A program made the translations under genes and the position numbers. A DNA stretch of 64,000 nt from Deltaproteobacteria bacterium (GTDB taxonomy: Bacteria > Desulfobacterota > Desulfomonilia > UBA1062). Location: NCBI GenBank assembly GCA_029552245.1, contig JAKPDW010000071.1, positions 62,001 through 126,000 of the forward strand, in the 5' to 3' direction. The notes beneath the pieces are model-generated. The model made no database searches. It was not told the origin of the DNA and saw nothing but the letters and a program-made list of their open reading frames with translations. This document shows, piece by piece, positions 1 through 64,000 of this stretch. Every line of letters starts with the position of its first letter. Positions within the stretch are counted from its first letter, which is position 1.

Positions 1-8
1 ATAAGGCC

Positions 9-476
9 GTGAAACGGTTCATGGGAACGCTCTTGCTTTGGACGACGGCGCTGGTGGCGCTCTCCTCGCCGCTTTTCGGCCAGGAGGTGAGGCCCGGCAG
101 GTGGTGGAAGGACCCGCACATCGTGCGGGAGCTCCAACTCGGCAGGCACGAGCAGAAGGCCCTGGACGATCTCTACGAGCGGAACCGGGGCGTCCTCACC
201 GAGACGAGGGCCGATCTCGAGGAGGAGCGCGCCCGCCTCAAGCGGGCCATGAGCCAGGAGCCGTTCGACGAGCGCAGGGTCAAGGAGCACCTGAGGCGCG
301 TGGAGGAGAAGCAGCAGAAGCTCACCCAGGAACGGATGAGATACCTCATCGAGGTGAGGAAGATCCTCGGGCAGGGCCGGTTCAAGACCCTCGAGGACAT
401 GGCGTACGAGCGGCAGAACAGGCAGGCGCCCGGAAATGACCCCCCAGGCCGAACTAAGGGCCGGCGCCGCCGGTAG
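9..476 (+). CDS. Periplasmic Spy/CpxP-like (LTXXQ-type) protein
   Basis: A 155-residue secreted protein. Residues 1-24 form a signal peptide (KRF, a hydrophobic run, likely cleavage after SPLFG). The rest is almost entirely charged helix: a long Glu/Arg/Lys heptad-like stretch (about residues 55-130) with LTQERMRYL, the arrangement of the Spy/CpxP/ZraP superfamily of periplasmic chaperones and metal or envelope-stress sensors. The tail is very basic (GRRRR). The start taken is GTG; an in-frame ATG lies four codons later (position 21). The frame is open to the window edge, so an earlier start cannot be excluded. It ends 26 bases before the next gene. Family assignment is by helix pattern and size, so the function is inferred. 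Confidence 0.7.
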   Translation: MKRFMGTLLLWTTALVALSSPLFGQEVRPGRWWKDPHIVRELQLGRHEQKALDDLYERNRGVLTETRADLEEERARLKRAMSQEPFDERRVKEHLRRVEEKQQKLTQERMRYLIEVRKILGQGRFKTLEDMAYERQNRQAPGNDPPGRTKGRRRR

Positions 477-502
477 GGCCCGGTGCCCCACAGGTTGCAC
501 CC

Positions 503-1192
503 ATGAGGGTATGGGATGTCCACCCGGGGTACCTGAGCCGCCAGAGCCTCCTCGGGGAACACAGGGAGATCCACGCGATCTTTTCCGTGGTCATGAACAG
601 GAAGGCCGGGTACGCGCGGCACCCCGAGACGCTGCGCTGGAAGGATGCGCTCGGCTCCCTGGCCCACAGACACGGCTTCGTCGTGCAGGAAATGGTGTTG
701 AGGGGGTACGGCCACTTCAGCCCCGCACCCGATGCCGGGCAGACGCCCTGGCCCGAGACCTTCATCGACGAGCCCTTCACCCAGTTCTCCCTGCTCTCAG
801 CGAAGTATGGGGGCCTCCGTGCCGGCCGCATCCCCATCCCGAGGGACCCCTCGAGCCTGTGGGCCCAACACAAGTACTCGGTCATGGCGCGCGACCCCGG
901 GGCGTACCGTGCGATCGGCAAGGCCGTCGCGTCGGCTCGCGGCGAGGCGTTCTTCAGGGAGCTGGCGCGCACCCTCGCGGAAGTCCTCAGGACGAGGCCA
1001 AGGAAGGGGCCGCTCGGCGACGCCCTCCTCCACATGTGGGGATACGTCTCGGGCCTCGGCCCCGGCAGGCCGGAAGACGACCTCCCCGGGCTCGCCCGCG
1101 AGATCCAGGAGAGGGCGCTTCTCCACGGCGTGCGCTACCTCGTCGAGTCCACGGCGCTGAGCGACCTCGCCTATTGGGCCGCCATGCCGTGA
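503..1192 (+). CDS. Pyrimidine-dimer glycosylase-like (PF03013) plus DUF1722 protein
   Basis: A 229-residue soluble protein in two parts. The N-terminal 75 residues (RVWDVHPGYL, LLGEHREIH, YARHPETLRW) resemble the short PF03013 family, named after T4 endonuclease V and including uncharacterised bacterial proteins with this MRxWDxxPxYL opening. Residues about 110-190 (HKYSVMARDPGAYR, HMWGYVSG) resemble DUF1722, known from the C-terminus of YbgA and often found near photolyase genes. No photolyase lies nearby. A DNA-repair role is possible but unproven, because the glycosylase relation is distant. The ATG at 503 begins the conserved motif, although its ribosome binding site is weak. Confidence 0.6.
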   Translation: MRVWDVHPGYLSRQSLLGEHREIHAIFSVVMNRKAGYARHPETLRWKDALGSLAHRHGFVVQEMVLRGYGHFSPAPDAGQTPWPETFIDEPFTQFSLLSAKYGGLRAGRIPIPRDPSSLWAQHKYSVMARDPGAYRAIGKAVASARGEAFFRELARTLAEVLRTRPRKGPLGDALLHMWGYVSGLGPGRPEDDLPGLAREIQERALLHGVRYLVESTALSDLAYWAAMP

Positions 1193-1220
1193 GAGCGCCT
1201 CATGGCGCGCGGCCCGGGTG

Positions 1221-2501
1221 TCACGCCGTGGGCGGGCGCCCCGAGGACCTTCGCGCGTCGATGGTCTCGAGCAGCGCCTCGATCCTCACGAAGGCGGCCT
1301 CCTCGCTGTACTTGCGCTCGTCGGCGTGATCGACGTCTATCATGATGGCGGGCACGCCGAGGGTGTCCCTCACGTGGCGCATCTGGTCCATCTGCATGAC
1401 GGAGTAGACCTTGCAGCTGCGGTTGCTGGCGAAGATCACCCCGTCGATGCCGTTGCGCTCGATGGCCCTTTGCATCGCGCGGAGCCTGAGGTCGAGGCCC
1501 TGCGGGCAGACGGAGAAGTTCTGGAGCCTCGCGAGCCACGCGAGGGGGTCCGTCCCGTCGAAGGGGTATGCATCGATGGACCCTTCCAGCGAACCGATGC
1601 AGTAGGTGTAGCTGGCGGTGGTGATGTTGGCGCCCAGGCCGGCGAGCCTCGAGGACATCTTCCTGAGCTGGTGCCAGGGCGCTATGTTGTCCCACAGGAG
1701 CCGGTACCTCTCGCCGGGCACGGGGTAGACGCCGTCGGCCTCGAGCGACTCGGTCTCGTCCGCGAGCATCCTGTAGTGCTCCACGAGCCTTCTCGTCCCC
1801 CTCGAGGTGAGAATGGGCGCCATGTGCACGAAGGAGTCGAAGGCGGTGATGGGGGAAGGCCTGTGGGACGCGAGCCCTATGAAGCGCTTCCACTCCTTGA
1901 GGGCCTCCGCGGAGAGGCTTACCGCCTGGGCCGCCTTCTCCTCCCTGAAGCGCTGGCCGGAGAGCCTCTCGATGGTGCTGATCAGGTCTTTGAACTGGTC
2001 CCGTATGTAGGAGAAGTTGAGGCCGTTCTGTTCCTCGTAGCAGAAGGGGATGTCGAGCACGAAGTGCGGGGTGCCCCACATCCTGTGGTAGATGTCGAAC
2101 CACTTCACGAGGAGCGAGCAGTTGTTGTTGTTGCTCACGAGCAGGTGTGGCCTGGGCAGGCCGAAGGACGGCGAGTCCCTGCCCCCGTCGAGGACGGTGC
2201 CGATGTCTATGCGGGCGTACGAGCACAGGTCGGCCGAGTACCCCGCCTGCTCGGCCTTGGCGCACTGGAGGGCGCCCACGCCCTTGCCCGCGCTCATGGC
2301 CGCGTGGCTCTCGGGCACGGCGTAGACAACGTCGTCGAACCCTGCGAAGAGCTCGGCGGGCACCACGATGGCTATCCAGACGACGAAGGCGCCGTTGGAG
2401 GCCCTTTGGTGGAGGGTCATGTAGTCCTCGGCGATCATGGCGCTGAGCCTCTTGGCCGATTCGCTCTTCTTCGGTTTGCCTGCAAGCGGAGATTCCACCA
2501 T
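1221..2501 (-). CDS. 2-hydroxyacyl-CoA dehydratase family subunit (HgdB/BcrC-like)
   Basis: A 426-residue protein of the 2-hydroxyglutaryl-CoA dehydratase D-component / benzoyl-CoA reductase family, whose subunits bind [4Fe-4S] clusters and carry out radical-type dehydration or ring reduction. Family features include LCSYAR (about residue 98), SNNNNCS (about residue 128), SYTYCIGSLEGS, and a C-terminal NRSCKVYS followed by a DVDHADERKY segment, with cysteines at the expected cluster positions. Its ATG sits one base past the stop of the upstream gene at 2503, so the two are translationally coupled and probably form one heterodimer. No HgdC/BadF-type activating ATPase lies nearby. The substrate cannot be read from sequence. 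Confidence 0.85.
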   Translation of the reverse strand: MVESPLAGKPKKSESAKRLSAMIAEDYMTLHQRASNGAFVVWIAIVVPAELFAGFDDVVYAVPESHAAMSAGKGVGALQCAKAEQAGYSADLCSYARIDIGTVLDGGRDSPSFGLPRPHLLVSNNNNCSLLVKWFDIYHRMWGTPHFVLDIPFCYEEQNGLNFSYIRDQFKDLISTIERLSGQRFREEKAAQAVSLSAEALKEWKRFIGLASHRPSPITAFDSFVHMAPILTSRGTRRLVEHYRMLADETESLEADGVYPVPGERYRLLWDNIAPWHQLRKMSSRLAGLGANITTASYTYCIGSLEGSIDAYPFDGTDPLAWLARLQNFSVCPQGLDLRLRAMQRAIERNGIDGVIFASNRSCKVYSVMQMDQMRHVRDTLGVPAIMIDVDHADERKYSEEAAFVRIEALLETIDARRSSGRPPTA

Positions 2502-2502
2502 G

Positions 2503-3624
2503 TCAGCCTCCCGTAGACCCGTCTTGCAGCATCTCGGCGAAGGCCTCGATGCGGGTGACGTGTTGTGCCAGGTTTTCCCGGTCCTCGGGCGCGATCTCTA
2601 GGAAGAGCGTGCGGACGCCCTCTCTCTCCATGGCCGCGAGGAGCTGGGGGGCCTCGAAGTACTCGTACTCGCAGAACTTCTCGCCGAACAGGATGAACCC
2701 GCGCGCCCCGGAGGCCTTCGCGCGGGACACCAGGTGGCCCAGCCTGGCGTCGGCGGACGGCAGGAGGGTGCTGCATGGTGGGTGATGGAGGTAGAGTTCC
2801 GTGTAATACGAGTGCGGGTCCGGCCGGGGGCTGACCGATGCGAGGTGGGTGCGTGCCATGGTCGCGAAGTCATCCGCGACGGTCACGAGGTTCGACGAGT
2901 CCATGGCGTCGAGGAGCTCGAGGGGCGGGGCCTGGATGCCGCCCGCCATGACCCTGACCCCCCTTGCATCGCCGGGCAGTCCGCTGCACGACCCCACCAC
3001 CTCCTCGAGCCCGGCGATGTGCTCCGCCACTTCCACGTGGTTGCCGAGCTCGATGATGCGCGCGGCACGGGCGGAGGGTATCCCGCCCCGGGCGCGAAGA
3101 TCCATGACCCCCCTGCACAGCGAGCGCCTCCGCTCGTACAGGGTCGCACTCGCCATGAAGGCATCCCCGGAGAACGATCTTCCCGTGAACTCCTCGAGCG
3201 CCTTCACGAGGCCGCGCAGGCGTTCCTCGAGGTATCGGGCGGCATGCGCCCTGTCCAGGGGGATGGCCGGAAGATGCAGCCGGAACATGGGGATGTGTCC
3301 GCCTCTCGAGTCGAGGGCGCGCGAGAGGATCTCCGGGAGGTTCCTCAGCGTGTCGCATGCGTTGTACATGAAGAGTGCGTCGAACAGGGCGGTGCCGTGC
3401 TCGATGACGAACCCCGTGAGCGCCCTGGCCACGCTGCACGCATAGCCCTGCACGTGGGCGTCGCTCGCCGGGTAGTACCCGCGGCCGTCCCCCAGCCCCC
3501 AGAGCACCACCGGCGTAAGGCCGAACGAGTGGAAGAGCTCGAGCGGCCCGTAGAGGGGGAAGCACCCCACGAGCCTCGACCCTTCAGCCCGATACCGTTT
3601 GAGCGTCTCGAGGATGTCTCCCAC
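2503..3624 (-). CDS. 2-hydroxyacyl-CoA dehydratase family subunit, partner of the 1221-2501 gene
   Basis: A 373-residue second subunit of the same family: an N-terminal VGCFPLYGPLELFHSFG segment, FMYNACDTLRN in the middle, and the C-terminal GFILFGEKFCEYEYFEAPQL segment that in homologues carries a cluster-ligating cysteine. It is the upstream gene of a two-gene operon. The start is GTG (3624-3622) with AGGGAC just upstream. This start region is duplicated: the 28 bases containing the GTG recur 61 bases upstream with two mismatches (see the repeat at 3622-3710). Together the pair likely makes a heterodimeric acyl-CoA-modifying enzyme; the activator must be encoded elsewhere. Confidence 0.82.
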   Translation of the reverse strand: MGDILETLKRYRAEGSRLVGCFPLYGPLELFHSFGLTPVVLWGLGDGRGYYPASDAHVQGYACSVARALTGFVIEHGTALFDALFMYNACDTLRNLPEILSRALDSRGGHIPMFRLHLPAIPLDRAHAARYLEERLRGLVKALEEFTGRSFSGDAFMASATLYERRRSLCRGVMDLRARGGIPSARAARIIELGNHVEVAEHIAGLEEVVGSCSGLPGDARGVRVMAGGIQAPPLELLDAMDSSNLVTVADDFATMARTHLASVSPRPDPHSYYTELYLHHPPCSTLLPSADARLGHLVSRAKASGARGFILFGEKFCEYEYFEAPQLLAAMEREGVRTLFLEIAPEDRENLAQHVTRIEAFAEMLQDGSTGG

Positions 3625-3710
3625 GTGTCCCTACCCGCGATGAAATCATGGTTGATCACGTCGAATGTGATCGTTGCCTTGTCACGTGTCCCTGCCCGCG
3701 AGGAAATCAT
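3622..3710. repeat. Two 28-base direct repeats 61 bases apart
   Basis: CACGTGTCCCTACCCGCGAT... (3622-3649) and its copy at 3683-3710 agree at 26 of 28 bases, separated by 33 bases of unrelated DNA. The first copy holds the GTG start and the ribosome binding site of the dehydratase gene on the minus strand. The second copy carries the same arrangement but is not in frame (offset 61). This is the best-preserved example of the 61-base repeat spacing seen in several spacers of this window. Confidence 0.85.
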
Positions 3711-4083
3711 ACCAGGTGTGGTTCTGTAAGACAATATGTCGAGGATGGCGCCGCTCCCCGGGCTGGCGCACGGCGCTTTCAGCCGTGGCGCCGCGTGTGG
3801 CGGCCCTCTCGCGATCGTCCGCGGGCCTGTCTTGCCCCCGAGAGGCGCGTCGCGGTTCGGCCCGAGCGGCCTCGTGCCCTGGCCTCTCTCCGTTTTCGCC
3901 CGCCCGGTAGGCGTCGGCGCGCCATGGGGCATGGTCGGCAACAGCCCGGGCGGCCTGTCCCCTCGAGCGGTCGGGTTTCACTTGCCGTTTGACACGGGCG
4001 CCTGAAAAGATGGATACACTCATCAGGCACCCCCCGGGTCCCCGGAGACGGGACGCCTGTGGGAGGGCACGAAAGAGACGGGG
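3711..4083. other. Intergenic spacer between divergent operons
   Basis: About 370 bases with no gene that I can support. GC-rich with short self-complementary stretches (for example around 3742-3800, built on GGCGCCGC). It must hold the leader of the dehydratase operon on one side and the promoter of the nifS operon on the other. Confidence 0.5.
3989..4020 (+). promoter_or_regulatory. Candidate promoter of the nifS-nifU-cysE operon
   Basis: A perfect -35 hexamer TTGACA (3989-3994) is followed by GATACA (4013-4018, spacer 18) or TACACT (4015-4020, spacer 20) as possible -10 elements. It lies about 70 bases before the nifS start in an otherwise GC-rich spacer. The -10 match is weak. Confidence 0.4.
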
Positions 4084-4089
4084 TTGCGC

Positions 4090-5277
4090 ATGGAAACGAG
4101 AAGGGTGTACTTCGACAACAACGCCACGACGCCTCTGCACCCCGAGGTGAAGCGGGTGATGGCCGATGCCATGGAGACGTTCGGGAACCCCTCGAGCCTC
4201 CATGCGTACGGCAGAGAGGCGAGGGCGCTCGTGGAGGAGGCCCGGAAGAAGGTCGCCGCGTTCATCGGCGCCGAGCCCGAGGAGATCATGTTCGTGGGCA
4301 GCGGCTCCGAGGGCAACAACACGGTGCTCTCCATCGTCACGTGCCAGGGGCGCCCGTGCTCCATCGGCTCGTTCGGGCCGCGCAACCTCGTGACGACGAA
4401 GATCGAACACCCCTGCATCCTCGAGGCCTCGAAGTGCCTTGCCGAGCGGGGGTTCGGCGTCACGTTCGTGGATGTGGACTCCGACGGGAAGGTCGACCTC
4501 GACCGGCTCGAGGATGCGATCAACGACAGGACGGCCCTGGTCTCGGTGATGATGGCGAACAACGAGATCGGGACGGTCCAGGACATCAAGACCATAGCCC
4601 GCATCTGCCACGACAAGGGCGCCCTCTTCCACACGGACGCAGTCCAGGCGGTGGGCAAGGTGAGGCTGGATGTCAAGGAGCTGGACGTGGACTTCCTCAC
4701 CCTCTCGGGACACAAGATATACGCCCCCAAGGGGATAGGCGCGGTATACGTGAGGAAGGGGGCGCCGTTCTGCCCCTTCATCCGGGGGGGGCACCAGGAG
4801 AGGGGGCGGAGGGCCGGGACCGAGAACACCATCGGGATCGCGGCGCTCGGCAAGGCGGTCGAGCTCAGGGACCTGGAGATGGACGCGGAAGGCGAACGCC
4901 TGCGCGCGATGAAGGAACGGCTGAAGGAAGGCATCGCCGCCGCGATCCCAGACGTGCACTTCGTGGGACACCCCACCGACTGCCTGGCCGGGACCCTGAA
5001 CGTCTCCTTCGAGGGTGCGGAGGGGGAGGCCATCCTCCTGTACCTCGACCTCGCGGGCATCGCGGTGTCGACGGGGTCGGCCTGCGCCTCCGGGTCGCTC
5101 GACCCCTCGCACGTGATCCTCGCCACGGGGCTGAGCCCGGAGTGCGCGCACGGGTCCATACGGATCAGCATGGGGAGGGAGAACACCATGGAGGACGTCG
5201 ACTACTTCCTCGACGTCCTGCCGGGTGTCATTTCCCGCATCAGGAAGATGTCGAGCGCCTACGCGGGGAGGAAGTGA
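4090..5277 (+). CDS. nifS: Cysteine desulfurase, NifS/IscS type
   Basis: A 395-residue PLP enzyme that takes sulfur from L-cysteine and passes it as persulfide to an Fe-S scaffold. It has the family opening VYFDNNATTPLHP, the PLP-lysine motif SGHKIYAPKG (Lys209) and the mobile-loop cysteine in STGSACASGS (Cys332). The following LDPSHV and GSIRISMG segments are typical of the NifS group. The ATG at 4090 has GGGG six bases upstream; an in-frame TTG at 4084 is an alternative. Its TGA overlaps the nifU ATG (TGATG at 5275-5279), so the pair is coupled. With nifU and cysE it forms a cysteine-to-Fe-S operon. Confidence 0.95.
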   Translation: METRRVYFDNNATTPLHPEVKRVMADAMETFGNPSSLHAYGREARALVEEARKKVAAFIGAEPEEIMFVGSGSEGNNTVLSIVTCQGRPCSIGSFGPRNLVTTKIEHPCILEASKCLAERGFGVTFVDVDSDGKVDLDRLEDAINDRTALVSVMMANNEIGTVQDIKTIARICHDKGALFHTDAVQAVGKVRLDVKELDVDFLTLSGHKIYAPKGIGAVYVRKGAPFCPFIRGGHQERGRRAGTENTIGIAALGKAVELRDLEMDAEGERLRAMKERLKEGIAAAIPDVHFVGHPTDCLAGTLNVSFEGAEGEAILLYLDLAGIAVSTGSACASGSLDPSHVILATGLSPECAHGSIRISMGRENTMEDVDYFLDVLPGVISRIRKMSSAYAGRK

Positions 5278-5900
5278 TGGATAAGGTAGGGTGGGTTTAC
5301 TCCGACAAGGTCCTCGATCACTTCATGCACCCGAGGAACATCCTCGAGGACGAACAGGCGTTTCAGGCCGACGGCGTGGGGGTGACCGGAAACGTCAAGT
5401 GCGGCGACCAGATGATCGTGGCGATCAAGGTGGACGCCGAGCGTGGCGTCATCACGGACTGCAAGTGGAAGACCTTCGGGTGCGCGAGCGCCATCGCGAG
5501 CACCTCGATCATGTCGGAGATGGTCAAGGGTATGAGGCTCGAGGATGCGTTCAGGCTGTCGCCCAGGGACATCAACAAGGAGCTGGGCGGTCTGCCAGAG
5601 CACAAGATCCACTGCAGCGTCCTGGGAGACAAGGCGCTGCGCGCGGCCATCAACGACTACTACGAGAAGACCGGCCAGGCCGAGAAGATCCAGAGGGAGG
5701 AGGCGCGCGTGGTCTGCTCGTGCATGAACGTGACCGACCACGAGATCGAGGAGGCGGTGCTGGAAGGCGCGAGGTCGCTCTACGAGGTCCAGGAGAAGAC
5801 GAAGGTGGCGACCGTGTGCGGGGAGTGCACCGAGGAGGTGGAGAGGCTCATCGAGTTCTACACCAACAAGCACTTCTGCGCCACCGAGGGGCGGACGTGA
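5277..5900 (+). CDS. nifU: Fe-S scaffold: IscU-type domain fused to BFD-like [2Fe-2S] domain (NifU-like)
   Basis: A 207-residue scaffold protein. Residues 1-125 form an IscU/NifU-N domain with Cys42 (VKCGDQ, with the conserved Asp44), Cys69 (FGCAS) and Cys113 (HCSVLG), the three assembly-site cysteines. Residues about 148-195 form a Fer2_BFD domain with CSC and, 32 residues later, CGEC. Canonical NifU has a third, Nfu-type C-terminal domain; it is absent here, so this is the short two-domain form. The ATG overlaps the nifS stop. It receives sulfur from NifS and builds clusters for transfer to apo-proteins. Confidence 0.93.
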   Translation: MDKVGWVYSDKVLDHFMHPRNILEDEQAFQADGVGVTGNVKCGDQMIVAIKVDAERGVITDCKWKTFGCASAIASTSIMSEMVKGMRLEDAFRLSPRDINKELGGLPEHKIHCSVLGDKALRAAINDYYEKTGQAEKIQREEARVVCSCMNVTDHEIEEAVLEGARSLYEVQEKTKVATVCGECTEEVERLIEFYTNKHFCATEGRT

Positions 5901-5932
5901 ACTCACCCATGGGACGGAAGGAAGGCGAGGCC

Positions 5933-6886
5933 ATGGAGACGAACCCCGGGGTCGTGAGCGAAGACGCGGACGTGATACGGAAGGTCGTCGAGGAGCTCTG
6001 CAGGCCGGAGTCCTACAGCGAGGTCTACCACAGGCCGACGCTCGAGGGCGTGATGCCCTCCCTGGAGGTCCTCTCCGAGGTGGTGGAACGCCTCCGCATG
6101 GTGCTGTTCCCCGCCTACTTCAGCGACCCGGAGATGACCCCGGCGACCATGCCCTACATCGTGGGCAGCCACCTGGAGAGGGTGGAACGCCTGCTCGCGG
6201 AGCAGATCAAGCGGGGTTTCGGCTTCTTCTGCGAGCAGACGGACAGGGCTTCCTGCATCGAGTGCGACGAGCGCTCGAGGGTTCTCGCGCGGAGGTTCAT
6301 CGTGAAGGTGCCGGAGATCAGGAGGCTGCTCGCCACCGACGTCATGGCCGCCTTCGAGGGGGACCCTGCGGCCAAGAGCACGAGCGAGACGATCTTCTGC
6401 TATCCGAGCATCAAGGCCATGACCAACTACCGCATCGCCCACGAGCTGCATCTTTTGGGCGTGGAGATCATCCCCCGCATCATCACCGAGATGGCCCACT
6501 CTGCCACGGGGATCGACATCCACCCGGGCGCTTCCATCGGGGAACGGTTCTTCATCGACCACGGGACCGGCACGGTCATAGGCGAGACCTGCATCATCGG
6601 CTCCAACGTCAGGCTCTACCAGGGCGTTACGCTCGGCGCGAAGAGCTTCCCCAAGGACGAGGCCGGCAGGCTCGTGAAGGGCATCCCCCGTCATCCCATC
6701 GTGGAGGATGACGTGATCATCTACTCGGGGACCACCATCCTCGGGAGGGTCACGATAGGAAGGGGCTCGGTGATCGGCGGCAACGTGTGGCTGGATCACG
6801 ACGTGGCGCCCTACAGCACGGTCATCCAGGCGGACGGCGCATCCACGGTGGTGGTCCCGTCCGGCAAGGGGGCTTCGATCCCCTAG
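5933..6886 (+). CDS. cysE: Serine O-acetyltransferase (EpsC/SATase type)
   Basis: A 317-residue enzyme that acetylates L-serine with acetyl-CoA to O-acetylserine, the precursor of cysteine. The C-terminal half is a left-handed parallel beta-helix of hexapeptide repeats (DIHPGASIG, FIDHGTGTVIGE, GVTLGAKSF, IVEDDVIIYSGTTILG) that starts near residue 190. The long N-terminal helical region has HELHLLGVEIIPR and MAHSATGIDIHPG, the catalytic His region of the family. The ATG at 5933 is preceded by GGAAGGCGAGG; earlier in-frame codons run into nifU. Its place behind nifS-nifU suggests that cysteine supply is tied to Fe-S assembly. Cysteine synthase is not in the window. Confidence 0.92.
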   Translation: METNPGVVSEDADVIRKVVEELCRPESYSEVYHRPTLEGVMPSLEVLSEVVERLRMVLFPAYFSDPEMTPATMPYIVGSHLERVERLLAEQIKRGFGFFCEQTDRASCIECDERSRVLARRFIVKVPEIRRLLATDVMAAFEGDPAAKSTSETIFCYPSIKAMTNYRIAHELHLLGVEIIPRIITEMAHSATGIDIHPGASIGERFFIDHGTGTVIGETCIIGSNVRLYQGVTLGAKSFPKDEAGRLVKGIPRHPIVEDDVIIYSGTTILGRVTIGRGSVIGGNVWLDHDVAPYSTVIQADGASTVVVPSGKGASIP

Positions 6887-7202
6887 GCACCCGGCAAGAC
6901 GGCCGCCCGCTCTTGACCTGCGGGGATGTTCCCCTCGAGCGCCGCAAGGGGGCGTGCAAAAGACGGCGTCGTCGTCCGCCGAGGACAGAGCTCGTCGGCG
7001 TCCGGTGATGAGCACTCAGGCCCGCGGGCCCTGGGGAAGGCCGGGGACCCCGCCTCTCTTGAGGAGAACCCCTCCACCAGGATCCCGAGCCTCGGTGAAG
7101 ATCCGGATCTTCGCTTCTCTCGAGGGGAGCTTCTCCCTGAGGCCCGCGGGCCCCGGGGAAGACCCCCCCTTCAAGGAAGTGCCCAAGGGCGTTCGGTGCG
7201 CA
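6887..7202. repeat. Spacer with tandem degenerate 61-base units (7018, 7079, 7140)
   Basis: After cysE, about 130 bases show nothing clear. From 7018 the DNA falls into units of exactly 61 bases. Units 1 and 2 (7018-7078, 7079-7139) match at about 38 of 61 positions with no gap, and most differences are transitions. Units 1 and 3 share 22 of their first 24 bases (AGGCCCGCGGGCCC...GGGGAAG), then diverge. The unit opens with the palindrome GGCCCGCGGGCC, and a second inverted stretch (CTCTCTTGAGGAG / CTCTCGAGGGGAG) sits mid-unit. No coding frame is conserved across the units. Confidence 0.75.
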
Positions 7203-7421
7203 TCACTTCACTGACCATGTCTTGACGAGGACACCCACGATCCACCAGGCGGGTATGAGGGCGATCACGATCACGAGCGCACCCGTGTCCACCTCGATGC
7301 CGAGCAGGGAGAACGGCCGGGCAAGCGACATCCTCTCGAGCACACCGTGCACGAGGTAGGCGGCCAGGCACAGGAAGGCCCCCGTCACGAGGATGCAGGC
7401 TGTCTTCATGGCCCTTCTCAT
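7203..7421 (-). CDS. Small two-helix membrane protein, unknown
   Basis: A 72-residue protein made of two hydrophobic segments (about residues 6-28, CILVTGAFLCLAAYLVHGVL, and about 47-67, ALVIVIALIPAWWIVGVLV) joined by a short polar loop. I do not recognise a family. The start may be the ATG at 7421 or the one at 7409, which has GAAGGG just upstream. It stands alone on the minus strand between two repeat- and hairpin-rich spacers. Reality as a gene is supported by the clean membrane topology, not by homology. Confidence 0.55.
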   Translation of the reverse strand: MRRAMKTACILVTGAFLCLAAYLVHGVLERMSLARPFSLLGIEVDTGALVIVIALIPAWWIVGVLVKTWSVK

Positions 7422-7717
7422 GCGGTCTCACCCCCCGATGACGCTCGCGGCGCCGCTCGCCCGGCCGTCGCCGGCCGTCCCTCCCGTGTCAAGGCGTTCC
7501 TCGGTCCCACCGGGCGGGAAGGACGACAACGCCTGGAGCCCCGTCTCCTGTGCATCGCCCGGCGCTGGAGCGAGGCTCGTTCCCGGTGCCGTCCGCATCC
7601 GTTGGGATATCGAGGGGCATTATCGTCCCATCGCCCTCCTCGTGCAAGGGTCGTGTAGACATTTCATCCCCCACCCCCGTCATAACCGGTGACCAAGCAA
7701 ACACAGGGGAGGATGAC
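7422..7717. other. Intergenic spacer
   Basis: About 296 bases upstream of both the small membrane protein and the secreted protein at 7718. It contains a short tandem GGCCGTC motif near 7463-7485. A ribosome binding site (GGGGAGGATGAC) ends at the 7718 start. No gene or clear promoter was recognised. Confidence 0.45.
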
Positions 7718-8179
7718 ATGACCGCAAGAATGACGACAATCACCGTTATCGCCGCACTCACGCTCGCGATGCTGCCGGGCCAGGCCGGGGCCGAGACCAG
7801 GGTGTACGTGAACCTCGGCCTGCCTGCACTGTGCGTGGACGTGTGCGGCGGGGGGTATGCCTGCGACGGCTGCGTGTGGGTGGCGGGCTACTGGAGGGGA
7901 TGCGGCCCTTCGTGCGTCTGGGTGCCCGGGCACTTCGAGCCGGTGGTCACGCACCGGGTGATCTCCAGGCCGAGGGTGAACATCCACGAGCACAACACCT
8001 ACATTTACCACTACGGCCCGAGGCACGGGCGGTACCACGATGATGGGTGGAAGAAAGACGGCTTCAAGAGACCCCCTGCGCCCGGATATCCGCGCAGCCA
8101 GGGCTATGACCGCGGTGGGCAGCGGCCTTATGGGCAGGGCGTCTGGAAGTCGACGGCCGCTTCCAACCGCATGTGGTGA
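7718..8179 (+). CDS. Secreted protein with YXWXPGHW-like motifs
   Basis: A 153-residue exported protein. Residues 1-26 form a signal peptide ending QAGA. The mature part has a Cys-rich segment (CVDVCGGGYACDGC) and two tandem copies of a W-V-x-G-x-[YF] motif (CVWVAGYWRG, CVWVPGHFEP), like the YXWXGXW/YXWXPGHW repeat proteins of proteobacterial envelopes. The C-terminal half is low complexity, rich in His, Tyr, Arg and Gly (HEHNTYIYHYGPRHGRYH), then Pro/Gly. GGGGAGG sits eight bases before the ATG. Function is unknown; the His-rich tail could bind metal, which is speculation. Confidence 0.72.
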   Translation: MTARMTTITVIAALTLAMLPGQAGAETRVYVNLGLPALCVDVCGGGYACDGCVWVAGYWRGCGPSCVWVPGHFEPVVTHRVISRPRVNIHEHNTYIYHYGPRHGRYHDDGWKKDGFKRPPAPGYPRSQGYDRGGQRPYGQGVWKSTAASNRMW

Positions 8180-8192
8180 AGGCCGAGACGGG

Positions 8193-8220
8193 GCCGGGCA
8201 CGAAAGGGTTCGTGCCCGGC
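8193..8220 (+). terminator. Strong hairpin after the secreted protein gene
   Basis: A perfect 12-base stem, GCCGGGCACGAA (8193-8204) pairing with TTCGTGCCCGGC (8209-8220), with loop AGGG, 13 bases after the stop. There is no T-run behind it, so it may stop transcription in a factor-assisted way or protect the 3' end. Confidence 0.6.
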
Positions 8221-8763
8221 TCCGTGAGCCTGCCTGGAGCCTGCATACCGGTACCAGACGTGAGCGAAGCGAAGGCGCACGTGGGATCGACGGGGAGGAA
8301 GCCTCCCTCGCTCCGCCTGGGCTCCCTCTCCAGGCACAGGGTGGTCGCGTCGGCGGTGCGGTGATGCGCTCCCCTTCACCCGGGCCGCGCCGGCCATGCA
8401 CGCGGAAGGGCCGGGCCTTTGTGGCGACCCCCGCCCGTCAAGGCAGGACTTCAAAGCTGGCCCTTGCCTCTCGATGCCTGGCTGAGAAGGCTCTCGCACC
8501 CTGTCGGCGCGCGCAGGCAAGGTATCCCTTGCCTCCCCGAGGGTGTGAACGATGACGGCGTCCAATGCCCGGGCCGCGTCGGCGCCCCCTGATTCTCGAG
8601 CGTACCTCTCCGCCCGTCATGCCCGTTGCTTGCCAGCCGGGAGGGCCGGGTGCCTCGGCACCCCTTGGCCGGCCCCCTCATGCCGCCCGGTGGGTACGGC
8701 GCGCGGCCACGCCCGAAGGTCCAGCCCAAGTACAGGGAAAGTCCAGGGAGCTTCCGTCTTCGT
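8221..8763. other. Gene-free spacer rich in small inverted and direct repeats
   Basis: About 540 bases without a supportable gene. It has the hairpins AGGCAAGG-TATC-CCTTGCCT (8515-8534) and GGGTGCC-TC-GGCACCC (8649-8664), and a direct repeat CCCTTGCCT at 8461 and 8526 (offset 65) whose flanks also partly match. It lies between converging genes, so it is 3'-end DNA for both. Confidence 0.55.
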
Positions 8764-9876
8764 TCACCTGGGTGTGCCGGCCTGTTCGTCTTTCTGCTCA
8801 CCGGGGGCCGCCCCCGGCCCGTCAGGCAGGAAGTCTGAGAAGTTCTCCGAGTAGATGTCCCACGCGGTGATGAACAACGCCGCCACGACGGGCCCGATGA
8901 TGAAGCCGGTGATCCCGAACATGCCTATGCCGCCCAGCGTGCCGAAGAAGATCATGAGCTCGTGCATCTTGGTCTCCCTGCCGACGAGCCACGGCCGCAG
9001 GAGGTTGTCCACGCCGCCCACGACGATGCTGCAGAAGGCGATGAGGAATGCGGCCTTGAGGTAGGCGCCCGAGAGCAGGAGGATGATCGAGGCGCTCACC
9101 CACACGATCGCAGAACCCACGGCGGGGATGATGGAGAGGATCGCCATGACACAGCCCCAGAACAACGCCTTGTCGATCCCCACGAGCCGGAAGGCGAGGC
9201 CTGCGAGCGAGCCCTGCACGAGCCCGATGACGAACACCCCCTTGAGGGCCGAGGTGGCCACCTGGGTGAACCTCTCCACCAGCCTCTGTTCCACGCCCTC
9301 TGGGAGCGGCACGTACGACATGAACCTGTCGAGGATCTTTCTCCCGTCCTTGATGAAGAAGAACAGGGTGTAGAGGAAGACGAAGAAGAAAAAGGCGCTC
9401 TGGATGGTGATCACGGTGACGCCCGAGACCGTGTCCATCACGATCTGGCCCAGCTTGGCAGCGATCTCGCCCATGCGCGCCACGATCGTGTCCCTGTAGG
9501 CCTCGTACACGCCCGCGAGGCCGAGGCGGCCGAGGATGTCCGCTGCGGACCAGCCGGAAGCGCCCAGGCCTTCGAGGAACTCCTTCGCCGACCTGCCCAT
9601 GGAGATCGCCTGGCCTGCGAGCACCCCCAGGAGACCCATGAGCGGCAGGATGCACGCGAAGAGGAGAAAGGAGAGCGTGACGAGGGAAGCCAGGGACGGC
9701 CTGCCGCCCACGAGCCTGTAAACCCTCTTGTAGACGGGCTGGAGCATGGCCGCGAAGACGCCCGCGAGCACGATCGTCAGGAGAAAGGGGCGGATCATGG
9801 CCACGAAGAGCGCGGTGACGGCAGCCACGAGGAAGGCGGTCACGATCCTGTTCAGGGTGGTCCTGTCCGTAGCCAT
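8764..9876 (-). CDS. AI-2E family transporter (PerM/YdiK-like)
   Basis: A 370-residue integral membrane protein of the AI-2E exporter superfamily, which includes Na+/H+ antiporters and permeases of mostly unknown substrate. There are about seven membrane segments: two near the N-terminus (AFLVAAVTALFVAMI and LLTIVLAGVFAAML), one at about residues 65-90, a Phe-rich one (SAFFFFVFLYTLFFFI, about 160-178), then paired helices around SIIPAVGSAIVWV and LRPWLVGRETKMH, the most conserved family region, and a final one in GFIIGPVVAALFITAW. The Pro/Gly-rich tail is cytosolic. It is monocistronic. The substrate cannot be told. Confidence 0.85.
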   Translation of the reverse strand: MATDRTTLNRIVTAFLVAAVTALFVAMIRPFLLTIVLAGVFAAMLQPVYKRVYRLVGGRPSLASLVTLSFLLFACILPLMGLLGVLAGQAISMGRSAKEFLEGLGASGWSAADILGRLGLAGVYEAYRDTIVARMGEIAAKLGQIVMDTVSGVTVITIQSAFFFFVFLYTLFFFIKDGRKILDRFMSYVPLPEGVEQRLVERFTQVATSALKGVFVIGLVQGSLAGLAFRLVGIDKALFWGCVMAILSIIPAVGSAIVWVSASIILLLSGAYLKAAFLIAFCSIVVGGVDNLLRPWLVGRETKMHELMIFFGTLGGIGMFGITGFIIGPVVAALFITAWDIYSENFSDFLPDGPGAAPGEQKDEQAGTPR

Positions 9877-10068
9877 GTGTCGTGCAGCTACGTTACCATG
9901 ACAGGCGGCCGATATCCAGCGCCGCAGCTTCCCCCCATCTTAACCCCGGCGCATGGTCGGCGCCCTGGTTGCGTGAGACGCCTTCGGTCCCGGAAGGGCT
10001 TGCGGGGCCGAGACCTCTCCCCGAGGCGTTGCCGGATTCAAAGGGGGCGGCGACATGCCACGGCCGAT

Positions 10069-10217
10069 CCGTGTCCCGTGCGGGCATGGGGCGTGCGATA
10101 CCGCGCCTCGGCCGAGAAGCCGGCAAAAGCCGTGTTCCATGCGGGCAAGGGACCTGAAGCAGAGGTCTGTCGCGCGTTGCCGGTATGGACCCGTGTCCCG
10201 GACTGGCAAGGGCCTTG
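10069..10217. repeat. Three degenerate 27-base repeats at exact 61-base offsets
   Basis: Copies start at 10069 (CCGTGTCCCGTGCGGGCATG...), 10130 (CCGTGTTCCATGCGGGCAAG...) and 10191 (CCGTGTCCCGGACTGGCAAG...). By eye, copies 1 and 2 match at 22 of 27 bases and copies 2 and 3 at 20 of 27. The roughly 34 bases between copies are not conserved. A further, off-register relative (CCGTGCCCTGCAGCAAAGG) lies at 10299. The rest of the spacer (9877-10352) shows no gene. Confidence 0.75.
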
Positions 10218-10282
10218 CGCAGCCTGTGCGTGTGGCCGCGCCGTCCAGCCTCTTTCCGGTGGGTATCCTGCCTCGGGACCTG

Positions 10283-10310
10283 TGCAGGGCCTTTATGCCC
10301 GTGCCCTGCA
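10283..10310 (-). terminator. Hairpin downstream of the srkA-type gene
   Basis: TGCAGGGC (10283-10290) pairs perfectly with GCCCTGCA (10303-10310) around a 12-base loop, 43 bases beyond the kinase stop at 10353. On the minus strand it could act as a terminator. No U-run follows. Confidence 0.4.
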
Positions 10311-10352
10311 GCAAAGGAGGGTGGAAAAAGGGTGGGGCGTCCGCCCGGGTGT

Positions 10353-11357
10353 TCAGGCCTCGAAGAACCTGCCCTCCTCCCACGCCACCTTGTGCTCCAT
10401 GATCACCTGGCGCTGGTGGTGCAGGTCGAGCAGTTCCCTCTGCCAGAAACCGTCCGTGCCCCAGTCGGGGTGGTTGGTCCTGAAGTCGTAGTCGGCTGAC
10501 TGCCTCGCGCACCAGGCCAGGTAGTAGATGAACCGCATGAACCTGAGCGCCTCGATGAGCCTGAGGGACGACGGGTCGAAGGGGTAAAAGCGCTCGTAAC
10601 CGCTCAAGATGAGCTCGATCTCGCGGCGGGCCCTTCCTGCGTGGTCGGGAAGGAGCAGCCAGAGGTCGTGCACCGCCGGGCCCTCCATCATGTCGTCGAA
10701 GTCGATCACCATGAGCCCCTCTGACGGCCTGTCGAGCAGGTTGCCCCTGTGGAAATCGCCGTGAATGCGGATGAACTCCACGCCCTCGAACAGGCCCGAT
10801 ATCTCCTCGATGACGCTCAGGCACACGTCCTCGAAGGCATGGACGTGCTCGGGCCCGACGAACCCGCCCTGGAGCAGGAAGTCAAGGTCCGTCCTCGTGC
10901 AGGATGACGGGTGCATGGTCACCCTGGATGGCGCCCTTCGACGGGACCCCACCATGTGGATGCGGCCGAGGAGGGTCCCCATGCGGACCCAGTCCTCGTC
11001 GTCGTTCGTCTCGAAGACGCGGCCCGCCTTCTTCGGGAACAGCGCGAAGGCGATGCCTTCGGTGTGCCCCAGGGTGGTCCCGGAGGTGAGCGTGAGGGGG
11101 GTGACCACCGGGATCTCTTCTTCCGCGCAGTCCGCCAGGAAGCGGTGTTCGTCCTCGATGGCGGCGTCCGACCACCTCCCGGGCCGGTAGAACTTCGCTA
11201 TGACGCGCTCCCCCGAAAAGCTCTGGAGCTCGTAGACCCTGTTGATGTAGCTCGGAAGCGGTATGGTGAGCCCGGTCATGCGCTTGCCGAGAGCCTGTTC
11301 GACGGCCGATATGATCACGTCCGGCGTCAGCCGGGCGAAGCAGTTTACGGTCTCCAT
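10353..11357 (-). CDS. srkA: Stress response kinase A-like protein (YihE/SrkA family)
   Basis: A 334-residue Ser/Thr kinase of the aminoglycoside-phosphotransferase fold. Motifs are in order: RVYELQSFSGERVIAKFYRPGRW (about residues 40-62, ATP-binding Lys in IAKFYRP), the catalytic loop HGDFHRGNLL (about residue 199) and the Mg-binding VIDFDDM (about residue 218). The C-terminal RFIYYLAWCARQ segment is typical of YihE. In E. coli this kinase counters stress-induced cell death; the substrate here is unknown. Length matches the family (about 330). The start is ATG; the gene stands alone and divergent from the methyltransferase gene. Confidence 0.85.
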   Translation of the reverse strand: METVNCFARLTPDVIISAVEQALGKRMTGLTIPLPSYINRVYELQSFSGERVIAKFYRPGRWSDAAIEDEHRFLADCAEEEIPVVTPLTLTSGTTLGHTEGIAFALFPKKAGRVFETNDDEDWVRMGTLLGRIHMVGSRRRAPSRVTMHPSSCTRTDLDFLLQGGFVGPEHVHAFEDVCLSVIEEISGLFEGVEFIRIHGDFHRGNLLDRPSEGLMVIDFDDMMEGPAVHDLWLLLPDHAGRARREIELILSGYERFYPFDPSSLRLIEALRFMRFIYYLAWCARQSADYDFRTNHPDWGTDGFWQRELLDLHHQRQVIMEHKVAWEEGRFFEA

Positions 11358-11785
11358 GGCTCTTACGTCCTTTGGGGCATGTGGTTTCCGCTGGTATCTC
11401 CTTGGATCACCGTTGCTTTATAATAGAAACTTCACGCGTTGTCCCGTGTGAAGTTGGTCGGGGAGGCGGGCTGCTCAGACCCGGACATCGTGACAAAGGC
11501 GTCGAGGCGCAAGGGCGAAAGGGGTGGGTCCTCGCGTCGAGAAAGGGGCCTGCGAAGGTGTGCCCCGGAGAAGAGGGGATGAGCGCGAGAAGGGCGCACG
11601 GCGAGGTCCGAAGCCCTTCGCCCGCACATGCCCGCGGTGGATGTTGCCCCTAGCCAATGATCGAGCCGGCATGGTACAAGTGAAGGCCGAGAGGCGCGCC
11701 TCTTTGTGCCAGCCTTGGGAGTGGATGCGGAACCGGCCGAGGCCGAACCCTGCACAAGGTTCCTGCCGTGAAGGAGGTTGTGAGG
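11358..11785. other. Spacer between divergent genes, with hairpin and AT-rich promoter-like patch
   Basis: About 430 bases without a gene. TATAAT on the plus strand (11419-11424) sits in an AT-rich patch, but no good -35 is at the right distance. It is followed by the hairpin CTTCACGCG-TTGTCC-CGTGTGAAG (11430-11453, one mismatch). It lies upstream of both the kinase (minus) and the methyltransferase (plus), so a bidirectional control region is likely. Confidence 0.5.
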
Positions 11786-12439
11786 ATGAAAGACGGTTAC
11801 CGATTCGTGGGGTTTCAATACGAGTTGACAGGGGCTCTCTACAGCCTGGGACGCATCCCCAGGTGCAAGACCGCCATGCTCAAGCACCTCAAGCCCGGGG
11901 ACAGGGTCCTCGTCGCAGGGGTCGGCCACGGGACCGAGGCCGTGGAGGCGAGCAGGCTCGGTGCGCACGTCACGGCCGTGGACATCTCCGAGACCATGCT
12001 CAAGCACTTCAGGAGGCGCATCGAGCGGGACAGGCCCCCGGTGCCGATCGACGTGGTCCACGACGACATCTTCAACGTGAGGGAAGAGGCCTCCTACGAC
12101 ATGGTGATAGCGAACTTCTTCCTCAATGTCTTCTCCAAGACGCGGGTGAAGGAGGTGGCGGACCACCTGGGCACCCTCGTGAGGCCGGGGGGGCGCTTCG
12201 TGGTCGGGGAGTTCGTGCTGCCCGAGCCCGGCTGGATGGGGGTCATCCAGAGGATCAACTGGTACATCGCGATCTCTTTCTACAGCCTGACCACCGAGGC
12301 GGTCTTCCACCCCGTGTGGGACTACCCTGCCCTGGTCAGGGGCGCGGGATGCGAGATCGAGGAGATAGAATACTTCACCGTCTGCGGGGTGAGGCTCTAC
12401 TGGTCGATCCTCGGGAGGAAGAAGGCCGAGGCGGCCTGA
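11786..12439 (+). CDS. Class I SAM-dependent methyltransferase (paralogue of 37887-38531)
   Basis: A 217-residue Rossmann-fold methyltransferase: motif I VLVAGVGHGTEAVEA (about residue 44), acidic strand-2 end VTAVDISETML, motif II DMVIANFFLNVF and motif III VRPGGRFVVGEFVLP. It opens with YRFVGFQYELTGALYSLGRI, a lead-in shared with the protein at 37887. The C-terminal third (INWYIAISFYSLTTEAVFHPVWDY) is aromatic and may bind a lipid or quinone; that is inference. The ATG at 11786 is chosen because AAGGAGG lies nine bases upstream; a GTG at 11768 is in frame. Substrate unknown. Confidence 0.8.
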   Translation: MKDGYRFVGFQYELTGALYSLGRIPRCKTAMLKHLKPGDRVLVAGVGHGTEAVEASRLGAHVTAVDISETMLKHFRRRIERDRPPVPIDVVHDDIFNVREEASYDMVIANFFLNVFSKTRVKEVADHLGTLVRPGGRFVVGEFVLPEPGWMGVIQRINWYIAISFYSLTTEAVFHPVWDYPALVRGAGCEIEEIEYFTVCGVRLYWSILGRKKAEAA

Positions 12440-12551
12440 AGATGAGGGCCCTCTGCGTGGCCGGAGACCCCTGGAGATGGTGAGCCCGGCGGGCGAGCCC
12501 CGGCGGCCCTGAGGCCTCGGTCAAACTCCGCGAAGCGGCGCCAGGGCTCGT

Positions 12552-13379
12552 CTATTGCCTGAGCCTCGGGTCCACCGCGTCCCTGATCCCCTCTCCCAGG
12601 AGGTTGTACCCGAGCACGGTCAGGAGGATGGCCATGCCCGGGAAGAACGACAGCCACCAGGCGATGCCGAGCACCGCCTGGCCCTGGGTGAGCATGTTGC
12701 CCCAGCTCGGTGTCGGGGGTTGCACCCCGATGCCGAGGAAGGACAGGGCGCTCTCGGTGAGCACCGCGGACGCGATGCCCAGGGTCGCGGACACGAGGAC
12801 AGGCGCCATGGCGTTGGGCAGGACGTGGATGAAGATGATCCTCGCCGATGAGGCGCCCATGGCCTTTGCCGCGAGAACGAAGTCCCTTTCCTTGAGGCTG
12901 AGGAACTCCGCCCTGACGAGCCTCGTGATGCCCATCCACGAGGTGAGGCCGATGACGGCCATGATGTTGAAGATGGACGGCTCGAGAAACGCGATCACGG
13001 CCAGGATCAGGAAGAAGGAGGGGAAGCAGAGCATGATGTCCACGAAGCGCATGACGAGCGTGTCCACGAACCCGCCGTAGTAGCCGGCCAGCGCCCCCAG
13101 GAGGGTGCCCACGAGCACCGAGATGCCCACTGCCACGAACCCCACCTTGAGCGAGATCCCGGCGCCGTAGAGCATGCGGGTGAACACGTCCCTGCCGAGC
13201 TCGTCGGTCCCGAAGAGGTGTTTCGAGGACGGCGGGGCGAGGATGTTGTCCACGTCGATCGCCGAAGGGTCGTACGGCGCGATCAGCGGCGTGAGCGTGG
13301 ACAGGGCGAAGAAGGCGATCACGATCACGAGCCCTGCCACGGCCAGCCTGTCGCGGAGCAACCTTCTCAGGAACTCCAT
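12552..13379 (-). CDS. Peptide/nickel-type ABC transporter permease, DppC/OppC family
   Basis: A 275-residue inner-membrane permease. The N-terminal helix (LAVAGLVIVIAFFALSTLTPLIAPYDP) is followed by a periplasmic HLFGTDELGRDVFTRMLYGAGISL segment, the hallmark of the DppC group. The coupling-helix EAA loop is ARAMG-like (FVLAAKAMGASSARIIFIHVLPN). It ends with GYNLLGEGIRDAVDPR. It is the last gene of an operon: its ATG lies one base past the TGA of the DppB-type gene. No ATPase subunits (DppD/F) follow, so they must be encoded elsewhere. Confidence 0.9.
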   Translation of the reverse strand: MEFLRRLLRDRLAVAGLVIVIAFFALSTLTPLIAPYDPSAIDVDNILAPPSSKHLFGTDELGRDVFTRMLYGAGISLKVGFVAVGISVLVGTLLGALAGYYGGFVDTLVMRFVDIMLCFPSFFLILAVIAFLEPSIFNIMAVIGLTSWMGITRLVRAEFLSLKERDFVLAAKAMGASSARIIFIHVLPNAMAPVLVSATLGIASAVLTESALSFLGIGVQPPTPSWGNMLTQGQAVLGIAWWLSFFPGMAILLTVLGYNLLGEGIRDAVDPRLRQ

Positions 13380-13380
13380 C

Positions 13381-14355
13381 TCAGGTCACCCTGATGCGGG
13401 GGTCCGCTATGCCGTAACAGATGTCCGCCAGGAGATTGCCGAGCAGGGTGAGCACCGCGCCGATGGTGAGGCTCCCCATGATCATGTTGTAGTCGCGCAT
13501 CATGATGGCCTCGTAGAAGAGCTTCCCCAGCCCTGGGATGGCGAAGATGCTCTCGAATATGACGCTTCCGCCTATGAGCCCGGGGACGGACAGGCCGAGG
13601 ATGGTGATTACGGGTAACAGGGCGTTGCGCATGGCATGCTTGAAGATCACCACGCTCTCGGGCAGGCCCTTGGCCCGGGCGGTGAGGATGTAGTCCTGCC
13701 GTATGATCTCGAGCATGCTGGAACGCATGTAGCGGCTCATGCCCGCGAGCGACCCGAAGGCCGAGACCAGGACCGGCAGCGCGAGGTGTCGGGCGAGGTC
13801 CGCCGCCTTGCCCGCGAAAGACAGGTCGGGGTACCGGGCGGAGTGGATGCCCGAGACGGGCAGCCACCCGAGCCGGACGCCGAAGAGGTCCATGCACACG
13901 AGCGCGAGCCAGAAGCTCGGGATGGAAAACCCCACGAACACCACCACCGTGATGACCCTGTCCAGCAGGCTTGCGCGCGTGAGGGCCGAGACGACCCCGA
14001 GGGGGATCGCGGCCAGGAGGATGATGAGCATGGAGGCGAGGTTGATGGAGATGGTCACGGGGAGCCGCTCTTTTATCTTGTCCCAGACGGGGCGCGCGTC
14101 CGAGCTCATGGACGGCCCGAAGTCGAGGCGGCAGAGGTTCTTCATCCACACGAGGTACTGGACGTGGAGTGGCTTGTCCAGCCCGTAGTGTGCCTTGAGC
14201 TTCTCGATGGCCTCGGGCGTTATGTCGGGGTTCATCTGGGTCTGGATGTCCGTGGGGGATCCGGGTGCGAGGTGGATCACCGCGAAGCACACCAGGGTGA
14301 TGCCTATGAAGGTGGGGACGAGCACGAGCAGGCGCCTGAAGAGGAAACGGACCAC
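13381..14355 (-). CDS. Peptide/nickel-type ABC transporter permease, DppB/OppB family
   Basis: A 324-residue permease with the typical DppB opening ([32 protein letters not shown]), a long periplasmic loop (about residues 35-95) and the EAA-type coupling loop [28 protein letters not shown]. The start is a GTG with GGGAAGG seven bases upstream; the open frame extends further 5' but runs into the solute-binding protein gene. It begins 11 bases after that gene's stop and ends adjacent to the DppC-type ATG, so all three genes are co-transcribed. Confidence 0.9.
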
Positions 14356-14366
14356 CGGCGCCTTCC

Positions 14367-16022
14367 CTACTGCAGGATGGTGTATTTCTGGAGGTGCTTG
14401 GGCACGTACCACTTCTCCAGGTTGTAGGTGATCCCCGCGGGCGCGGGGACGATGCCCTTTATCCGGGAGCTCACGGCAGGCAGGCTGTAGGGCACGTAGA
14501 GGAACACGTAGGGCTGCTGGTCCGCCAGTATCTCCTGGATCCGGTCGTAGCAGCGTTTCCTCTGGGACTCGTCGAAGGTCTGCCTCCCCTTCTCGAGCAG
14601 GGAGTCTACCTCCGCGTCCTTGTACCCCACGAAGTTCAGGCCGCCCTTCTTCGCCTGGCTCGAGTGCCAGACGTTGAACAGGTCGGGGTCCTGGAGGATG
14701 TTCCAGCCGAGGATCACCGCGTCGAAGTTGCCCTTGTCCACGTATTCCTTGAGGAACACGGTCCACTCGATGATGCGGATCCTCACGTCGACGCCCACCG
14801 CCTTGAGCCGTTGCTGGATGATCTGGGCGGTCTTCTCCCTCAGGGGGTTGCCCTGGTTGGTGAGCACGGTCATGCTCAGGGGCTTGCCGTCCTTCTCCAC
14901 GACGCCGTCGCCGTCACGGTCGAGGTAGCCGGCCTCCATCAGGAGGGCGCGGGCGCTGTCCGGGCTGTACGCGAAGTCCTTCACCGAGGGGTTGTACCAC
15001 CGGGTGTCGGGCTTGTAGGGGCCGGTGGCCACCTCTCCCAGGCCCATGAGCACGCCCTTGATGATCTCGCGCTTGTCTATGGCGTGCGCGATGGCCCTGC
15101 GGACGAGCACGTCGTCGAAGGGTTTTCTCTTCAGGTTGAACCCCAGGTACGTGTAGCCGTCCGACAGGTACTTGTACTTGTTGTACTTCGACTCGAAGTC
15201 CGGGGATGAGGTCTGGCGGAGGTACTGGAGCGGGGTGAGCCCCATCATGTCGATGGCGCCCGCCTTGAGCTCGAGGAACTGGGTGTTCTGGTCCGGTATG
15301 ACGCGGTACGTGATGCCCATGAGGTAGGGCATGCCGTCGAAGTAGGTCTCGTTGGCCTTGAGCACGATCTTCTGCCCGGTCTGCCAGCTGACGAACCTGA
15401 AGGGCCCCGTCCCGACCGGGTTCCTGGCGAACGGCGTCTTCGAGATGTCCTGGCCCTTGAGCAGGTGCTCGGGCAGGATCTGGAGGGACCCCCAGCTGAT
15501 GAGCGCCGGGGCCAGGGGCTTGTCGTACTCCACCTCGAAGGTGTACTCGTCGACGATGCGGGCGCTCCTGACGAGCTTGTACTTCTCGGCGTAGGCGGTC
15601 GGTGTGCGGGGGTCCACGATGAGCCTGTAGGTGAACATGACGTCTTTCGCCGTGAACTTTTCCCCGTCGTGCCACAGCACGTCGTTCCTCAGGTGGAACC
15701 GCAGGAGCTTGCCCTCGTTCTCGATGTCCCAGGATCGGGCGAGGTCGCCCACGATGTTGAAGTCCTTGTCGTACTTGACGAGGCCGTTGAAGATGAAGGC
15801 CGCCACCTCGTGGGAGGAGCTGTCGCTCGCGAGCATGGGGATCAGGGTGCTCGCATCGCCGATGGAGGAGAGCACGAGGACGTCGCCGAACGCAGGGGAG
15901 TCGTCCTTCACGCCGCCGGCTGCGGGCCCGGTCGGCTCGGGCTTGTTGTTATTCTCCCGGCCGCATGCTACAATGGCTGCAAGAATCAAAACCAATGCAA
16001 GATATTTCAGGTGCGAGCCCAT
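14367..16022 (-). CDS. Peptide-binding lipoprotein of an ABC transporter (SBP family 5)
   Basis: A 551-residue lipoprotein. The lipobox LAAIVAC puts the lipidated Cys at residue 20. The mature protein is a family 5 extracellular binding protein of the DppA/OppA type: a [24 protein letters not shown] opening, [34 protein letters not shown] and [10 protein letters not shown]. The ATG at 16022 has GAAGG seven bases upstream and gives a normal signal peptide; longer in-frame starts do not. It is the first gene of the operon with the two permeases that follow. The ligand could be oligopeptides, dipeptides or nickel chelates; sequence alone does not decide. Confidence 0.9.
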
Positions 16023-16191
16023 ACAGATGCCTTCATAGCAGAACCCCTTCGACTCGGCAAGAAGGCTCGTCGTCGGTGCTTCCGCGGGTTCGCCGGTGCG
16101 CGTGCCGCCTGTCCGGCCACACCCGGGGGCGGACCGCCGCATGCACCCCTCGCCTCACGGCGCAGCGTGGTGGCAGGGCGGGGATGACCGC

Positions 16192-19116
16192 ATGAGGATC
16201 TACGCCGACCTGCACATCCACTCCCGCTACTCGAGGGCCACGAGTTCCAGGCTCACCCTGAAGGCACTGGCACACGCGGCGCAGGCAAAGGGCATAGCCG
16301 TGCTCGGCACGGGAGACTTCACCCACCCCGCGTGGCTCTCCGAGATCGAGGAGTCTCTCGTCGAGGCCGAAGGCGGCCTCTACCGCCTCAGGGGGGACCC
16401 GTGCCCCACCCGGTTCATGCTCACCGCGGAGATCAGCACCATCTACAAGCAGGACGGGAAGGTGCGGAAGGTCCACCACCTCGTGGGCGTACCGGGGATC
16501 GAGGCGGCGAGGAGGGTCGCGTCCCGCCTGGCCGTGCTCGGCAACATCCTCTCGGACGGGAGACCCATCTTGGGCATCACCTCCAGGGATCTTGCGGAGA
16601 TCGTGCTGTCCTCGGGTCACGGGGCGTTCGTGGTCCCCGCCCACGTCTGGACCCCGTGGTTCTCCGCACTGGGTTCCAAGAGCGGGTTCGACTCCATCGA
16701 GGAATGCTACCAAGACCTGGCCTCCCACGTCTTCGCGGTGGAGACCGGCCTGTCTTCGGACCCGCCCATGAACTGGATGGTCTCCCGCCTGGACCGCTAC
16801 AGGCTCATTTCGTGCTCGGACGCCCACTCCGAGGACAAGCTCGGGAGGGAGGCGACGGTCTTCGACGTGGACCTCGACTACCACGCCTTTGTGCGGGCCA
16901 TGTCCACGGGCGAGGGCCTGGCGGGGACCGTGGAGTTCTTCCCCGAGGAGGGGAAGTACCACCTGGACGGGCACAGGGAGTGCGGGGTCGTGCTCGAACC
17001 GCACTCGAGCAGGCAGGCGTCCCTCTTGTGCCCGGTCTGCGGCAAGCCCCTCACCATAGGCGTCCTGCACCGCGTGCAGGAACTCGCCGACAGGCCCGAG
17101 GGAGAGGTTCCCCCAGGCGCCAGGCCCTTCACGAGCGTCGTGCCCCTGGCGGAGATCATCTCGGAGATCATGCAGGTGGCCTCGCCCACCAAGAGGGTGA
17201 TGGAAGCCGCATCCAGGGTCTCCTCCGCGCTCGGGGGCGAGCTCCCCCTGCTCGTGGAGGTGCCCTGCGGGGACATCGAGGCGGTCGGCGGGCCGGCACT
17301 GGCGACCGCGATACGGCGCATGAGGGCCGGTGAGGTGATCAAGGAACCTGGGTACGACGGCAGGTTCGGGAAGGTGAGGCTCTTCGCCCAGGCCGACAGG
17401 GACCTCCTCTTCGATCACCGTCTCGATACCGGGCCGGGCAGGGCCAGGCGGGGAAGGCCCCCCCGGAAACCAGCCGTGGAGGATGCCTGCCGGGCCGCCC
17501 AGGGCGCGCCGGTGACAGGCCTGAGCGCGGAACAGCTCGAGGCGGCCGGGTGGGGCGAGGGCCCGCTCGCGGTGATCGCGGGTCCCGGGACGGGAAAGAC
17601 CAGGGTGCTGGTGGAACGCGCCGTGAGGCTGGCGCGAAAGGGCGAAGGCCCCGTGCTCGCCGTCACCTTCACCGTGAGGGCCGCGCGCGAGATAGCCCAG
17701 AGGCTGGAGGAGGGGTGCGGCCGCGACCACGGGGTGGACGTCTGCACCTTCCACTCCCTGGCCGCGAGGATCCTGCGGGAGACCGGGCTGGACTTCCAGG
17801 TCATGGACGAGGGCGAGCTCGTGAGGGTGGTGGAACCGGCGCTGGACGCCGACGCCGGGGCGTGGGTCGAGGACCTCCTCTACCGGCAGGGGACCATGAC
17901 CCCCCTCGACAGGGAGCAGGAAGGCCTGGTGAGGATGCTCAGGGCACAGGGCTGCTTCACGTACGACGGGCTCGTGGACGAGGCTTCCCGCCTCGTCCGG
18001 GCTGGGGCGTTCACGCCCCGGTGGAGACACGTGATGGTCGACGAGTTCCAGGACATCAACCCGGTTCAGCACGAATTCCTGAAAGCGCTCGTGCGGGGGG
18101 CCGCAAGCGTCCTGGTGATCGGCGACCCGAACCAGGCCATCTACGGCTTCAGGGGGAGCAGCCCGGCCGCGTTCGATGATTTCCGAAAGGACATGCCGGG
18201 CGCGCGCACGGTGCACATCCGTGACACGTACCGTTTCGGCAGGCCCATTGCGCTTGCGGGAAACGCCGTGGTCGGCCGGGAGGCGGTGCGCTCGCTCAGA
18301 GACGGCCCCAGGGTGACCCTGGTGCGCACCCCCAGGCCCTGGGAGTTCGTCGCGCGCGAGGCGGAGGCCCTCTCGGGCGGGCTCACGCACGCGGGCGTGC
18401 ACAGGGCCGCAGGCGAGTATCCCCTGAGCTCCATCGCCGTGATCGTCAGGACCAAGAGCCAGGCGCTGTCGGCCCTGAAGGCGCTCGGCGAGGCCGGCAT
18501 CCCCTGCGATACCGCTTACGCGAGGCCCCTGAGCGAGACCCGGGGGGTGGCGGAACGTATCGCCCTGCTCGCGGGGGAGGACGTCACGCCCTACCTCAAG
18601 AAGAGACCAGCCCGCGACGACGAGCTGAAGGCTTTGGCGCGCACTCTCGCCGCACAGGACGGGTCGAGCGTGGCAAGGCGGCTTGCGCGCATGGAGGAGT
18701 CCGGGCTGTTCGACCTTGCGCCGCTGCCGGAGACCCACCCGCTCTACAGCTACGCACTCCTCTTCGGGAGCGACACGCGGGGGTTCATCGATTTCGTCAG
18801 GCTCACGAGGGACGACGCGGCCGTCACCGGGGAGCGGGTGCACGTGATCACGGCGCATGCGGCCAAGGGGCTCGAGTTCGACTGCGTCTTCGTGGCGGGG
18901 CTCTCCCGCGGCGTGTTCCCGCTCAAGGGCTCTGACCCCGTCCAGGAGAGGAACCTCTTCTACGTCGCGCTCACGCGCGCCAGACAACGCCTGTACCTGG
19001 TATGCCCGCACGAGGGCGAGTCGCCGTACATCGGCGGGATCCCCGAAGAAGCGGTCCGCGAGATCGTCGAGAAGGCGAGGAAGCCCGGGTCTGCCCAGCT
19101 GCTCCTGTTCGAGTGA
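16192..19116 (+). CDS. Endonuclease Q-like PHP nuclease fused to UvrD/Rep-family DNA helicase
   Basis: A 974-residue fusion. Residues 1 to about 405 match endonuclease Q, which cleaves 5' of deaminated bases: DLHIHSRYSRATS (metal His8, His10), GTGDFTHPAWL, VPAHVWTPWF, GSKSGFDSIEECYQ, ETGLSSDPPMNW, CSDAHSED, a zinc-finger start at Cys280/Cys283 (CPVCGKPL) and HRVQELADRPEG, then the C-terminal EPGYDGRFGKV. After a Pro/Arg linker, residues about 440-974 form a superfamily 1 helicase: Walker A GPGTGKT (464-470), VMVDEFQDINP (614-624), GDPNQAIYGFRG and, near the end, HAAKGLEFDCVFVAGL and YVALTRARQRLYL. The ATG at 16192 begins the PHP domain. Coupling damage incision with unwinding in one chain would make a one-protein excision machine; that role is inferred. 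Confidence 0.88.
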   Translation: MRIYADLHIHSRYSRATSSRLTLKALAHAAQAKGIAVLGTGDFTHPAWLSEIEESLVEAEGGLYRLRGDPCPTRFMLTAEISTIYKQDGKVRKVHHLVGVPGIEAARRVASRLAVLGNILSDGRPILGITSRDLAEIVLSSGHGAFVVPAHVWTPWFSALGSKSGFDSIEECYQDLASHVFAVETGLSSDPPMNWMVSRLDRYRLISCSDAHSEDKLGREATVFDVDLDYHAFVRAMSTGEGLAGTVEFFPEEGKYHLDGHRECGVVLEPHSSRQASLLCPVCGKPLTIGVLHRVQELADRPEGEVPPGARPFTSVVPLAEIISEIMQVASPTKRVMEAASRVSSALGGELPLLVEVPCGDIEAVGGPALATAIRRMRAGEVIKEPGYDGRFGKVRLFAQADRDLLFDHRLDTGPGRARRGRPPRKPAVEDACRAAQGAPVTGLSAEQLEAAGWGEGPLAVIAGPGTGKTRVLVERAVRLARKGEGPVLAVTFTVRAAREIAQRLEEGCGRDHGVDVCTFHSLAARILRETGLDFQVMDEGELVRVVEPALDADAGAWVEDLLYRQGTMTPLDREQEGLVRMLRAQGCFTYDGLVDEASRLVRAGAFTPRWRHVMVDEFQDINPVQHEFLKALVRGAASVLVIGDPNQAIYGFRGSSPAAFDDFRKDMPGARTVHIRDTYRFGRPIALAGNAVVGREAVRSLRDGPRVTLVRTPRPWEFVAREAEALSGGLTHAGVHRAAGEYPLSSIAVIVRTKSQALSALKALGEAGIPCDTAYARPLSETRGVAERIALLAGEDVTPYLKKRPARDDELKALARTLAAQDGSSVARRLARMEESGLFDLAPLPETHPLYSYALLFGSDTRGFIDFVRLTRDDAAVTGERVHVITAHAAKGLEFDCVFVAGLSRGVFPLKGSDPVQERNLFYVALTRARQRLYLVCPHEGESPYIGGIPEEAVREIVEKARKPGSAQLLLFE

Positions 19117-19143
19117 GACCCGGGGTGAAAAGGTGAGGATGCC

Positions 19144-20394
19144 ATGGTCACGACCACGGAGAAGGTAGTCTACATCGTTTCCCTCCTGCTCCTCGTCCTC
19201 ATGTCCGCCTTCTTCTCGGGGACGGAGACGGCCTACATGCGCGTCAACAGGTTCCGCATGAAGTCGCTCGCCGAGAAGGGGAACAGGCGGGCACGGGCGG
19301 TGGAGGAGATCCTCGCGGAGCCGGAGCGGCTCATCAGCACCATCCTCCTCGGCAACAACTTCGTCAACGTCCTCGCCTCCGCGATCGCGACCGCCCTCTT
19401 CATCTCCTTCTTCGGCGAGGAGGGCATCCTGTACGCGACCATCGCCATGACCGTTCTCCTCCTCCTCTTCGGGGAAATCACGCCCAAGACGATCGCCGCC
19501 TACCGGTCCGACATGGTCGCCCTGCTCTTCGGCACGCCGGTGAAGGCCCTGACGGTCGTTCTCAAGCCCTTCGTCCACGTGTTCACCGTTGCCGCGCGCT
19601 GGGTGGTGAGGCTCCTGGGCATGAAGGGACCGGGACACCACGACTTTTCCGAGGAAGACCTGGGGTCGGTCATTGCCATGGGACACCAGGAGGGTTTCCT
19701 GAGCGAGCCCAAGGCGAGGATGCTTTCCGCCATCATGGAGCTCGACGAGGTCCCGGTGCGCAAGGTCATGCTCCCCATAGGGGAGATGGTGTGCGTCCCG
19801 GAGGAGAGCACCTTCGACGGCATCCTCCAGGTCATCGCCACGAGGAGTTTCAGCAGGTACCCCGTGTACCGGGAGACCGCCGACAACATCGTGGGGTACC
19901 TGCACATCCGCGACCTCTGGACCCACCTGGACAGGAGGGACGTCTTCAGGGTGAAGGACTGCATGAGGGAGGCCCACTTCGTCCCGGAGACCACCTCCAT
20001 CTTCACCCAGCTCGTGGTGTTCCAGAACATGCACCTCCACATGGCGTTCGTGGTGGACGAGTACGGGACGGTCAAGGGCGCCATCACGCTCGAGGACATC
20101 ATCGAGGAGATCACGGGGGACATCGCGGACGAGCACGATATCGTGAGGCCAGCGATCGTCCCCGTGAGCCCCACGAGCTTCATCGTGACCGGGAGCATCA
20201 GCCTTCTGGATCTCGGCCGCCACATCGGCCGCCAGTTCCCGGACGAGATCGACACCCTGTCTGGTCTCATCTACCACACCCTCGACCGGATCCCCGAGGA
20301 GGGGGAAACCCTCGTCTACGAGGACATGCGCCTCAAGATCGAGCGGATGCGCGGCAACAGGATCGTCCGCGTGAGGATCACCATGGGCGGTTGA
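19144..20394 (+). CDS. CNNM/CBS-domain membrane protein (HlyC/CorC family)
   Basis: A 416-residue protein with a CNNM (DUF21) membrane domain (residues about 1-180; LLLLVLMSAFFSGTETAYM, LLGNNFVNVLASAIATAL, LLLLFGEITPKTIAAY), a pair of CBS domains (about 200-320; KVMLPIGEMVCVP ... FSRYPVYRETADNIVGYLHIRDLW, FVVDEYGTVKGAITLEDIIEEI-TGDI) and a C-terminal CorC_HlyC domain (about 335-414). Such proteins are linked to Mg2+/Co2+ efflux or membrane homeostasis. It follows the EndoQ-UvrD gene by 27 bases and may be co-transcribed. ATG start. Confidence 0.9.
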   Translation: MVTTTEKVVYIVSLLLLVLMSAFFSGTETAYMRVNRFRMKSLAEKGNRRARAVEEILAEPERLISTILLGNNFVNVLASAIATALFISFFGEEGILYATIAMTVLLLLFGEITPKTIAAYRSDMVALLFGTPVKALTVVLKPFVHVFTVAARWVVRLLGMKGPGHHDFSEEDLGSVIAMGHQEGFLSEPKARMLSAIMELDEVPVRKVMLPIGEMVCVPEESTFDGILQVIATRSFSRYPVYRETADNIVGYLHIRDLWTHLDRRDVFRVKDCMREAHFVPETTSIFTQLVVFQNMHLHMAFVVDEYGTVKGAITLEDIIEEITGDIADEHDIVRPAIVPVSPTSFIVTGSISLLDLGRHIGRQFPDEIDTLSGLIYHTLDRIPEEGETLVYEDMRLKIERMRGNRIVRVRITMGG

Positions 20395-20414
20395 GACAGG
20401 CGGGGACGGCGGGG

Positions 20415-20434
20415 GCGAGGGACTCCCCCCTCGC
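20415..20434 (+). terminator. Hairpin after the CNNM/CBS gene
   Basis: GCGAGGG (20415-20421) pairs with CCCTCGC (20428-20434), loop six bases, 20 bases after the stop. No T-run is present. Likely a 3'-end structure of the 16192-20394 transcription unit. Confidence 0.45.
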
Positions 20435-20550
20435 GGGTCCCTGTTCGCCGCGGCCTCATCCCGCGGGTCAGGAAGCCGATCGAAGGGTCTCTACGTACGG
20501 GCCGGGCCGTGCAGGGTCGCCTTCACGCCCGCGGTGGCCAAGGGGCACAG

Positions 20551-20704
20551 TGCCTCTTGCCCTTGGGCACGAGGGTCTGGCGCGCGTGATCGCCGCGGGA
20601 CAGGCCCCACTGGCCTCTTGGCCCCGGGTACGAGAGGCTCACACCGGGCGAGGCCATGCACCCAGCTCTCCACCGCTCGTGGCCCCGTGCACGAGGGGCT
20701 CACG
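20551..20704. repeat. Three degenerate palindromic repeats at exact 61-base offsets
   Basis: Copies begin at 20551 (TGCCTCTTGCCCTTGGGCAC...), 20612 (GGCCTCTTGGCCCCGGGTAC...) and 20673 (CCGCTCGTGGCCCCGTGCAC...). Copies 1 and 2 match at about 21 of 28, copies 2 and 3 at about 24 of 32. Each copy is an imperfect inverted repeat (CTCTTGCCC / GGGCACGAG). The intervening ~30 bases are not conserved. Read on the other strand the core (CGTGCCC..GGGCAAGAGG) resembles the repeats at 10069-10217. The surrounding spacer (20395-21014) shows no gene. Confidence 0.75.
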
Positions 20705-20978
20705 GGTGTGCCTGAGAGGCGGCGCCACCCGCTGGGTATCATGCAGCCTTCACCGACCGACCCGTAGTGCCATAATCTTCAGGATCCGCATGAACAGGCG
20801 ACCGGGGAAGGCCGTGCGAGCGGTCACCATGGTCTCGCGGCGCTTGAGAGTGCAGGGCCTGCCTGCGCCGGGGCACGGGGAAGGCTTTGCTGGCGGTGTC
20901 GGTGGACGGACCCGTCTCGTCCCCGGGCCCTGAAGAACACGTCTTCTCTCGTAGATGGAGTTGTGCCGCCGCGCTTGA

Positions 20979-21002
20979 GGACGGCCGCGATCGCGGCCGT
21001 CC
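20979..21002 (-). terminator. Perfect 24-base palindrome behind bioY
   Basis: GGACGGCCGCGATCGCGGCCGTCC is a perfect inverted repeat that starts 12 bases past the bioY stop. As RNA it can fold into a nine-pair stem with loop CGAUCG. No U-run follows, but the position fits a 3'-end hairpin. A protein-binding site is the alternative. Confidence 0.55.
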
Positions 21003-21014
21003 TGTCCGCCCACA

Positions 21015-21578
21015 TCATGAATCGTGCCGCGCGTGGCGCCCTTCCCGCTGCGCCAGCAGGGCGGCGATCCTCGGCGCCACGGCTGTCAGCAGCAGGCACT
21101 TGAGGATGTCCCCGGGCACGAACACCGCAAGCCCGGTCTTGAGCGCCACACCGACGGCCTCCGGCTTGTGGAGCACGAGATGCATGTAGAGGGCGAGGTA
21201 CGGGACCCCCACTAGGTAGATCGCCGCCGTCCCCGTGACAGAGGCACCCAGGGCCCTGCCGAAGGAGATCCTGCCGCCCCCGGCTGCCAGGCCTGCGGCC
21301 CATGCGGCGAGGACGAACCCTATGAGGTAGCCCATGGTGGGGCTCAGGAGGTAGGAAGGGCCGCCACCTCCCGAGAAGACCGGCAGCCCCATGAGGCCGA
21401 CCAGGATGTAGACCGCCTGGCTCAAGGTTCCGTGCCTGGGGCCGAGCACGATGCCGGCCATGAGGACGAAGAACGTCTGCATGGTCATCGGGACGGGCCA
21501 CAGGGGGATCTTGATGAGGGCGCCGACGGCAGTCAGCGCCGCGAAGAGAGCGACCAGGGCGAGCTTGCGTGCATCCAT
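21015..21578 (-). CDS. bioY: Biotin transporter BioY (ECF S-component)
   Basis: A 187-residue membrane protein with six hydrophobic segments. BioY marks: the N-terminal LALVALFAALTAVGALIKIPL, PVPMTMQTFFVLMAGIVLGPRHG, YILVGLMGLPVFSGG, LLSPTMGYLIGF and the C-terminal FVPGDILKCLLL. It captures biotin and either works alone or pairs with an EcfA/EcfT module; none is present in the window. It stands alone, 68 bases downstream of the outer-membrane protein gene on the same strand. It implies at least partial reliance on external biotin. Confidence 0.93.
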   Translation of the reverse strand: MDARKLALVALFAALTAVGALIKIPLWPVPMTMQTFFVLMAGIVLGPRHGTLSQAVYILVGLMGLPVFSGGGGPSYLLSPTMGYLIGFVLAAWAAGLAAGGGRISFGRALGASVTGTAAIYLVGVPYLALYMHLVLHKPEAVGVALKTGLAVFVPGDILKCLLLTAVAPRIAALLAQREGRHARHDS

Positions 21579-21646
21579 ACGGCTTCCCTATGTAAAGCAG
21601 GCCGGCGGAAAAGTAAACGGCCCGAGGCCTCCTACGGTCAGGTCTC

Positions 21647-22792
21647 TCAGAAGGCCCAGCGGGCGTGGGCCTTGACGGTGAACCCCGAGTACGTGAGCTC
21701 CTCGTCCGGGTGGAACCAGTTCGCCTTGTCCTTCAGGGAGAAGACGCTCAGGTCGAAGGCGCAGGTGCATGCGTCCGTGATCTTCTTCTCCATGCCGGCG
21801 CCTGCGGAGACCTTGACCATGCCCTCGTGCCTGAGCCCGGATTCCTCGTCGAAGCCGTTTGCGCCCATCACGAGGACGCCCGCGTGGGATACGACCGTGG
21901 TGGTGGATCTCAGGTGGAGCCAATGCCTGAGGTCCACGTGCAGCTCGTCGCCGTAGTTCTTCTCTTTTTCGACCGGCGTCGAGGATGTGGTGTAGAAGGC
22001 GGCCTTCTTCCTGAACACGCCCGAGACCGTGGCCTCGAGCCTCCACGCGGGCAGCGAGGCCGATGCGCCCAGGCCGACGAGGAAGAGGTCACCGTCGCGG
22101 TAATACTCCTGTCCGTCGAGCTCGTCCTTTCCGTAATGTGCGTATTCCGCGAAGAGCCTTCCCTGGACGGCGTCCGTGCATTCGTGGGAGACGCGCGCGG
22201 TGAGCGTGAGCACGTCGCCGGGGTCGAGGTCCTCGAGGGCGTCGCTGTAGTCGTATTTTCCCCTGACGAGGTAGCCGAGCCCGAAGCCGGCCGACCACCC
22301 GTCGAACTGCCTGGCCGCGACGAGGTAGGGGTTCACGTCGAACCCCCCGCCGATACCGTTTATGGCGAGCAGTTCCGAGGGCAGGGCCGCGACAGCCAGG
22401 CCTTCTTCGTCGAGATCCGTCCGCCCGGTCGGCAGGTTGAAACCGATGCCCGCGAGGAGATCGACGGGGAGGCGGTCCTGCACCTGGTAGGAGAGGTCCG
22501 CCTTGGTGTCCGCGGCCCCGGCGAGCGTGGCGGACGACCCGTCGTCTGGCTTCACGGACGTCCTCACGATCGCCGAGAGGAGGGAGAACCTGAACGCCTC
22601 GCCCCTTGCCGCAGCAGCGAGGGGGACGACCACCTGGTTGCCCGAGTCGCCCTCGTCGGTCTTCCACCACGAGACCTCGAGCCCTGTATTGAAGGATCTC
22701 TCCATGCCGAGGCCGGCGTCGGGTAGGCCCAAGATCGCGACGGTGCAGACGATCGCCGCAACGAACATCCTCGTTCCTGTGGTCTCCCTCAT
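21647..22792 (-). CDS. Outer-membrane beta-barrel protein, unknown
   Basis: A 381-residue exported protein. The signal peptide (about residues 1-29) ends near DAGLGM. The mature part is made of alternating strands with many aromatic girdle residues (SFNTGLEVSWWKTDEG, LSYQVQDRLPVDLLAGIGFNL, FGLGYLVRGKYDYSD, FAEYAHYGKDELDG) and ends in the barrel signature KAHARWAF with a C-terminal Phe. The ATG at 22792 is preferred over the one at 22813 because GGAGAGAAAGGG precedes it. It is the last gene of a three-gene envelope operon. A porin or export channel is possible. Confidence 0.75.
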   Translation of the reverse strand: MRETTGTRMFVAAIVCTVAILGLPDAGLGMERSFNTGLEVSWWKTDEGDSGNQVVVPLAAAARGEAFRFSLLSAIVRTSVKPDDGSSATLAGAADTKADLSYQVQDRLPVDLLAGIGFNLPTGRTDLDEEGLAVAALPSELLAINGIGGGFDVNPYLVAARQFDGWSAGFGLGYLVRGKYDYSDALEDLDPGDVLTLTARVSHECTDAVQGRLFAEYAHYGKDELDGQEYYRDGDLFLVGLGASASLPAWRLEATVSGVFRKKAAFYTTSSTPVEKEKNYGDELHVDLRHWLHLRSTTTVVSHAGVLVMGANGFDEESGLRHEGMVKVSAGAGMEKKITDACTCAFDLSVFSLKDKANWFHPDEELTYSGFTVKAHARWAF

Positions 22793-22822
22793 AAACAGGC
22801 CCTTTCTCTCCATCCGGGAAGG

Positions 22823-24736
22823 TCAGATCAGGGGCGGATACACCACCGTGAACACCACGTCCTCGTAGTCGCTCTCCTGCGGGCTCCCGCTATCGGTGGC
22901 CGTGAAGCGGACGGTGTACGAGCTCCCCACGGGGAAGTCGACGACGTCCCAGGTGAAGGTCTGCGTGGATGCGTCGAAGCTCGCCCCCCTGGGCAGGTTC
23001 GTGGCGGTGTACGTGACCCTGTCGCCGTCCGGGTCAGTCGCCGTGACCACGAAGGAGAACGTCAAGTTGTTGTAGACGGCCCTCCTGCCGATGGGGTCGA
23101 GAACCGGCGGGCGGTTGACGTTCCCGACCGTGATCACCACGTCCTCGGAGTCGGACGTGGTGTAGCCCGCGTGGTCGTCGGGATCGCTCACCGTGAACCT
23201 GAGCCAGTAGTTCCCGTTCGCAGACGGCGTCCAGGAGAACACCCTGTCCGCGAAGGTGTACCCGGAAGGCGCGTTCTTGCCGGGGATGGAGGCGGCCGTG
23301 TACGTGAGTGAGTCGCCGTCTGCGTCCGTGGCGGACACGGTGAACTGGAGCTGCTGGCCGATGGCGCCTCGTTGTGAGCCGATCGGGGACAGCACCGGGT
23401 ATGTGTTGTCCTGAAGCTGGCTGGCGGTGTCGTATACCTGGATCGTGACGTAGGCGGTGTCGCCGAGTTTCGGGTTTCCGCTGTCCGTCACCCTGAAGAG
23501 CACCTTGTACTCGCCCGCGTTCGCGGTACCGGGCTCGCCCCAGACGAAGGTCCGCGTGGAGGGGGTGAAGACGGGGCCGTCGATGTATGAGCCCCACCAG
23601 TCGGTCGGCATCTCGGCGGCGTCGAAGGTGAGGCTGTCCCCGTCCGGGTCCGTCGCGGAGATGGTGAGCCTGTTGGAGACGCCGGTGGCGTAGAAGTGCA
23701 CCGGGCTCGACGGGACGCTGATGACGGGCGGCCTGTTCGTGTTCGTCACGCTGATCGCCACGTCGAGCGTCGAGCTCAGCCCTTCTTCGTCGGTGGCCGA
23801 GAAGCGGGCGGTGTAGTTCCCGCTCTGGGTGTAGCCCGGGGTCCAGGTGAAGACGGCCTTGTCCGAGTCGAAGCTCGCACCTTGCGGGATGGACACCGCC
23901 GCGTAGGTCACCCTCGTCCCTTCGGGGTCGACTGCGTCGACGGTGAAGGAAAGGGTCCTGCCCTCGGCGACGCTCTGCGTCCCCACCTGGTTGAACACAG
24001 GGGCGCCCCCCACCACGATGGTGACGGAAAGCTCCGCGCTCAGGGGCTCCACGGCGTCGTCCACCGCCTGGATGCGCACCGTGTGCGTCCCCGACTGGTA
24101 CTGCGAGGGCAACCAGGTGAAGACCCCGGTCTGCGTGTCGAACTCTGCGCCCGAAGGGAGCGACAGGGCGCTCAAGGCGACCAGGTCGCCGTCCGGGTCG
24201 CTCGCGTGCACGGTGAAGGTCACGAGCGTGCCGTATGCGGCGCTGATGGGGGCGATCTGCTCGAAGACGGGCGGCGAGTTGACGGGCAGGGGGGTGATGG
24301 TCCCCGCGTCGTTGACCCTGCCTGGGACCACGTCGAAAGACCTGCTCGTACCCCGGTATTGAACCCTGCCGTCCACGTCCAAGAGCTCGACGGTGACGGT
24401 GTAGCCGCTTCCGGCCTCGACGCCCCCGATGACGCCCTCCCCGGTCGTGCACGGCCAGGGGCCGCCTGAGGCGACCGCCCTCGTGCCTGCGTTGACCGTG
24501 GCCCTGACCGTCTGGATCCCGGCACCCGTGCAGTCGAACTGGGCCGCGCGGGTCACCCCGGTTGCAGGCGGTGAGATCGAGAAGGCGACATCGCCCGTGC
24601 CCGAATGCCTTTCCGAGGGGCTGCACGAGAAGGCCGCCACGATGAGCGCGCACAAGGCGCAGGCGAGCGCGCGGCCGAGGGTCGTGCCCGGGCGGGGGCG
24701 GGTTTCTCTGTGGGTGCGGGCCGAGGGATGTTCCAT
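22823..24736 (-). CDS. Surface lipoprotein with five putative Ig-like (He_PIG/cadherin-like) repeats
   Basis: A 637-residue lipoprotein: a lipobox (VAAFSC, Cys38) preceded by a basic N-terminus, a unique beta domain to about residue 150, then five repeats of about 95 residues starting with NSPPVFEQI, GAPVFNQV, NRPPVISV, YPVLSPIG and NRPPVLDPI. Each carries the D-x-DGD-x-[LV]-T calcium-type motif (SDPDGD, TDPDGD, TDADGD) and a GxFxWxP core. Such repeats make extended Ca2+-stabilised stalks. GGAGGGC precedes the ATG. It is the middle gene of the operon with a CsgG/FlgO-like protein and a barrel protein, so a surface fibre or adhesin is likely; no specific ligand can be named. Confidence 0.82.
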   Translation of the reverse strand: MEHPSARTHRETRPRPGTTLGRALACALCALIVAAFSCSPSERHSGTGDVAFSISPPATGVTRAAQFDCTGAGIQTVRATVNAGTRAVASGGPWPCTTGEGVIGGVEAGSGYTVTVELLDVDGRVQYRGTSRSFDVVPGRVNDAGTITPLPVNSPPVFEQIAPISAAYGTLVTFTVHASDPDGDLVALSALSLPSGAEFDTQTGVFTWLPSQYQSGTHTVRIQAVDDAVEPLSAELSVTIVVGGAPVFNQVGTQSVAEGRTLSFTVDAVDPEGTRVTYAAVSIPQGASFDSDKAVFTWTPGYTQSGNYTARFSATDEEGLSSTLDVAISVTNTNRPPVISVPSSPVHFYATGVSNRLTISATDPDGDSLTFDAAEMPTDWWGSYIDGPVFTPSTRTFVWGEPGTANAGEYKVLFRVTDSGNPKLGDTAYVTIQVYDTASQLQDNTYPVLSPIGSQRGAIGQQLQFTVSATDADGDSLTYTAASIPGKNAPSGYTFADRVFSWTPSANGNYWLRFTVSDPDDHAGYTTSDSEDVVITVGNVNRPPVLDPIGRRAVYNNLTFSFVVTATDPDGDRVTYTATNLPRGASFDASTQTFTWDVVDFPVGSSYTVRFTATDSGSPQESDYEDVVFTVVYPPLI

Positions 24737-24748
24737 GTCAAGCCCTCC

Positions 24749-25654
24749 TTACCATGTCACGCGGATCTGGCCGGTGGCCGAAGGCCTGAACTCCCTGATC
24801 GTCGCCGTGGTCCTCGTGATGGAGAGGGTCGAGGAATTCTGTTCGGCCTGTGCCTCGATCAGGGCGCTGGAACCGGGTTTCTTGGGGGAGAGCCCCCTGG
24901 TGGTGAGCTCTTCCACGGCGTTGCGGGCTGGGGTGAACGCGGGGTCGAGCGCGAGGGCCCTGTCGAAATAGTTCCGTGCCGCGGCGAGGTTGCCCCTGTC
25001 CGCGGCGTCGATGCCCTTGCAGAAGAGGACGAAGGCGCGGTAGTTTTGCGTCGGCGCCCTGGAGAGCTCCTGTCTCTCCCTGGCGGACAGCTTGACCTTG
25101 AGGAGGGAGACCACCTCGAAGAGGATCTTCTTCTCGATGTCGAAGACCTGTTCGAGCATGCCCTCGGCCGAGGGGCTGCCGAGGGTGCTTTGGTCGGGCA
25201 CCTGGAGGACGTCGGAGCGGACCTTGAGGTCTTGCCCGGAGGAAGCCGCGAGCTCTCCCCCCACCAGGAAGCGGGCCCCCAGCAGCCTCCCGACGCGCGG
25301 CGCGGTCCCCTCTTCCACGAGCCCGGATGCACCGAGGTCGAGCTCCTCGAGCAAGGCCTGGATCTTCAGCCGCTCCACCACGGTGATCCCCTCGATGCGG
25401 GAGAGGTCGGTCTGGAGGAGGTAGGCGAAGCCCTTCTGGAGCGGGGTGATGTCGGGGCCTTGCGAACGGCTCCTGAAGGCGAGCACCGCGACGGTGTTTT
25501 TCCCCGGCCTGGCCTGCGCGGACGCCTCCTGCCGGAGGGCATCCCTGGCCCACGACCGTTCGTCGTCCGTCATGACGACCTGGCCCGCATGCAGTGAGGG
25601 CGCGAGCAGCGCCACGAGGATCGCGGCCGGTAGTATTCGGCGTGTCGCGAACAT
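24749..25654 (-). CDS. Exported CsgG/FlgO-like protein with TPR-like segment
   Basis: A 301-residue exported protein. The signal peptide covers residues 1-23 (ending LHAG). The next 150 residues match the CsgG/FlgO fold: NTVAVLAFRSRS, TPLQKGFAYLLQTDLSRIEGITVVER and VGRLLGARFLVGGEL. After a helical part with RNYFDRALALDPAFTPARNAV (a TPR motif, about residue 225), the C-terminus is Ser/Thr-rich. The ATG at 25654 is favoured by GAGGGGGTG; a TTG at 25669 is in frame. It is the first gene of a three-gene operon (12 bases before the Ig-repeat lipoprotein). Homologues help assemble outer-membrane secretion or flagellar structures, so it may help export or anchor the lipoprotein; inferred. Confidence 0.72.
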   Translation of the reverse strand: MFATRRILPAAILVALLAPSLHAGQVVMTDDERSWARDALRQEASAQARPGKNTVAVLAFRSRSQGPDITPLQKGFAYLLQTDLSRIEGITVVERLKIQALLEELDLGASGLVEEGTAPRVGRLLGARFLVGGELAASSGQDLKVRSDVLQVPDQSTLGSPSAEGMLEQVFDIEKKILFEVVSLLKVKLSARERQELSRAPTQNYRAFVLFCKGIDAADRGNLAAARNYFDRALALDPAFTPARNAVEELTTRGLSPKKPGSSALIEAQAEQNSSTLSITRTTATIREFRPSATGQIRVTW

Positions 25655-25790
25655 GTCACACCCCCTCAATCGGGCTCATGAGCATCTCATCGTGATGGGA
25701 AAGGCGTCGATCGCCTTGCCAAGTGAACCACACAACAGCTCCCGTGTCAAATGGATGGGGAGCGGCACGTTAGCCCTGCCGACACCTGTA

Positions 25791-25990
25791 TCCCTCGTCC
25801 ACGAGGGAGGCTGCTCGGGTGGGGTCACAGGCGGCGGGATCGCCCGGGCAGGGAAACGGGGAACGACTCGGTCTCCATGCAGAGCCCTCGAGGGCTGGCT
25901 CCCTTCACCGGCAGGTCAGCGCCGGGAAGGGGTGGCATGAGCGCCGAGACCTTGTCCTTCAGGGCGGGCTTCCTTCTCCGGCAGTCCTGC
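25791..25990. repeat. Spacer with palindromes and a 29-base direct repeat at offset 70
   Basis: Within the 25655-26061 spacer: TCCCTCGT-CC-ACGAGGGA (25791-25808) and the perfect 14-base palindrome AGCCCTCGAGGGCT (25883-25896). A direct repeat GGGCTGGCTCCCTTCACCGG... at 25892-25920 recurs at 25962-25990 with 23 of 29 matches. No gene was found in this spacer. Confidence 0.65.
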
Positions 25991-26061
25991 AGACGGTGGT
26001 CGTGCGGGAGCTGGCTGGCCCTCTCTGCGGCGCGGGTTTGCCGCGACCCTCAAAGGGATGC

Positions 26062-26646
26062 TCAACCCACGATCGAGCCCAAGAGCCCGGCCAGGACCTT
26101 CGAGAGCACCTCTTCCTGGCCGAACCAGAAGTGGTCGGCGGATCTCACCACGGTGATGCGGTCCGCATCGACGATCCCCGTGAGTGAATGGGGGCTCGAG
26201 AAGGGGTCCGAGCCGCCGGAGACGACCCACGCGGGGTCCCCCCTCATGTCGGGGAACGAAAAGAGCGAGGTCGGGGGCGAGACGAGGATGCAGGGAGGCG
26301 GTGTGTCGATGCGCTTTGCGTGCCTGGAGGCCACCCATGCGCCGAAGGAGTACCCCACCACGACGACCGGCCTTCCCGGGTAGGCCGCGGCGCAGGCGAG
26401 GTCGTCCATCTCCCCCCGCCCGTCATCGAAGGAACCGCCGCTCGAACCCACGCCCCGGAAGTTGAACCGGAGGGCCGACAGCCCGATCGAGAGGCAGGCA
26501 TCCCATGCGGATGCGACCACGTTGTTGTACATGTTGCCGCCCATGAGTGAGTGCGGGTGGGCCAGCACCGCGCACCAGTCCGACCCCGTATCCTCGAAGA
26601 GGGCCTCGATGCGGACGCCGTTGTTGTCCAAGAAGAGCCTCTGCAT
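26062..26646 (-). CDS. Alpha/beta hydrolase (COG2945-like)
   Basis: A 194-residue small alpha/beta hydrolase. It shows the family marks AHPHSLMGGNMYNNVV (about residue 29), LRFNFRGVGSSGG (about 59) and the nucleophile elbow VGYSFGAWVAS (Ser at about 98), then DPAWVVSGGSDPFS and a catalytic His in RSADHFWFG (about 171). The nearest known group is COG2945 esterase-like proteins of unknown substrate. ATG start without a strong ribosome binding site. It stands alone between two repeat-bearing spacers. Confidence 0.8.
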   Translation of the reverse strand: MQRLFLDNNGVRIEALFEDTGSDWCAVLAHPHSLMGGNMYNNVVASAWDACLSIGLSALRFNFRGVGSSGGSFDDGRGEMDDLACAAAYPGRPVVVVGYSFGAWVASRHAKRIDTPPPCILVSPPTSLFSFPDMRGDPAWVVSGGSDPFSSPHSLTGIVDADRITVVRSADHFWFGQEEVLSKVLAGLLGSIVG

Positions 26647-26740
26647 GACGCTTCCTTGTACCTCAACCGGGGCACCCGGATCAACGGCCTGAGGTGAGGC
26701 CGGGCCGTGGGATCCCCTGGAGGAACACCCAGCGGAGAGG

Positions 26741-26850
26741 TCTCGATGCGGGATGTCTTTCCGGGGCGCATGATGAGGACTCCCGCGTCAACCGGGAGGG
26801 TTCTCGAGAAGTCTTGATGAAGGAGTACGTTCCCGGGGCGCATGATCGGG
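26741..26850. repeat. Direct repeat of about 36 bases at offset 71-72
   Basis: TCTCGATGCGGGATGTCTTT... (26741-26780) recurs at 26812-26852 as TCTTGATGAAGGAGTACGTT.... Both end in the identical block CCGGGGCGCATGAT (26761-26774 and 26833-26846). The DNA between is unrelated. It lies in the 242-base spacer between the hydrolase and dus genes. Confidence 0.65.
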
Positions 26851-26888
26851 CCGGGCTCGCGGCCTGCCCCTGCGGGGAGCTCATCGCA

Positions 26889-27842
26889 TCAGGGCGCCTT
26901 TCCCGTCTGGGATGCGAAGAAGTCCCTCACCGCGGCCTCGAGCGCCTTGGGGTTGTCGATGGTGCACGCCTGAGCCCTGAACCTGGCCGCACCCTGGACG
27001 CCTTTCACGTAGGGGGAGAGGAACTTCCTCATGTGGAGCACCCCCAGGCGTGACCCGTGGAGGGAGCACAAGGCGTCCAGGTGCCTGATCATCACGTCCT
27101 CGCGTTCCTCGAGGGAGGGGGGACCGCCTCCGAGCAGCTGCCTGAAGATCCATGGGTTGCCTATGGCCCCCCTGCCCACCATGAAGGCCCGTGCGCCCAG
27201 GGACCTGGCGCGCTCGACGTCCTCGACGCCGCGGATGTCGCCGCTCGCGACCACGGGGATCTTCACCGTCCTTGCGAGCCTCTCGAGTTCCCCCCACCTC
27301 GGCGTGCCGCGGTACATGTCCGTCCTGGTCCTCGGGTGCAGGACGACGGTGTCGATCCCGACCGCCTCGAACAGGGACGCGCACTCGCAGGCGTTCATGC
27401 TCGATGCGTCCCAGCCGGCCCTGAGCTTCACGCTCACGGGCAGGTCGACGGACCTGACGACGGCCTCGACGAGAGAGAGCGCCTTTGCGGGGTCGGTCAT
27501 GAGCGCGACGCCCGCCCCCTTGCCCACGACCTTCTTCACCGGGCAGCCCATGTTGATGTCTATCCCGTCGAACCCCTCGTCCTCGAGCACCCGGGCCGCC
27601 TGTGCGGCCTCGGAGGCGGACGAGGTGAAGATCTGGGCGATGAGGGGCCTGTCTCCCTCGGGCCGCTTCAGGATCGCCCTGGCGCTCCCCGCCTTGCGCA
27701 ACAGCCCGGCCGCGCTGATCATCTCGGTGTAGCAGAGCTCGGCCCCCTGTTCCCTGCAGAGCATGCGCATGGGCCAGCTCGTGTATCCCGACAGCGGGGC
27801 GAGGAAGAGGGCTGCCTTGAAGACCATGCCGTAGGCGGTCAA
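26889..27842 (-). CDS. dus: tRNA-dihydrouridine synthase
   Basis: A 317-residue flavoenzyme that reduces uridines in tRNA D-loops with NADPH. Motifs: FLAPLSGYTSWPMRMLC (FMN site, about residue 13), the catalytic-Cys segment DINMGCPVKKVVGKGAGVAL (Cys at about 99), PVSVKLRAGW, VVLHPRTRTDMYRG, IPVVASGDI and FMVGRGAIGNPWIF (phosphate site). Length and order fit the DusB/DusA superfamily. The TTG at 27842 has GGGGGTG upstream and lies three bases after the radical SAM gene's stop; an ATG 15 bases later is an alternative start. Co-transcribed with the two genes before it. Confidence 0.92.
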   Translation of the reverse strand: MTAYGMVFKAALFLAPLSGYTSWPMRMLCREQGAELCYTEMISAAGLLRKAGSARAILKRPEGDRPLIAQIFTSSASEAAQAARVLEDEGFDGIDINMGCPVKKVVGKGAGVALMTDPAKALSLVEAVVRSVDLPVSVKLRAGWDASSMNACECASLFEAVGIDTVVLHPRTRTDMYRGTPRWGELERLARTVKIPVVASGDIRGVEDVERARSLGARAFMVGRGAIGNPWIFRQLLGGGPPSLEEREDVMIRHLDALCSLHGSRLGVLHMRKFLSPYVKGVQGAARFRAQACTIDNPKALEAAVRDFFASQTGKAP

Positions 27843-27845
27843 GGT

Positions 27846-28757
27846 TCACCCCCGGAGGCTTCCCTGCAGGATGCCGAGCCTGTCCATGGTCTCGTGGACG
27901 ATGGAGCGGACCATGGCCTTGTCGAGGGCCCACGACGGCGAGACGAGCTCGGATGGGTGGGGGTCGCCGGTGATGCGCTGGATCACGATGTCCTCCCTCA
28001 AGTTGCCGATGAAGCGCGCGACCGCCTCCGCGTACTCCGCCGGTTCGAGCGGCCTGTATGCGCCCCTCCTGAACAGGTCCTCGAGGGGCGTGCCCTTGAC
28101 CACGTAGAGGAGGTGTATCTTGACGTCGGTCACGGGCAGGAGAGACAGGAGGCGGGCGGTCTTCAGGTAGTGATCCATCCCCTCGCCGGGCAGCCCTATG
28201 ATCGCGTGGGCGCATATCCTCAGGCCGAACCTCGAGGTGAGCTCCACCGCGTCGACGAAGGTCTTCACGTCGTGGCCGCGGTTGATGAGGCGGAGCGTCT
28301 CGTCGCTCGCCGACTGGAGGCCGTACTCCACCCACACCGTGAGCCTGTCCGTGTATCCCGCTATGAGCCCGAGCTTCTCCTCGTCTATGCAGTCGGGCCT
28401 GGTGCCTATGGACAGGCCCGCCACCTCGGGAAAGGACAGCACCTCGTCGTAGATGGATGAGAGCGTCTCCGGCGGGGCATACGTGTTGGTGAAAGACTGG
28501 AAGTATGCGATGAAGACCGTTTTCCTGCCGGGCGAGGAGAGCCTGCGGATGCCGAGCTCGAGTTGGTCCGCCACGCTCAGGCCCCGCGCGTGCGCCCCGG
28601 TTCCCGAACCCCTGTCGTTGCAGTAGATGCAGCCGCCCCTGCCGCGGCTGTCCCGGTGCGGGCACGTCAGGCCCGCATCCAGGGTGATCTTGCGGGCCTT
28701 CGAGGCGAAGTGCTCACGCGCCCATGCGCTGAACGTCCTGTACCGTGGCGGTGTCAT
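27846..28757 (-). CDS. Radical SAM protein, TIGR01212/YhcC family
   Basis: A 303-residue radical SAM protein. The family cluster motif is the unusual long form CPHRDSRGRGGCIYCN (about residues 32-47) that holds a [4Fe-4S] cluster to cleave S-adenosylmethionine. It continues with VFIAYFQSFTNTYAP, LSIGTRPDCI, WVEYGLQSASDETL and HAIIGLPGEG, all typical of YhcC/TIGR01212. The substrate is not known. The ATG at 28757 is chosen because it fits the family N-terminus (PRYRTFSAWAREHF); it overlaps the end of the Ldh-type gene by 44 bases. An ATG at 28799 is a longer alternative. Confidence 0.88.
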   Translation of the reverse strand: MTPPRYRTFSAWAREHFASKARKITLDAGLTCPHRDSRGRGGCIYCNDRGSGTGAHARGLSVADQLELGIRRLSSPGRKTVFIAYFQSFTNTYAPPETLSSIYDEVLSFPEVAGLSIGTRPDCIDEEKLGLIAGYTDRLTVWVEYGLQSASDETLRLINRGHDVKTFVDAVELTSRFGLRICAHAIIGLPGEGMDHYLKTARLLSLLPVTDVKIHLLYVVKGTPLEDLFRRGAYRPLEPAEYAEAVARFIGNLREDIVIQRITGDPHPSELVSPSWALDKAMVRSIVHETMDRLGILQGSLRG

Positions 28758-29865
28758 CCGCGAAGAAAGGGAACGGGAAACCCTCGAGCCCGAGCTCATG
28801 CTTGAGCTGGATCATGATCTCCTGGAGAGGCCTCGGGATGGGGACGCCCTCCTTCTTGCGGCGCTCGACCATCTCGAACTCCTTCTCGCCCGCGATGAAG
28901 ATCCTGTCGTGGCCCGGTGCCTTCGCCGAGGCCCGTATCTCGCGCATGATGGACCCGGTGATGGCCTTGAACACCCCTACCGGCACGAAGCTGGCGATGT
29001 TTATGGCTGCGAAGAAGTGGCCGAGCCTGTGGGGTGCCGGGCGGCCGTCTTCGAAGCCGGAGAGCGCCTTGCCGAACGCGCCCCCGCAGAAGGCCGCACA
29101 CAGGATCTCCACCATGACGCCGAGGCCGTAGCCCTTGTGGCCGCCCAGTTCCTCGCCCGCGCCGCCCAGGGGGAGCAGCGAGGCCGTCCCGTCCACGAAC
29201 ATCTTGAGGAGCGCCTTGCTGTCCGTCGGCTGGTTGCCGTGGATGTCAATGGTCAACCCCTTGGGGGTGGGGGAGCCTTCCAGCGCGTAGACCTCTATCT
29301 TGCCCCTCTGGGTGGTGGAGGTGGCGATATCGAGGAGGAAGGGGTAGACCTCGTCCGAAGGCGCCCCGAAGCTGATGGGGTTGGTGCCCAGGACCGGTTC
29401 CACGCCGAAGGTGGGAGCGACCGACGGCCGTGCGTTGGAGAAGGCCAACCCCACCATGTCCCGCTCGACGGCCATGGAGGGGTAGTACCCGCAGATGCCG
29501 AAGTGGGTGCTGTTCCTGACGGCCACCATTCCCACGTGGTGCTTTTCCGCCTTGTCTATGGCGAGCTGCATGGCCCTTTTGGCGACCACGTGACCGAGAC
29601 TGTCCCCCCCGTCGACGACGGCCGTGTTTTCCGTCTCGCTCACGATGCGCATGGTGCAGACCGGGGATATGATCCCGTCCTTCATCCGGTCGATGTACAT
29701 CTTGAACCTGCCGATGCCGTGGGACTTGATGCCCCTGAGGTCCGACTCGATGAGCACGTCGGCGCAGATGTCCGCCTCGTCGCTCGGGACCCCCATGGCG
29801 ACGAAGCCTTCCCTCATGAATCTCCTGAGTTCCCTGTGATCTACGTACACCGTGTCGTGTGACAT
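28714..29865 (-). CDS. Malate/L-lactate dehydrogenase family oxidoreductase (Ldh2/YlbC)
   Basis: A 383-residue NAD(P)-dependent oxidoreductase of the Ldh_2 family, which includes sulfolactate, ureidoglycolate and delta1-piperideine-2-carboxylate reductases. Features: an N-terminal helical FVAMGVPSDEADICADVLIESDLRGIKSHG, the catalytic-His region RNSTHFGICGYY, NPISFGAPS, LLDIATSTTQRGKI and LGGHKGYGLGVMVEIL. The ATG at 29865 is preceded by AGGTGA. It overlaps the radical SAM gene by 44 bases and so leads a three-gene unit with dus. The exact 2-oxoacid substrate is not evident. Confidence 0.88.
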   Translation of the reverse strand: MSHDTVYVDHRELRRFMREGFVAMGVPSDEADICADVLIESDLRGIKSHGIGRFKMYIDRMKDGIISPVCTMRIVSETENTAVVDGGDSLGHVVAKRAMQLAIDKAEKHHVGMVAVRNSTHFGICGYYPSMAVERDMVGLAFSNARPSVAPTFGVEPVLGTNPISFGAPSDEVYPFLLDIATSTTQRGKIEVYALEGSPTPKGLTIDIHGNQPTDSKALLKMFVDGTASLLPLGGAGEELGGHKGYGLGVMVEILCAAFCGGAFGKALSGFEDGRPAPHRLGHFFAAINIASFVPVGVFKAITGSIMREIRASAKAPGHDRIFIAGEKEFEMVERRKKEGVPIPRPLQEIMIQLKHELGLEGFPFPFFADDTATVQDVQRMGA

Positions 29866-30246
29866 GGCCGTTTCACCTGCTTCTTTCGTTGGATAGATGC
29901 GAGACCCCCGTCTCGCGGTTCTCTTAGCAGATGGCCCTTGTTTCGGAAAGGAGAAAATGACACCGAAGGACCTCCCTCTCCGATCGCTCTTTTCCCGACT
30001 TCCGGGGGCAGGAGGGGACGGGACGGCCTCTCGGGGGACCCGTGGCCGTTTTCTTTCTCGTCCCAGGGGGGATGTGGGAGATCCTGAACCGCGAGATACC
30101 GGACACAGCCTCTCGTCCCGCGGGGGGATGTGGTCTTCTGAAGGGATGGGCTGACCACGGATGGACCCTCTCCACACGCGCCCCGGCCCGAGTGAAAGGT
30201 CAACGAGAGCTTGAGGACCCCGGGAAGCGGCTCGGGCTTGCCTTCC
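29866..30246. other. Gene-free spacer with a direct repeat (30056/30111) and a hairpin
   Basis: TCTCGTCCC-GGGGGGATGTGG occurs at 30056 and 30111 (offset 55) with about 22 of 25 matches. ACGGCC...GGCCGT (near 30022-30050) forms a hairpin followed by TTTTCTTTCT, which looks like a plus-strand terminator although no plus-strand gene precedes it. The spacer separates two minus-strand units. Confidence 0.55.
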
Positions 30247-31176
30247 TCAGCCGCCGCCGACGTCGTACGCCCTGCACACCTCGATGAAGGCATCGTGATG
30301 AGGGAGACGGACGGAGTGTCTCCTCCTGACGAGGTGGAACGACCGGTGGATATCCATGCCCTCGACCTGTATGCGTGCGAGAACGCCCGAGGAGAGTTCG
30401 CGCCGTATCGAGTGGATGGACACCACGGAGACGCCGAGACCTGCCATGACCGACTCCTTGACCGCCTCGGTGGACCCCATCTCCGCGACGACGTGGAACC
30501 TGTCGATCCCCAGGCCGAAGACATCCGAGACGTACCTCTCGAACACCTTCCGGGTGCCCGAACCCTTCTCCCTCATGACGAACGGGTGTCCCAGCACCGT
30601 CTCCATGGTGGCGCGGCCGCACGTGGAGAGGGGATGGCCGGGTTTTGAGACGAGGACGAGCTCGTCGTGCCATACAGGCTCGGAGACGAGCCTCCTGTCT
30701 TGCGTGTCAAGGCCCACGATCCCGATCTCGACCTGGCCGGCGAGCACCATCTGGATCACCGACTCCGTGTCGCCCGTGATCACGTGGACGCGGATTTCCG
30801 GGTGAGACCGTGCGAGCTCCGTGATCACGCCGGGCAGGATGTAGGTCGAGGGTATGGTGCTCGCTCCCGCGTAGACGTTGCCCGCGATGTTCAGCCGCGC
30901 GAGCGCGATCTTTTCCTCTGCCTCGTCCCTGAGCCTCAGGATGCGCCTTGCGTAGTTGAAGAGTACCACGCCCTCGGGCGTCAGGCTTATCCCCGACCTC
31001 TCGCGGTTGATGAGAGGGGCGCCCGAGAGCGCCTCGAGGTTCTTGATGTGCTTGCTCATGGAAGGCTGGGTGAGCCTCATCCTCCTGGCCGCCTTGGAGA
31101 AGCTCCTCTCCTCGACCAGGAAGACCAGGGCCTCGAGCTGCTGAAGGGTGACGAACCTCAACATCCTGTCGTTCAT
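30247..31176 (-). CDS. LysR-type regulator, selenium-metabolism-associated
   Basis: A 309-residue LysR regulator. The N-terminal winged HTH (LQQLEALVFLVEERSFSKAARRMRLTQPSMSKHIKNLE) is followed by the effector domain (GNVYAGASTIPSTYILPGVI, IGIVGLDTQ). Sequence and its position divergent from selD fit the family annotated as the selenium metabolism-associated LysR regulator in anaerobes. The start may be ATG 31176 or 31164; the longer frame up to 31242 has no ribosome binding site. An inverted repeat of the T-N11-A kind lies in the divergent spacer (31222-31246). It likely controls selD and itself; the effector is unknown. Confidence 0.85.
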   Translation of the reverse strand: MNDRMLRFVTLQQLEALVFLVEERSFSKAARRMRLTQPSMSKHIKNLEALSGAPLINRERSGISLTPEGVVLFNYARRILRLRDEAEEKIALARLNIAGNVYAGASTIPSTYILPGVITELARSHPEIRVHVITGDTESVIQMVLAGQVEIGIVGLDTQDRRLVSEPVWHDELVLVSKPGHPLSTCGRATMETVLGHPFVMREKGSGTRKVFERYVSDVFGLGIDRFHVVAEMGSTEAVKESVMAGLGVSVVSIHSIRRELSSGVLARIQVEGMDIHRSFHLVRRRHSVRLPHHDAFIEVCRAYDVGGG

Positions 31177-31221
31177 GACATCGTTCCATGAATGATAGCT
31201 ATGAAACATCGCGCATGCAAG

Positions 31222-31246
31222 ATGAATGTGAATATATTGCATTCAA
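31222..31246. promoter_or_regulatory. Candidate LysR operator
   Basis: ATGAATG-N11-CATTCAA is an inverted repeat with the 11-base centre typical of LysR boxes. It sits between the divergent lysR and selD genes and overlaps the -35 of the candidate selD promoter. Confidence 0.55.
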
Positions 31247-31265
31247 TCATGTTATAGTATATACA
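31237..31265 (+). promoter_or_regulatory. selD: Candidate sigma-70 promoter of selD
   Basis: TTGCAT (31237-31242), spacer 17, TATACA (31260-31265), in the only AT-rich stretch of this spacer, about 50 bases before the selD start. The -35 lies inside the candidate LysR operator. Confidence 0.55.
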
Positions 31266-31312
31266 TCCACACGGCTTGTGGCTGTGTGGGTTGGCAAGGC
31301 CGGGAGGAGATC

Positions 31313-32371
31313 TTGGGAAAAGACACGAGGGACAAGGTCAGGCTGACGACGACGGTCAGGGGCGCGGGTTGAGCCTGCAAGATAGGTCCGGAGGTTCTGG
31401 ACCGGGCACTGAGGTCGATCGCACCCGCGAGAGACGACAACCTGATCGTGGGCATGGAACGGCCCGACGATGCAGGGGTGTATCGCATCACCCCGGATAT
31501 CGCGCTCATCCAGACGCTCGACTTCTTCACCCCCATCGTCGACGACCCATACGACTACGGCCAGATCGCCGCGGCCAACTCCTTGAGCGATGTCTACTCC
31601 ATGGGCGGCAGGCCGCTTGTCGCCATGAACATCATCTGCTTTCCCGCATACGACATGGACATCTCGATCCTCGAGGAGATCCTCAGGGGCGGGTCGGACA
31701 AGATGGCCGAGGCGGGGGTGCTCCTGGTGGGCGGCCACAGCGTGGAGGACAGGGAGATCAAGTACGGCCTGTCCGTGACCGGCGTGGTGCACCCCGAGAA
31801 GGTCCTGAGGAACACCGGGGCGCGCGCGGGCGATGCGCTCGTGCTCACCAAGCCCCTCGGCACCGGGATCATCGCCACCGCCGTGAAGGCCGGCCTCGCG
31901 AGCGAACCTGCAGAGCGCAGGGCCGTGGAGGTCATGAAGACGCTCAACAGCGCGGGTGCATCGGCCATGTCCGCCTTCGAGGTCCATGCCTGCACGGACG
32001 TGACCGGGTTCGGGCTGCTGGGACACGCCTGCGAGATGATCGAGAAGACGGACGTGGGGCTGAGGATCAGCGCATCAAGGGTGCCCTTGATCGAGGGCGC
32101 GCTCGAGTACGCCTCCATGGGGCTCATACCCGGCGGTGCGTACAGGAACAGGGATTTCAGGTCCCCCATGGTGGATGTCGACCCCTCCCTGCCCGACGAC
32201 ACGACCGTGGTCCTCTTCGACCCCCAGACCTCGGGAGGCCTGCTCGTGAGCGTTGATGCGAGGGTAGCGGAGAAACTCATCGAGCGCCTTCACGACCTGG
32301 GGATGTGGGATGCCTCCCTGATCGGCGAGTTCACGTCAGATCACCCCGGACGGATCGTGGTCGTCCCGTGA
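31313..32371 (+). CDS. selD: Selenide, water dikinase, itself a selenoprotein (in-frame UGA)
   Basis: A 352-residue enzyme that makes selenophosphate from selenide and ATP. The usual ORF (from GTG 31448) lacks the N-terminus. Reading the same frame upstream gives a TTG start at 31313 with GGAGGAG four bases before it, then an in-frame TGA at 31370-31372 (codon 20) inside GAG-U-ACKIGPEVLDRAL, where the family has its active-site Cys or Sec followed by the essential Lys. The rest is complete: MERPDDAGVY, QTLDFFTPIVDDPYDYGQIAAANSLSDVY, VGGHSVED, GTGII and DVTGFGLLGH. A stop codon at exactly the Sec position, with homology continuing on both sides, is strong evidence for selenocysteine. SelA, SelB and SelC must lie elsewhere. 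Confidence 0.93.
31370..31403 (+). promoter_or_regulatory. selD: SECIS-like element at the selD UGA
   Basis: Twelve bases after the TGA, GGTCC (31385-31389) pairs with GGACC (31399-31403) around the nine-base loop GGAGGTTCT. Position and G-rich loop fit a bacterial SECIS, the SelB-binding hairpin that lies within the coding sequence just 3' of UGA. Confidence 0.65.
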
Positions 32372-32391
32372 TCCCGCCACGCGGGGTGACG
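32367..32391 (+). terminator. Hairpin at the selD 3' end
   Basis: CGTGATCCCGC (32367-32377) pairs with GCGGGGTGACG (32381-32391) with one mismatch and one G-U, loop CAC, followed by GCTGTTTCC. It overlaps the selD stop codon. Confidence 0.55.
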
Positions 32392-32957
32392 GCTGTTTCC
32401 TCGCCATTCCAGGTCATGTGGTCCCCGCCGTTCGTGATACGGCCGCCCTGCCGGCGAAAGAGAGGGCCTTCCCCTTGTGCATGCCCGTGACGTCTGGGAC
32501 GGCGATCGTCGTGTGCCCGCACCCTTTCCCTCGGCCCGGCAAGCCCTCGAGTCGATGTGTCCACGGTCCGGGCCTCGTCTCGTCGTGCGCACGACCCCGC
32601 CTGTCGGATGGAGGAAACGTGCGAGAGGGGTTGTCGACAACACACGGGGTGGACGTGTCCTGAATGCATGTCGCATGCAGGGGTGCGGCCATCGATGTCC
32701 AGCCGGCGAGGGCTCATCGGTCGGCACCTTGAGCCCCGGGACACTGCCCGGGTGGAATCACCCTGTGGCGGGTCGCCGAACGGGCCCGGAAGCGGCCGCA
32801 CGCCCGCGCAGGGACATTGGGACGGCCCCGGGTGTCCTGCCCGCCCCCCGTTTGTGCCTCGGACCCGATCTGTGACTGCGCTGGCCCAAACCGACAGTGC
32901 GAGTCGGGACGGGTGCCGTGTTTGTCTCCGGCAGCCCGTCGGTCTTGCCCCTGCTGC
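32392..32957. other. Gene-free spacer with 74-base-offset repeats
   Basis: About 565 bases without a supportable gene. The segment from 32481 (ATGCCCGTGACGTCTGGGAC...) partly recurs from 32555 (ATGTGTCCACGGTCCGGGCC...); the best part, TCGTCGTG-GC-CG-CC, is at 32507 and 32581 (offset 74). The match is weaker than at the other repeat loci. Several CG-rich palindromes (for example GCGGCCGC at 32791) add local structure. Confidence 0.45.
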
Positions 32958-32987
32958 TTGTGTTTGCCGTTGGTGTTCGATTACAAT
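32958..32987 (+). promoter_or_regulatory. Candidate promoter of the amino-acid ABC operon
   Basis: TTGTGT (32958-32963), spacer 18, TACAAT (32982-32987), 40 bases before the start of the binding-protein gene. The -10 is good (5 of 6); the -35 matches only at TTG. Confidence 0.5.
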
Positions 32988-33026
32988 GACAAGGTTGCAC
33001 AATACAGAACGAGAGGGGGGTAGGTT

Positions 33027-33818
33027 ATGAAGAGGAACGTCATCATGGTGTTGGTGCTGTTCTTGGCGGTCATGGCGGGATCTACGGCCTTCGGCGCCGA
33101 CGACTCGTGGGAGAGGGTGAAGAAGGCCGGGAAGATCACCATCGGGATAGACGACGCGTTCCCGCCCATGGAGTTCCGCAATGACAAGAACGAGCTCGTG
33201 GGGTTCGACATCGACGCGTCCAAGGAGCTCGCAAAGAGGCTCGGCATCAAGGTCGAGCACATCCCCACGGTCTGGGACACGGTGATCCTCTCGCTCAAGG
33301 CGAAGAAGTTCGACATCGTGTGGTCCGGCATGTCCATCACGGCCGAGCGTGAGAAGGAGATCGCCTTCACGAGGCCCTACATCATGGAGAAGCAGGTGGT
33401 GGTGGTCAAGGCCGGCAACAAGAAGATCCGCTCGCTCAAGGACCTGGGCGCGGACACGGTCGTGGGCGTCCAGCTCGGCTCGACCTCCGAGGAGGCCCTG
33501 GCGAAGCTGAACAGGAAGTTCAAGGAGATCAAGAAGTACGACAAGAACACGGACGCCTTCATGGACCTGTCCATCGGGAGGATCGACGCGTTGGCCGTGG
33601 ACGAGCTCGTGGGAAGGTACTACCTCTCGCAGAAGCCGGGCAAGTACACGGTGCTCAAGGAGGAACTCACCTCCGAGCCCATCGGCATAGGCCTCAGGAA
33701 GGAGGACGTGGCCCTCAAGGAGAAGATCCAGGCGACCCTCGACGGCATGTTCAAGGACGGCACCATGAAGAAGATCTCCATCAAGTGGTTCGGGGATGAC
33801 ATCACGACCTGGAAGTGA
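33027..33818 (+). CDS. Polar amino-acid-binding protein of an ABC transporter (SBP family 3)
   Basis: A 263-residue periplasmic binding protein. The signal peptide covers residues 1-23 (ending STAFG). The mature protein is a typical family 3 SBP: ITIGIDDAFPPMEFRNDKNELVGFDIDASKELAKRLG, DIVWSGMSITAEREKEIAFTRPY, GVQLGSTSEEAL and GRIDALAVDELVG. The Asp of the ligand carboxylate clamp is in GFDIDAS. AGGGGGGTAGG precedes the ATG. It leads an operon with a permease and an ATPase. The ligand is a polar amino acid; which one cannot be told. Confidence 0.93.
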   Translation: MKRNVIMVLVLFLAVMAGSTAFGADDSWERVKKAGKITIGIDDAFPPMEFRNDKNELVGFDIDASKELAKRLGIKVEHIPTVWDTVILSLKAKKFDIVWSGMSITAEREKEIAFTRPYIMEKQVVVVKAGNKKIRSLKDLGADTVVGVQLGSTSEEALAKLNRKFKEIKKYDKNTDAFMDLSIGRIDALAVDELVGRYYLSQKPGKYTVLKEELTSEPIGIGLRKEDVALKEKIQATLDGMFKDGTMKKISIKWFGDDITTWK

Positions 33819-33825
33819 GCTGCAG

Positions 33826-34854
33826 ATGCGCGGGAGGCCCTGGGTCGCGGCCCTGACCCTGGGCCTCTCGATCATTGTCGCGGCCGTACCCCTCATGGGG
33901 GCCGATTCCCCGGGAACCCCCGACGGGTACGCGCTCCTCGCGGAGGCCTCGCGCCTCGTGCAGGAGGAGAGGCTTGCCGAGGCGGTGGCCGTCCTCAGGA
34001 AGATACCGGCCCCCGCCCCAGGCGAGGACGCGGGGCTCTTCGTGCGCTCGCGCATCGACGCGGCGAAGATCCTCTTGGGGCTCGGAGACCTGGATGGCGC
34101 ATCCGCCTCGTGTCACGAGGTCCTGGCCCTGTTGCCCAGCAACCTCGAGGCCAAGAACCTCTTGAACGAGATCCGGGATGCGAGGACACCCAGGTGGGTC
34201 AAGTTCCTGCGTGACATGAAGACCTACCTGCCGACGCTCCTCAGGGCGACCGGCATGACGCTCCTCCTCGTCCTTGCGACCATGCTCATATCGCCCGTGG
34301 CCGGGCTTGCCATCGCGCTCGGCAGGATCAGCAGGATGAGGGTCGTCTCCGGGGTCTTCTGGTGCTACATCTGGGTGTTCAGGGGCACCCCCCTGCTCCT
34401 CCAGCTCTTCTTCATCTACTACGGCCTGCCCTCGCTGGGTGTCACCCTCGAGCCGTTGACCGCGGCGATCCTCGGTCTCGGGCTCAACTACTCCGCCTAC
34501 CTCGCGGAGATCATCAGGGGGGCAATCGAGAGCATCGACGCGGGGCAGATGGAGGCGGCCAAGGCGCTCGGCATGACCTACTGGCAGGCCATGCGCAGGA
34601 TCATCATCCCGCAGACCTACAGACGCCTCGTGCCGCCTGTGGGAAACGAGTTCATCGCGCTCATCAAGGACACGGCCCTGGTCTCGACCATCGCCATGGT
34701 CGAGCTCATGCGGGCCGCCAACCAGATCTACAGCGCCACGTTCAACGTGTTCATCCTGTTCCAGGCCGCGATCGTGTATCTCGTGCTCACGAGCTTCTTC
34801 ACCGTGGCGTTCAGGCGGCTCGAGGACGCACTGGGGGTCTACGAGATCAGATGA
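33826..34854 (+). CDS. Polar amino-acid ABC permease with exported helical/TPR-like N-terminal domain
   Basis: A 342-residue fusion. Residues 1-28 form a signal peptide (ending PLMGAD). Residues 30-120 are helical with TPR-like spacing (YALLAEASRLVQEERLAEAVAVLRKI, AAKILLGLGDLDGASASCHEVLALLPSNLEAKNLL). The HisM/GlnP permease starts near residue 135 (YLPTLLRATGMTLLLVLATMLISPVAG), with FRGTPLLLQLFFIYYG, the coupling loop EAAKALGMTYWQAMRRIIIPQ and NEFIALIKDTALVS. Normal members are about 220 residues, without the N-terminal domain. The ATG at 33826 is chosen; a start at 33796 would overlap the upstream gene. Its stop overlaps the ATPase ATG (ATGA). The periplasmic domain might contact the binding protein; inferred. 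Confidence 0.85.
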   Translation: MRGRPWVAALTLGLSIIVAAVPLMGADSPGTPDGYALLAEASRLVQEERLAEAVAVLRKIPAPAPGEDAGLFVRSRIDAAKILLGLGDLDGASASCHEVLALLPSNLEAKNLLNEIRDARTPRWVKFLRDMKTYLPTLLRATGMTLLLVLATMLISPVAGLAIALGRISRMRVVSGVFWCYIWVFRGTPLLLQLFFIYYGLPSLGVTLEPLTAAILGLGLNYSAYLAEIIRGAIESIDAGQMEAAKALGMTYWQAMRRIIIPQTYRRLVPPVGNEFIALIKDTALVSTIAMVELMRAANQIYSATFNVFILFQAAIVYLVLTSFFTVAFRRLEDALGVYEIR

Positions 34855-35609
34855 TAGAGCTCAGGGGGATCGTGAAGCGCTACGGGAGGCTCGTGGCCTT
34901 GGACCACGTGGACCTCTCCATTGCCGAGGGGGAGCGAATCGTCATCATAGGCCCTTCCGGGTCGGGCAAGACGACCCTGCTCAGGACCATCAACTTCCTC
35001 GAGACCATCGACGAGGGCGAGATCCTGTTCGACGGGAGGCCCGCGGGCTACAGGCAGGACCGCAAGGGCAGGCTCGTCCTCGAGAAGCAGCGGGTCATCT
35101 GCGCCCTCAGGTCCCAGATCGGCATGGTCTTCCAGCACTTCCACCTCTTCCCGCACATGACCGTGCTCGAAAACGTCATGGAGGGGCCTGTCACCGTCAA
35201 GAGGACGCCCAGGGAAGAGGCGCGGGCGCTGGCGCTCGACCTCATAGGCAAGGTGGGTCTCATGGACAAGAAGGACGTCTACCCGGCCTTCCTCTCCGGG
35301 GGGCAGAAGCAGCGGGTGGCGATAGCACGTGCGCTCGCCATGAGGCCGAGGCTCATGCTCTTCGACGAGCCGACCTCGGCCTTGGACCCGGAGCTCGTGG
35401 GGGAGGTGTTCACCGCCATCAAGGCCCTGGCGGCGGAGGGGATGACCATGGTGATCGTAACCCACCAGATGGGCTTCGCCCGAGAGATGGCGGACCGGGT
35501 CATCTTCATGGACAACGCGAGGTTCATCTACGAGGGAAGCCCCGTGGAGGTCTTCTCGGGCGAGATGGCGAACCCGCGGGTCAAGGCCTTCCTGGAGAGC
35601 GTGCTCTAG
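34851..35609 (+). CDS. Polar amino-acid ABC transporter ATPase (GlnQ/HisP type)
   Basis: A 252-residue ATPase with Walker A GPSGSGKTT (about residue 34), Q-loop VFQHFHLFPHMTVLENV, signature LSGGQKQRVAIARAL, Walker B MLFDEPTSALDPELV and switch His in VIVTHQMGFA. All elements are intact. The ATG overlaps the permease stop (34851-34854), so the two are coupled. It completes a full SBP-permease-ATPase importer; one permease gene implies a homodimeric channel. Confidence 0.95.
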   Translation: MIELRGIVKRYGRLVALDHVDLSIAEGERIVIIGPSGSGKTTLLRTINFLETIDEGEILFDGRPAGYRQDRKGRLVLEKQRVICALRSQIGMVFQHFHLFPHMTVLENVMEGPVTVKRTPREEARALALDLIGKVGLMDKKDVYPAFLSGGQKQRVAIARALAMRPRLMLFDEPTSALDPELVGEVFTAIKALAAEGMTMVIVTHQMGFAREMADRVIFMDNARFIYEGSPVEVFSGEMANPRVKAFLESVL

Positions 35610-35642
35610 GGTTCGGGGCCGGGGTGGCGAACGTCATGGCGC

Positions 35643-35750
35643 CATGGAGAGGCGTCCTCATGATCGAGCTTCGCAGGGCCGTTCATGTCCCGGAAAAGCG
35701 GCGTCAGTGGGTTGCATGGAGAGGCTTTTCATGATCGATCGTTGCAGGGG
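35643..35750. repeat. Direct repeat of about 36 bases at offset 71-72
   Basis: CATGGAGAGGCGTCCTCATG... (35643-35678) and CATGGAGAGGCTTTTCATGA... (35715-35749) share about 30 of 36 bases with one gap, including CATGGAGAGGC, CATGATCGA and GCAGGG. The 36 bases between are unrelated. It lies in the 35610-35956 spacer, which has no gene. Confidence 0.75.
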
Positions 35751-35956
35751 GTTGTCGGGCCTTGGACTCTCTCAGGCCCTGCGGCCGGGCGTCGGCCGAG
35801 GCATGAAGACCCAGGCGCCGGCCGGGGGAGACTTCGGCCGGCCATGTGACCGGCCCATCCAGTCGGTGATCCCCGGCTGCGGGGTCAGGGTGCGCCCGGC
35901 GACCAGGGGAGGCCGGGGCCTGGGGTGGGGGAACCGGTACGGGAGGGGGGATACCC

Positions 35957-37231
35957 ATGTGCGATACCTTCGCTGTCGGGCCCAGTGTGACCAAAGACGG
36001 GACGACCATTTTCGCCAAGAACTCCGACCGTGAGCCCGACGAGGCGCATATCGTCACGCTCGCGCCCCGGGCGGAACACCGCGCTGGCGAGACCCTGAGG
36101 TGCACCTACATCGAGATACCACAGGCGCGCCGCACGCACGCGGTGGTGCTCGCCAAGCCGGCCTGGATCTGGGGCGCGGAGATGGGGGTCAACGAGAAGG
36201 GGGTCGTCATAGGCAACGAGGCGCTTTTCATGAAGCAGAAGCCTGAACGCACCCCGGGACTCATAGGCATGGACCTGGTGAGGCTCGGCCTCGAGCGCGC
36301 CTCATCCGCCCGCCAGGCCTGCGAGGTCATCGTGGATCTCCTCGCGAGGTACGGGCAGGGAGGTGCGTGCGGGTACCGCGACAAGTCCTTCGTCTACATG
36401 AACTCTTTCCTCGTGGCCGACCGGGGGGAGCTGCTGGTGCTCGAGACGATCGGGAGGGACTATGCCGTGAGGCCGGCGCGTGACCACGCGGTCATATCGA
36501 ACGCCCCCTCGATCGCCTCGAACTGGGAACTCTCTTCCCTGCGGCCCGGGACGGATCTCGTCAAGGCCCGGGACCCTCTCGTCACCTTCTTCGCGGGGAG
36601 CGCGCGCAGAAAGGCGCTCAACGAGCAGGGCATACGCAGGGCGTGGGGCCGCTTTACCGTGGAGACCGCCTTCGCGCTCCTGAGGAGCCATGCGCCGGGC
36701 AGGCCCTGGCCCGGGTTCAACGCGGACGTGTGCATGCACGCCGCGGACCCTCTCATACGGAGGAGCCAGACCACCGGGTCTCTCGTCGTCGAGCTTCACC
36801 CCCAAGACCGGTTCAGGATCTTCGTGACGGCGACAAGCGCGCCTTGCCTGTCGCCGTTCAAGCCCTTCCTGCCGGCGGCGCCTTACGAGGAGGCCTCGCG
36901 CGCAGGTGCGGTATACACCCCGGGGTCGTTCTGGTGGGAACACGAGGTGTTGCACCTGAGCGCCATGCTGAGGCCCCACACCTTCAGGGAATCGATCACC
37001 CGCGAGGTTGAGGCGCTCGAGGGGTCGTGGACCGGGGAGTACCCTGCTCACGGGTGGGACGAGGCGACGGATGATCTCGTGAGGGTATCGCACGGGGCGT
37101 TCGAGGAGGCCAAGAAGGCGAGATCCCGTTGGGTCTCCCGGCTCGAGGGGGTGAAGGCCTGTCCGTTTGGCATGAGGGGGTTCTATCTGAGGCGCGTGGC
37201 CAGGAGGAACCGGGTGCCTCTCAGGGTGTAG
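35957..37231 (+). CDS. C69-family (secernin-like) dipeptidase
   Basis: A 424-residue Ntn-type peptidase. It starts MCDTFAVGPSVTKDGTTIFAKNSDREPDE, where Cys2 is the catalytic nucleophile expected after removal of the initiator Met (the secernin/C69 family opens exactly this way). Other family blocks: WGAEMGVNEKGVVIGNEALF, MDLVRLGLERASSA, SFLVADRGELLVLETIGRDYAV and the C-terminal SFWWEHEVLHL. There is no signal peptide, so it is cytosolic. The strong ribosome binding site GGGAGGGGGGAT fixes the start. It follows the amino-acid importer; di- or tripeptide breakdown is plausible. Confidence 0.9.
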   Translation: MCDTFAVGPSVTKDGTTIFAKNSDREPDEAHIVTLAPRAEHRAGETLRCTYIEIPQARRTHAVVLAKPAWIWGAEMGVNEKGVVIGNEALFMKQKPERTPGLIGMDLVRLGLERASSARQACEVIVDLLARYGQGGACGYRDKSFVYMNSFLVADRGELLVLETIGRDYAVRPARDHAVISNAPSIASNWELSSLRPGTDLVKARDPLVTFFAGSARRKALNEQGIRRAWGRFTVETAFALLRSHAPGRPWPGFNADVCMHAADPLIRRSQTTGSLVVELHPQDRFRIFVTATSAPCLSPFKPFLPAAPYEEASRAGAVYTPGSFWWEHEVLHLSAMLRPHTFRESITREVEALEGSWTGEYPAHGWDEATDDLVRVSHGAFEEAKKARSRWVSRLEGVKACPFGMRGFYLRRVARRNRVPLRV

Positions 37232-37886
37232 CACGTGCCGTGGCCAGGGACGGGGTGATCGTGTGAGCTCGAACAACGGCATCCCTTCACTGCATAAGCG
37301 GTGTGCCGAGCGCCAGGGGAGGGTCCCGTCCCACCGGGAGGCCCGAGGTCGCCTGTCGCGCTCCAAGACACGGTGACGGCCCCGAAAGATACCTGTACGT
37401 CGGTGGTGGGCGATCGCTCAACATCTCTGTGCGCCCCATGCCGGTCGCCGGCGTTTCATGGGACCGGAGAACCCCCTGCCAAGGGAGAACGCACGCCTTC
37501 AGGACGCTCGTCCCAAGACCCATGACAGTCACCCCTGCCGGCATGGCTCGGGTGGCCTGCCTGGCGATGGGAGAAACAACGCGCCCTCGAGCTCGTGATT
37601 GAGGAGAGCGGACACCGGTGTCGCCACGGAGGGGAGGGGACTGCATACCCCTCTGACCGGGTCGTGCGGTCGTCAGGCATGCCGACCCGCTCTCGTGATA
37701 GCTTCGTCTCGGGTCGAGGCCGCGTTGCCGTGTCCCGGGAGGTTGCAAAAGGGACCCTGCTGGTATATGGAGCAAAAGACGGCTGCGTGGGGGTTCATGT
37801 ATTCCCTCGGTGATGTGGAAGCCGTCCGGCCGACAGGGAGCTGTCGAGCCCACAGCCGGGGATTCCGGGTTGGCGGGAGGTGATCG
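37232..37886. other. Gene-free spacer
   Basis: About 655 bases with no supportable gene. It includes the palindrome GACACCGGTGTC (37611-37622) and GCCGTGTCCCGGGAGG...GCAAAAGGGACC (37727-37756), which resembles the repeats at 10069-10217 as a single copy. A ribosome binding site (GGGAGGTGATCG) ends at the 37887 start. Confidence 0.5.
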
Positions 37887-38531
37887 ATGCAGGACAGGTA
37901 CAGGTTCATAGGCCCTCTCTATGACCTGCTCGCTGCGATCTTCAGCCTCGGGAAGATCGACAGGTGCAAGTGCGCCCACCACGACCGCATAGCGAGCGGC
38001 ACGAAGGTGCTGTTTGCAGGCGTGGGGCAGGGGGTCGACGCCATCGAGGCGGCAAAAAGGGGCGGCGATGTCACGGTGGTCGACATCTCTCAGACCATGC
38101 TCTCCATATTCAAGAAGAGGACGGACAAGATGGGATTGGCGAGTCCCATCAGGATCGTCCACTCCGACATCTTCGCCTTCGACGAGTACGAACGGTACGA
38201 CATGGTGTTTGCGAACTTCTTCCTCAACGTCTTTCCCCTGGACACGGTGCTCAGGCTCGAGAGGCACCTCGCGAGCCTCGCGAAACCCGGGGGGTGCGTG
38301 GTGGTGGGTGACTTCTGCCTGCCCTCGGGTGGGGCTGCAGCCAGGTTCTTCCAGAACCTCTATTGGTACATAGCCGACGTGGTCTTCTACCTCGCGGCGC
38401 GTAACGCCATACACCCCGTGTACGACTACTGCACCCATCTGAAGGACCTGGGCCTTGCCATAGAGCAAATCAAGTACTTCCGCGTCCTCTTCGACGACAG
38501 GTACTACTCCATCCTCGCAAGGAAACCCTGA
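37887..38531 (+). CDS. Class I SAM-dependent methyltransferase (paralogue of 11786-12439)
   Basis: A 214-residue methyltransferase with the same layout as the one at 11786: opening YRFIGPLYDLLAAIFSLGKIDRCKC, motif I VLFAGVGQGVDAIEAAK, VTVVDISQTML, DMVFANFFLNVF and KPGGCVVVGDFCLP, then an aromatic segment NLYWYIADVVFYLAARNAIHPVYDY. The shared FFLNVF and the aromatic tail mark the two as one subfamily. The ATG has GGGAGGTG upstream. It precedes the HMG-CoA reductase gene on the same strand, but 750 bases away, so shared transcription is doubtful. Substrate unknown; a hydrophobic one is a guess. Confidence 0.8.
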   Translation: MQDRYRFIGPLYDLLAAIFSLGKIDRCKCAHHDRIASGTKVLFAGVGQGVDAIEAAKRGGDVTVVDISQTMLSIFKKRTDKMGLASPIRIVHSDIFAFDEYERYDMVFANFFLNVFPLDTVLRLERHLASLAKPGGCVVVGDFCLPSGGAAARFFQNLYWYIADVVFYLAARNAIHPVYDYCTHLKDLGLAIEQIKYFRVLFDDRYYSILARKP

Positions 38532-38605
38532 GACGCGCTTCCTTGGTTTCTTTGCGGCATGATGGGGGTCTCACGGTGAGCCGGGCGGGTGGGCCGAGGC
38601 CCTGC

Positions 38606-38692
38606 ACTCTCCCCATGGGAGCGCAGGCCTGCATGCCTCCTTTGGCTTGAACTGCTCTCCCAGGGAAGTTTCCCCCATGGAAGGACAGGGCC
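38606..38692. repeat. Degenerate direct repeat at offset 61-62
   Basis: ACTCTCCCCATGGGAGCGCA... (38606) and AGTTTCCCCCATGGAAGGAC... (38667) align over about 27 bases with one gap and about 20 matches. A third, weaker copy may start near 38730. The spacer 38532-39281 has no gene here. Confidence 0.5.
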
Positions 38693-38876
38693 TCCCATGA
38701 CCTGCAAGGACGAGGAAGGGGGGCGAGGGGCCCGAGGAGACCAGGCTCTTCGCCAGGAGGCCCGGCTGGTCGCGTACCGGTCGCTCCGTATCATGATCCC
38801 GTCCCAGGAATGGTGAGGTCGTGCGTCGGTCGGCCGGCGCGGCACGCGTGCCGGTCGCACCATGCATCGAACTTCT

Positions 38877-38965
38877 CCACGCATGTCTCTCAACGACGGT
38901 TTCGGCGATCACCCGCACACATGCGGAGACAACCTTATCCCGCATGCCTGTCCACGACAGGTCAC
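38877..38965. repeat. Degenerate direct repeat at exact offset 61
   Basis: CGCATGTCTCTCAACGACGG (from 38880) and CGCATGCCTGTCCACGACAG (from 38941) match at 17 of 22 core bases without a gap; the 35 or so bases between are unrelated. Confidence 0.65.
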
Positions 38966-38999
38966 GGGGTTGGGCCAACACCCCCCTGGGCCACGGAAG

Positions 39000-39281
39000 G
39001 GAAAAAGGGTATCCCTGGGTATGTAATGTTTTACCCACTACCACCACGTTTTCCGATACCCCCACGCCGCATAACATATTGATAATAAACGACATAGAAG
39101 AGCAGGTACTAGTTAATACCTGATACTCACCTGAGGGATGTTTCGTACTGTTTCCGTCGTGTCTTGGCACGCATCGTGATTATACCCCACGCATGAAGGG
39201 TACTGCCGATAGGTCCCAGGGCTTTTGGATGATCGGGCAAGAAGATGAGATCCTGATTCCATGATGAGGGAGAAGACGACG
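39000..39281. promoter_or_regulatory. AT-rich leader before the HMG-CoA reductase gene, with a 20-base palindrome
   Basis: Composition drops sharply to AT-rich between about 39020 and 39125 (for example ATATTGATAATAAAC), unlike any neighbouring spacer. CAGGTACTAGTTAATACCTG (39103-39122) is an imperfect palindrome with 8 of 10 pairs matching and looks like an operator. No -35/-10 pair with good spacing stood out. The leader to the start is long (about 160 bases). Confidence 0.5.
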
Positions 39282-40892
39282 ATGAGAAACCCCACGACAG
39301 AGTCCAGGCTCGTTTCCATCAGCAGCAAGGCGACGGAGTCAAAGCCGCAGGTGGCCATTTCCCCCCTGATCCTCAAGAAGATCTACTGCATCGGGAGCCT
39401 GAAGAACGTGGAGGGAGGGGTGAGCTTCACCCTCAGGAACCCCATGAAGGACGGTTTTATCACGGGTGTGTGGTCTGTTTCCTTGAACAACGTGGAAATG
39501 CCGCTTGAGGGCGTCGAGCTCTCCGCGAACGGCACCAGGCTCGGTGCCTCTCAGATCGACCAGGACAGGCCGGTGCCCTTCCCCATGGGCCAGGATGTCC
39601 ACTTCTTCGTGGGATCCACCTCCCTGGCAAGGAACACCGAACATGTCGTGAAGGTCTCCTGCGAGACCGTCCCCTACGGGGTCCTGGAGCTCGAGGCCAC
39701 TGACCAGGTGATCGAGACCCGCGAGGTCCGCACGAGGATCCCCTGCGACAAGCAGAACAACTACGACATGGACATCGTCCGGGCCCGCCAGGAGTTCGTG
39801 GAGGAATACACGGGGGTGAAGCTCCACCACATCAAGCATCACTCCTTCGACCCCGCTCTCACCAAGGGCAACATCGAGAACTTCACCGGCGTCGCACAGG
39901 TCCCCATGGGCTTCGCCGGGCCGCTGAAGATCAACGGAGAGCACGCCAAAGGCGAATTCCTTATCCCGCTGTGCACGAGCGAGGGGACGCTCGTCGCGTC
40001 CTACAACCGCGGCATGAAGATCATAAACATGTGCGGCGGCGTCACGACGACGGTGGTGGAAGACAGGATGCAGCGCGCCCCGGCCTTCGCCTTCGACTCG
40101 GCCAGGGAAGCACGGGACTTCGTCCGCTGGATCGACGACCACATGGATGACATCAAGACCCAGGCGGAGTCCTGCTCGAAGGTCGCGAAGCTCCTCAACG
40201 TCGAACGCTACATGGCGGGCAGGTTCGTGTTCCTGAGGTTCAACTACTACACGGGCGACGCCGCGGGGCAGAACATGGTGAGCATCGGCACCTTCACGGC
40301 CTGCACCTGGATCCTCTCTCAGGTGAACACGATCAGGCACTTCTACATGGACGCCAACCTCACCACGGACAAGAAGGCGTCCCTGATCAACACCCTCAAC
40401 ACGAGGGGCAAGCGCGTGGTGGCCGAGATCGTCATCCCTCGCGAGGTCCTCATCAAGAACATGAGGACCGATCCCGAGACCCTGGACCACCTCTGCAGGG
40501 TGGGGGCGCTCGGCTCGTTCATGTCCGGCGCCACGAGCAACGGGCTCCATGCCGCGAACGCACTGGCAGCACTGTTCCTCGCGACCGGCCAGGACGTGGC
40601 CAACATCGCCGAGTCCTCCACGAGCATGATCTACACCGAGATCACCAAGGAAGGGGACCTCTACGGCTCCCTTACGCTGCCTTCCCTGATCGTGGCCACG
40701 TACGGCGGGGGCACGGGCCTTCCCACCCAGCGCGAGTGCCTGGAGGTGCTCGGCTGCTACGGCCAGAACAAGGTCTTGAAATTCGCGGAAATCTGCTGCG
40801 CGGTAGCCATGGCCGGCGAGATATCGCTGGCAGGCGCGCTCTCGTCCCTTGACTGGGTGACGAGCCACGAGCGTTTCGGCAAGAACCGTTAG
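39282..40892 (+). CDS. Class I-type hydroxymethylglutaryl-CoA reductase with extra N-terminal beta domain
   Basis: A 536-residue protein. Residues about 150-536 are the class I HMG-CoA reductase catalytic domain: ENFTGVAQVPMGFAGPLKING, CTSEGTLVASYNRG (catalytic Glu234), GDAAGQNMVS (Asp326), TTDKKASLIN (Lys364 or 365), YGGGTGLPTQRECLEVLG and the C-terminal SHERFGKNR (His529). All catalytic residues are present, so it should be active, turning HMG-CoA into mevalonate with NAD(P)H. Residues about 20-135 (FTLRNPMKDGFITGVWSVSLN...) form a beta-rich domain I cannot name; it resembles DUF6379-type folds only loosely. The ATG at 39282 has GGGAGAAG upstream; an ATG at 39261 is in frame. No other mevalonate gene is in the window. 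Confidence 0.88.
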   Translation: MRNPTTESRLVSISSKATESKPQVAISPLILKKIYCIGSLKNVEGGVSFTLRNPMKDGFITGVWSVSLNNVEMPLEGVELSANGTRLGASQIDQDRPVPFPMGQDVHFFVGSTSLARNTEHVVKVSCETVPYGVLELEATDQVIETREVRTRIPCDKQNNYDMDIVRARQEFVEEYTGVKLHHIKHHSFDPALTKGNIENFTGVAQVPMGFAGPLKINGEHAKGEFLIPLCTSEGTLVASYNRGMKIINMCGGVTTTVVEDRMQRAPAFAFDSAREARDFVRWIDDHMDDIKTQAESCSKVAKLLNVERYMAGRFVFLRFNYYTGDAAGQNMVSIGTFTACTWILSQVNTIRHFYMDANLTTDKKASLINTLNTRGKRVVAEIVIPREVLIKNMRTDPETLDHLCRVGALGSFMSGATSNGLHAANALAALFLATGQDVANIAESSTSMIYTEITKEGDLYGSLTLPSLIVATYGGGTGLPTQRECLEVLGCYGQNKVLKFAEICCAVAMAGEISLAGALSSLDWVTSHERFGKNR

Positions 40893-40930
40893 GGGTCGTC
40901 AGGGACGAGGCGAGAAAGAGAGGTGCACGC

Positions 40931-42001
40931 ATGAGTACGACGGTTGCCCAGGTAAAACCCATTGTACGTAGGCCGAGGGGATACTCGCAAGCCAAGGTCC
41001 TCTCTCTGGATCTGTATCGCACCGGGGGACGATCAGGCGTTGACCTCTTTTCCATCGAGGAGCGGGTGTCGTACCTCAGGAAATACGGCGATCACTGCAT
41101 GTCCTTTTCCACCCTCCAGCCCGGGATGCACTACTTCGACGTTCCCGGCGTCGGGTTCATCGCCTACACCTGGAAGTGGGGCAGGAGGTTCACCCTGGCC
41201 GACCCCGTCTGCGACGAGAAGGACCGCGAGATGATGATCCGCGAGTTCCTCAAGGACGGCGTCAACACGGCGTTCGTGCAGGTCAGCGAGGGGGTCGCCC
41301 GGCTCCTTCACGAAAAGTTCGGGCTCTACGCGACCCAGTTCGGTGTCGAACCGGTGGTCGATCTCTCCACGTGGGACCTCAAGGGGAAGAAGAAGCAGGT
41401 AATGCGCACCTCCATCAATCACGCCAAGAAAGAGGGCGTGGTGATCGTGGAGAACGACGACCCGGACGGGTGCCGCAAGCTCACCGAGGAGTGGATGAAG
41501 ACCCGCACGGTCAAGAGGCGCGAGGTGATCTTCCTCATCCGCCCCATGAACCAGCCGTATCAGGAAGGCACGAGGAAGTTCTGCGCGTACCACAACGGCG
41601 AGCTCGTCGGGTTCGCGTTCTTCGACCCCATATACAAGGACGGCGAGGTCATCGGCTACGTGCCGAACATCTCCAGGTTCAGCAACAAGTTCAGGTACGG
41701 CATCTTCTACCCCCTCATGTGCCACGCCATGGAGGTGTTCAAGAGAGAAGGTGTGCGGTATCTCTACCTCGGCCTGTGCCCGTGCGCGGTGGACGAGCAG
41801 GACATGCCGTCCGAGTCGAAGATCGTCAAGGCGATCGTCAGGCTGCTCTACAAGTACGGCAACTGGGTCTACAGCATGAAGGGCCTCCACTTCGCCAAGA
41901 GCAGGTTCGAGGGCGTGGAGCAAAAGACGTTCTGTGCCCACAGGGAGGCCTTGCCGGTGAAATCGTTCCTGTCCCTCTTCAGGATCTCGAGGATCATCTG
42001 A
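40931..42001 (+). CDS. DUF2156/MprF C-terminal-type acyltransferase (GNAT-like)
   Basis: A 356-residue soluble protein resembling the phosphatidylglycerol lysyltransferase C-terminal domain (DUF2156), a double GNAT fold. Recognisable parts: VSYLRKYGDHCMSFSTLQPGMHYF, GVGFIAYTWKWGRRFTLADPVC, MRTSINHAKKEGV, LTEEWMKTR, ELVGFAFFDPIYKDGEVIGYVPNISRFS and KGLHFAKSRFEG. It lacks the MprF flippase helices, so it would act on lipid or small-molecule acceptors from the cytosol. It begins 38 bases after the HMG-CoA reductase gene, so the two are likely co-transcribed. Donor and acceptor are unknown. Confidence 0.75.
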   Translation: MSTTVAQVKPIVRRPRGYSQAKVLSLDLYRTGGRSGVDLFSIEERVSYLRKYGDHCMSFSTLQPGMHYFDVPGVGFIAYTWKWGRRFTLADPVCDEKDREMMIREFLKDGVNTAFVQVSEGVARLLHEKFGLYATQFGVEPVVDLSTWDLKGKKKQVMRTSINHAKKEGVVIVENDDPDGCRKLTEEWMKTRTVKRREVIFLIRPMNQPYQEGTRKFCAYHNGELVGFAFFDPIYKDGEVIGYVPNISRFSNKFRYGIFYPLMCHAMEVFKREGVRYLYLGLCPCAVDEQDMPSESKIVKAIVRLLYKYGNWVYSMKGLHFAKSRFEGVEQKTFCAHREALPVKSFLSLFRISRII

Positions 42002-42133
42002 CGATCCTGCCGGGGGCTTGGATACTTGCAAGGAGGACGTCACCCGCATCCTCCGCACGGCTTGTGCGTTGTTCTCACTGTCACCATGCAATGGGCGGAA
42101 GGGTGGCCGTTTATACGGGGAGGCTCGACTCTC

Positions 42134-42197
42134 GGGATCGGCCCGATCCCCGGTTTCAGGGCGTCGCCCCGTTCCCGGGACAAGGGCGGGGCGACGC
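42134..42197 (+). terminator. Two strong hairpins after the DUF2156 gene
   Basis: GGGATCGG-C-CCGATCCC (42134-42150) is nearly loop-free. GCGTCGCCCCG (42161-42171) pairs perfectly with CGGGGCGACGC (42187-42197). They lie 130-200 bases past the stop and are plausible 3'-end structures; no T-run. Confidence 0.5.
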
Positions 42198-42320
42198 CGG
42201 CACTTGTCCGACGAGTAATCTCCTGTCACCCGGTTAAGCCTTCTGCCTTGCGCCTGTTCGAGGGATCAAGGCGGCTCTCCGGGCGGGCAACCCCCGAGAA
42301 GGGGGGCAGGCCGGAGGCGC

Positions 42321-42440
42321 TCATCTTTGGCCGATGCGCATCCGACCTGAGAACCCATCACGACCACAGGCGCGCCGCTGTTGAGCTGGCGCGTGAGCTT
42401 TCTGGCCGATACGCACCCGACCCGGCGAGCCGTCACCCGC
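42321..42440. repeat. Direct repeat of about 35 bases at offset 75
   Basis: TGGCCGATGCGCATCCGACC... (42328) and TGGCCGATACGCACCCGACC... (42403) agree at about 26 of 35 bases; most differences are transitions. It lies in the spacer between converging genes (42002-42488). Confidence 0.7.
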
Positions 42441-42488
42441 GCCGTCCCCCCCGGGTAGTCGGATGCGGCGCTTCGGCTCGGGAAACGT

Positions 42489-43223
42489 TCAGCGGGGAGT
42501 TTTCGGACCGAACGCTCCCACCCTTTCGAAGTCCATGATCTCCCAGCCGAACCTCCGGGCAGCCGCGCGAAGCCTCCGGTCGGGGTTCACCGCCACCGGG
42601 CGCCCCACGTCGAAGAGCAGGTGGATGTCGTAGAAGGAATCCGTGTAGAAGGAGCTCTTCGAGAGATCGACGCCGTTTTCCGAAGCCCACTTCAGGACGT
42701 ACAGCCTCTTGCCCGTGCCGTAGCACAACGGCTTGACGATCCTTCCTGTGAGCCTCCCGTCTTCGGTCTCGAGGATCGTGGTGATGATCTCTCCGATGGA
42801 GAGCCCATCGGCCACGACCCTCACGAGGAACGGCGGCGAGTTGGAGACCAGGACGAGGCGGTGGCCCGATCTCCGGTGTTCCTCCACCAGGCGCACCGCG
42901 TCGCGGTAGAGGGCGGGCTTGATCATGGCAGAGAACCACCCCGCGGCGAAGCGTTCCATGTCCTCGAGCGCCGCACCGCGGAGCAGGGACACGTTCCGCT
43001 CGTACCACTGCTCGATGTTCACGAGGGAAAGCCTGTACAGGAGAATCCTCAGGGCCCCCAGGACCACGAGGCCCCTGGGCGCCAGCCCCTGCCTGTAGGC
43101 GAACTGGATCGAGGTGAGGCCTGCGTTCTTCCAGGTGAGGGTGTGGTCCATGTCGAACAGGGCTGCAACCGGTGATGCAGGGGCGTTGCGGGATGTACGC
43201 ACGGCGTCGCACGAACTCGACAT
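42489..43223 (-). CDS. HAD-IB family hydrolase (SerB-like phosphatase)
   Basis: A 244-residue HAD phosphatase: motif I ALFDMDHTLTWKN (DMDHT, nucleophile Asp), motif II LVLVSNSPPFL, Lys in GTGKRLYVLKW and motif III YTDSFYDIHLLFDVGRPVAVNPD. A helical cap lies between motifs I and II. This HAD-IB group dephosphorylates small phospho-monoesters such as phosphoserine or lysophospholipid head groups. The ATG overlaps the TGA of the flavoprotein gene (43223), so the two are coupled. Substrate unknown. Confidence 0.85.
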   Translation of the reverse strand: MSSSCDAVRTSRNAPASPVAALFDMDHTLTWKNAGLTSIQFAYRQGLAPRGLVVLGALRILLYRLSLVNIEQWYERNVSLLRGAALEDMERFAAGWFSAMIKPALYRDAVRLVEEHRRSGHRLVLVSNSPPFLVRVVADGLSIGEIITTILETEDGRLTGRIVKPLCYGTGKRLYVLKWASENGVDLSKSSFYTDSFYDIHLLFDVGRPVAVNPDRRLRAAARRFGWEIMDFERVGAFGPKTPR

Positions 43224-44533
43224 CAGGTCTTCCTTCTCCTTTCCTCCAGGATGGCGTCGCATGCCTTCATGGCCGAGGAGAAGCTGATGTCGCCCGAGCA
43301 GCCCTCTCCGGCCACCGTGTCGCTGGCCAGGTAGAGCCCCTTCGGCGAGGGGCATGCCACTGGGGGCCTGTGCGGCAGGGACGAAGACGGCGTGAGGACC
43401 GTCCCGTTCATGACCTCCACCACGAGCCTTCGCTCCCTGGTCAGGGCATCCCGCACGAGTGGAAACAGGGATCCGACGAGGTCCCTGAGCCGCCGCTCGG
43501 CGGCATCGACGGCCTCGGGCTCGCCCCTGAACCCGAACGGGAGCATGATCCCCCACGTGGAGAGGTGCAGTCCCCTGGGTGTGAAGCTCGGGTCCGCGTT
43601 CGTCTGGAACCTCGCCCACACGGGGATGTCCACGCCGAGGATGCCGCCCTTTCTCTCGCATATCGGCCTGTCGGTCACGAAGTCGATCACGAGGCTCGAG
43701 CTGTGCTCGATCGACCTCGCGTAGTGGACGAGCTCGGGCGGGAACCAGGACGGCTGTGCGATCTCGAACAGGAGGGGGAGTCGCGCCGCGAAGATCACCG
43801 TGTCCGCACGGTAGGTGTCCCGCGTGGTCCTCACTCCTGCAACCCTGCCGTTGTCGACCATGAGCTCGGTCGCCCTCTCGCCGGTGTGGATCCTTCCCGA
43901 CGACTCCACGTGCCGGGAGAGCTTGCGGAAAACCTGGGCGGTCCCGCCCACAGGTTCCCCCACGCTGACACCCGCCAGGAGCATGCGCCTGACGAACGCG
44001 ATGACCTCGCCCGCGCTCACCTTCGCCGGGTCCGGGCACATCACGGCCATGCCGAGAAGCGGCAGGACTTCTTCCACGAGACTGTGCAGCCCCGTCGATC
44101 TCGAAAAGTCGGAAAGCGTCCTGTCGTACCAGTCCTCTGGCCGCGTTCGCTTTATCCTCGCGAGCAGCACGAGGAGTGCGAGCCTCGACCTGAGGGGCAG
44201 CATGGGCGTGAAGAGGTAACCGATGACGCCCTCGGGACGATCCCACAGCCTGTCACGGTAGATGAGCCCGGCGTCTTTCGCGTGGGGCACGAAGACGATC
44301 TCGTCCCCAAGGCGCCTGAAGAGCTCCGCCGCGATCCCCTTCTCGGCCAGGCGCATCGAGTGTGCCCCGTACTCCCAGGTGAACCCCTCGTCGTCGGTGA
44401 ATGACCACGCCCTTCCCCCGACGCTTTCCGACTGCTCGAGAACGAGCACCCTGAGCCCGGATTCGGCGAGGAGGGCCGCCGCCCCCATGCCGCCGTAACC
44501 TGCACCCACGACAACCACATCGAAGTCGGACAT
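43223..44533 (-). CDS. FAD-dependent oxidoreductase, phytoene desaturase/isomerase-like
   Basis: A 436-residue flavoprotein: the FAD-binding Rossmann motif DVVVVGAGYGGMGAAALLAESG at residue 4, LEQSESVGGRAWSF (the GRxxS/T-type motif of CrtI relatives), GGTAQVFRKLSRHV in the middle and a C-terminal PKGLYLASDTVAGEGCSGDISFSSAMKACD (FAD second site). This layout fits the CrtI/CrtH desaturase-isomerase family; a carotenoid substrate is not shown because no phytoene synthase is nearby. GGGGGG precedes the ATG at 44533. Coupled to the HAD gene; both face the HMG-CoA reductase gene pair. Confidence 0.82.
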   Translation of the reverse strand: MSDFDVVVVGAGYGGMGAAALLAESGLRVLVLEQSESVGGRAWSFTDDEGFTWEYGAHSMRLAEKGIAAELFRRLGDEIVFVPHAKDAGLIYRDRLWDRPEGVIGYLFTPMLPLRSRLALLVLLARIKRTRPEDWYDRTLSDFSRSTGLHSLVEEVLPLLGMAVMCPDPAKVSAGEVIAFVRRMLLAGVSVGEPVGGTAQVFRKLSRHVESSGRIHTGERATELMVDNGRVAGVRTTRDTYRADTVIFAARLPLLFEIAQPSWFPPELVHYARSIEHSSSLVIDFVTDRPICERKGGILGVDIPVWARFQTNADPSFTPRGLHLSTWGIMLPFGFRGEPEAVDAAERRLRDLVGSLFPLVRDALTRERRLVVEVMNGTVLTPSSSLPHRPPVACPSPKGLYLASDTVAGEGCSGDISFSSAMKACDAILEERRRKT

Positions 44534-45019
44534 ATCCCCCCCTTGATGACCTGGAACCCGTAACCTACCGGTTACCACCAACGCGCCCCGCATTCCAGGC
44601 AAACGTCGTTTCCGTGCATGGCCCCCGGGCGGGAAGGCCGTCCACGCACTGGTGTCACGGGCCCGGTGGATGCCGTTTTCTCGCCAAGCCGGGGACCGTT
44701 CGCGGGGGCAAGGAAGCCTCTCTCGAGCATATGTCCGAGTGCCGCTGAAAAGGCCATCCAGCCGTGCCCGTTCGAGCCCGCAACCCGGGGAAGGCCCGCC
44801 TCACGGTCCGCGCGGCCTCGTTTCCGGGGGTCATGGGGAAAGCCCTGCGGCCGGCCCAAGGGCGGGTTCTTCGTGGACCAGGCGAGACGATGGAGGGAAG
44901 GGAGACGAAGACGATGCACCGGTTCTTCGCTGCGTCGACCCCCGATGCAACCGCGGCGACGGCCTGCCCTTGCGGGGGCGCATCCTCGGCGGCGGTCCTG
45001 GACAGGGAGGAGATGGCAT
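44534..45019. other. Spacer with no supported gene
   Basis: About 485 bases. An open frame from 44764 was considered and not accepted. GTAACC-TACC-GGTTAC (near 44561-44576) is a small hairpin next to the flavoprotein start and could be an operator. The remainder is GC-rich and shows no clear structure. Confidence 0.45.
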
Positions 45020-45048
45020 TTGACGGCCTCGCCGTTTCATACTATATG
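45020..45048 (+). promoter_or_regulatory. Candidate sigma-70 promoter of the dCMP/dCTP deaminase-thyX operon
   Basis: TTGACG (45020-45025), spacer exactly 17, TATATG (45043-45048), 41 bases before the dCMP deaminase start. Confidence 0.6.
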
Positions 45049-45089
45049 GTGCCCAACCTGTGGCTCTTCGTGATGATGGGGACGTTTCC

Positions 45090-45626
45090 ATGAACCTTCA
45101 CAGGCCCTCCTGGGACGAATATTTCATGATGCTCGCGAAGCTCGCGGCCTCCCGTTCGACCTGCCTCTCCAGGCCGACGGGGGCCGTGGTGGTGAAGGAC
45201 AAGCAGGTCCTGGCCACGGGGTACAACGGGTCCCTGCCCGGCCAGGTGCACTGCATGGACGAGGGGGTGTGCCTGAGGAGGTCTAGGCAGTGGCCGGAGG
45301 CGGCGAAGTACGAGATGTGCCGTTCCGCCCACGCCGAGGCCAACGCAGTGGCCTTGGCCGCGAAGAAGGGTGTGAGCCTCGAGGGTGCGACGATCTACTG
45401 CACCCTCGAACCGTGCATCACCTGCTCCAAGCTCATCGTGATGTCAGGCATCACGAGGGTGGTCTACGAGCACCCGTACGACTCGCCCATCCCCGAGAGG
45501 GACCGGTACTGGAAAGAGGTGCTCGCTTCCAGCGGGATCGCGGTGGTGCGCCTGGAGGTCGGCAGTGAGACGACCTCGTACGCCGTGGAATTCCTCGGCA
45601 GGGACACGTCGAAGAGGAGGCTGTAG
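45090..45626 (+). CDS. dCMP deaminase
   Basis: A 178-residue zinc deaminase of the ComEB/dCMP type. It has the catalytic HAEANAVAL (His ligand and Glu) and the paired Cys ligands in CTLEPCITCSKLI. N-terminal SWDEYFMMLAKLAASRSTC and GAVVVKDKQVLATGYNG are typical. It converts dCMP to dUMP, the substrate of thymidylate synthase. The ATG at 45090 is followed directly by the family N-terminus. First gene of an operon with dCTP deaminase and ThyX, all within a few bases of each other. Confidence 0.9.
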   Translation: MNLHRPSWDEYFMMLAKLAASRSTCLSRPTGAVVVKDKQVLATGYNGSLPGQVHCMDEGVCLRRSRQWPEAAKYEMCRSAHAEANAVALAAKKGVSLEGATIYCTLEPCITCSKLIVMSGITRVVYEHPYDSPIPERDRYWKEVLASSGIAVVRLEVGSETTSYAVEFLGRDTSKRRL

Positions 45627-46211
45627 GTGGTCATAGGAGCGGACAGGATCATCGAGATGATCAGGTCCGGGGTCGACCTCGAAGACCCCGTGAGCCGACG
45701 TATCGTCCGGAAACCCCTCATCGAGGATATCGGACAGGACCAGGTGGACGGCATCGAGGGCACGACGGTCGACCTGAGGCTCGGGGCGGTCTACCGGCCT
45801 GTGGGACGGGCACGGCTCATGCGCGACGTCAGGGTGACGCCCGAGATCGTCAAGCTCGTGGACGGCGCCCAAGACCCCGACGCCGTGCTGAGGGTGACCC
45901 CGGGAGACTATCTCCTGGTGCAGACCGTCGAGACGGTGAACCTGCCCGGAGACATCTTCGGCTACATCAGGCCGCGAACCACCATGATCCGGAGCGGGAT
46001 ACCGCTCGAGACCGCCTTCATCTCGCCGAACTACCAGGGCAGGCTCACGGTGGGGATGAAGCACGTCGGCCTGAACGAGGTGGAGATACAGATGGGATTC
46101 CGCATCCTGTGCATAGCCTTCTTCCCCATCGACGGGTCGGCCGTGCCGTACAGGGGGGTCTGGCAGGGTGACAGGGTGTCCACCGACGGCAAGGAGGAGA
46201 GACCGTTTTGA
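45627..46211 (+). CDS. dcd: dCTP deaminase / dUTPase family protein
   Basis: A 194-residue trimeric beta-barrel family protein: EGTTVDLRLGAVYRP, GDYLLVQTVETVNLPGDIFGYIRPRTTMIRSGI and FISPNYQGRLTVGMKHVG. The YIRPRTTMIRSGI block with the catalytic Glu later in LNEVEIQMGFRI fits dCTP deaminase rather than a pure dUTPase, but the two are hard to tell apart by eye. The GTG start follows the upstream TAG directly, with GAGGAGG before it. It supplies dUTP/dUMP and limits uracil in DNA. Confidence 0.85.
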   Translation: MVIGADRIIEMIRSGVDLEDPVSRRIVRKPLIEDIGQDQVDGIEGTTVDLRLGAVYRPVGRARLMRDVRVTPEIVKLVDGAQDPDAVLRVTPGDYLLVQTVETVNLPGDIFGYIRPRTTMIRSGIPLETAFISPNYQGRLTVGMKHVGLNEVEIQMGFRILCIAFFPIDGSAVPYRGVWQGDRVSTDGKEERPF

Positions 46212-46948
46212 AATACTTCGTTCATGAATACAACCACATAGAGAAATGGAAACACCTCAGGCAAGACCTGTTCCGCAACGAGGAGCCGAACCTCAGGCTC
46301 GTGGGTCTCACCGTGCCGACAAAGGACCTTGTCGACCAGGGGGTGACCACGGAGACCCTGCCTGCGTACACGGCCAGGCAGAGCCACGAGTCGGAGGGGA
46401 CGCACGAGGACGACCTCAGGCTCAACAGGAAGCTCGTGAGCTGGGGCCACCACACCTGCCTGGAGGCGGTGCAGTTCGTGTACCTCGTGACCGGGGTCTC
46501 CAAGTCGCTGGCAGGCCAGTGGACAAGGCACAGGATCGGCATCGGCTGGACGTTCAGGTCCACCAGGTACGTCAAGGCGAACAAGAACACCTTCGTCTAC
46601 CCGGCGCTCGAATACCTGGACTCGGAGGACCAGGTGATGGGGATCTACCGTGCATACGAGCGGGAGCACAGGCGCGCCATAGAGGTGTACGAGGAGATCA
46701 GGGCCATGGGGGTGCGCAACCAGGAACTCCGCAGGCTCATGCCTGTCGGCTGGGCGACCGCCGCGTACGTCTACGTGAACGCCAGGGCCCTGCGCCACTT
46801 CTTCGAGCTCAGGCTCGACACCTCCGCAGAGTGGGAGATCCGCAGGCTCGCATACCTCATGTTCAATGACGCGATGACCCATGCGCCCAGCCTCTTCGAA
46901 GACATGCTCGAGAGGGCGGGCGCTTCCCCGGGCGGCCACGCTTCGTGA
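46208..46948 (+). CDS. thyX: FAD-dependent thymidylate synthase ThyX
   Basis: A 246-residue flavin-dependent enzyme that methylates dUMP to dTMP using methylenetetrahydrofolate and NAD(P)H. The ThyX motif is present as TRHRIGIGWTFRSTRY (about residue 102; the RHR and final S-x-RY are conserved), preceded by LVSWGHHTCLEAVQFVYLVTGVSK and followed by RRLMPVGWATAAYVYVNARALRHFFELR. The start is TTG, overlapping the dcd stop (TTTTGA). The motif centre deviates from the common RHRxxSxNExSxRY. Confidence 0.9.
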   Translation: MKYFVHEYNHIEKWKHLRQDLFRNEEPNLRLVGLTVPTKDLVDQGVTTETLPAYTARQSHESEGTHEDDLRLNRKLVSWGHHTCLEAVQFVYLVTGVSKSLAGQWTRHRIGIGWTFRSTRYVKANKNTFVYPALEYLDSEDQVMGIYRAYEREHRRAIEVYEEIRAMGVRNQELRRLMPVGWATAAYVYVNARALRHFFELRLDTSAEWEIRRLAYLMFNDAMTHAPSLFEDMLERAGASPGGHAS

Positions 46949-46966
46949 GGGAGGCGCACGGGGGTG

Positions 46967-47722
46967 ATGCCGGATACGTTCGAGCCCCGTCCCGACGAGA
47001 CCCTCGACGTGTTGGCGTGCGGCTCGATAGGCGTGTTCCAGAAAAAACGCGGGTACCGGTACTCGCTGGACGCATACCTGCTTGCCGCGTTCGTGGAGGA
47101 GGAGCCTGGTACGCGCGTTCTGGAGGTCGGCTCGGGCTCCGGGGTCGTGTCCATGATGCTGGCCTCCCTCAAGGGTCTCCTGGTCACCGGCGTGGAGATC
47201 CAGGAGGAGCTCGCCGAGATGTCGAGGCGCTCCGTGGCGCGACAGGGCCTTGAAGGCAGCGTCGAGATCGTCTGCGCGGACATACGGAACTATACGGGCC
47301 ACAAGGTGGACGCGGTGGTGGCGAACCCTCCCTTCAGGCCGCCCCAGGCGGGCAGGGTGAACCCCGACAGGCAGAAGGCCATAGCGCGCCACGAGATAAC
47401 GCTCGACCTCGAAGCGCTCCTGAAGAAGGCTCGGGACCTGCTCAGGCACAGGGGGAGACTGTACGTCGTGTACCCGTCCTGGAGGCTCGCCGACCTGATC
47501 TCCGCCATGCGGGCGGTGAGGATCGAACCCAAGCGCCTCAAGTGCGTGCACACCACGTGGAATGCGGCCTCGGAGATCTGTCTCGTGTGCGGGACCAAGG
47601 GCGGGGGCAGGGGTCTCGAGATCGAGAGCCCCCTCATGGTCTACAACGATGACGGCTCTTACCATGACGACATGAAGAGGGTGCTCAGGGACCTCAGGTT
47701 CGAGAAAAAGGCGTTGACCTGA
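46967..47722 (+). CDS. tRNA1(Val) A37 N6-methyltransferase-like (TrmN6/YfiC)
   Basis: A 251-residue N6-adenine methyltransferase fold: GYRYSLDAYLLAAFV (typical YfiC start), motif I VLEVGSGSGVVSMML, VEIQEELAEMSRR, DIRNYTGHKVDAVVANPPF with the catalytic NPPF, and the RHEITLDLEALL segment that follows it in this family. It likely modifies tRNA or another RNA. A GTG at 46964 is an alternative start. It follows thyX by 18 bases and may share its transcript. Confidence 0.85.
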   Translation: MPDTFEPRPDETLDVLACGSIGVFQKKRGYRYSLDAYLLAAFVEEEPGTRVLEVGSGSGVVSMMLASLKGLLVTGVEIQEELAEMSRRSVARQGLEGSVEIVCADIRNYTGHKVDAVVANPPFRPPQAGRVNPDRQKAIARHEITLDLEALLKKARDLLRHRGRLYVVYPSWRLADLISAMRAVRIEPKRLKCVHTTWNAASEICLVCGTKGGGRGLEIESPLMVYNDDGSYHDDMKRVLRDLRFEKKALT

Positions 47723-47785
47723 ACGCGGCCTCCGTGAGAAAGGAATACGCACCCTTTCCAAGGCCCAGAGAGGAAGGTACGGACC

Positions 47786-49087
47786 ATGAAAGTCGAGATA
47801 TCTGACGTCGGCTCCACGAAGAGACAGATGAGGGTGGTGATCCCCCGCGAGGAGGTGAACGCCGTCACCGAGGAGATCTACCGGGAAGTCGCCCAGGGGG
47901 TGGCTGTCAGGGGGTTCCGGAAGGGAAAGGCCCCGAGGCACATCCTGAGGACGTACTACGGCGACTACATCGATGGCGAGCTCTCCCGCAAGCTCGTCCG
48001 CGAGAAATTCGAGGAGGCCGTCAGGGAGAAGGATCTCTTCGTCGTGTCCATGCCCGAGTTCGACAATGCACAGCCCAAGGAGAACGAGGAGTTCTCCTTC
48101 ACGGCCACCTTCGACGTGAAGCCGGAGGTGGACCCTGCCGTCTATACCGGCTTCGACCTCGAGAAACCGAGGGTCGAGGTGAGCGACGGGGATGTCGACG
48201 CCGTCATCGAGCGCCTCAGGCAGACCTTCGCCGAGGTCAAGGAGGTGGAGGACCCGGCGTATGGAGCGGCCGAGGGCGATTACGTGGTGGTCAACGTGTC
48301 CTCGGAGTCCGACACCTCGCTCGACCGCGAACGCATGACCGTGGAGGCCGGCGCCCGCAGCGCCTTCCCGGGGCTCGAGCACGCTGTGACGGGCATGAAG
48401 GTGGGGGACACGAAGGAGGTGGAGGTCACCTTCGGGGATGATCATTTCCTCGAGGACAAGCGGGGCAAGACCTTCACGCTGAAGATCCAGGTGCTCGCCG
48501 TGCGCAACCGGGTGCTTCCGGATGTGGACGACGAGTTCGCGAGGATGGTGCACCAGGGTGCGCAGAACGTGGAAGAGCTCAGAAAGGCGATCCGGGAGGA
48601 TCTCCAATCGAGGGTCGAGTCCGAGGCGCGCTTGGTGCTGGAGCGCCAGGTGGAGGAGAAGCTCCTGGAGGCGAACACCTTCGACGTCCCGGAGTCCATG
48701 GTCAGGCTCCAGGCCATCATGATGCTCCAGGGGATGTCGCAGCGCCTCGCCTCGCAGGGCGTGAGGCTCCAGGACGTCTACCCCGACGCGGATCAGCTCA
48801 GGGACGAGTCCATGGCCTCGGCGGAACGCCTGGTGAAGACGTCGCTCCTCGTCGAGGCCATCGCGAAGAAGCACGGCATAGAGGCGACGGACGAGGACGT
48901 GGAAAAGGAAATGGCCAAGCTTGCCGAAAAGTACTCCATGAGCGTGGAGGCGGTGAAGGGCAGGTTCGAGGAACAGGGGCGCATCGACGAGATGCGCTAC
49001 GGGATCCTCGAGAGAAAGGTGTACGACTACATCATAGAGCATTCGAAGGTCGTGGAAGTGGACAAGGCCAGGGAGGGGAAGAGCTGA
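47786..49087 (+). CDS. tig: Trigger factor
   Basis: A 433-residue ribosome-bound chaperone and prolyl isomerase. The N-terminal ribosome-binding part contains [18 protein letters not shown] (G-F-R-x-G-K-x-P signature, about residue 44). The FKBP-type domain follows (about 150-245, [33 protein letters not shown]) and then the helical C-terminal arms. GAGAGGAAGG precedes the ATG. It heads the tig-clpP-clpX-lon block; its stop overlaps the clpP ATG. Confidence 0.96.
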
Positions 49088-49710
49088 TGACGCTGGTTCC
49101 CATAGTGGTCGAGCAGACCGGGAGGGGCGAACGCTCCTACGACATCTACTCGAGGCTACTCAAGGACAGGATCGTCATGCTTGGCACGGAGATCGACGAT
49201 GACGTGGCGAACCTGCTCGTGGCGCAGTTTCTGTTCCTCGAGTCGGAAGACCCGGACAAGGATATCTCGTTCTACATCAACTCCCCCGGCGGCTCGGTGA
49301 CCGCCGGGCTCGCGGTGTACGACACCATGCAGTACATAAAGCCCAAGGTCAGCACGATATGCATCGGGCAGGCGGCGTCCATGGCGGCCCTGCTCCTTGC
49401 CGCAGGCGAGCCGGGCATGCGCTATGCGCTCCCACACGCCCGGATCCTGATCCATCAGCCGTTGGGAGGCGCCCAGGGCCAGGTCACCGACGTGAACATC
49501 CAGGTCAACGAGATGCTCAGGCTCAAGGACGCCCTCACGAGGATCTTGTCCAAGCACACTGGCCAGCCTATAGATAAGGTAGCCATAGACACGGAGCGGG
49601 ACTACTTCATGGCCGTGACCGACGCCCAGAAGTATGGTATAATCGATCACGTGATCACGAAGAGGGTGACGGTGGAGAAAGAAGGGGAGAAGGCGGATGC
49701 CCAGGATTAA
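49087..49710 (+). CDS. clpP: ATP-dependent Clp protease proteolytic subunit
   Basis: A 207-residue serine protease. The catalytic triad is Ser98 (GQAASMAA), His123 (LIHQPLGG) and Asp172 (TERDYFM), one residue offset from E. coli numbering. The N-terminus ([23 protein letters not shown]) is complete. The ATG overlaps the tig stop (TGATG). It forms a 14-mer with ClpX. Confidence 0.97.
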
Positions 49711-50950
49711 CGATCACTACAGGCCCGGCCTTCGGTGTTCTTTCTGCGGGAAGTCGCAGGAGGAGGTCCGCAAGCTCATAGCCGGTCCTGACGTGTACAT
49801 CTGCGACGAGTGCATCGGTCTCTGCAACGAGATACTGGCCGAGGAAGAAGGTGAATACAGGCACTTCGGGGCGGCCTCGACCATCCCGAAACCCTCCGAG
49901 ATCAAGGAAGTGCTCGATGAATACGTGATCGGCCAGGAGATGACCAAGCGCATACTCTCCGTCGCCGTCCACAACCACTACAAGAGGATCGAGTCGAACA
50001 CGAGCATCGGGGGCGTCGAGATAAGCAAGAGCAACATCCTGCTCATCGGCCCCACCGGGTCGGGCAAGACCCTCCTGGCGCAGACCCTCGCGAAGATACT
50101 CGACGTGCCCTTCACCATCGCGGACGCCACCACGTTGACCGAGGCGGGATACGTGGGCGAGGACGTCGAGAACATCATCGTGAACCTGCTCCAGAACGCG
50201 GATTACGACGTCGAGCGCACGCAGAAGGGCATCGTCTACATCGACGAGATCGACAAGATCGCATCCAAGGGGGACAACCCGTCCATCACGAGGGACGTCT
50301 CGGGCGAGGGCGTCCAGCAGGCGCTGCTCAAGATGGTGGAAGGCACCATGGCATCCATCCCCCCCAAGGGTGGGAGGAAGCACCCGCAGCAGGAATTCAT
50401 CCAGATCGACACCACCAACATCCTGTTCATCTGCGGCGGGGCCTTTGTGGGGCTCGACAAGATCATCTCCCAGCGCCTCGACAAGAAGACCATAGGTTTC
50501 GTGGCCGACATCACGGGCAAGGAAGAGCGCGACGTGGGGGAGATCCTCAAGCACGTGCAGCCCGAGGACCTCATAAAGTTCGGGCTCATACCCGAGTTCG
50601 TCGGCCGCATGCCCATCGTGTCCACCCTCCACGAGCTCGACGAGAACGCGCTCATAGCGATCCTCACCGAGCCGAAGAACGCCCTGGTGAAGCAGTATCA
50701 GGCCTTGCTCAAGCTCGAGGGCGTAGACCTCACCTTCACCAAGGACGCGCTCAAGGCGGTGGCCCAGGAGGCCATGAAGCGCAAGTCGGGGGCGAGGGGG
50801 CTGAGGTCCATCATGGAAGGCATCATGCTCGACATCATGTACGACATTCCCGACATGGAAGGCGTCAAGGAGTGCATCATCAGCCAGGACGTGGTGCTGA
50901 AGGGCAAGCCGCCGATCATCGTCTACGAGCGCAAGTCCTCCCAGGCCTGA
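49697..50950 (+). CDS. clpX: ATP-dependent Clp protease ATPase subunit ClpX
   Basis: A 417-residue AAA+ unfoldase. It has the N-terminal C4 zinc-binding domain ([11 protein letters not shown] ... [10 protein letters not shown]), Walker A GPTGSGKT (about residue 117), Walker [12 protein letters not shown], pore loop YVGEDVE and the ClpP-binding IGF-type loop (KKTIGFVAD, where the tripeptide is IGF). It overlaps the clpP end by 14 bases. Confidence 0.97.
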
Positions 50951-50981
50951 TACCGAACCTGGAGGCGAAGAGCACCCTGCC

Positions 50982-53288
50982 ATGAAGATCGTGGCCTCAG
51001 AGCCCGTCATGCCGCTGTTGGCGTTGACGGACATCGTCGTCTTCCCTCACACCATCATACCCCTGCTCATCGAGAACCCGAGGGCCGCCGAGGCCGTGTG
51101 CGCCGCTTACGAGGCGGGCAGGGAGATCCTGGTCGCGTGCCGGAGGCACGGTACGGCCGAGGGCTCGGCATCCGGGCCTGTCCACTCCGTCGGCGTGTCC
51201 TGCAGGGTGCTCCAGCTCCTGAGACTCGCGGACGGGCAGCTCAAGATCTTCATCGAGGGCAGGGCGAGGAAGCTGATCAAGACGGTGCACACCTTGGAGG
51301 ACAACCTCTACGCCACCACCGAGCCCTTCATAGACTTCATCGTTGACGAGCGGGAGGCCGAGGCGCTCCGGAGGCTCGTCCTCGAGGCCTTCAAGGAGTA
51401 CGCGGAGCGCCTCTCCATAGACATCGCCCAGGACCTCATGGAGAAGGTGGTCAACCAGGAAGACGCCGGCGTCGTCTCGGACATCGTGGCGTCTTATTCC
51501 TCCATGAAGACGGACACCAAGCAGGAGATCCTCGAGGAGAGCCACATAGAGTCGAGGCTGGAGAGGATCTACGAGTCCTTGAGGTCGGAGATCGAGATCG
51601 CGCGGATCAAGGAGGAGGTGAGGGAGAAGACCAGGCGCAAGACGACCTCCTCCCAGCGCCCCTCGTCCGCGGCCCAGATGTACACCCAGGGCGGGTCACA
51701 GGAGGGGGAGGACGAGGCCGCCATGCTCGAGCGCCAGCTCATGGCCAAGAGCATGCCCGTGCACGCCAGGGAGAAGGCGCTCCAGGAGATAAGGCGCCTC
51801 AGGATGATGCCCCCCATGAGCGCCGAGGCCACGGTGGTGAGGAACTACGTCGACTGGTTCCTGGCGCTGCCCTGGGACGAGACCACGGAGGACAAGAAGG
51901 ACATCGCGTTCGCGCAGAAGGTCCTCGACGAGGACCACTACGGGCTCGGCAAGGTCAAGGAACGGATCCTCGAGTATCTCGCGGTGCAGCAGATGGTGGG
52001 GACCACCAGGGGCGCCATCCTCTGCCTCGTGGGTCCCCCCGGCGTCGGGAAGACATCCCTCGGCAAGTCCATCGCGAGGGCGACCGGGAGGAAGTTCGTC
52101 CGGGTCTCCCTGGGTGGGGTCAGGGACGAGGCGGAGATCAAGGGCCACCGCCGCACCTACATCGGGGCGCTCCCGGGAAAGATCATCCAGGGCATCAGGC
52201 GCGCCCAATCCTCGAACCCCGTGTTCCTCCTCGACGAAGTGGACAAGATGAGCATGGACTTCAGGGGCGACCCGTCCTCGGCCCTGCTCGAGGCCCTCGA
52301 CCCGGAGCAGAACAGCGCATTCAACGACCACTACCTCGACTGCGATTACGACGTGTCCCGCGTGATGTTCATCACCACGGCCAACACCACGCACACCATC
52401 CCTGCACCGCTGTTGGACAGGATGGAACTCATCCACCTCGAGGGCTACACATCCTACGACAAGCTCAAGATCGCGACCAACCACATCGTCCCCAAGCAGC
52501 TGAGGCTGCACGGGATCGAGGACAGGGGGATAAGGTTCTCGCAGTCGGCGATCAGGACGGTCATCCACGAGTACACCCGCGAGGCCGGCGTGCGCAACAT
52601 GGAGAAGGAGATCTCCTCCATCTGCCGCAAGCTCGTCAGGTCGATCGTGTCGGGCGCCGAGCCGCCCAGGCGGGTGCTCACCAGGAGGGATGTGCACGAG
52701 TACCTGGGGGTCCCCCGGTTCCGGAGGGCGCGGCTCTCCTCGGGGGACGCCGTGGGGGTCGTGAACGGGCTCGCCTGGACGGAGGCGGGGGGCGTCCTGC
52801 TCAAGGTCGAGACCACGGTGGTGCCCGGCAAGGGCAAGCTCCTGCTCACGGGCAAGATGGGAGAGGTCATGCAGGAGTCCGCCCAGGCGAGCATGAGCTA
52901 CGTGAGATCGCGCGCACAGAGCCTGGGCCTGGACGCGAACTTCTACGACAAGCTGGATATCCACATCCACATTCCCGAGGGGGCGGTGCCGAAGGACGGG
53001 CCGTCCGCGGGCGTCACCATGGCCACGGCCGTGGTTTCCGCCCTCACCTCGCGTTCTGTGAAGGCCGACCTCGCCATGACCGGCGAGCTGACGCTCGGCG
53101 GCCGGGTCCTGCCCGTCGGCGGGCTCAAGGAGAAGCTCCTTGCGGCCAAGGAGGCCGGGGTCACGACGGTGCTCATCCCCGCCGAGAACGAGAAGGACCT
53201 CTCGGACACCCCGAGGGAGATCCTCAAGGGGATCAAGGTGCATCTCGTTGAACATATGGACGAGATCATCGCGCTCGCCCTCAATTGA
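50982..53288 (+). CDS. lon: ATP-dependent protease Lon
   Basis: A 768-residue Lon: N-terminal substrate domain to about residue 200, coiled-coil region with a short Ser/Gln-rich insert ([20 protein letters not shown], about 225-245), AAA+ domain (Walker [10 protein letters not shown] at about 350, Walker [11 protein letters not shown]) and C-terminal protease domain with the Ser675 (PKDGPSAGV) / Lys718 dyad ([11 protein letters not shown]). It starts 31 bases after clpX. The spacing of the catalytic dyad (43) equals that of E. coli Lon. Confidence 0.97.
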
Positions 53289-53292
53289 GCTA

Positions 53293-53321
53293 TTGACAGG
53301 ATTTTCAAATATTGTTACCGT
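53293..53321 (+). promoter_or_regulatory. Candidate promoter of the HU gene
   Basis: A perfect TTGACA (53293-53298) with TACCGT (53316-53321) at spacer 17, in a locally AT-rich stretch between lon and the HU gene. The -10 match is poor. Confidence 0.4.
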
Positions 53322-53371
53322 TCCAGGACGCGCGGTCATGGGAAAATAAAGAACTTTCTAGGAGGTATGCT

Positions 53372-53647
53372 TTGACAAAGACAGAATTGATATCCGTTGT
53401 GGCGAACAAGGCGGGCATCCCCAAGGCGGCGGCCGAAAAGGCGCTCAATGCTACACTGGACGCTATTCAGGACGCCCTCAAGAAGGGTGACAAGGTGACC
53501 CTGGTGGGCTTCGGCACCTTTGACGTGGCGAAGAGGGCCGCGCGTCAGGGCGTCAACCCGAGGACCAGGGAGGCGATCAAGATCAAGGCCTCCAAGTCGC
53601 CGCGCTTCAAGGCGGGAAAGGCTTTCAAGGAAGCCGTCAACAAGTAG
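53372..53647 (+). CDS. hup: DNA-binding protein HU
   Basis: A 91-residue histone-like protein: LTKTELISVVANKAGIPKAAAEKALNA helical dimer part, GDKVTLVGFGTFDV and the DNA-contacting arm RQGVNPRTREAIKIKASKSPRFKAGKAFKEAVN. The start is TTG with AGGAGG eight bases upstream; the open frame extends to 53312 but gives a non-family N-terminus. It lies behind lon, the standard order in this group. Confidence 0.94.
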   Translation: MTKTELISVVANKAGIPKAAAEKALNATLDAIQDALKKGDKVTLVGFGTFDVAKRAARQGVNPRTREAIKIKASKSPRFKAGKAFKEAVNK

Positions 53648-53665
53648 CGGCCAAGACTACGTTCA

Positions 53666-53741
53666 GGGCGGGTAGCTCAGCCGGGAGAGCGTCGGCCTTA
53701 CAAGCCGAAGGTCACAGGTTCAAACCCTGTTCCGCCTACCA
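53666..53741 (+). tRNA. tRNA-Val (anticodon TAC)
   Basis: A 76-base cloverleaf with acceptor GGGCGGG pairing TCCGCCT (G-U at both ends), D-arm GCTC, anticodon loop CTTACAA, T-arm ACAGG-TTCAAAC-CCTGT and an encoded CCA end. Confidence 0.96.
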
Positions 53742-53758
53742 AGAAGACGAGAGAGTAC

Positions 53759-53836
<78 letters not shown>

Positions 53837-53843
53837 TGCACGG

Positions 53844-53883
53844 TCTATACCCCATGCTTCTTCGTGGGGTATAGACTTTCGTT
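53844..53883 (+). terminator. Intrinsic terminator of the tRNA-Val-Asp unit
   Basis: TCTATACCCCA (53844-53854) pairs with TGGGGTATAGA (53865-53875) around a ten-base loop, followed by CTTTCGTTT. One of the few spots in the window with a stem and a T-rich tail together. Confidence 0.85.
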
Positions 53884-54010
53884 TCTCGAAAGCACACCCC
53901 CGCCCCCGTGCATGGGTCCCGATAGAAGAGAGAAGACACGTCCACGAGCGTCGGTTCCGGGCAAAAGGACTCTGTTCATGCAGGCCTGTTTGGGGTAGAC
54001 GTGGTGGGTC

Positions 54011-55039
54011 ATGGAGACGGCGTCCGTCAAGAGGTGCATAGCGCTCTACTCAGGGGGTCTCGACAGCATCCTGGCCATCAGGCTCCTGGAGCGCCAGTCG
54101 TTCGAGGTGGCGGCGCTCTACTTCTGCACGCCCTACTTCGGCCTCGACGCGCTGCTCGACCCCGAGGCCTTCGAGGAGAAGGCCTTCAAGAGGTACGGGG
54201 TGAGGGTGAAGGTCGTCGACTTCACGGAAGACATGGCCGCGATCATCCGCGCGCCGAGGCACGGGTACGGAAAGCACCTGAACCCCTGCATAGACTGCAA
54301 GATCGGGATGCTGAGGCGGGCCAGAGGGCTCCTCGAGACCGAGAACGCATCGTTCGTGGTCACCGGCGAGGTCGTGGGCCAGCGCCCCATGTCCCAGAGG
54401 GGCCAGGTCATGCGCCTCATCGAGAGGGAATCCGGGCTCGAGGACATCCTCCTGAGGCCGCTTTGCGCCCGCCTTCTCCCCCCGACCGCCCCGGAGCGGG
54501 CGGGGATCGTGGACAGGGCGTCGCTGGGCGGCATCAGGGGCAGGGGGAGGAAGGTCCAGATGGAGATGGCCCGAGAGCTCGGGATCGCGGAACACGACAT
54601 GCCCAGCCCCGCCGGCGGCTGCCTCCTCACGGACGAGCAGATCGCGCGCAAGGCGAAGATCACGTTCGATTCCCTGTCCCCCGCCCTCCCATCCAGGGCG
54701 GACCTCCTTCTCGACGTCGTCGGCCGGAGGTTCAGGCTCAAGGAGAAGACGGTGCTCGTCGTGGGGAGGAACGAGCAGGAAAACGCGCTGATAGCCAGGT
54801 TCGTCCACCCGGGCAACGTGTTCATGAGGATGAGGGACGTGCCCTCGCCCCTGTGCATCCTCAGGGGTGAGGTGGACGCCTCGTGCCTGGAGACGGCCGC
54901 GGCCGTCTGTCTCAGGTACACGAAGGCGAGAGGCGAGCCGGGTCACGTGGTTGTCCACGGGGAGCGGCCGGACGACCTCGCGAACGAGGTGGCGGCGCCC
55001 GTCGTCGACGAGGAGTTCGTCAGGAAGCTCCAGGATTGA
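54011..55039 (+). CDS. PP-loop ATPase, MnmA/ThiI-like, with C-terminal NFACT-R-like domain
   Basis: A 342-residue protein. It opens with a PP-loop (ALYSGGLDSILAIRLL, residue 12) of tRNA-thiolating enzymes. NPCIDCKIGML (about residue 96) resembles the MnmA cysteine motif, and SPAGGCLLTDEQIARK appears in the middle. Residues about 235-342 (VVGRRFRLKEKTVLVVGRNEQEN ... MRMRDVPSPLCILRG) look like the NFACT-R/DUF814 domain. Such proteins occur in anaerobes as MnmA-like homologues of unknown target; tRNA sulfur modification is likely. It lies just after the two tRNA genes. ATG at 54011. Confidence 0.78.
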   Translation: METASVKRCIALYSGGLDSILAIRLLERQSFEVAALYFCTPYFGLDALLDPEAFEEKAFKRYGVRVKVVDFTEDMAAIIRAPRHGYGKHLNPCIDCKIGMLRRARGLLETENASFVVTGEVVGQRPMSQRGQVMRLIERESGLEDILLRPLCARLLPPTAPERAGIVDRASLGGIRGRGRKVQMEMARELGIAEHDMPSPAGGCLLTDEQIARKAKITFDSLSPALPSRADLLLDVVGRRFRLKEKTVLVVGRNEQENALIARFVHPGNVFMRMRDVPSPLCILRGEVDASCLETAAAVCLRYTKARGEPGHVVVHGERPDDLANEVAAPVVDEEFVRKLQD

Positions 55040-55074
55040 CGCGCAGACAAGGCGTTGGCTATAAGAGCGGAGCT

Positions 55075-55272
55075 ATGGGCTACTTTCTGAGCGTCCTCGG
55101 GATGGTCTTCATCGTGGAGGCCGTCCCGTACATACTCTTCCCGGCGAAGGTGAAGTCCTTCGCCCGCTCGGTGCAGGACATCAAGGACGGGACCCTCCAG
55201 GCGGCCGGTCTCGTTGCGGCCCTCGTGGGTCTGCTCGTGATCGCCCTCGGCAGGGGCATGACGGGGATGTGA
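55075..55272 (+). CDS. DUF2065 small membrane protein
   Basis: A 65-residue protein with two membrane helices (YFLSVLGMVFIVEAVPYILF and GLVAALVGLLVIALGRGM). The central PAKVKSFARSVQDIKDGTLQ matches DUF2065 (YjeT family). Function unknown. The ATG at 55075 follows the PP-loop gene by 35 bases; its TGA overlaps the queA GTG start. Confidence 0.85.
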   Translation: MGYFLSVLGMVFIVEAVPYILFPAKVKSFARSVQDIKDGTLQAAGLVAALVGLLVIALGRGMTGM

Positions 55273-56285
55273 CCCGGGTGGAGACGTCGCGGTATTTCTA
55301 CGACCTGCCCAGGGAGCTCGTCGCGAAGTACCCGCAGCCGAGGGGGACGGACCGCCTCCTCGTGGTGAGCCGTGCCGACTCGAGCATCAGCCACCGCCGG
55401 TTCTCGGATCTCCCGGGCTTCTTGAGGCCGACGGACGTGCTCGTTCTCAACGACACGAGGGTGATCCCGGCGAGGCTGGAAGGGAGGAAGGCGACGGGCG
55501 GCGCGGTGGAGGTCCTGCTCTTGAAGGAGCTGGAGCCCTGCAGGTGGCTGAGCCTGGTGAGGGCCTCCAAGCCCATAAAACCGAAGACGATGGTCTTCTT
55601 CGACGGCGGCCACTGGGTGCGCGTAGAGGAGGGGTCGGGAGGGAAGTACGTGGTGACGCTGAGCCGGCCGTCCTTGGTGCAGGACGTGGGGAAGGTCCCG
55701 CTGCCGCCCTACATGGAACGTGAGCCCGAGGATATCGACAGGGAGGCCTACCAGACCGTGTATGCAAGCAAGGACGGGTCGGTCGCCGCGCCCACGGCCG
55801 GCCTTCACTTCACGCGCGACATGCTGGAGGAGATAGCCGTCCTCGGCGTCGAGACCGCCTACGTGACCCTCCACGTGGGGGTGGGGACCTTCGCACCCAT
55901 CCGTACCGCAAGGGTCGAGGATCACGTCATGCACGAAGAGGAGTACGATGTCAGCGCCGACTCGGCCGCGACCATCGCCCGGGCGCTCGAGGAGGGGGGC
56001 CGCATAGTCGCCGTGGGGACCACGGTCACCAGGGTGCTCGAGCACCTCATGCTCGAACATGGCCGCATCACGGCCGCCTCCGGGACGACGAGCCTCTTCA
56101 TAACCGAGGGGTTCCCGTTCAGGGCGACCTCCGCCCTGCTCACGAACTTTCACCTCCCGTGCTCGACGCTGCTCGTCCTCGTGTGCGCCTTCGGCGGGTA
56201 CGAGCTCGTCATGAGGGCCTACAGGGAGGCGGTGGAAAGGCGCTACAGGTTCTTCAGCTATGGCGACGCGATGCTCATCGTTTGA
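55269..56285 (+). CDS. queA: S-adenosylmethionine:tRNA ribosyltransferase-isomerase
   Basis: A 338-residue enzyme of queuosine synthesis that adds the ribosyl part of SAM to preQ1 in tRNA. Family marks: FYDLPRELVAKYPQP, LVLNDTRVIPARLEG, PLPPYMEREPED, YQTVYA, VAAPTAGLHFT, VTLHVGVGTFAPI, LLTNFHLPCSTLLVLVCAF and FFSYGDAMLI. GTG start at 55269 overlapping the DUF2065 stop; a second GTG lies three codons in. Its end overlaps the tgt start by 26 bases. Confidence 0.95.
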   Translation: MTRVETSRYFYDLPRELVAKYPQPRGTDRLLVVSRADSSISHRRFSDLPGFLRPTDVLVLNDTRVIPARLEGRKATGGAVEVLLLKELEPCRWLSLVRASKPIKPKTMVFFDGGHWVRVEEGSGGKYVVTLSRPSLVQDVGKVPLPPYMEREPEDIDREAYQTVYASKDGSVAAPTAGLHFTRDMLEEIAVLGVETAYVTLHVGVGTFAPIRTARVEDHVMHEEEYDVSADSAATIARALEEGGRIVAVGTTVTRVLEHLMLEHGRITAASGTTSLFITEGFPFRATSALLTNFHLPCSTLLVLVCAFGGYELVMRAYREAVERRYRFFSYGDAMLIV

Positions 56286-57375
56286 ATTCAAGGTGACCCA
56301 CACCGACGGGGGCGCAAGGGCGGGCCTCATGCGCACGCGCAGGGGGGTGGTGCCGACGCCCGCCTTCATGCCCGTGGGGACCGCGGCGACGGTCAAGGCC
56401 GTGACGCCGGAGCAGCTCAAGGCGCTGGGCGCACGTATCATCCTCGGCAACACCTACCACCTCCACCTGAGGCCGGGCGAGGAAATCATCGCGAGGCTCG
56501 GCGGTCTCCATGCCTTCATGGGGTGGGACGGCCCCATCCTCACCGACAGCGGGGGGTTCCAGGTGTTCAGCCTGTCCCCGCTCGTGAGGGTCACGAGCGA
56601 CGGCGTGATGTTCGCGTCCCACCTCGACGGCAGCCGTCGCATGCTGACCCCCGAGAAGGCGATCGAGATCCAGGAGGCGCTCGGCTCCGACATCATGATG
56701 TGCCTGGACGAGTGCGTGGCGTACCCGAGCCCGTTGCCCAAGGTGGAGCAGGCGTGCGACAGGACCGTCCGGTGGGCGGCCAGGAGCCTGGAGGCGAAGA
56801 AGACGGACGCCGCCCTGTTCGGGATCGTGCAGGGCGGCATGGACGACGGCCTGAGGAAAAGGTGTGCATCCGCGCTGGCCGGGCTCCCCTTCGACGGGCT
56901 CGCTATCGGCGGCCTCTCGGTCGGCGAGGGGCACGACGTCATGATGGCGGTGCTCGGCCGCACGACCGCCCACCTGCCCCAGGACAAGCCCCGTTACCTC
57001 ATGGGCGTGGGCACCCCTGTGGATATCGTGGAGGCGGTGGGCATGGGCGTCGACCTGTTCGACTGCGTCCTCCCGACGCGCAACGCCCGCAACGGGACCC
57101 TCTTCACCAGCGCGGGGAGACTGTCTCTCAAGCAGGCCCGCTTCAGGGAGGACCCCGGGCCTCCCGACGCATCCTGCTCGTGCTACACGTGCACACACTT
57201 CAGCCGGGCCTACCTCAGGCACCTCCACGTGTCCGGGGAGATCCTCGGGTCCGTCCTCAACACCATCCACAACCTGCACTTCTATCTTGAGCTGATGTCT
57301 GGTATACGGCATTCCATTGAGGAGCGGCGCTTCGAAGACCTCAAGACCAAGATCAAGGAGATGTTCGATGACTAG
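56260..57375 (+). CDS. tgt: tRNA-guanine transglycosylase
   Basis: A 371-residue enzyme that exchanges G34 for preQ1. It has the catalytic-Asp block TDSGGFQVFSL (about residue 92), GIVQGGMDDGLRKRCASAL, GGLSVGEGHD, DCVLPTRNARNG and the zinc site CSCYTCTHFSRAYLRHL. The ATG at 56260 overlaps queA; no shorter in-frame start keeps the N-terminus. queA and tgt together give most of the tRNA end of the queuosine pathway; the precursor genes queCDEF are not here. Confidence 0.95.
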   Translation: MATRCSSFEFKVTHTDGGARAGLMRTRRGVVPTPAFMPVGTAATVKAVTPEQLKALGARIILGNTYHLHLRPGEEIIARLGGLHAFMGWDGPILTDSGGFQVFSLSPLVRVTSDGVMFASHLDGSRRMLTPEKAIEIQEALGSDIMMCLDECVAYPSPLPKVEQACDRTVRWAARSLEAKKTDAALFGIVQGGMDDGLRKRCASALAGLPFDGLAIGGLSVGEGHDVMMAVLGRTTAHLPQDKPRYLMGVGTPVDIVEAVGMGVDLFDCVLPTRNARNGTLFTSAGRLSLKQARFREDPGPPDASCSCYTCTHFSRAYLRHLHVSGEILGSVLNTIHNLHFYLELMSGIRHSIEERRFEDLKTKIKEMFDD

Positions 57376-57688
57376 TATCGCATACGCAGCGACACCGCAG
57401 GGAGGAGACCTCATGAGCGTCCTGGTGAGCGTCGCTCCCCTGGTGCTCATCTTCGTCGTGTTCTACTTCCTGCTCATCCTGCCCCAGAAGAAGAAGGCGC
57501 AGGAACACAAGAAGATGCTGGAAAGCATCCAGAAGGGCGACGACGTGATCACGAGCGGGGGGATCCACGGAAAGGTCGTGGGTGTGGCGGACAACGTGAT
57601 CACTCTCGATGTCGGAGACAAGGTCAAGATCAAGGTCTCGAGGGAGTACATCGCACAGAAGAAGGGCGCCGAGGCCGCTCAAAAATAA
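57368..57688 (+). CDS. yajC: Preprotein translocase subunit YajC
   Basis: A 106-residue single-helix membrane protein: N-terminal SIAYAATPQGG typical of YajC, helix VAPLVLIFVVFYFLLIL, then PQKKKAQEHKKMLESIQKGDDVITSGGIHGKV, the family core. The start at 57368 overlaps tgt; an ATG at 57413 with GGAGGAG upstream would remove the AYAA part. It accompanies SecDF. Confidence 0.9.
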   Translation: MTSIAYAATPQGGDLMSVLVSVAPLVLIFVVFYFLLILPQKKKAQEHKKMLESIQKGDDVITSGGIHGKVVGVADNVITLDVGDKVKIKVSREYIAQKKGAEAAQK

Positions 57689-57705
57689 CATTCGGGGGTT
57701 TTGCA

Positions 57706-59280
57706 ATGGATAGGTTCAAGGTGAGGGGCATCCTCATCCTCGCGGTGCTGGTGGCGGCCGTCGTCCTGGCGCTGCCGAGTTTCCTGGGAAAGACCGAGCT
57801 GCCCCAGGGCTGGATCGGCCCCAAATCCAAGCTGAGACTGGGGCTCGACCTCCAGGGCGGCATACACATGGTCCTGAAGGTGGATTCGCTCAAGGCTGTG
57901 GAGAACAGGCTGAACACGCTTGCGGGCGATCTCAAGCCCCATATGATCGAAAACCGGATCAAGTACACGTCGGTGGCGTTCACCGCGCCGGACAAGATCA
58001 CCGTCGACCTGAGGGGGGCGGATGACTACGATGCGCTCTCGAAGCTCATGGCCGATTCCTACCCGAACCTCGTCGAGGTCGACCGGAAGGACGAGCCGGA
58101 GCTCACGCGGGTCGTCTACCAGCTCAAGGACGCGGAGGTGAAGGCCATCAGGAGCCAGGCCGTCGACCAGGCGCTCGAGACGATCCGCAACCGCATCGAC
58201 CAGTTCGGCGTGACCGAGCCCTCCATCGTGCCCCAATCGGGCGAGAAGATCGTGCTCCAGCTGCCGGGCGTCACAGACCCCGAGAGGGCCAAGAGGCTCA
58301 TCGGACGCACCGCCGTGCTCGAGTTCAAGCTCGTCGACGAGGAACACTCGGTCGAGGAAGCGCTCCAGGGGAAGGTGCCCGAGGGCAGCTACGTCGCCTA
58401 CATGCGCGACGGGAAGCAACCCATCCTCCTGAAGGAGACGGCGGTGCTCACGGGCAGCATGCTGAACGACGCCCAGGGCAGGATCAGCCCCTCGAACAAC
58501 ATGCCCTACGTGGCCATTTCCTTCAACCCTGAAGGGGCGCGCGTCTTCGAGCGCGTCACGAGCGAGAACGTCGGCAAGCGCCTGGCCATAGTGCTCGACG
58601 GCAAGGTCTACTCGGCTCCCGTCATCAGGGATGCGATCGCCGGCGGGAAGGCCGTCATAGAGGGACGGTTCACCGACCAGGAGGCGCGCGACCTCGCCCT
58701 CGTGCTCAGGTCCGGCGCCCTGCCCGCACCGGTGGACATCATCGAGGAAAGGACCGTCGGGCCCTCGCTCGGGGAAGACTCGATCCGGATGGGGGTCTAC
58801 GCCTCGCTCGTGGGCGCGGCCCTCGTCGTGATCTTCATGGTTGTCTACTACAAGGTCTCCGGGCTGATCGCGAACGTGGCCTTGGCTGCGAACATCGTCA
58901 TGCTCGTGGCGGTCATGGCCCTGTTCCACGCGACCCTCACCCTGCCGGGCATCGCCGGGATCGGGCTCACCATAGGCATGGCCGTGGACGCGAACATCCT
59001 CGTGTTCGAGCGCATAAGGGAGGAGATACGCCTCGGAAGGACCCCCGTGATGGCCCTGGATGCGGGTTACAAGAACGCCCTGTGGACCATCCTCGACGCG
59101 AACATCACCACCCTGATCGCGGCGGTGGTGCTCTTCCAGTTCGGGACAGGCCCCATCAAGGGCTTCGCCGTGACCCTGAGCGTGGGCATCCTGACAACGC
59201 TCTTCACCACACTCATCATGTCCAAGTGGATACAGGAGTGGCTGGTGAACAGTCTCAAGGTTGAAGAGATAAGCATCTGA
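57706..59280 (+). CDS. secD: Protein translocase subunit SecD
   Basis: A 524-residue RND-like membrane protein: N-terminal helix, LRLGLDLQGGIHMVL, periplasmic P1 domain with QALETIRNRIDQFGVTEPSI and IVLQLPGVTDPERAKRLIG, then five C-terminal helices starting at GVYASLVGAALVVIFMVVYYK with GIAGIGLTIGMAVDANILVFERIREE. Together with SecF it uses the proton gradient to drive late steps of export. Starts 17 bases after yajC. Confidence 0.96.
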   Translation: MDRFKVRGILILAVLVAAVVLALPSFLGKTELPQGWIGPKSKLRLGLDLQGGIHMVLKVDSLKAVENRLNTLAGDLKPHMIENRIKYTSVAFTAPDKITVDLRGADDYDALSKLMADSYPNLVEVDRKDEPELTRVVYQLKDAEVKAIRSQAVDQALETIRNRIDQFGVTEPSIVPQSGEKIVLQLPGVTDPERAKRLIGRTAVLEFKLVDEEHSVEEALQGKVPEGSYVAYMRDGKQPILLKETAVLTGSMLNDAQGRISPSNNMPYVAISFNPEGARVFERVTSENVGKRLAIVLDGKVYSAPVIRDAIAGGKAVIEGRFTDQEARDLALVLRSGALPAPVDIIEERTVGPSLGEDSIRMGVYASLVGAALVVIFMVVYYKVSGLIANVALAANIVMLVAVMALFHATLTLPGIAGIGLTIGMAVDANILVFERIREEIRLGRTPVMALDAGYKNALWTILDANITTLIAAVVLFQFGTGPIKGFAVTLSVGILTTLFTTLIMSKWIQEWLVNSLKVEEISI

Positions 59281-59290
59281 GGGGGCCGAC

Positions 59291-60199
59291 ATGGAACTGA
59301 TACGACCCGGCATTTTCATCGACTTCATAGCATACCGCAAGTACGCCTACCTGGTGTCAGGCGTGCTCATAGCGCTGAGCATCGTGAGCATCTTCCTCGT
59401 CAAGGGCCTCAACTACGGCATCGACTTCTCGGGCGGTCTCGATCTCCAGGTGGCCTTCAAGGAAAGGGTCAAGACCGAGGACGTCCGTGCGGCAATGAGG
59501 AAGGCCGGCCTCGAGGGGGCGAGCATCCAGAGCATAAGCGGCGGGGGCAGGGAGAACGAGTACCTCGTCAGGATGCAGAAGATCTCGGAAGACCCGAAGC
59601 AGAGCGTCACGACGGTCGCCGAGGACGCCCTGTTCAAGGCCTTCGGGAAAGACAAGGTCGACGTGAGGCGCGCCGAGGTGGTGGGCGCGGCAGTGAGCAA
59701 GGACCTCAAGACCAAGGGGCTGCTCTCGATCGTGTACGCGTGCATAGGCCTGCTCGTCTACATCTGGGTGCGTTTCGAGTTCTCGTATTCCCTTGGGGCC
59801 ATCGCGGCGCTCATCCACGACGTTACCATAACCTTGGGCGTCTTCTCCCTGCTCGGCAAGGAGATCAGCCTGACCATCATCGCCGCGCTCCTGACCATCA
59901 TCGGCTACTCGCTGAACGACACCATCGTGATCTTCGACAGGATCCGGGAGAACGTGAAGAAGGAGGCCGCAAACCTCGACCTCGCCCATGTCATGAGCCA
60001 GAGCATCAGCCAGACCCTGAGCAGGACCGTGCTCACCTCGTTCACCGTGTTCTTGGTGGCGCTCTGCCTGTTCTTGCTGGGCGGAAACGTCATACACGAC
60101 TTCGCGTTCGCCATGATCGTGGGCGTGGTCACGGGAACCTACTCCTCCATCTTCATCGCGAGCCCGGTCGTGCTGGCCGTGAGCAGGGGGAAGAAGTAG
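59291..60199 (+). CDS. secF: Protein translocase subunit SecF
   Basis: A 302-residue partner of SecD: FIAYRKYAYLVSGVLIALSIVSI, GLNYGIDFSGGLDLQVAF, VRFEFSYSLGAIAALIHDVTITLGVFSL, LLTIIGYSLNDTIVIFDRIREN and SQTLSRTVLTSFTVFLVALCLF. All hallmark segments are intact. Ten bases after secD; end of the 54-60 kb co-directional gene run. Confidence 0.96.
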   Translation: MELIRPGIFIDFIAYRKYAYLVSGVLIALSIVSIFLVKGLNYGIDFSGGLDLQVAFKERVKTEDVRAAMRKAGLEGASIQSISGGGRENEYLVRMQKISEDPKQSVTTVAEDALFKAFGKDKVDVRRAEVVGAAVSKDLKTKGLLSIVYACIGLLVYIWVRFEFSYSLGAIAALIHDVTITLGVFSLLGKEISLTIIAALLTIIGYSLNDTIVIFDRIRENVKKEAANLDLAHVMSQSISQTLSRTVLTSFTVFLVALCLFLLGGNVIHDFAFAMIVGVVTGTYSSIFIASPVVLAVSRGKK

Positions 60200-60462
60200 G
60201 GTCAGCGGTGCGGCCCAGGCCGGTAGGCCCCCTGAACCGCCGATACCCGGGGAGAAGGCCTCAGGGATGGGGGGGCCCAAGGCGCGGGGTGCAGTGGCGC
60301 CCTGCCCTGGGTGGAGGGGCTTTGCCCTCGGCAGGGGTGGGCCTCCGCGGCCTTTTGAGGTGTTGCGCGTTCCCCCGGGGGCCTGGGGTGCAGGCCTTGT
60401 GCGTGCAAGGGGAAGGGGTCTCCTGCCGTGAGTCCCCCGGGGCCGGGGGTGCGGGGGATCTT
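60200..60462. repeat. GC-rich spacer with a direct repeat at offset 62
   Basis: TCCCCCGGGG-C-GGGGTGC-GG at 60371 and 60433 matches at about 20 of 24 bases. The segment is low complexity (mainly C and G), so chance similarity is a real concern. It lies between the converging secF and decarboxylase genes. Confidence 0.4.
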
Positions 60463-62157
60463 CTACACGCCGGTACGCCGGTCTTTCTTCATGCCGTTCC
60501 AGATCCTGATGCCCATGCTCCTGTGCTCGTTCAGGATCTGCCTGAGCATGTAGCGCTCCGTGTTCGGGTTGATGGTGATGGCGCGGAGCACGACGATCTT
60601 CCTCGGCGCATACCTCGTGGACTCGAGCCTGGTGCGCGAGACGAAGGACATGTCGTGGTCCCTGATCGTCTTGTGGAGCTCTATGTTGATGGCGTTTATG
60701 ACCTTGTTGATGGCGGTGATCCGCTCGGAGTTGCCCCGGGGGTTCTTCATGAGGTCGTTGAGCTCGGCCCCGAGCTCCTCGGGAACGAAACGGTAATTGA
60801 TGATGAAGAGTTCCGGGTCGTTCATGAGCTCGAAGAACCGGTCGCGCTTGATGAACTGGACGAAGGTGTCCTGGAGTTCCCTGGCGTGGTCGAAGATCAG
60901 CTTGTAGCCGTGCCTGCCTATGATCTTGATGGCGGCCCACGGCTTCAGGCACGCGAACGAGCGTGAGCCCTCGATGGTGAAGCGGCCCTGGTCCACCGAT
61001 CCCTCGCGGATGATGTAGTTGGAGGTGTGGTAGAGGTACCGCGAGTCCTCGGCGTTCTTGAACACGCAGATCCCCATGCTGTTGGGCGCGTAGAGGAGCT
61101 TGTGGGCGTCCATGGTGACCGTGTCCGCCTTCTCGATGCCCTTCATCATGGGTCTCGAGCCCTCCATGAGGAGCGCACCCCCTCCCCAGGCCGCGTCCAC
61201 GTGGAAGTGCGCCCCCAGCTCCTTGGCGATCTCGGCGAGCGCCTCCAGGTCGTCTATGTTGCCCGTCTCCGTGGTGCCGGCGATGCCCACCAGGGCCACG
61301 AACTTGGTGGGTTGCCCCGTGGCCTTGTCTTCCTTCCGGATCCTGTCAATGATGCACGTGAGCTTGCCCAGGTCTATGGTGTTGAGCACCGGGTGTACGG
61401 GCACGTGGACGACCCCCTGCTCGCCTATGCCCAGGATGGTGCCCGCCTTGCAGATGGAGTAGTGACCCCGCTTCGAGACCAGGAACAGGGCCTGGCGGTA
61501 GCCGTAGTGCGCGAGGGCGCGGGCCAACCCCTCGACCCTCACCCCCCTGAATCCCTTGCGGTCGGGCGGGAAGGCCTTGGCCATGGCCAGCGTGAGCGCC
61601 GTGAGGTTCGCCATGGTGCCGTCCGATGTGATGTTGCCCAGGGCCACCTCGGGGTTCTGGATGTGCCGGTGGTAGAACTCGGGCGGGTTGTCGTAGATGA
61701 GGTGGTGGATCCAGCACAAGAACTCCCTCTCCACGAAGGTGGAGGCCTTTGCGCTCTCTATCTTCACCTGGTTCTGGTTGAGGCTGACGGCGATCATCTC
61801 GAGGAGGATCATGAAGTAGGGGATCGCGCTCGTCATGTGGCCGATGTAGTAGGGGTTCGCCACCTTCACCGAGTGCCTGATGATGTTGTTCTTGATCTCG
61901 TCGAGCACGTCCTTGATCAGGCGGGGCTCGCCCGGCATCTCGATGTTGGAGAAGATCCCGGCGAGTTCCTCCATGGAGATGGACGAGTGGATCCCGCCCT
62001 TTTCCTTGAAGAAGTCGTGGATCATGTCCAGGAGGTGTACCCCGAATTCCACGAATCGGTCCTGGGAATCGGGCATGATGAAGAGCTTCCGCATGTACTC
62101 CGGAGTGCTCTCGATCCGCCTGTCGTGGTGCTTGCCGTCTAGCTTCAAGGATTCCAT
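60463..62157 (-). CDS. panP: PLP-dependent group II decarboxylase, PanP-type (putative aspartate 1-decarboxylase)
   Basis: A 564-residue PLP decarboxylase. Blocks: NPYYIGHMTSAIPYFMILLEMIAVSLNQNQVKIESAKASTF (PanP-like entry), GNITSDGTMANLTAL, VALVGIAGTTETGNIDDLEALAEIAKE, FHVDAAWGGG and the PLP lysine in DAHKLLY. Size and the entry segment fit the pyridoxal-dependent aspartate 1-decarboxylase PanP, which supplies beta-alanine for pantothenate; a glutamate decarboxylase role is the main alternative. ATG start; divergent from rsmI. Confidence 0.8.
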   Translation of the reverse strand: MESLKLDGKHHDRRIESTPEYMRKLFIMPDSQDRFVEFGVHLLDMIHDFFKEKGGIHSSISMEELAGIFSNIEMPGEPRLIKDVLDEIKNNIIRHSVKVANPYYIGHMTSAIPYFMILLEMIAVSLNQNQVKIESAKASTFVEREFLCWIHHLIYDNPPEFYHRHIQNPEVALGNITSDGTMANLTALTLAMAKAFPPDRKGFRGVRVEGLARALAHYGYRQALFLVSKRGHYSICKAGTILGIGEQGVVHVPVHPVLNTIDLGKLTCIIDRIRKEDKATGQPTKFVALVGIAGTTETGNIDDLEALAEIAKELGAHFHVDAAWGGGALLMEGSRPMMKGIEKADTVTMDAHKLLYAPNSMGICVFKNAEDSRYLYHTSNYIIREGSVDQGRFTIEGSRSFACLKPWAAIKIIGRHGYKLIFDHARELQDTFVQFIKRDRFFELMNDPELFIINYRFVPEELGAELNDLMKNPRGNSERITAINKVINAINIELHKTIRDHDMSFVSRTRLESTRYAPRKIVVLRAITINPNTERYMLRQILNEHRSMGIRIWNGMKKDRRTGV

Positions 62158-62238
62158 GCGCGGACCTCTGTCTTCCCTTTACGGTATCCATCGTATATAC
62201 CATAAGCACAAAGGGCCCCAAAAGGAGAAAACTGCCCG
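62158..62238. promoter_or_regulatory. Divergent promoter region between panP and rsmI
   Basis: An 81-base spacer with a locally AT-rich centre. GGTAT-CCATCGTAT-ATACC (about 62182-62200) is an inverted repeat that could be an operator. AAAGGAG near 62221 is the rsmI ribosome binding site. No confident -35/-10 pair. Confidence 0.4.
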
Positions 62239-63081
62239 GTGCAAGGCGCTCGACCAGCCCTTTACGTGGTCCCGACACCGCTCGGTAACCTCAAGGACGT
62301 CACGCTCCGCGTTCTCGATGTGCTCGCAGCCGTGGACCTCGTCCTCTGCGAGGACACGCGCCGCACCCGGAAGCTCCTCTCCCACTACCGGCTGTCGAAG
62401 CAGCTGGTCTCCTGCGAGCGGTTCAGCGAGGCCCGAAGGGTGTCGTACGTCCTGGGGGCGCTCGGCGAGGGGAAGAGCCTGGCGCTCGTCAGCGACGCCG
62501 GCATGCCGGGGATTTCCGACCCTGGAACGCGCATCATCCAGAGTGTCCGCAGGGAGGGATACGAGGTCGTGGTCCTCCCCGGGCCTTCGGCGATCGTCAC
62601 CGCGTTTGCAGCCAGCGGGATCGACAAGCCCTTCAGGTTCATCGGTTTCCTGCCCAGGAAGACAGAGGAAAAGAGGCTCGCCGTGCATGCCATGCTCTCG
62701 TCGAGGGACGCAACGGTGTTCTACGAGTCCCCGAGGAGGCTGCTGTCGACGCTCAAGGAACTGGCCGCAGGCGACCCTGGCAGGTTCGTCTGCATCGCGA
62801 GGGAGATGACGAAGATCCACGAGGAATACCTCGCCGGAAGCGCCCGGGAGGTGCTGTCACAACTGGAGGGAAAGGACGTCAGGGGCGAGCTCACGGTGGT
62901 GGTGGACGGGTCGTCTCGAGACGCCGAACCCTCTTGGGACGCGATCGACCGCGCGGGTATGAGGCTGCTGGCTTTGGGGGTGCCCCTGAAGGAGGCGTCC
63001 GCCGTGCTGGCCGATGTCTCCGGCCTCTCCAGGACGGAGCTCTACAGGCGCCTGCTCGCTTCCTGCAGAAAAGGGCCGTAG
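62239..63081 (+). CDS. rsmI: 16S rRNA (cytidine1402-2'-O)-methyltransferase
   Basis: A 280-residue tetrapyrrole-methylase-fold enzyme. Marks: LYVVPTPLGNLKDVTLRVLDVL, DLVLCEDTRRTRKLLSHY, LVSDAGMPGISDPGTRII, VLPGPSAIVTAFAASG, FIGFLPRK, FYESPRRLLSTLKEL and the C-terminal LADVSGLSRTELYRRLL. The start is GTG with AAAGGAG 11 bases upstream. Confidence 0.95.
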   Translation: MQGARPALYVVPTPLGNLKDVTLRVLDVLAAVDLVLCEDTRRTRKLLSHYRLSKQLVSCERFSEARRVSYVLGALGEGKSLALVSDAGMPGISDPGTRIIQSVRREGYEVVVLPGPSAIVTAFAASGIDKPFRFIGFLPRKTEEKRLAVHAMLSSRDATVFYESPRRLLSTLKELAAGDPGRFVCIAREMTKIHEEYLAGSAREVLSQLEGKDVRGELTVVVDGSSRDAEPSWDAIDRAGMRLLALGVPLKEASAVLADVSGLSRTELYRRLLASCRKGP

Positions 63082-63236
63082 GGATGGGGAACCAAAGATC
63101 GCGGCTCGAAAGCGTCCTGACGGCGGTCCTTGCTCACCGGGGGCGCGATGGGCCCGGCCCGAGGCGCTCCGGGAATCCCGGGCAGGGTATGCGGCAGCAT
63201 CCGGGCGGGTCCTCCGACCTTTCACCTTGCCGGTTT

Positions 63237-63390
63237 CGAGCGCGTGCGCCTCGCCCAGGAACAGGCCGCCGGGGGCGAGCGGTGGACGGGAAGGGCCGAG
63301 CGCGTGCAGCGCTCTCCCACGAGCACCCGTGCTTGTGAGGTCGGCCCACGTCAGGCCAGGGCGGGAGGCTCTCCGACCCTCTGAAAGCCC
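63237..63390. repeat. Degenerate repeats at 60-62 base offsets
   Basis: CGAGCGCGTGC at 63237 recurs at 63297; the following ten or so bases align with a short gap (CTCGCCCAGGAACA / CTCTCCCACGAGCA). A third, weaker copy (GCGGGAGGCTCTCCGACC) starts near 63361. The rest of the spacer 63082-63495 shows no gene. Confidence 0.5.
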
Positions 63391-63495
63391 AGGCGGTGAC
63401 TTCGGCGATCCCTTGCGCAAAACGAGCACGCATGCCGTGCCTGCCAGGCAAGCCGCCGGTCTTGCGGGCCCCGTAGCGCCCGGCGGTGACAGTGC

Positions 63496-63957
63496 CTACC
63501 TGATGCGCACGGTCGCCAGCAGAGGATGCGACTCGACCACGAACGTGGACACGTCCGGGTTCGTCTTGAGCATGTTGCAGGCAGCGCTCCCTATGAGGAG
63601 GACGCGGGGGATCGATATCTTGAAGACGGAGGTGTAGCCGTACATCAGGGTCACGAAGTGGCCGCACACAACGTTGGCGAGCTCCTTGAGGGCGTCTTCG
63701 ATCAAGGTGTCCTCCGAGGGGGACGGCGCGTCGGAACGGCCGAGGATCCTGCACGTGACGAGGGATGCCAGGGGCCTCTCCATGACGATCCCGATCTCGC
63801 CGGAACCGCCGCCGGTGAACTCTATCTTCACGTTGAGGGCGTCGGACCTCACGTCCGGCGTCATGTCGGCCTCGAGCGACCTGACGGGCAGGCCGGCCAT
63901 GGAGACGAAGACGTGGCCCAGAGCCTCGGCGAGGTATTCCCGGCTCGAGGCTGTCAT
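63496..63957 (-). CDS. CheX-like chemotaxis protein
   Basis: A 153-residue CheX/CheC-type protein: N-terminal helix REYLAEALGHVFVSMAGL, beta strand FTGGGSGEIGIVMERPLAS, then EDTLIEDALKELANVVCGHFVTLMYG, the E-x2-N phosphatase helix (Glu and Asn of ELANVV), and ISIPRVLLIG. CheX removes phosphate from CheY. Its ATG overlaps the stop of the upstream partial gene (ATGA), so a chemotaxis or signalling operon continues beyond the window. Confidence 0.82.
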   Translation of the reverse strand: MTASSREYLAEALGHVFVSMAGLPVRSLEADMTPDVRSDALNVKIEFTGGGSGEIGIVMERPLASLVTCRILGRSDAPSPSEDTLIEDALKELANVVCGHFVTLMYGYTSVFKISIPRVLLIGSAACNMLKTNPDVSTFVVESHPLLATVRIR

Positions 63958-64000
63958 GCCTCACCCCCGAGGATCTCGGCTATGGCCTGCGTGATCTCCT
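63954..64000 (-). CDS. C-terminal end of an unidentified gene (partial)
   Basis: The last 14 codons (ending EITQAIAEILGGEA) of a gene that runs in from the window edge, stop overlapping the cheX ATG. Too short to identify; the coupling suggests a signalling partner of CheX, for example a response regulator. Confidence 0.5.
   Translation of the reverse strand, partial: EITQAIAEILGGEA

Follow-up and report, generated by a model that had tools for sequence, protein, structure and literature searches.

The superfamily 1A (SF1A) helicases UvrD, PcrA and Rep track 3' to 5' and serve in strand displacement from nicks in nucleotide excision repair and mismatch repair. Endonuclease Q (EndoQ) nicks 5' of a lesion and leaves a 3'-OH and a 5'-phosphate, according to the account of its discoverers (PMC4357722). 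In PfuEndoQ, E76, H84 and H139 are required for zinc and cutting, and H139, G169 and S171 exclude T and A (review PMC8307549). A C-terminal PIP box lets TkoEndoQ bind PCNA, which stimulates the enzyme (PMC4858679). For the events after the nick, the discoverers gave models only, in which strand displacement or a helicase removes the damaged strand (PMC4357722, Fig. 10), and the natural fusion described here is a single protein on which they can be tested.

We analyzed a 64,000-nucleotide stretch of DNA from a Deltaproteobacteria bacterium (hereafter the window), in which one open reading frame joins an EndoQ to a UvrD-family helicase (Table 1). Residues 3–398 matched PfuEndoQ (5zb8; phmmer, E = 4.4e-47), with 33.6% identity over 375 aligned positions. 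In an AlphaFold model based on an alignment of 71 fusions (mean pLDDT 90.5, pTM 0.57), the EndoQ half superposed on 5zb8_B with a Z of 50.9 (2.3 Å, 385 residues) and on the dU-bound structure 7k30 with a TMt of 0.89. The PHP ligands D6, H8, H10, E80, H95, H151, E184, D210 and H212 were present (PfuEndoQ counterparts: D6, H8, H10, E76, H84, H139, E167, D192 and H194, respectively) and invariant in the 71 fusions, except for H8 (70/71); the first-pass annotation had asked whether most homologues lose these ligands, and they do not. The residues of the active site and uracil/hypoxanthine pocket of PfuEndoQ (E76, H84, H139, G169 and S171) correspond to E80, H95, H151, G186 and S188, all invariant in the 71 fusions, and the EPGYDG motif is also present.

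Table 1. Features of the EndoQ-UvrD fusion in the window (positions are those of the window)
Feature	Position	Strand	Basis
EndoQ-UvrD fusion ORF	16192-19116	+	uninterrupted ATG-to-stop frame, 974 aa
Endonuclease Q half (aa 1-408): PHP domain, zinc ribbon, C-terminal EPGYDG region	16192..17415	+	
Zinc-ribbon ligands H261, C264, C280, C283	16972..17040	+	alignment to PfuEndoQ C249/C252/C268/C271
Flexible linker (aa 409-440)	17416..17511	+	pLDDT below 50
SF1A UvrD/PcrA/Rep-type helicase, compact (aa 441-960)	17512..19071	+	Pfam PF00580/PF13361
Putative beta-clamp-binding motif QLLLF (aa 969-973), C-terminus	19096..19110	+	motif enrichment, disordered tail

The C-terminal half matched Pfam UvrD-helicase (1.3e-43) and UvrD_C, as well as the solved PcrA, UvrD and Rep proteins, and the modeled half superposed on Rep (1uaa; Z 38.9, 2.0 Å over 407 residues) and also on PcrA and UvrD. 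When Walker A/B and motifs III, IV, V and VI were checked, K469, T470, D617, E618, Q620, D645, Q648, R654, R681, R753, H889, K892, G893 and E895 were invariant in the 71 fusions, and R929 was kept in 70 of them. The scores against the UvrD (TIGR01075), PcrA (TIGR01073) and Rep (TIGR01074) models were 170, 181.6 and 140.4 bits, compared with cut-offs of 1144, 911 and 951. Sequence matches, conserved sites and fold all bear out the earlier reading of the domains as EndoQ and a UvrD-family helicase. Its wording, a complete EndoQ joined in frame to a full superfamily 1 helicase, stands for the fusion, the ligands and the EPGYDG motif, but "full" is slightly generous because UvrD and Rep are longer than this helicase (approximately 530 aa) by approximately 100 residues, though it has all motifs. 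Between the halves, residues 409–440 were the sole long stretch predicted to be disordered apart from the tail that follows the helicase and ends in AQLLLFE; the relative placement of the two halves is not fixed in the model because its pTM is 0.57. The EndoQ-to-helicase spacing is also variable among homologues (median 46, maximum 117).

Our scan of 84,980 species genomes gave no fewer than 551 relatives, and we fetched the 80 best. All 80 were single open frames with both halves. The first six phyla among them were Thermodesulfobacteriota, Myxococcota, Actinomycetota, Bacillota, Bacteroidota and Planctomycetota, and the further ones were Verrucomicrobiota, Acidobacteriota, Pseudomonadota, Fibrobacterota, Nitrospinota and Latescibacterota; the fetched relatives were titled as bacteria only, archaea having been covered as named controls. 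The search for other PHP-UvrD fusions that the first-pass annotation had proposed was thus successful in about a dozen bacterial phyla, and the rarity that it had implied gave way to a widespread architecture. The fusion is not unique to the window, and an assembly or frame artefact, or chance, is ruled out because all of the best 80 relatives are one-frame fusions and the complete fusion is present in most of the relatives searched within the window's family (f1). The EndoQ-helicase pairing is real and ancient, and it extends across many bacterial phyla.

Within the window's own phylum, EndoQ was found in 131 of 198 genomes, 51 of them in frames of at least 870 aa, and the helicase was confirmed in the long frames that were fetched. 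A second phylum, which contains the Lachnospiraceae, had EndoQ in 74 of 149 genomes (approximately 20 in long frames). By its tree neighbours, the window's protein lies near Syntrophaceae. In a congener genome (G574), two contigs (C97 and C33) each carry a full-length EndoQ-UvrD fusion, which reflects either duplication or contamination (4%).

In three genomes, EndoQ and a related helicase are separate, adjacent genes. In one of them (G125, locus L116), the EndoQ stop codon at 3578–3580 is followed after 2 nt by the ATG of a complete helicase gene at 3583; in the other two (G185, L166; G135, L168), the genes are consecutive with short gaps. In a mixture-model tree, these three unfused helicases branch at the base of the fused-helicase group, and the fused helicases together with these unfused ones form a single group, from which seven canonical UvrD/PcrA proteins, the UvrD of the window's genome among them, are separate (support 98). 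Chance adjacency is ruled out because the helicases of the split pairs group with the fused ones, away from canonical UvrD. Either the operon came before the fusion or the split pairs are old fissions; in both cases, the halves have stayed linked even where they are not fused. The three adjacent unfused pairs are independent evidence that the halves work together.

Two further loci, L156 and L163, were rejected as ancestral split pairs because in each of them a single stop interrupts what is otherwise one frame with both halves, and because they are nested in fused clades; we counted them as recent breaks of a fused gene. The linker of L163 is unlike that of its fused sister L180: in the genome that carries L163 (G120; 1679–3055 and 98–1675), it holds the stop and an NPPSPPFDKGG stretch that is absent from the fused sister (G091), and the gene looks as if it was split by a small repeat insertion in the linker.

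Scoring with a profile built from the EndoQ half of the fusions separated two types of EndoQ, a long type that scored above approximately 480 bits and may be fused or solo, and a short type that scored 96–164 bits and is solo only. Of 105 fusions, 69 had the strict clamp-type pattern Q[LM]x[LM][FL] in their final 20 residues, where shuffling gave a mean of 0.3 and a maximum of 3; the counts were 21 of 49 for solo long-type EndoQs and 0 of 32 for short-type ones. A looser clamp-type pattern occurred in 91 of 107 fusions. Furthermore, a second clamp-type motif was present just after the EndoQ half in 35 of 107 fusions, compared with 4.8 expected. In the window's protein, QLLLF lies in a predicted disordered tail, as looked for by sequence in a sliding-clamp client, and its Q969 is kept in 67 of the 71 fusions. 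The motif has a parallel in the PCNA box of archaeal EndoQ. The idea of a clamp motif is not new, because beta-clamp motifs in bacterial EndoQ homologues were already noted in 2016 (PMC4858679); its placement behind a helicase is new, as far as could be found.

These observations lead us to regard the fusion as probably a clamp-tethered bifunctional excision-repair enzyme, which would cut on the 5' side of a deaminated base before displacing the damaged strand for resynthesis. We infer the following for its substrate, for the polarity of its helicase and how that helicase loads at the nick, and for clamp binding and the role in vivo. The EndoQ half would flip out the lesion, be it uracil, hypoxanthine or an abasic site, and cut directly on its 5' side, so that the lesion strand bears a 3'-OH and a 5'-phosphate. 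The tethered helicase, of presumed 3'-to-5' polarity, would be loaded at this nick on the intact strand and move downstream, displacing the damaged strand as a 5' flap. Since tracking 3' to 5' on the intact strand would peel the lesion-bearing 5' end and keep the 3'-OH free for a clamp-bound polymerase, a polymerase on the same sliding clamp, held via the C-terminal QLLLF, could extend the 3'-OH, after which a flap nuclease would trim and a ligase would seal. Having the helicase act after the nick and move downstream of it would agree with the known polarity of both enzymes, and such a nick-then-unwind scheme would also fit the linked unfused pairs and the clamp motif. Fusion, clamp motif and linked unfused pairs together point to strand displacement coupled with clamp-bound resynthesis.

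The helicase could instead act first, as a scanning or opening motor that feeds single-stranded or transcribed DNA to EndoQ and surveys forks, R-loops and gaps. The predicted flexible linker would set no geometric limit on the order of action, EndoQ is active on both duplex and single-stranded DNA (review PMC8307549), and the clamp-type motif suggests work near replication. However, EndoQ alone cuts and bends duplex DNA, so opening is not needed (review PMC8307549), and the existence of an unfused EndoQ clade points the same way: in the EndoQ tree, 31 solo long-type EndoQs of the window's phylum form a separate clade, the remaining long-type EndoQs being mostly fused. No helicase was found in the available flanks of this 31-member clade, and the helicase therefore looks dispensable for EndoQ function, a point that also counts against the nick-then-unwind reading. 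We consider a helicase-first order unlikely. The same tree shows approximately 11 changes of fused/unfused state among long-type EndoQs, and hence repeated fusion or fission. One genome (G212, L158) carries a fused (3552–7199) and a solo (14253–15587) long-type EndoQ approximately 7 kb apart on opposite strands, and the two are sister sequences in the tree.

A changed substrate was also considered, in which the fused EndoQ nicks abasic sites, ribonucleotides, mismatches or flaps and the pair works like MutL plus UvrD. The long and short EndoQ types lie on opposite sides of one long branch (support 100), and the second phylum's proteins that score high against TIGR00375 belong to the short type. 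The window's protein scored 155 bits over nearly the whole TIGR00375 model (an NCBIfam hypothetical equivalog), far under the cut-off of 326.6, which was reached in none of the 198 genomes of its own phylum. Because of this score, we place the fused EndoQ in a sister subfamily of TIGR00375, outside the equivalog. The putative zinc ribbon is a CHCC variant of the CCCC ribbon of PfuEndoQ: C249 is replaced by H261 in 70 of the 71 fusions, and the other three cysteines are kept. Histidine is able to bind zinc. While the long branch, the H261 variant and the low score would suit a shift in substrate, every pocket residue by which PfuEndoQ keeps out T and A is retained, as is the EndoQ fold in the AlphaFold model, and we find such a shift rather improbable.

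The neighbours of the fusion are genes for SBP_bac_5 and an OppC-like permease (peptide transporter) and a CNNM/CorC gene, and they are constant in the window's family. The CNNM/CorC-type membrane gene lies directly downstream (19144–20394), 4 to approximately 110 bases from the fusion across the family. No neighbour conserved across phyla was found among mechanically called ORFs, in which large clusters were superfamilies or local synteny. Elsewhere in the window are two similar small SAM methyltransferases 26 kb apart (11768–12439 and 37887–38528), both of which begin YRF(V/I)G..Y-L......SLG-I-RCK, and a large protein of repeated Ig/cadherin-like domains (He_PIG; 22823–24736), probably a surface lipoprotein. 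No match to the fusion was found among 72,556 plasmids at E <= 1e-30, nor in phage records and viral-contig collections at the thresholds used. Neither an adjacent GajA (OLD nuclease) gene nor a defence context was found at the locus, where only generic GajB helicase matches occurred. A mobile or defence gene is rejected on the absence of plasmid, phage and viral matches at these thresholds and the ordinary, stable neighbours.

An anti-phage nuclease-helicase of Gabija-like plan, attacking uracil-containing or otherwise modified phage DNA, is accordingly very unlikely: PADLOC GajB profiles match the helicase half, bacterial EndoQs may act in antiviral defence and B. subtilis EndoQ is resistant to Ugi, an inhibitor from phage (review PMC8307549), and EndoQ is patchy in Actinomycetota (3 of 119 sampled genomes besides the seed), but the GajB matches are generic to UvrD helicases and the fusion is near-universal in whole families.

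The first-pass annotation had proposed the fusion as an alternative excision route for deaminated bases. As a general rule, this did not hold. The window's genome has two matches to the uracil-DNA glycosylase (UDG) superfamily, a separate canonical UvrD, an AddA-like helicase and a weak EndoV match; given its UDG-superfamily matches, canonical UvrD and weak EndoV match, it has no obvious need of a further route. General replacement of UDG by the fusion is rejected for the phylum, where UDG occurred in 174 of 198 genomes and EndoQ and UDG were mostly found together, some genomes being without both.

The proposal fits best in the UDG-poor family f41, which groups with named Desulfovibrionaceae by tree neighbours. 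Here EndoQ was present in 93 of 99 genomes (80 of 81 good ones), nearly always in fusion-length frames, and UDG was present in 34 of 99 (30 of 81 good ones). UDG occurred in 5 of 7 genomes without intact EndoQ and in 29 of the 92 others (Fisher p = 0.045, a value that ignores kinship and rests on few losses), an inverse pattern that is suggestive only. Within this family, the EndoQ-helicase system has decayed in genus g182: one genome (G424; L225, 2910–4169) has EndoQ alone, without helicase or UDG, another (G397; L224, 3020–4150) has a broken EndoQ, no helicase nearby and a UDG, and a third (G442) lacks EndoQ and has UDG. We tentatively suggest that in UDG-poor lineages such as this Desulfovibrionaceae-like family, the clamp-bound EndoQ-UvrD protein could be the main, glycosylase-free means of removing deaminated bases, by nicking and unwinding within one polypeptide. 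This would offer bacteria without UDG a means to hold cytosine deamination in check.

EndoQ emerges as a widespread bacterial enzyme with two subfamilies, and the fusion, judged from its sequence, may be a one-protein repair route for deaminated DNA. We found no paper on a fusion of EndoQ or PHP with UvrD among 5.39 million open-access papers; sequence databases surely hold such proteins under generic names. The accessible part of the 2015 paper shows a Desulfovibrio homologue and makes no mention there of a fused helicase (PMC4357722).

Gabija (GajA-GajB) likewise pairs a nuclease with a compact UvrD-like helicase, whereas the nuclease here is PHP/EndoQ rather than OLD/TOPRIM, and no defence context or mobility was seen. 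With UvrD, PcrA and Rep, the fused helicase shares all helicase motifs and the 1A/2A fold; it differs in forming a separate clade, in being shorter by approximately 100 residues, and in carrying its own nuclease, predicted to be lesion-specific. The known EndoQs (PfuEndoQ, TkoEndoQ, MacEndoQ and Bacillus pumilus EndoQ) resemble it in their whole fold, PHP ligands, U/Hx pocket, three of the four zinc-ribbon cysteines and C-terminal clamp-type motif, whereas the fused half is of the long type (approximately 408 aa), has a CHCC ribbon, is joined to a helicase and bears its clamp motif after that helicase. Finally, the repair models of Shiraishi et al. 2015 (PMC4357722, Fig. 10) share with our proposal a 5' nick followed by strand displacement or helicase removal; in those drawings, the helicase is an archaeal activity of its own, left unnamed, whereas here nuclease and helicase are one chain.
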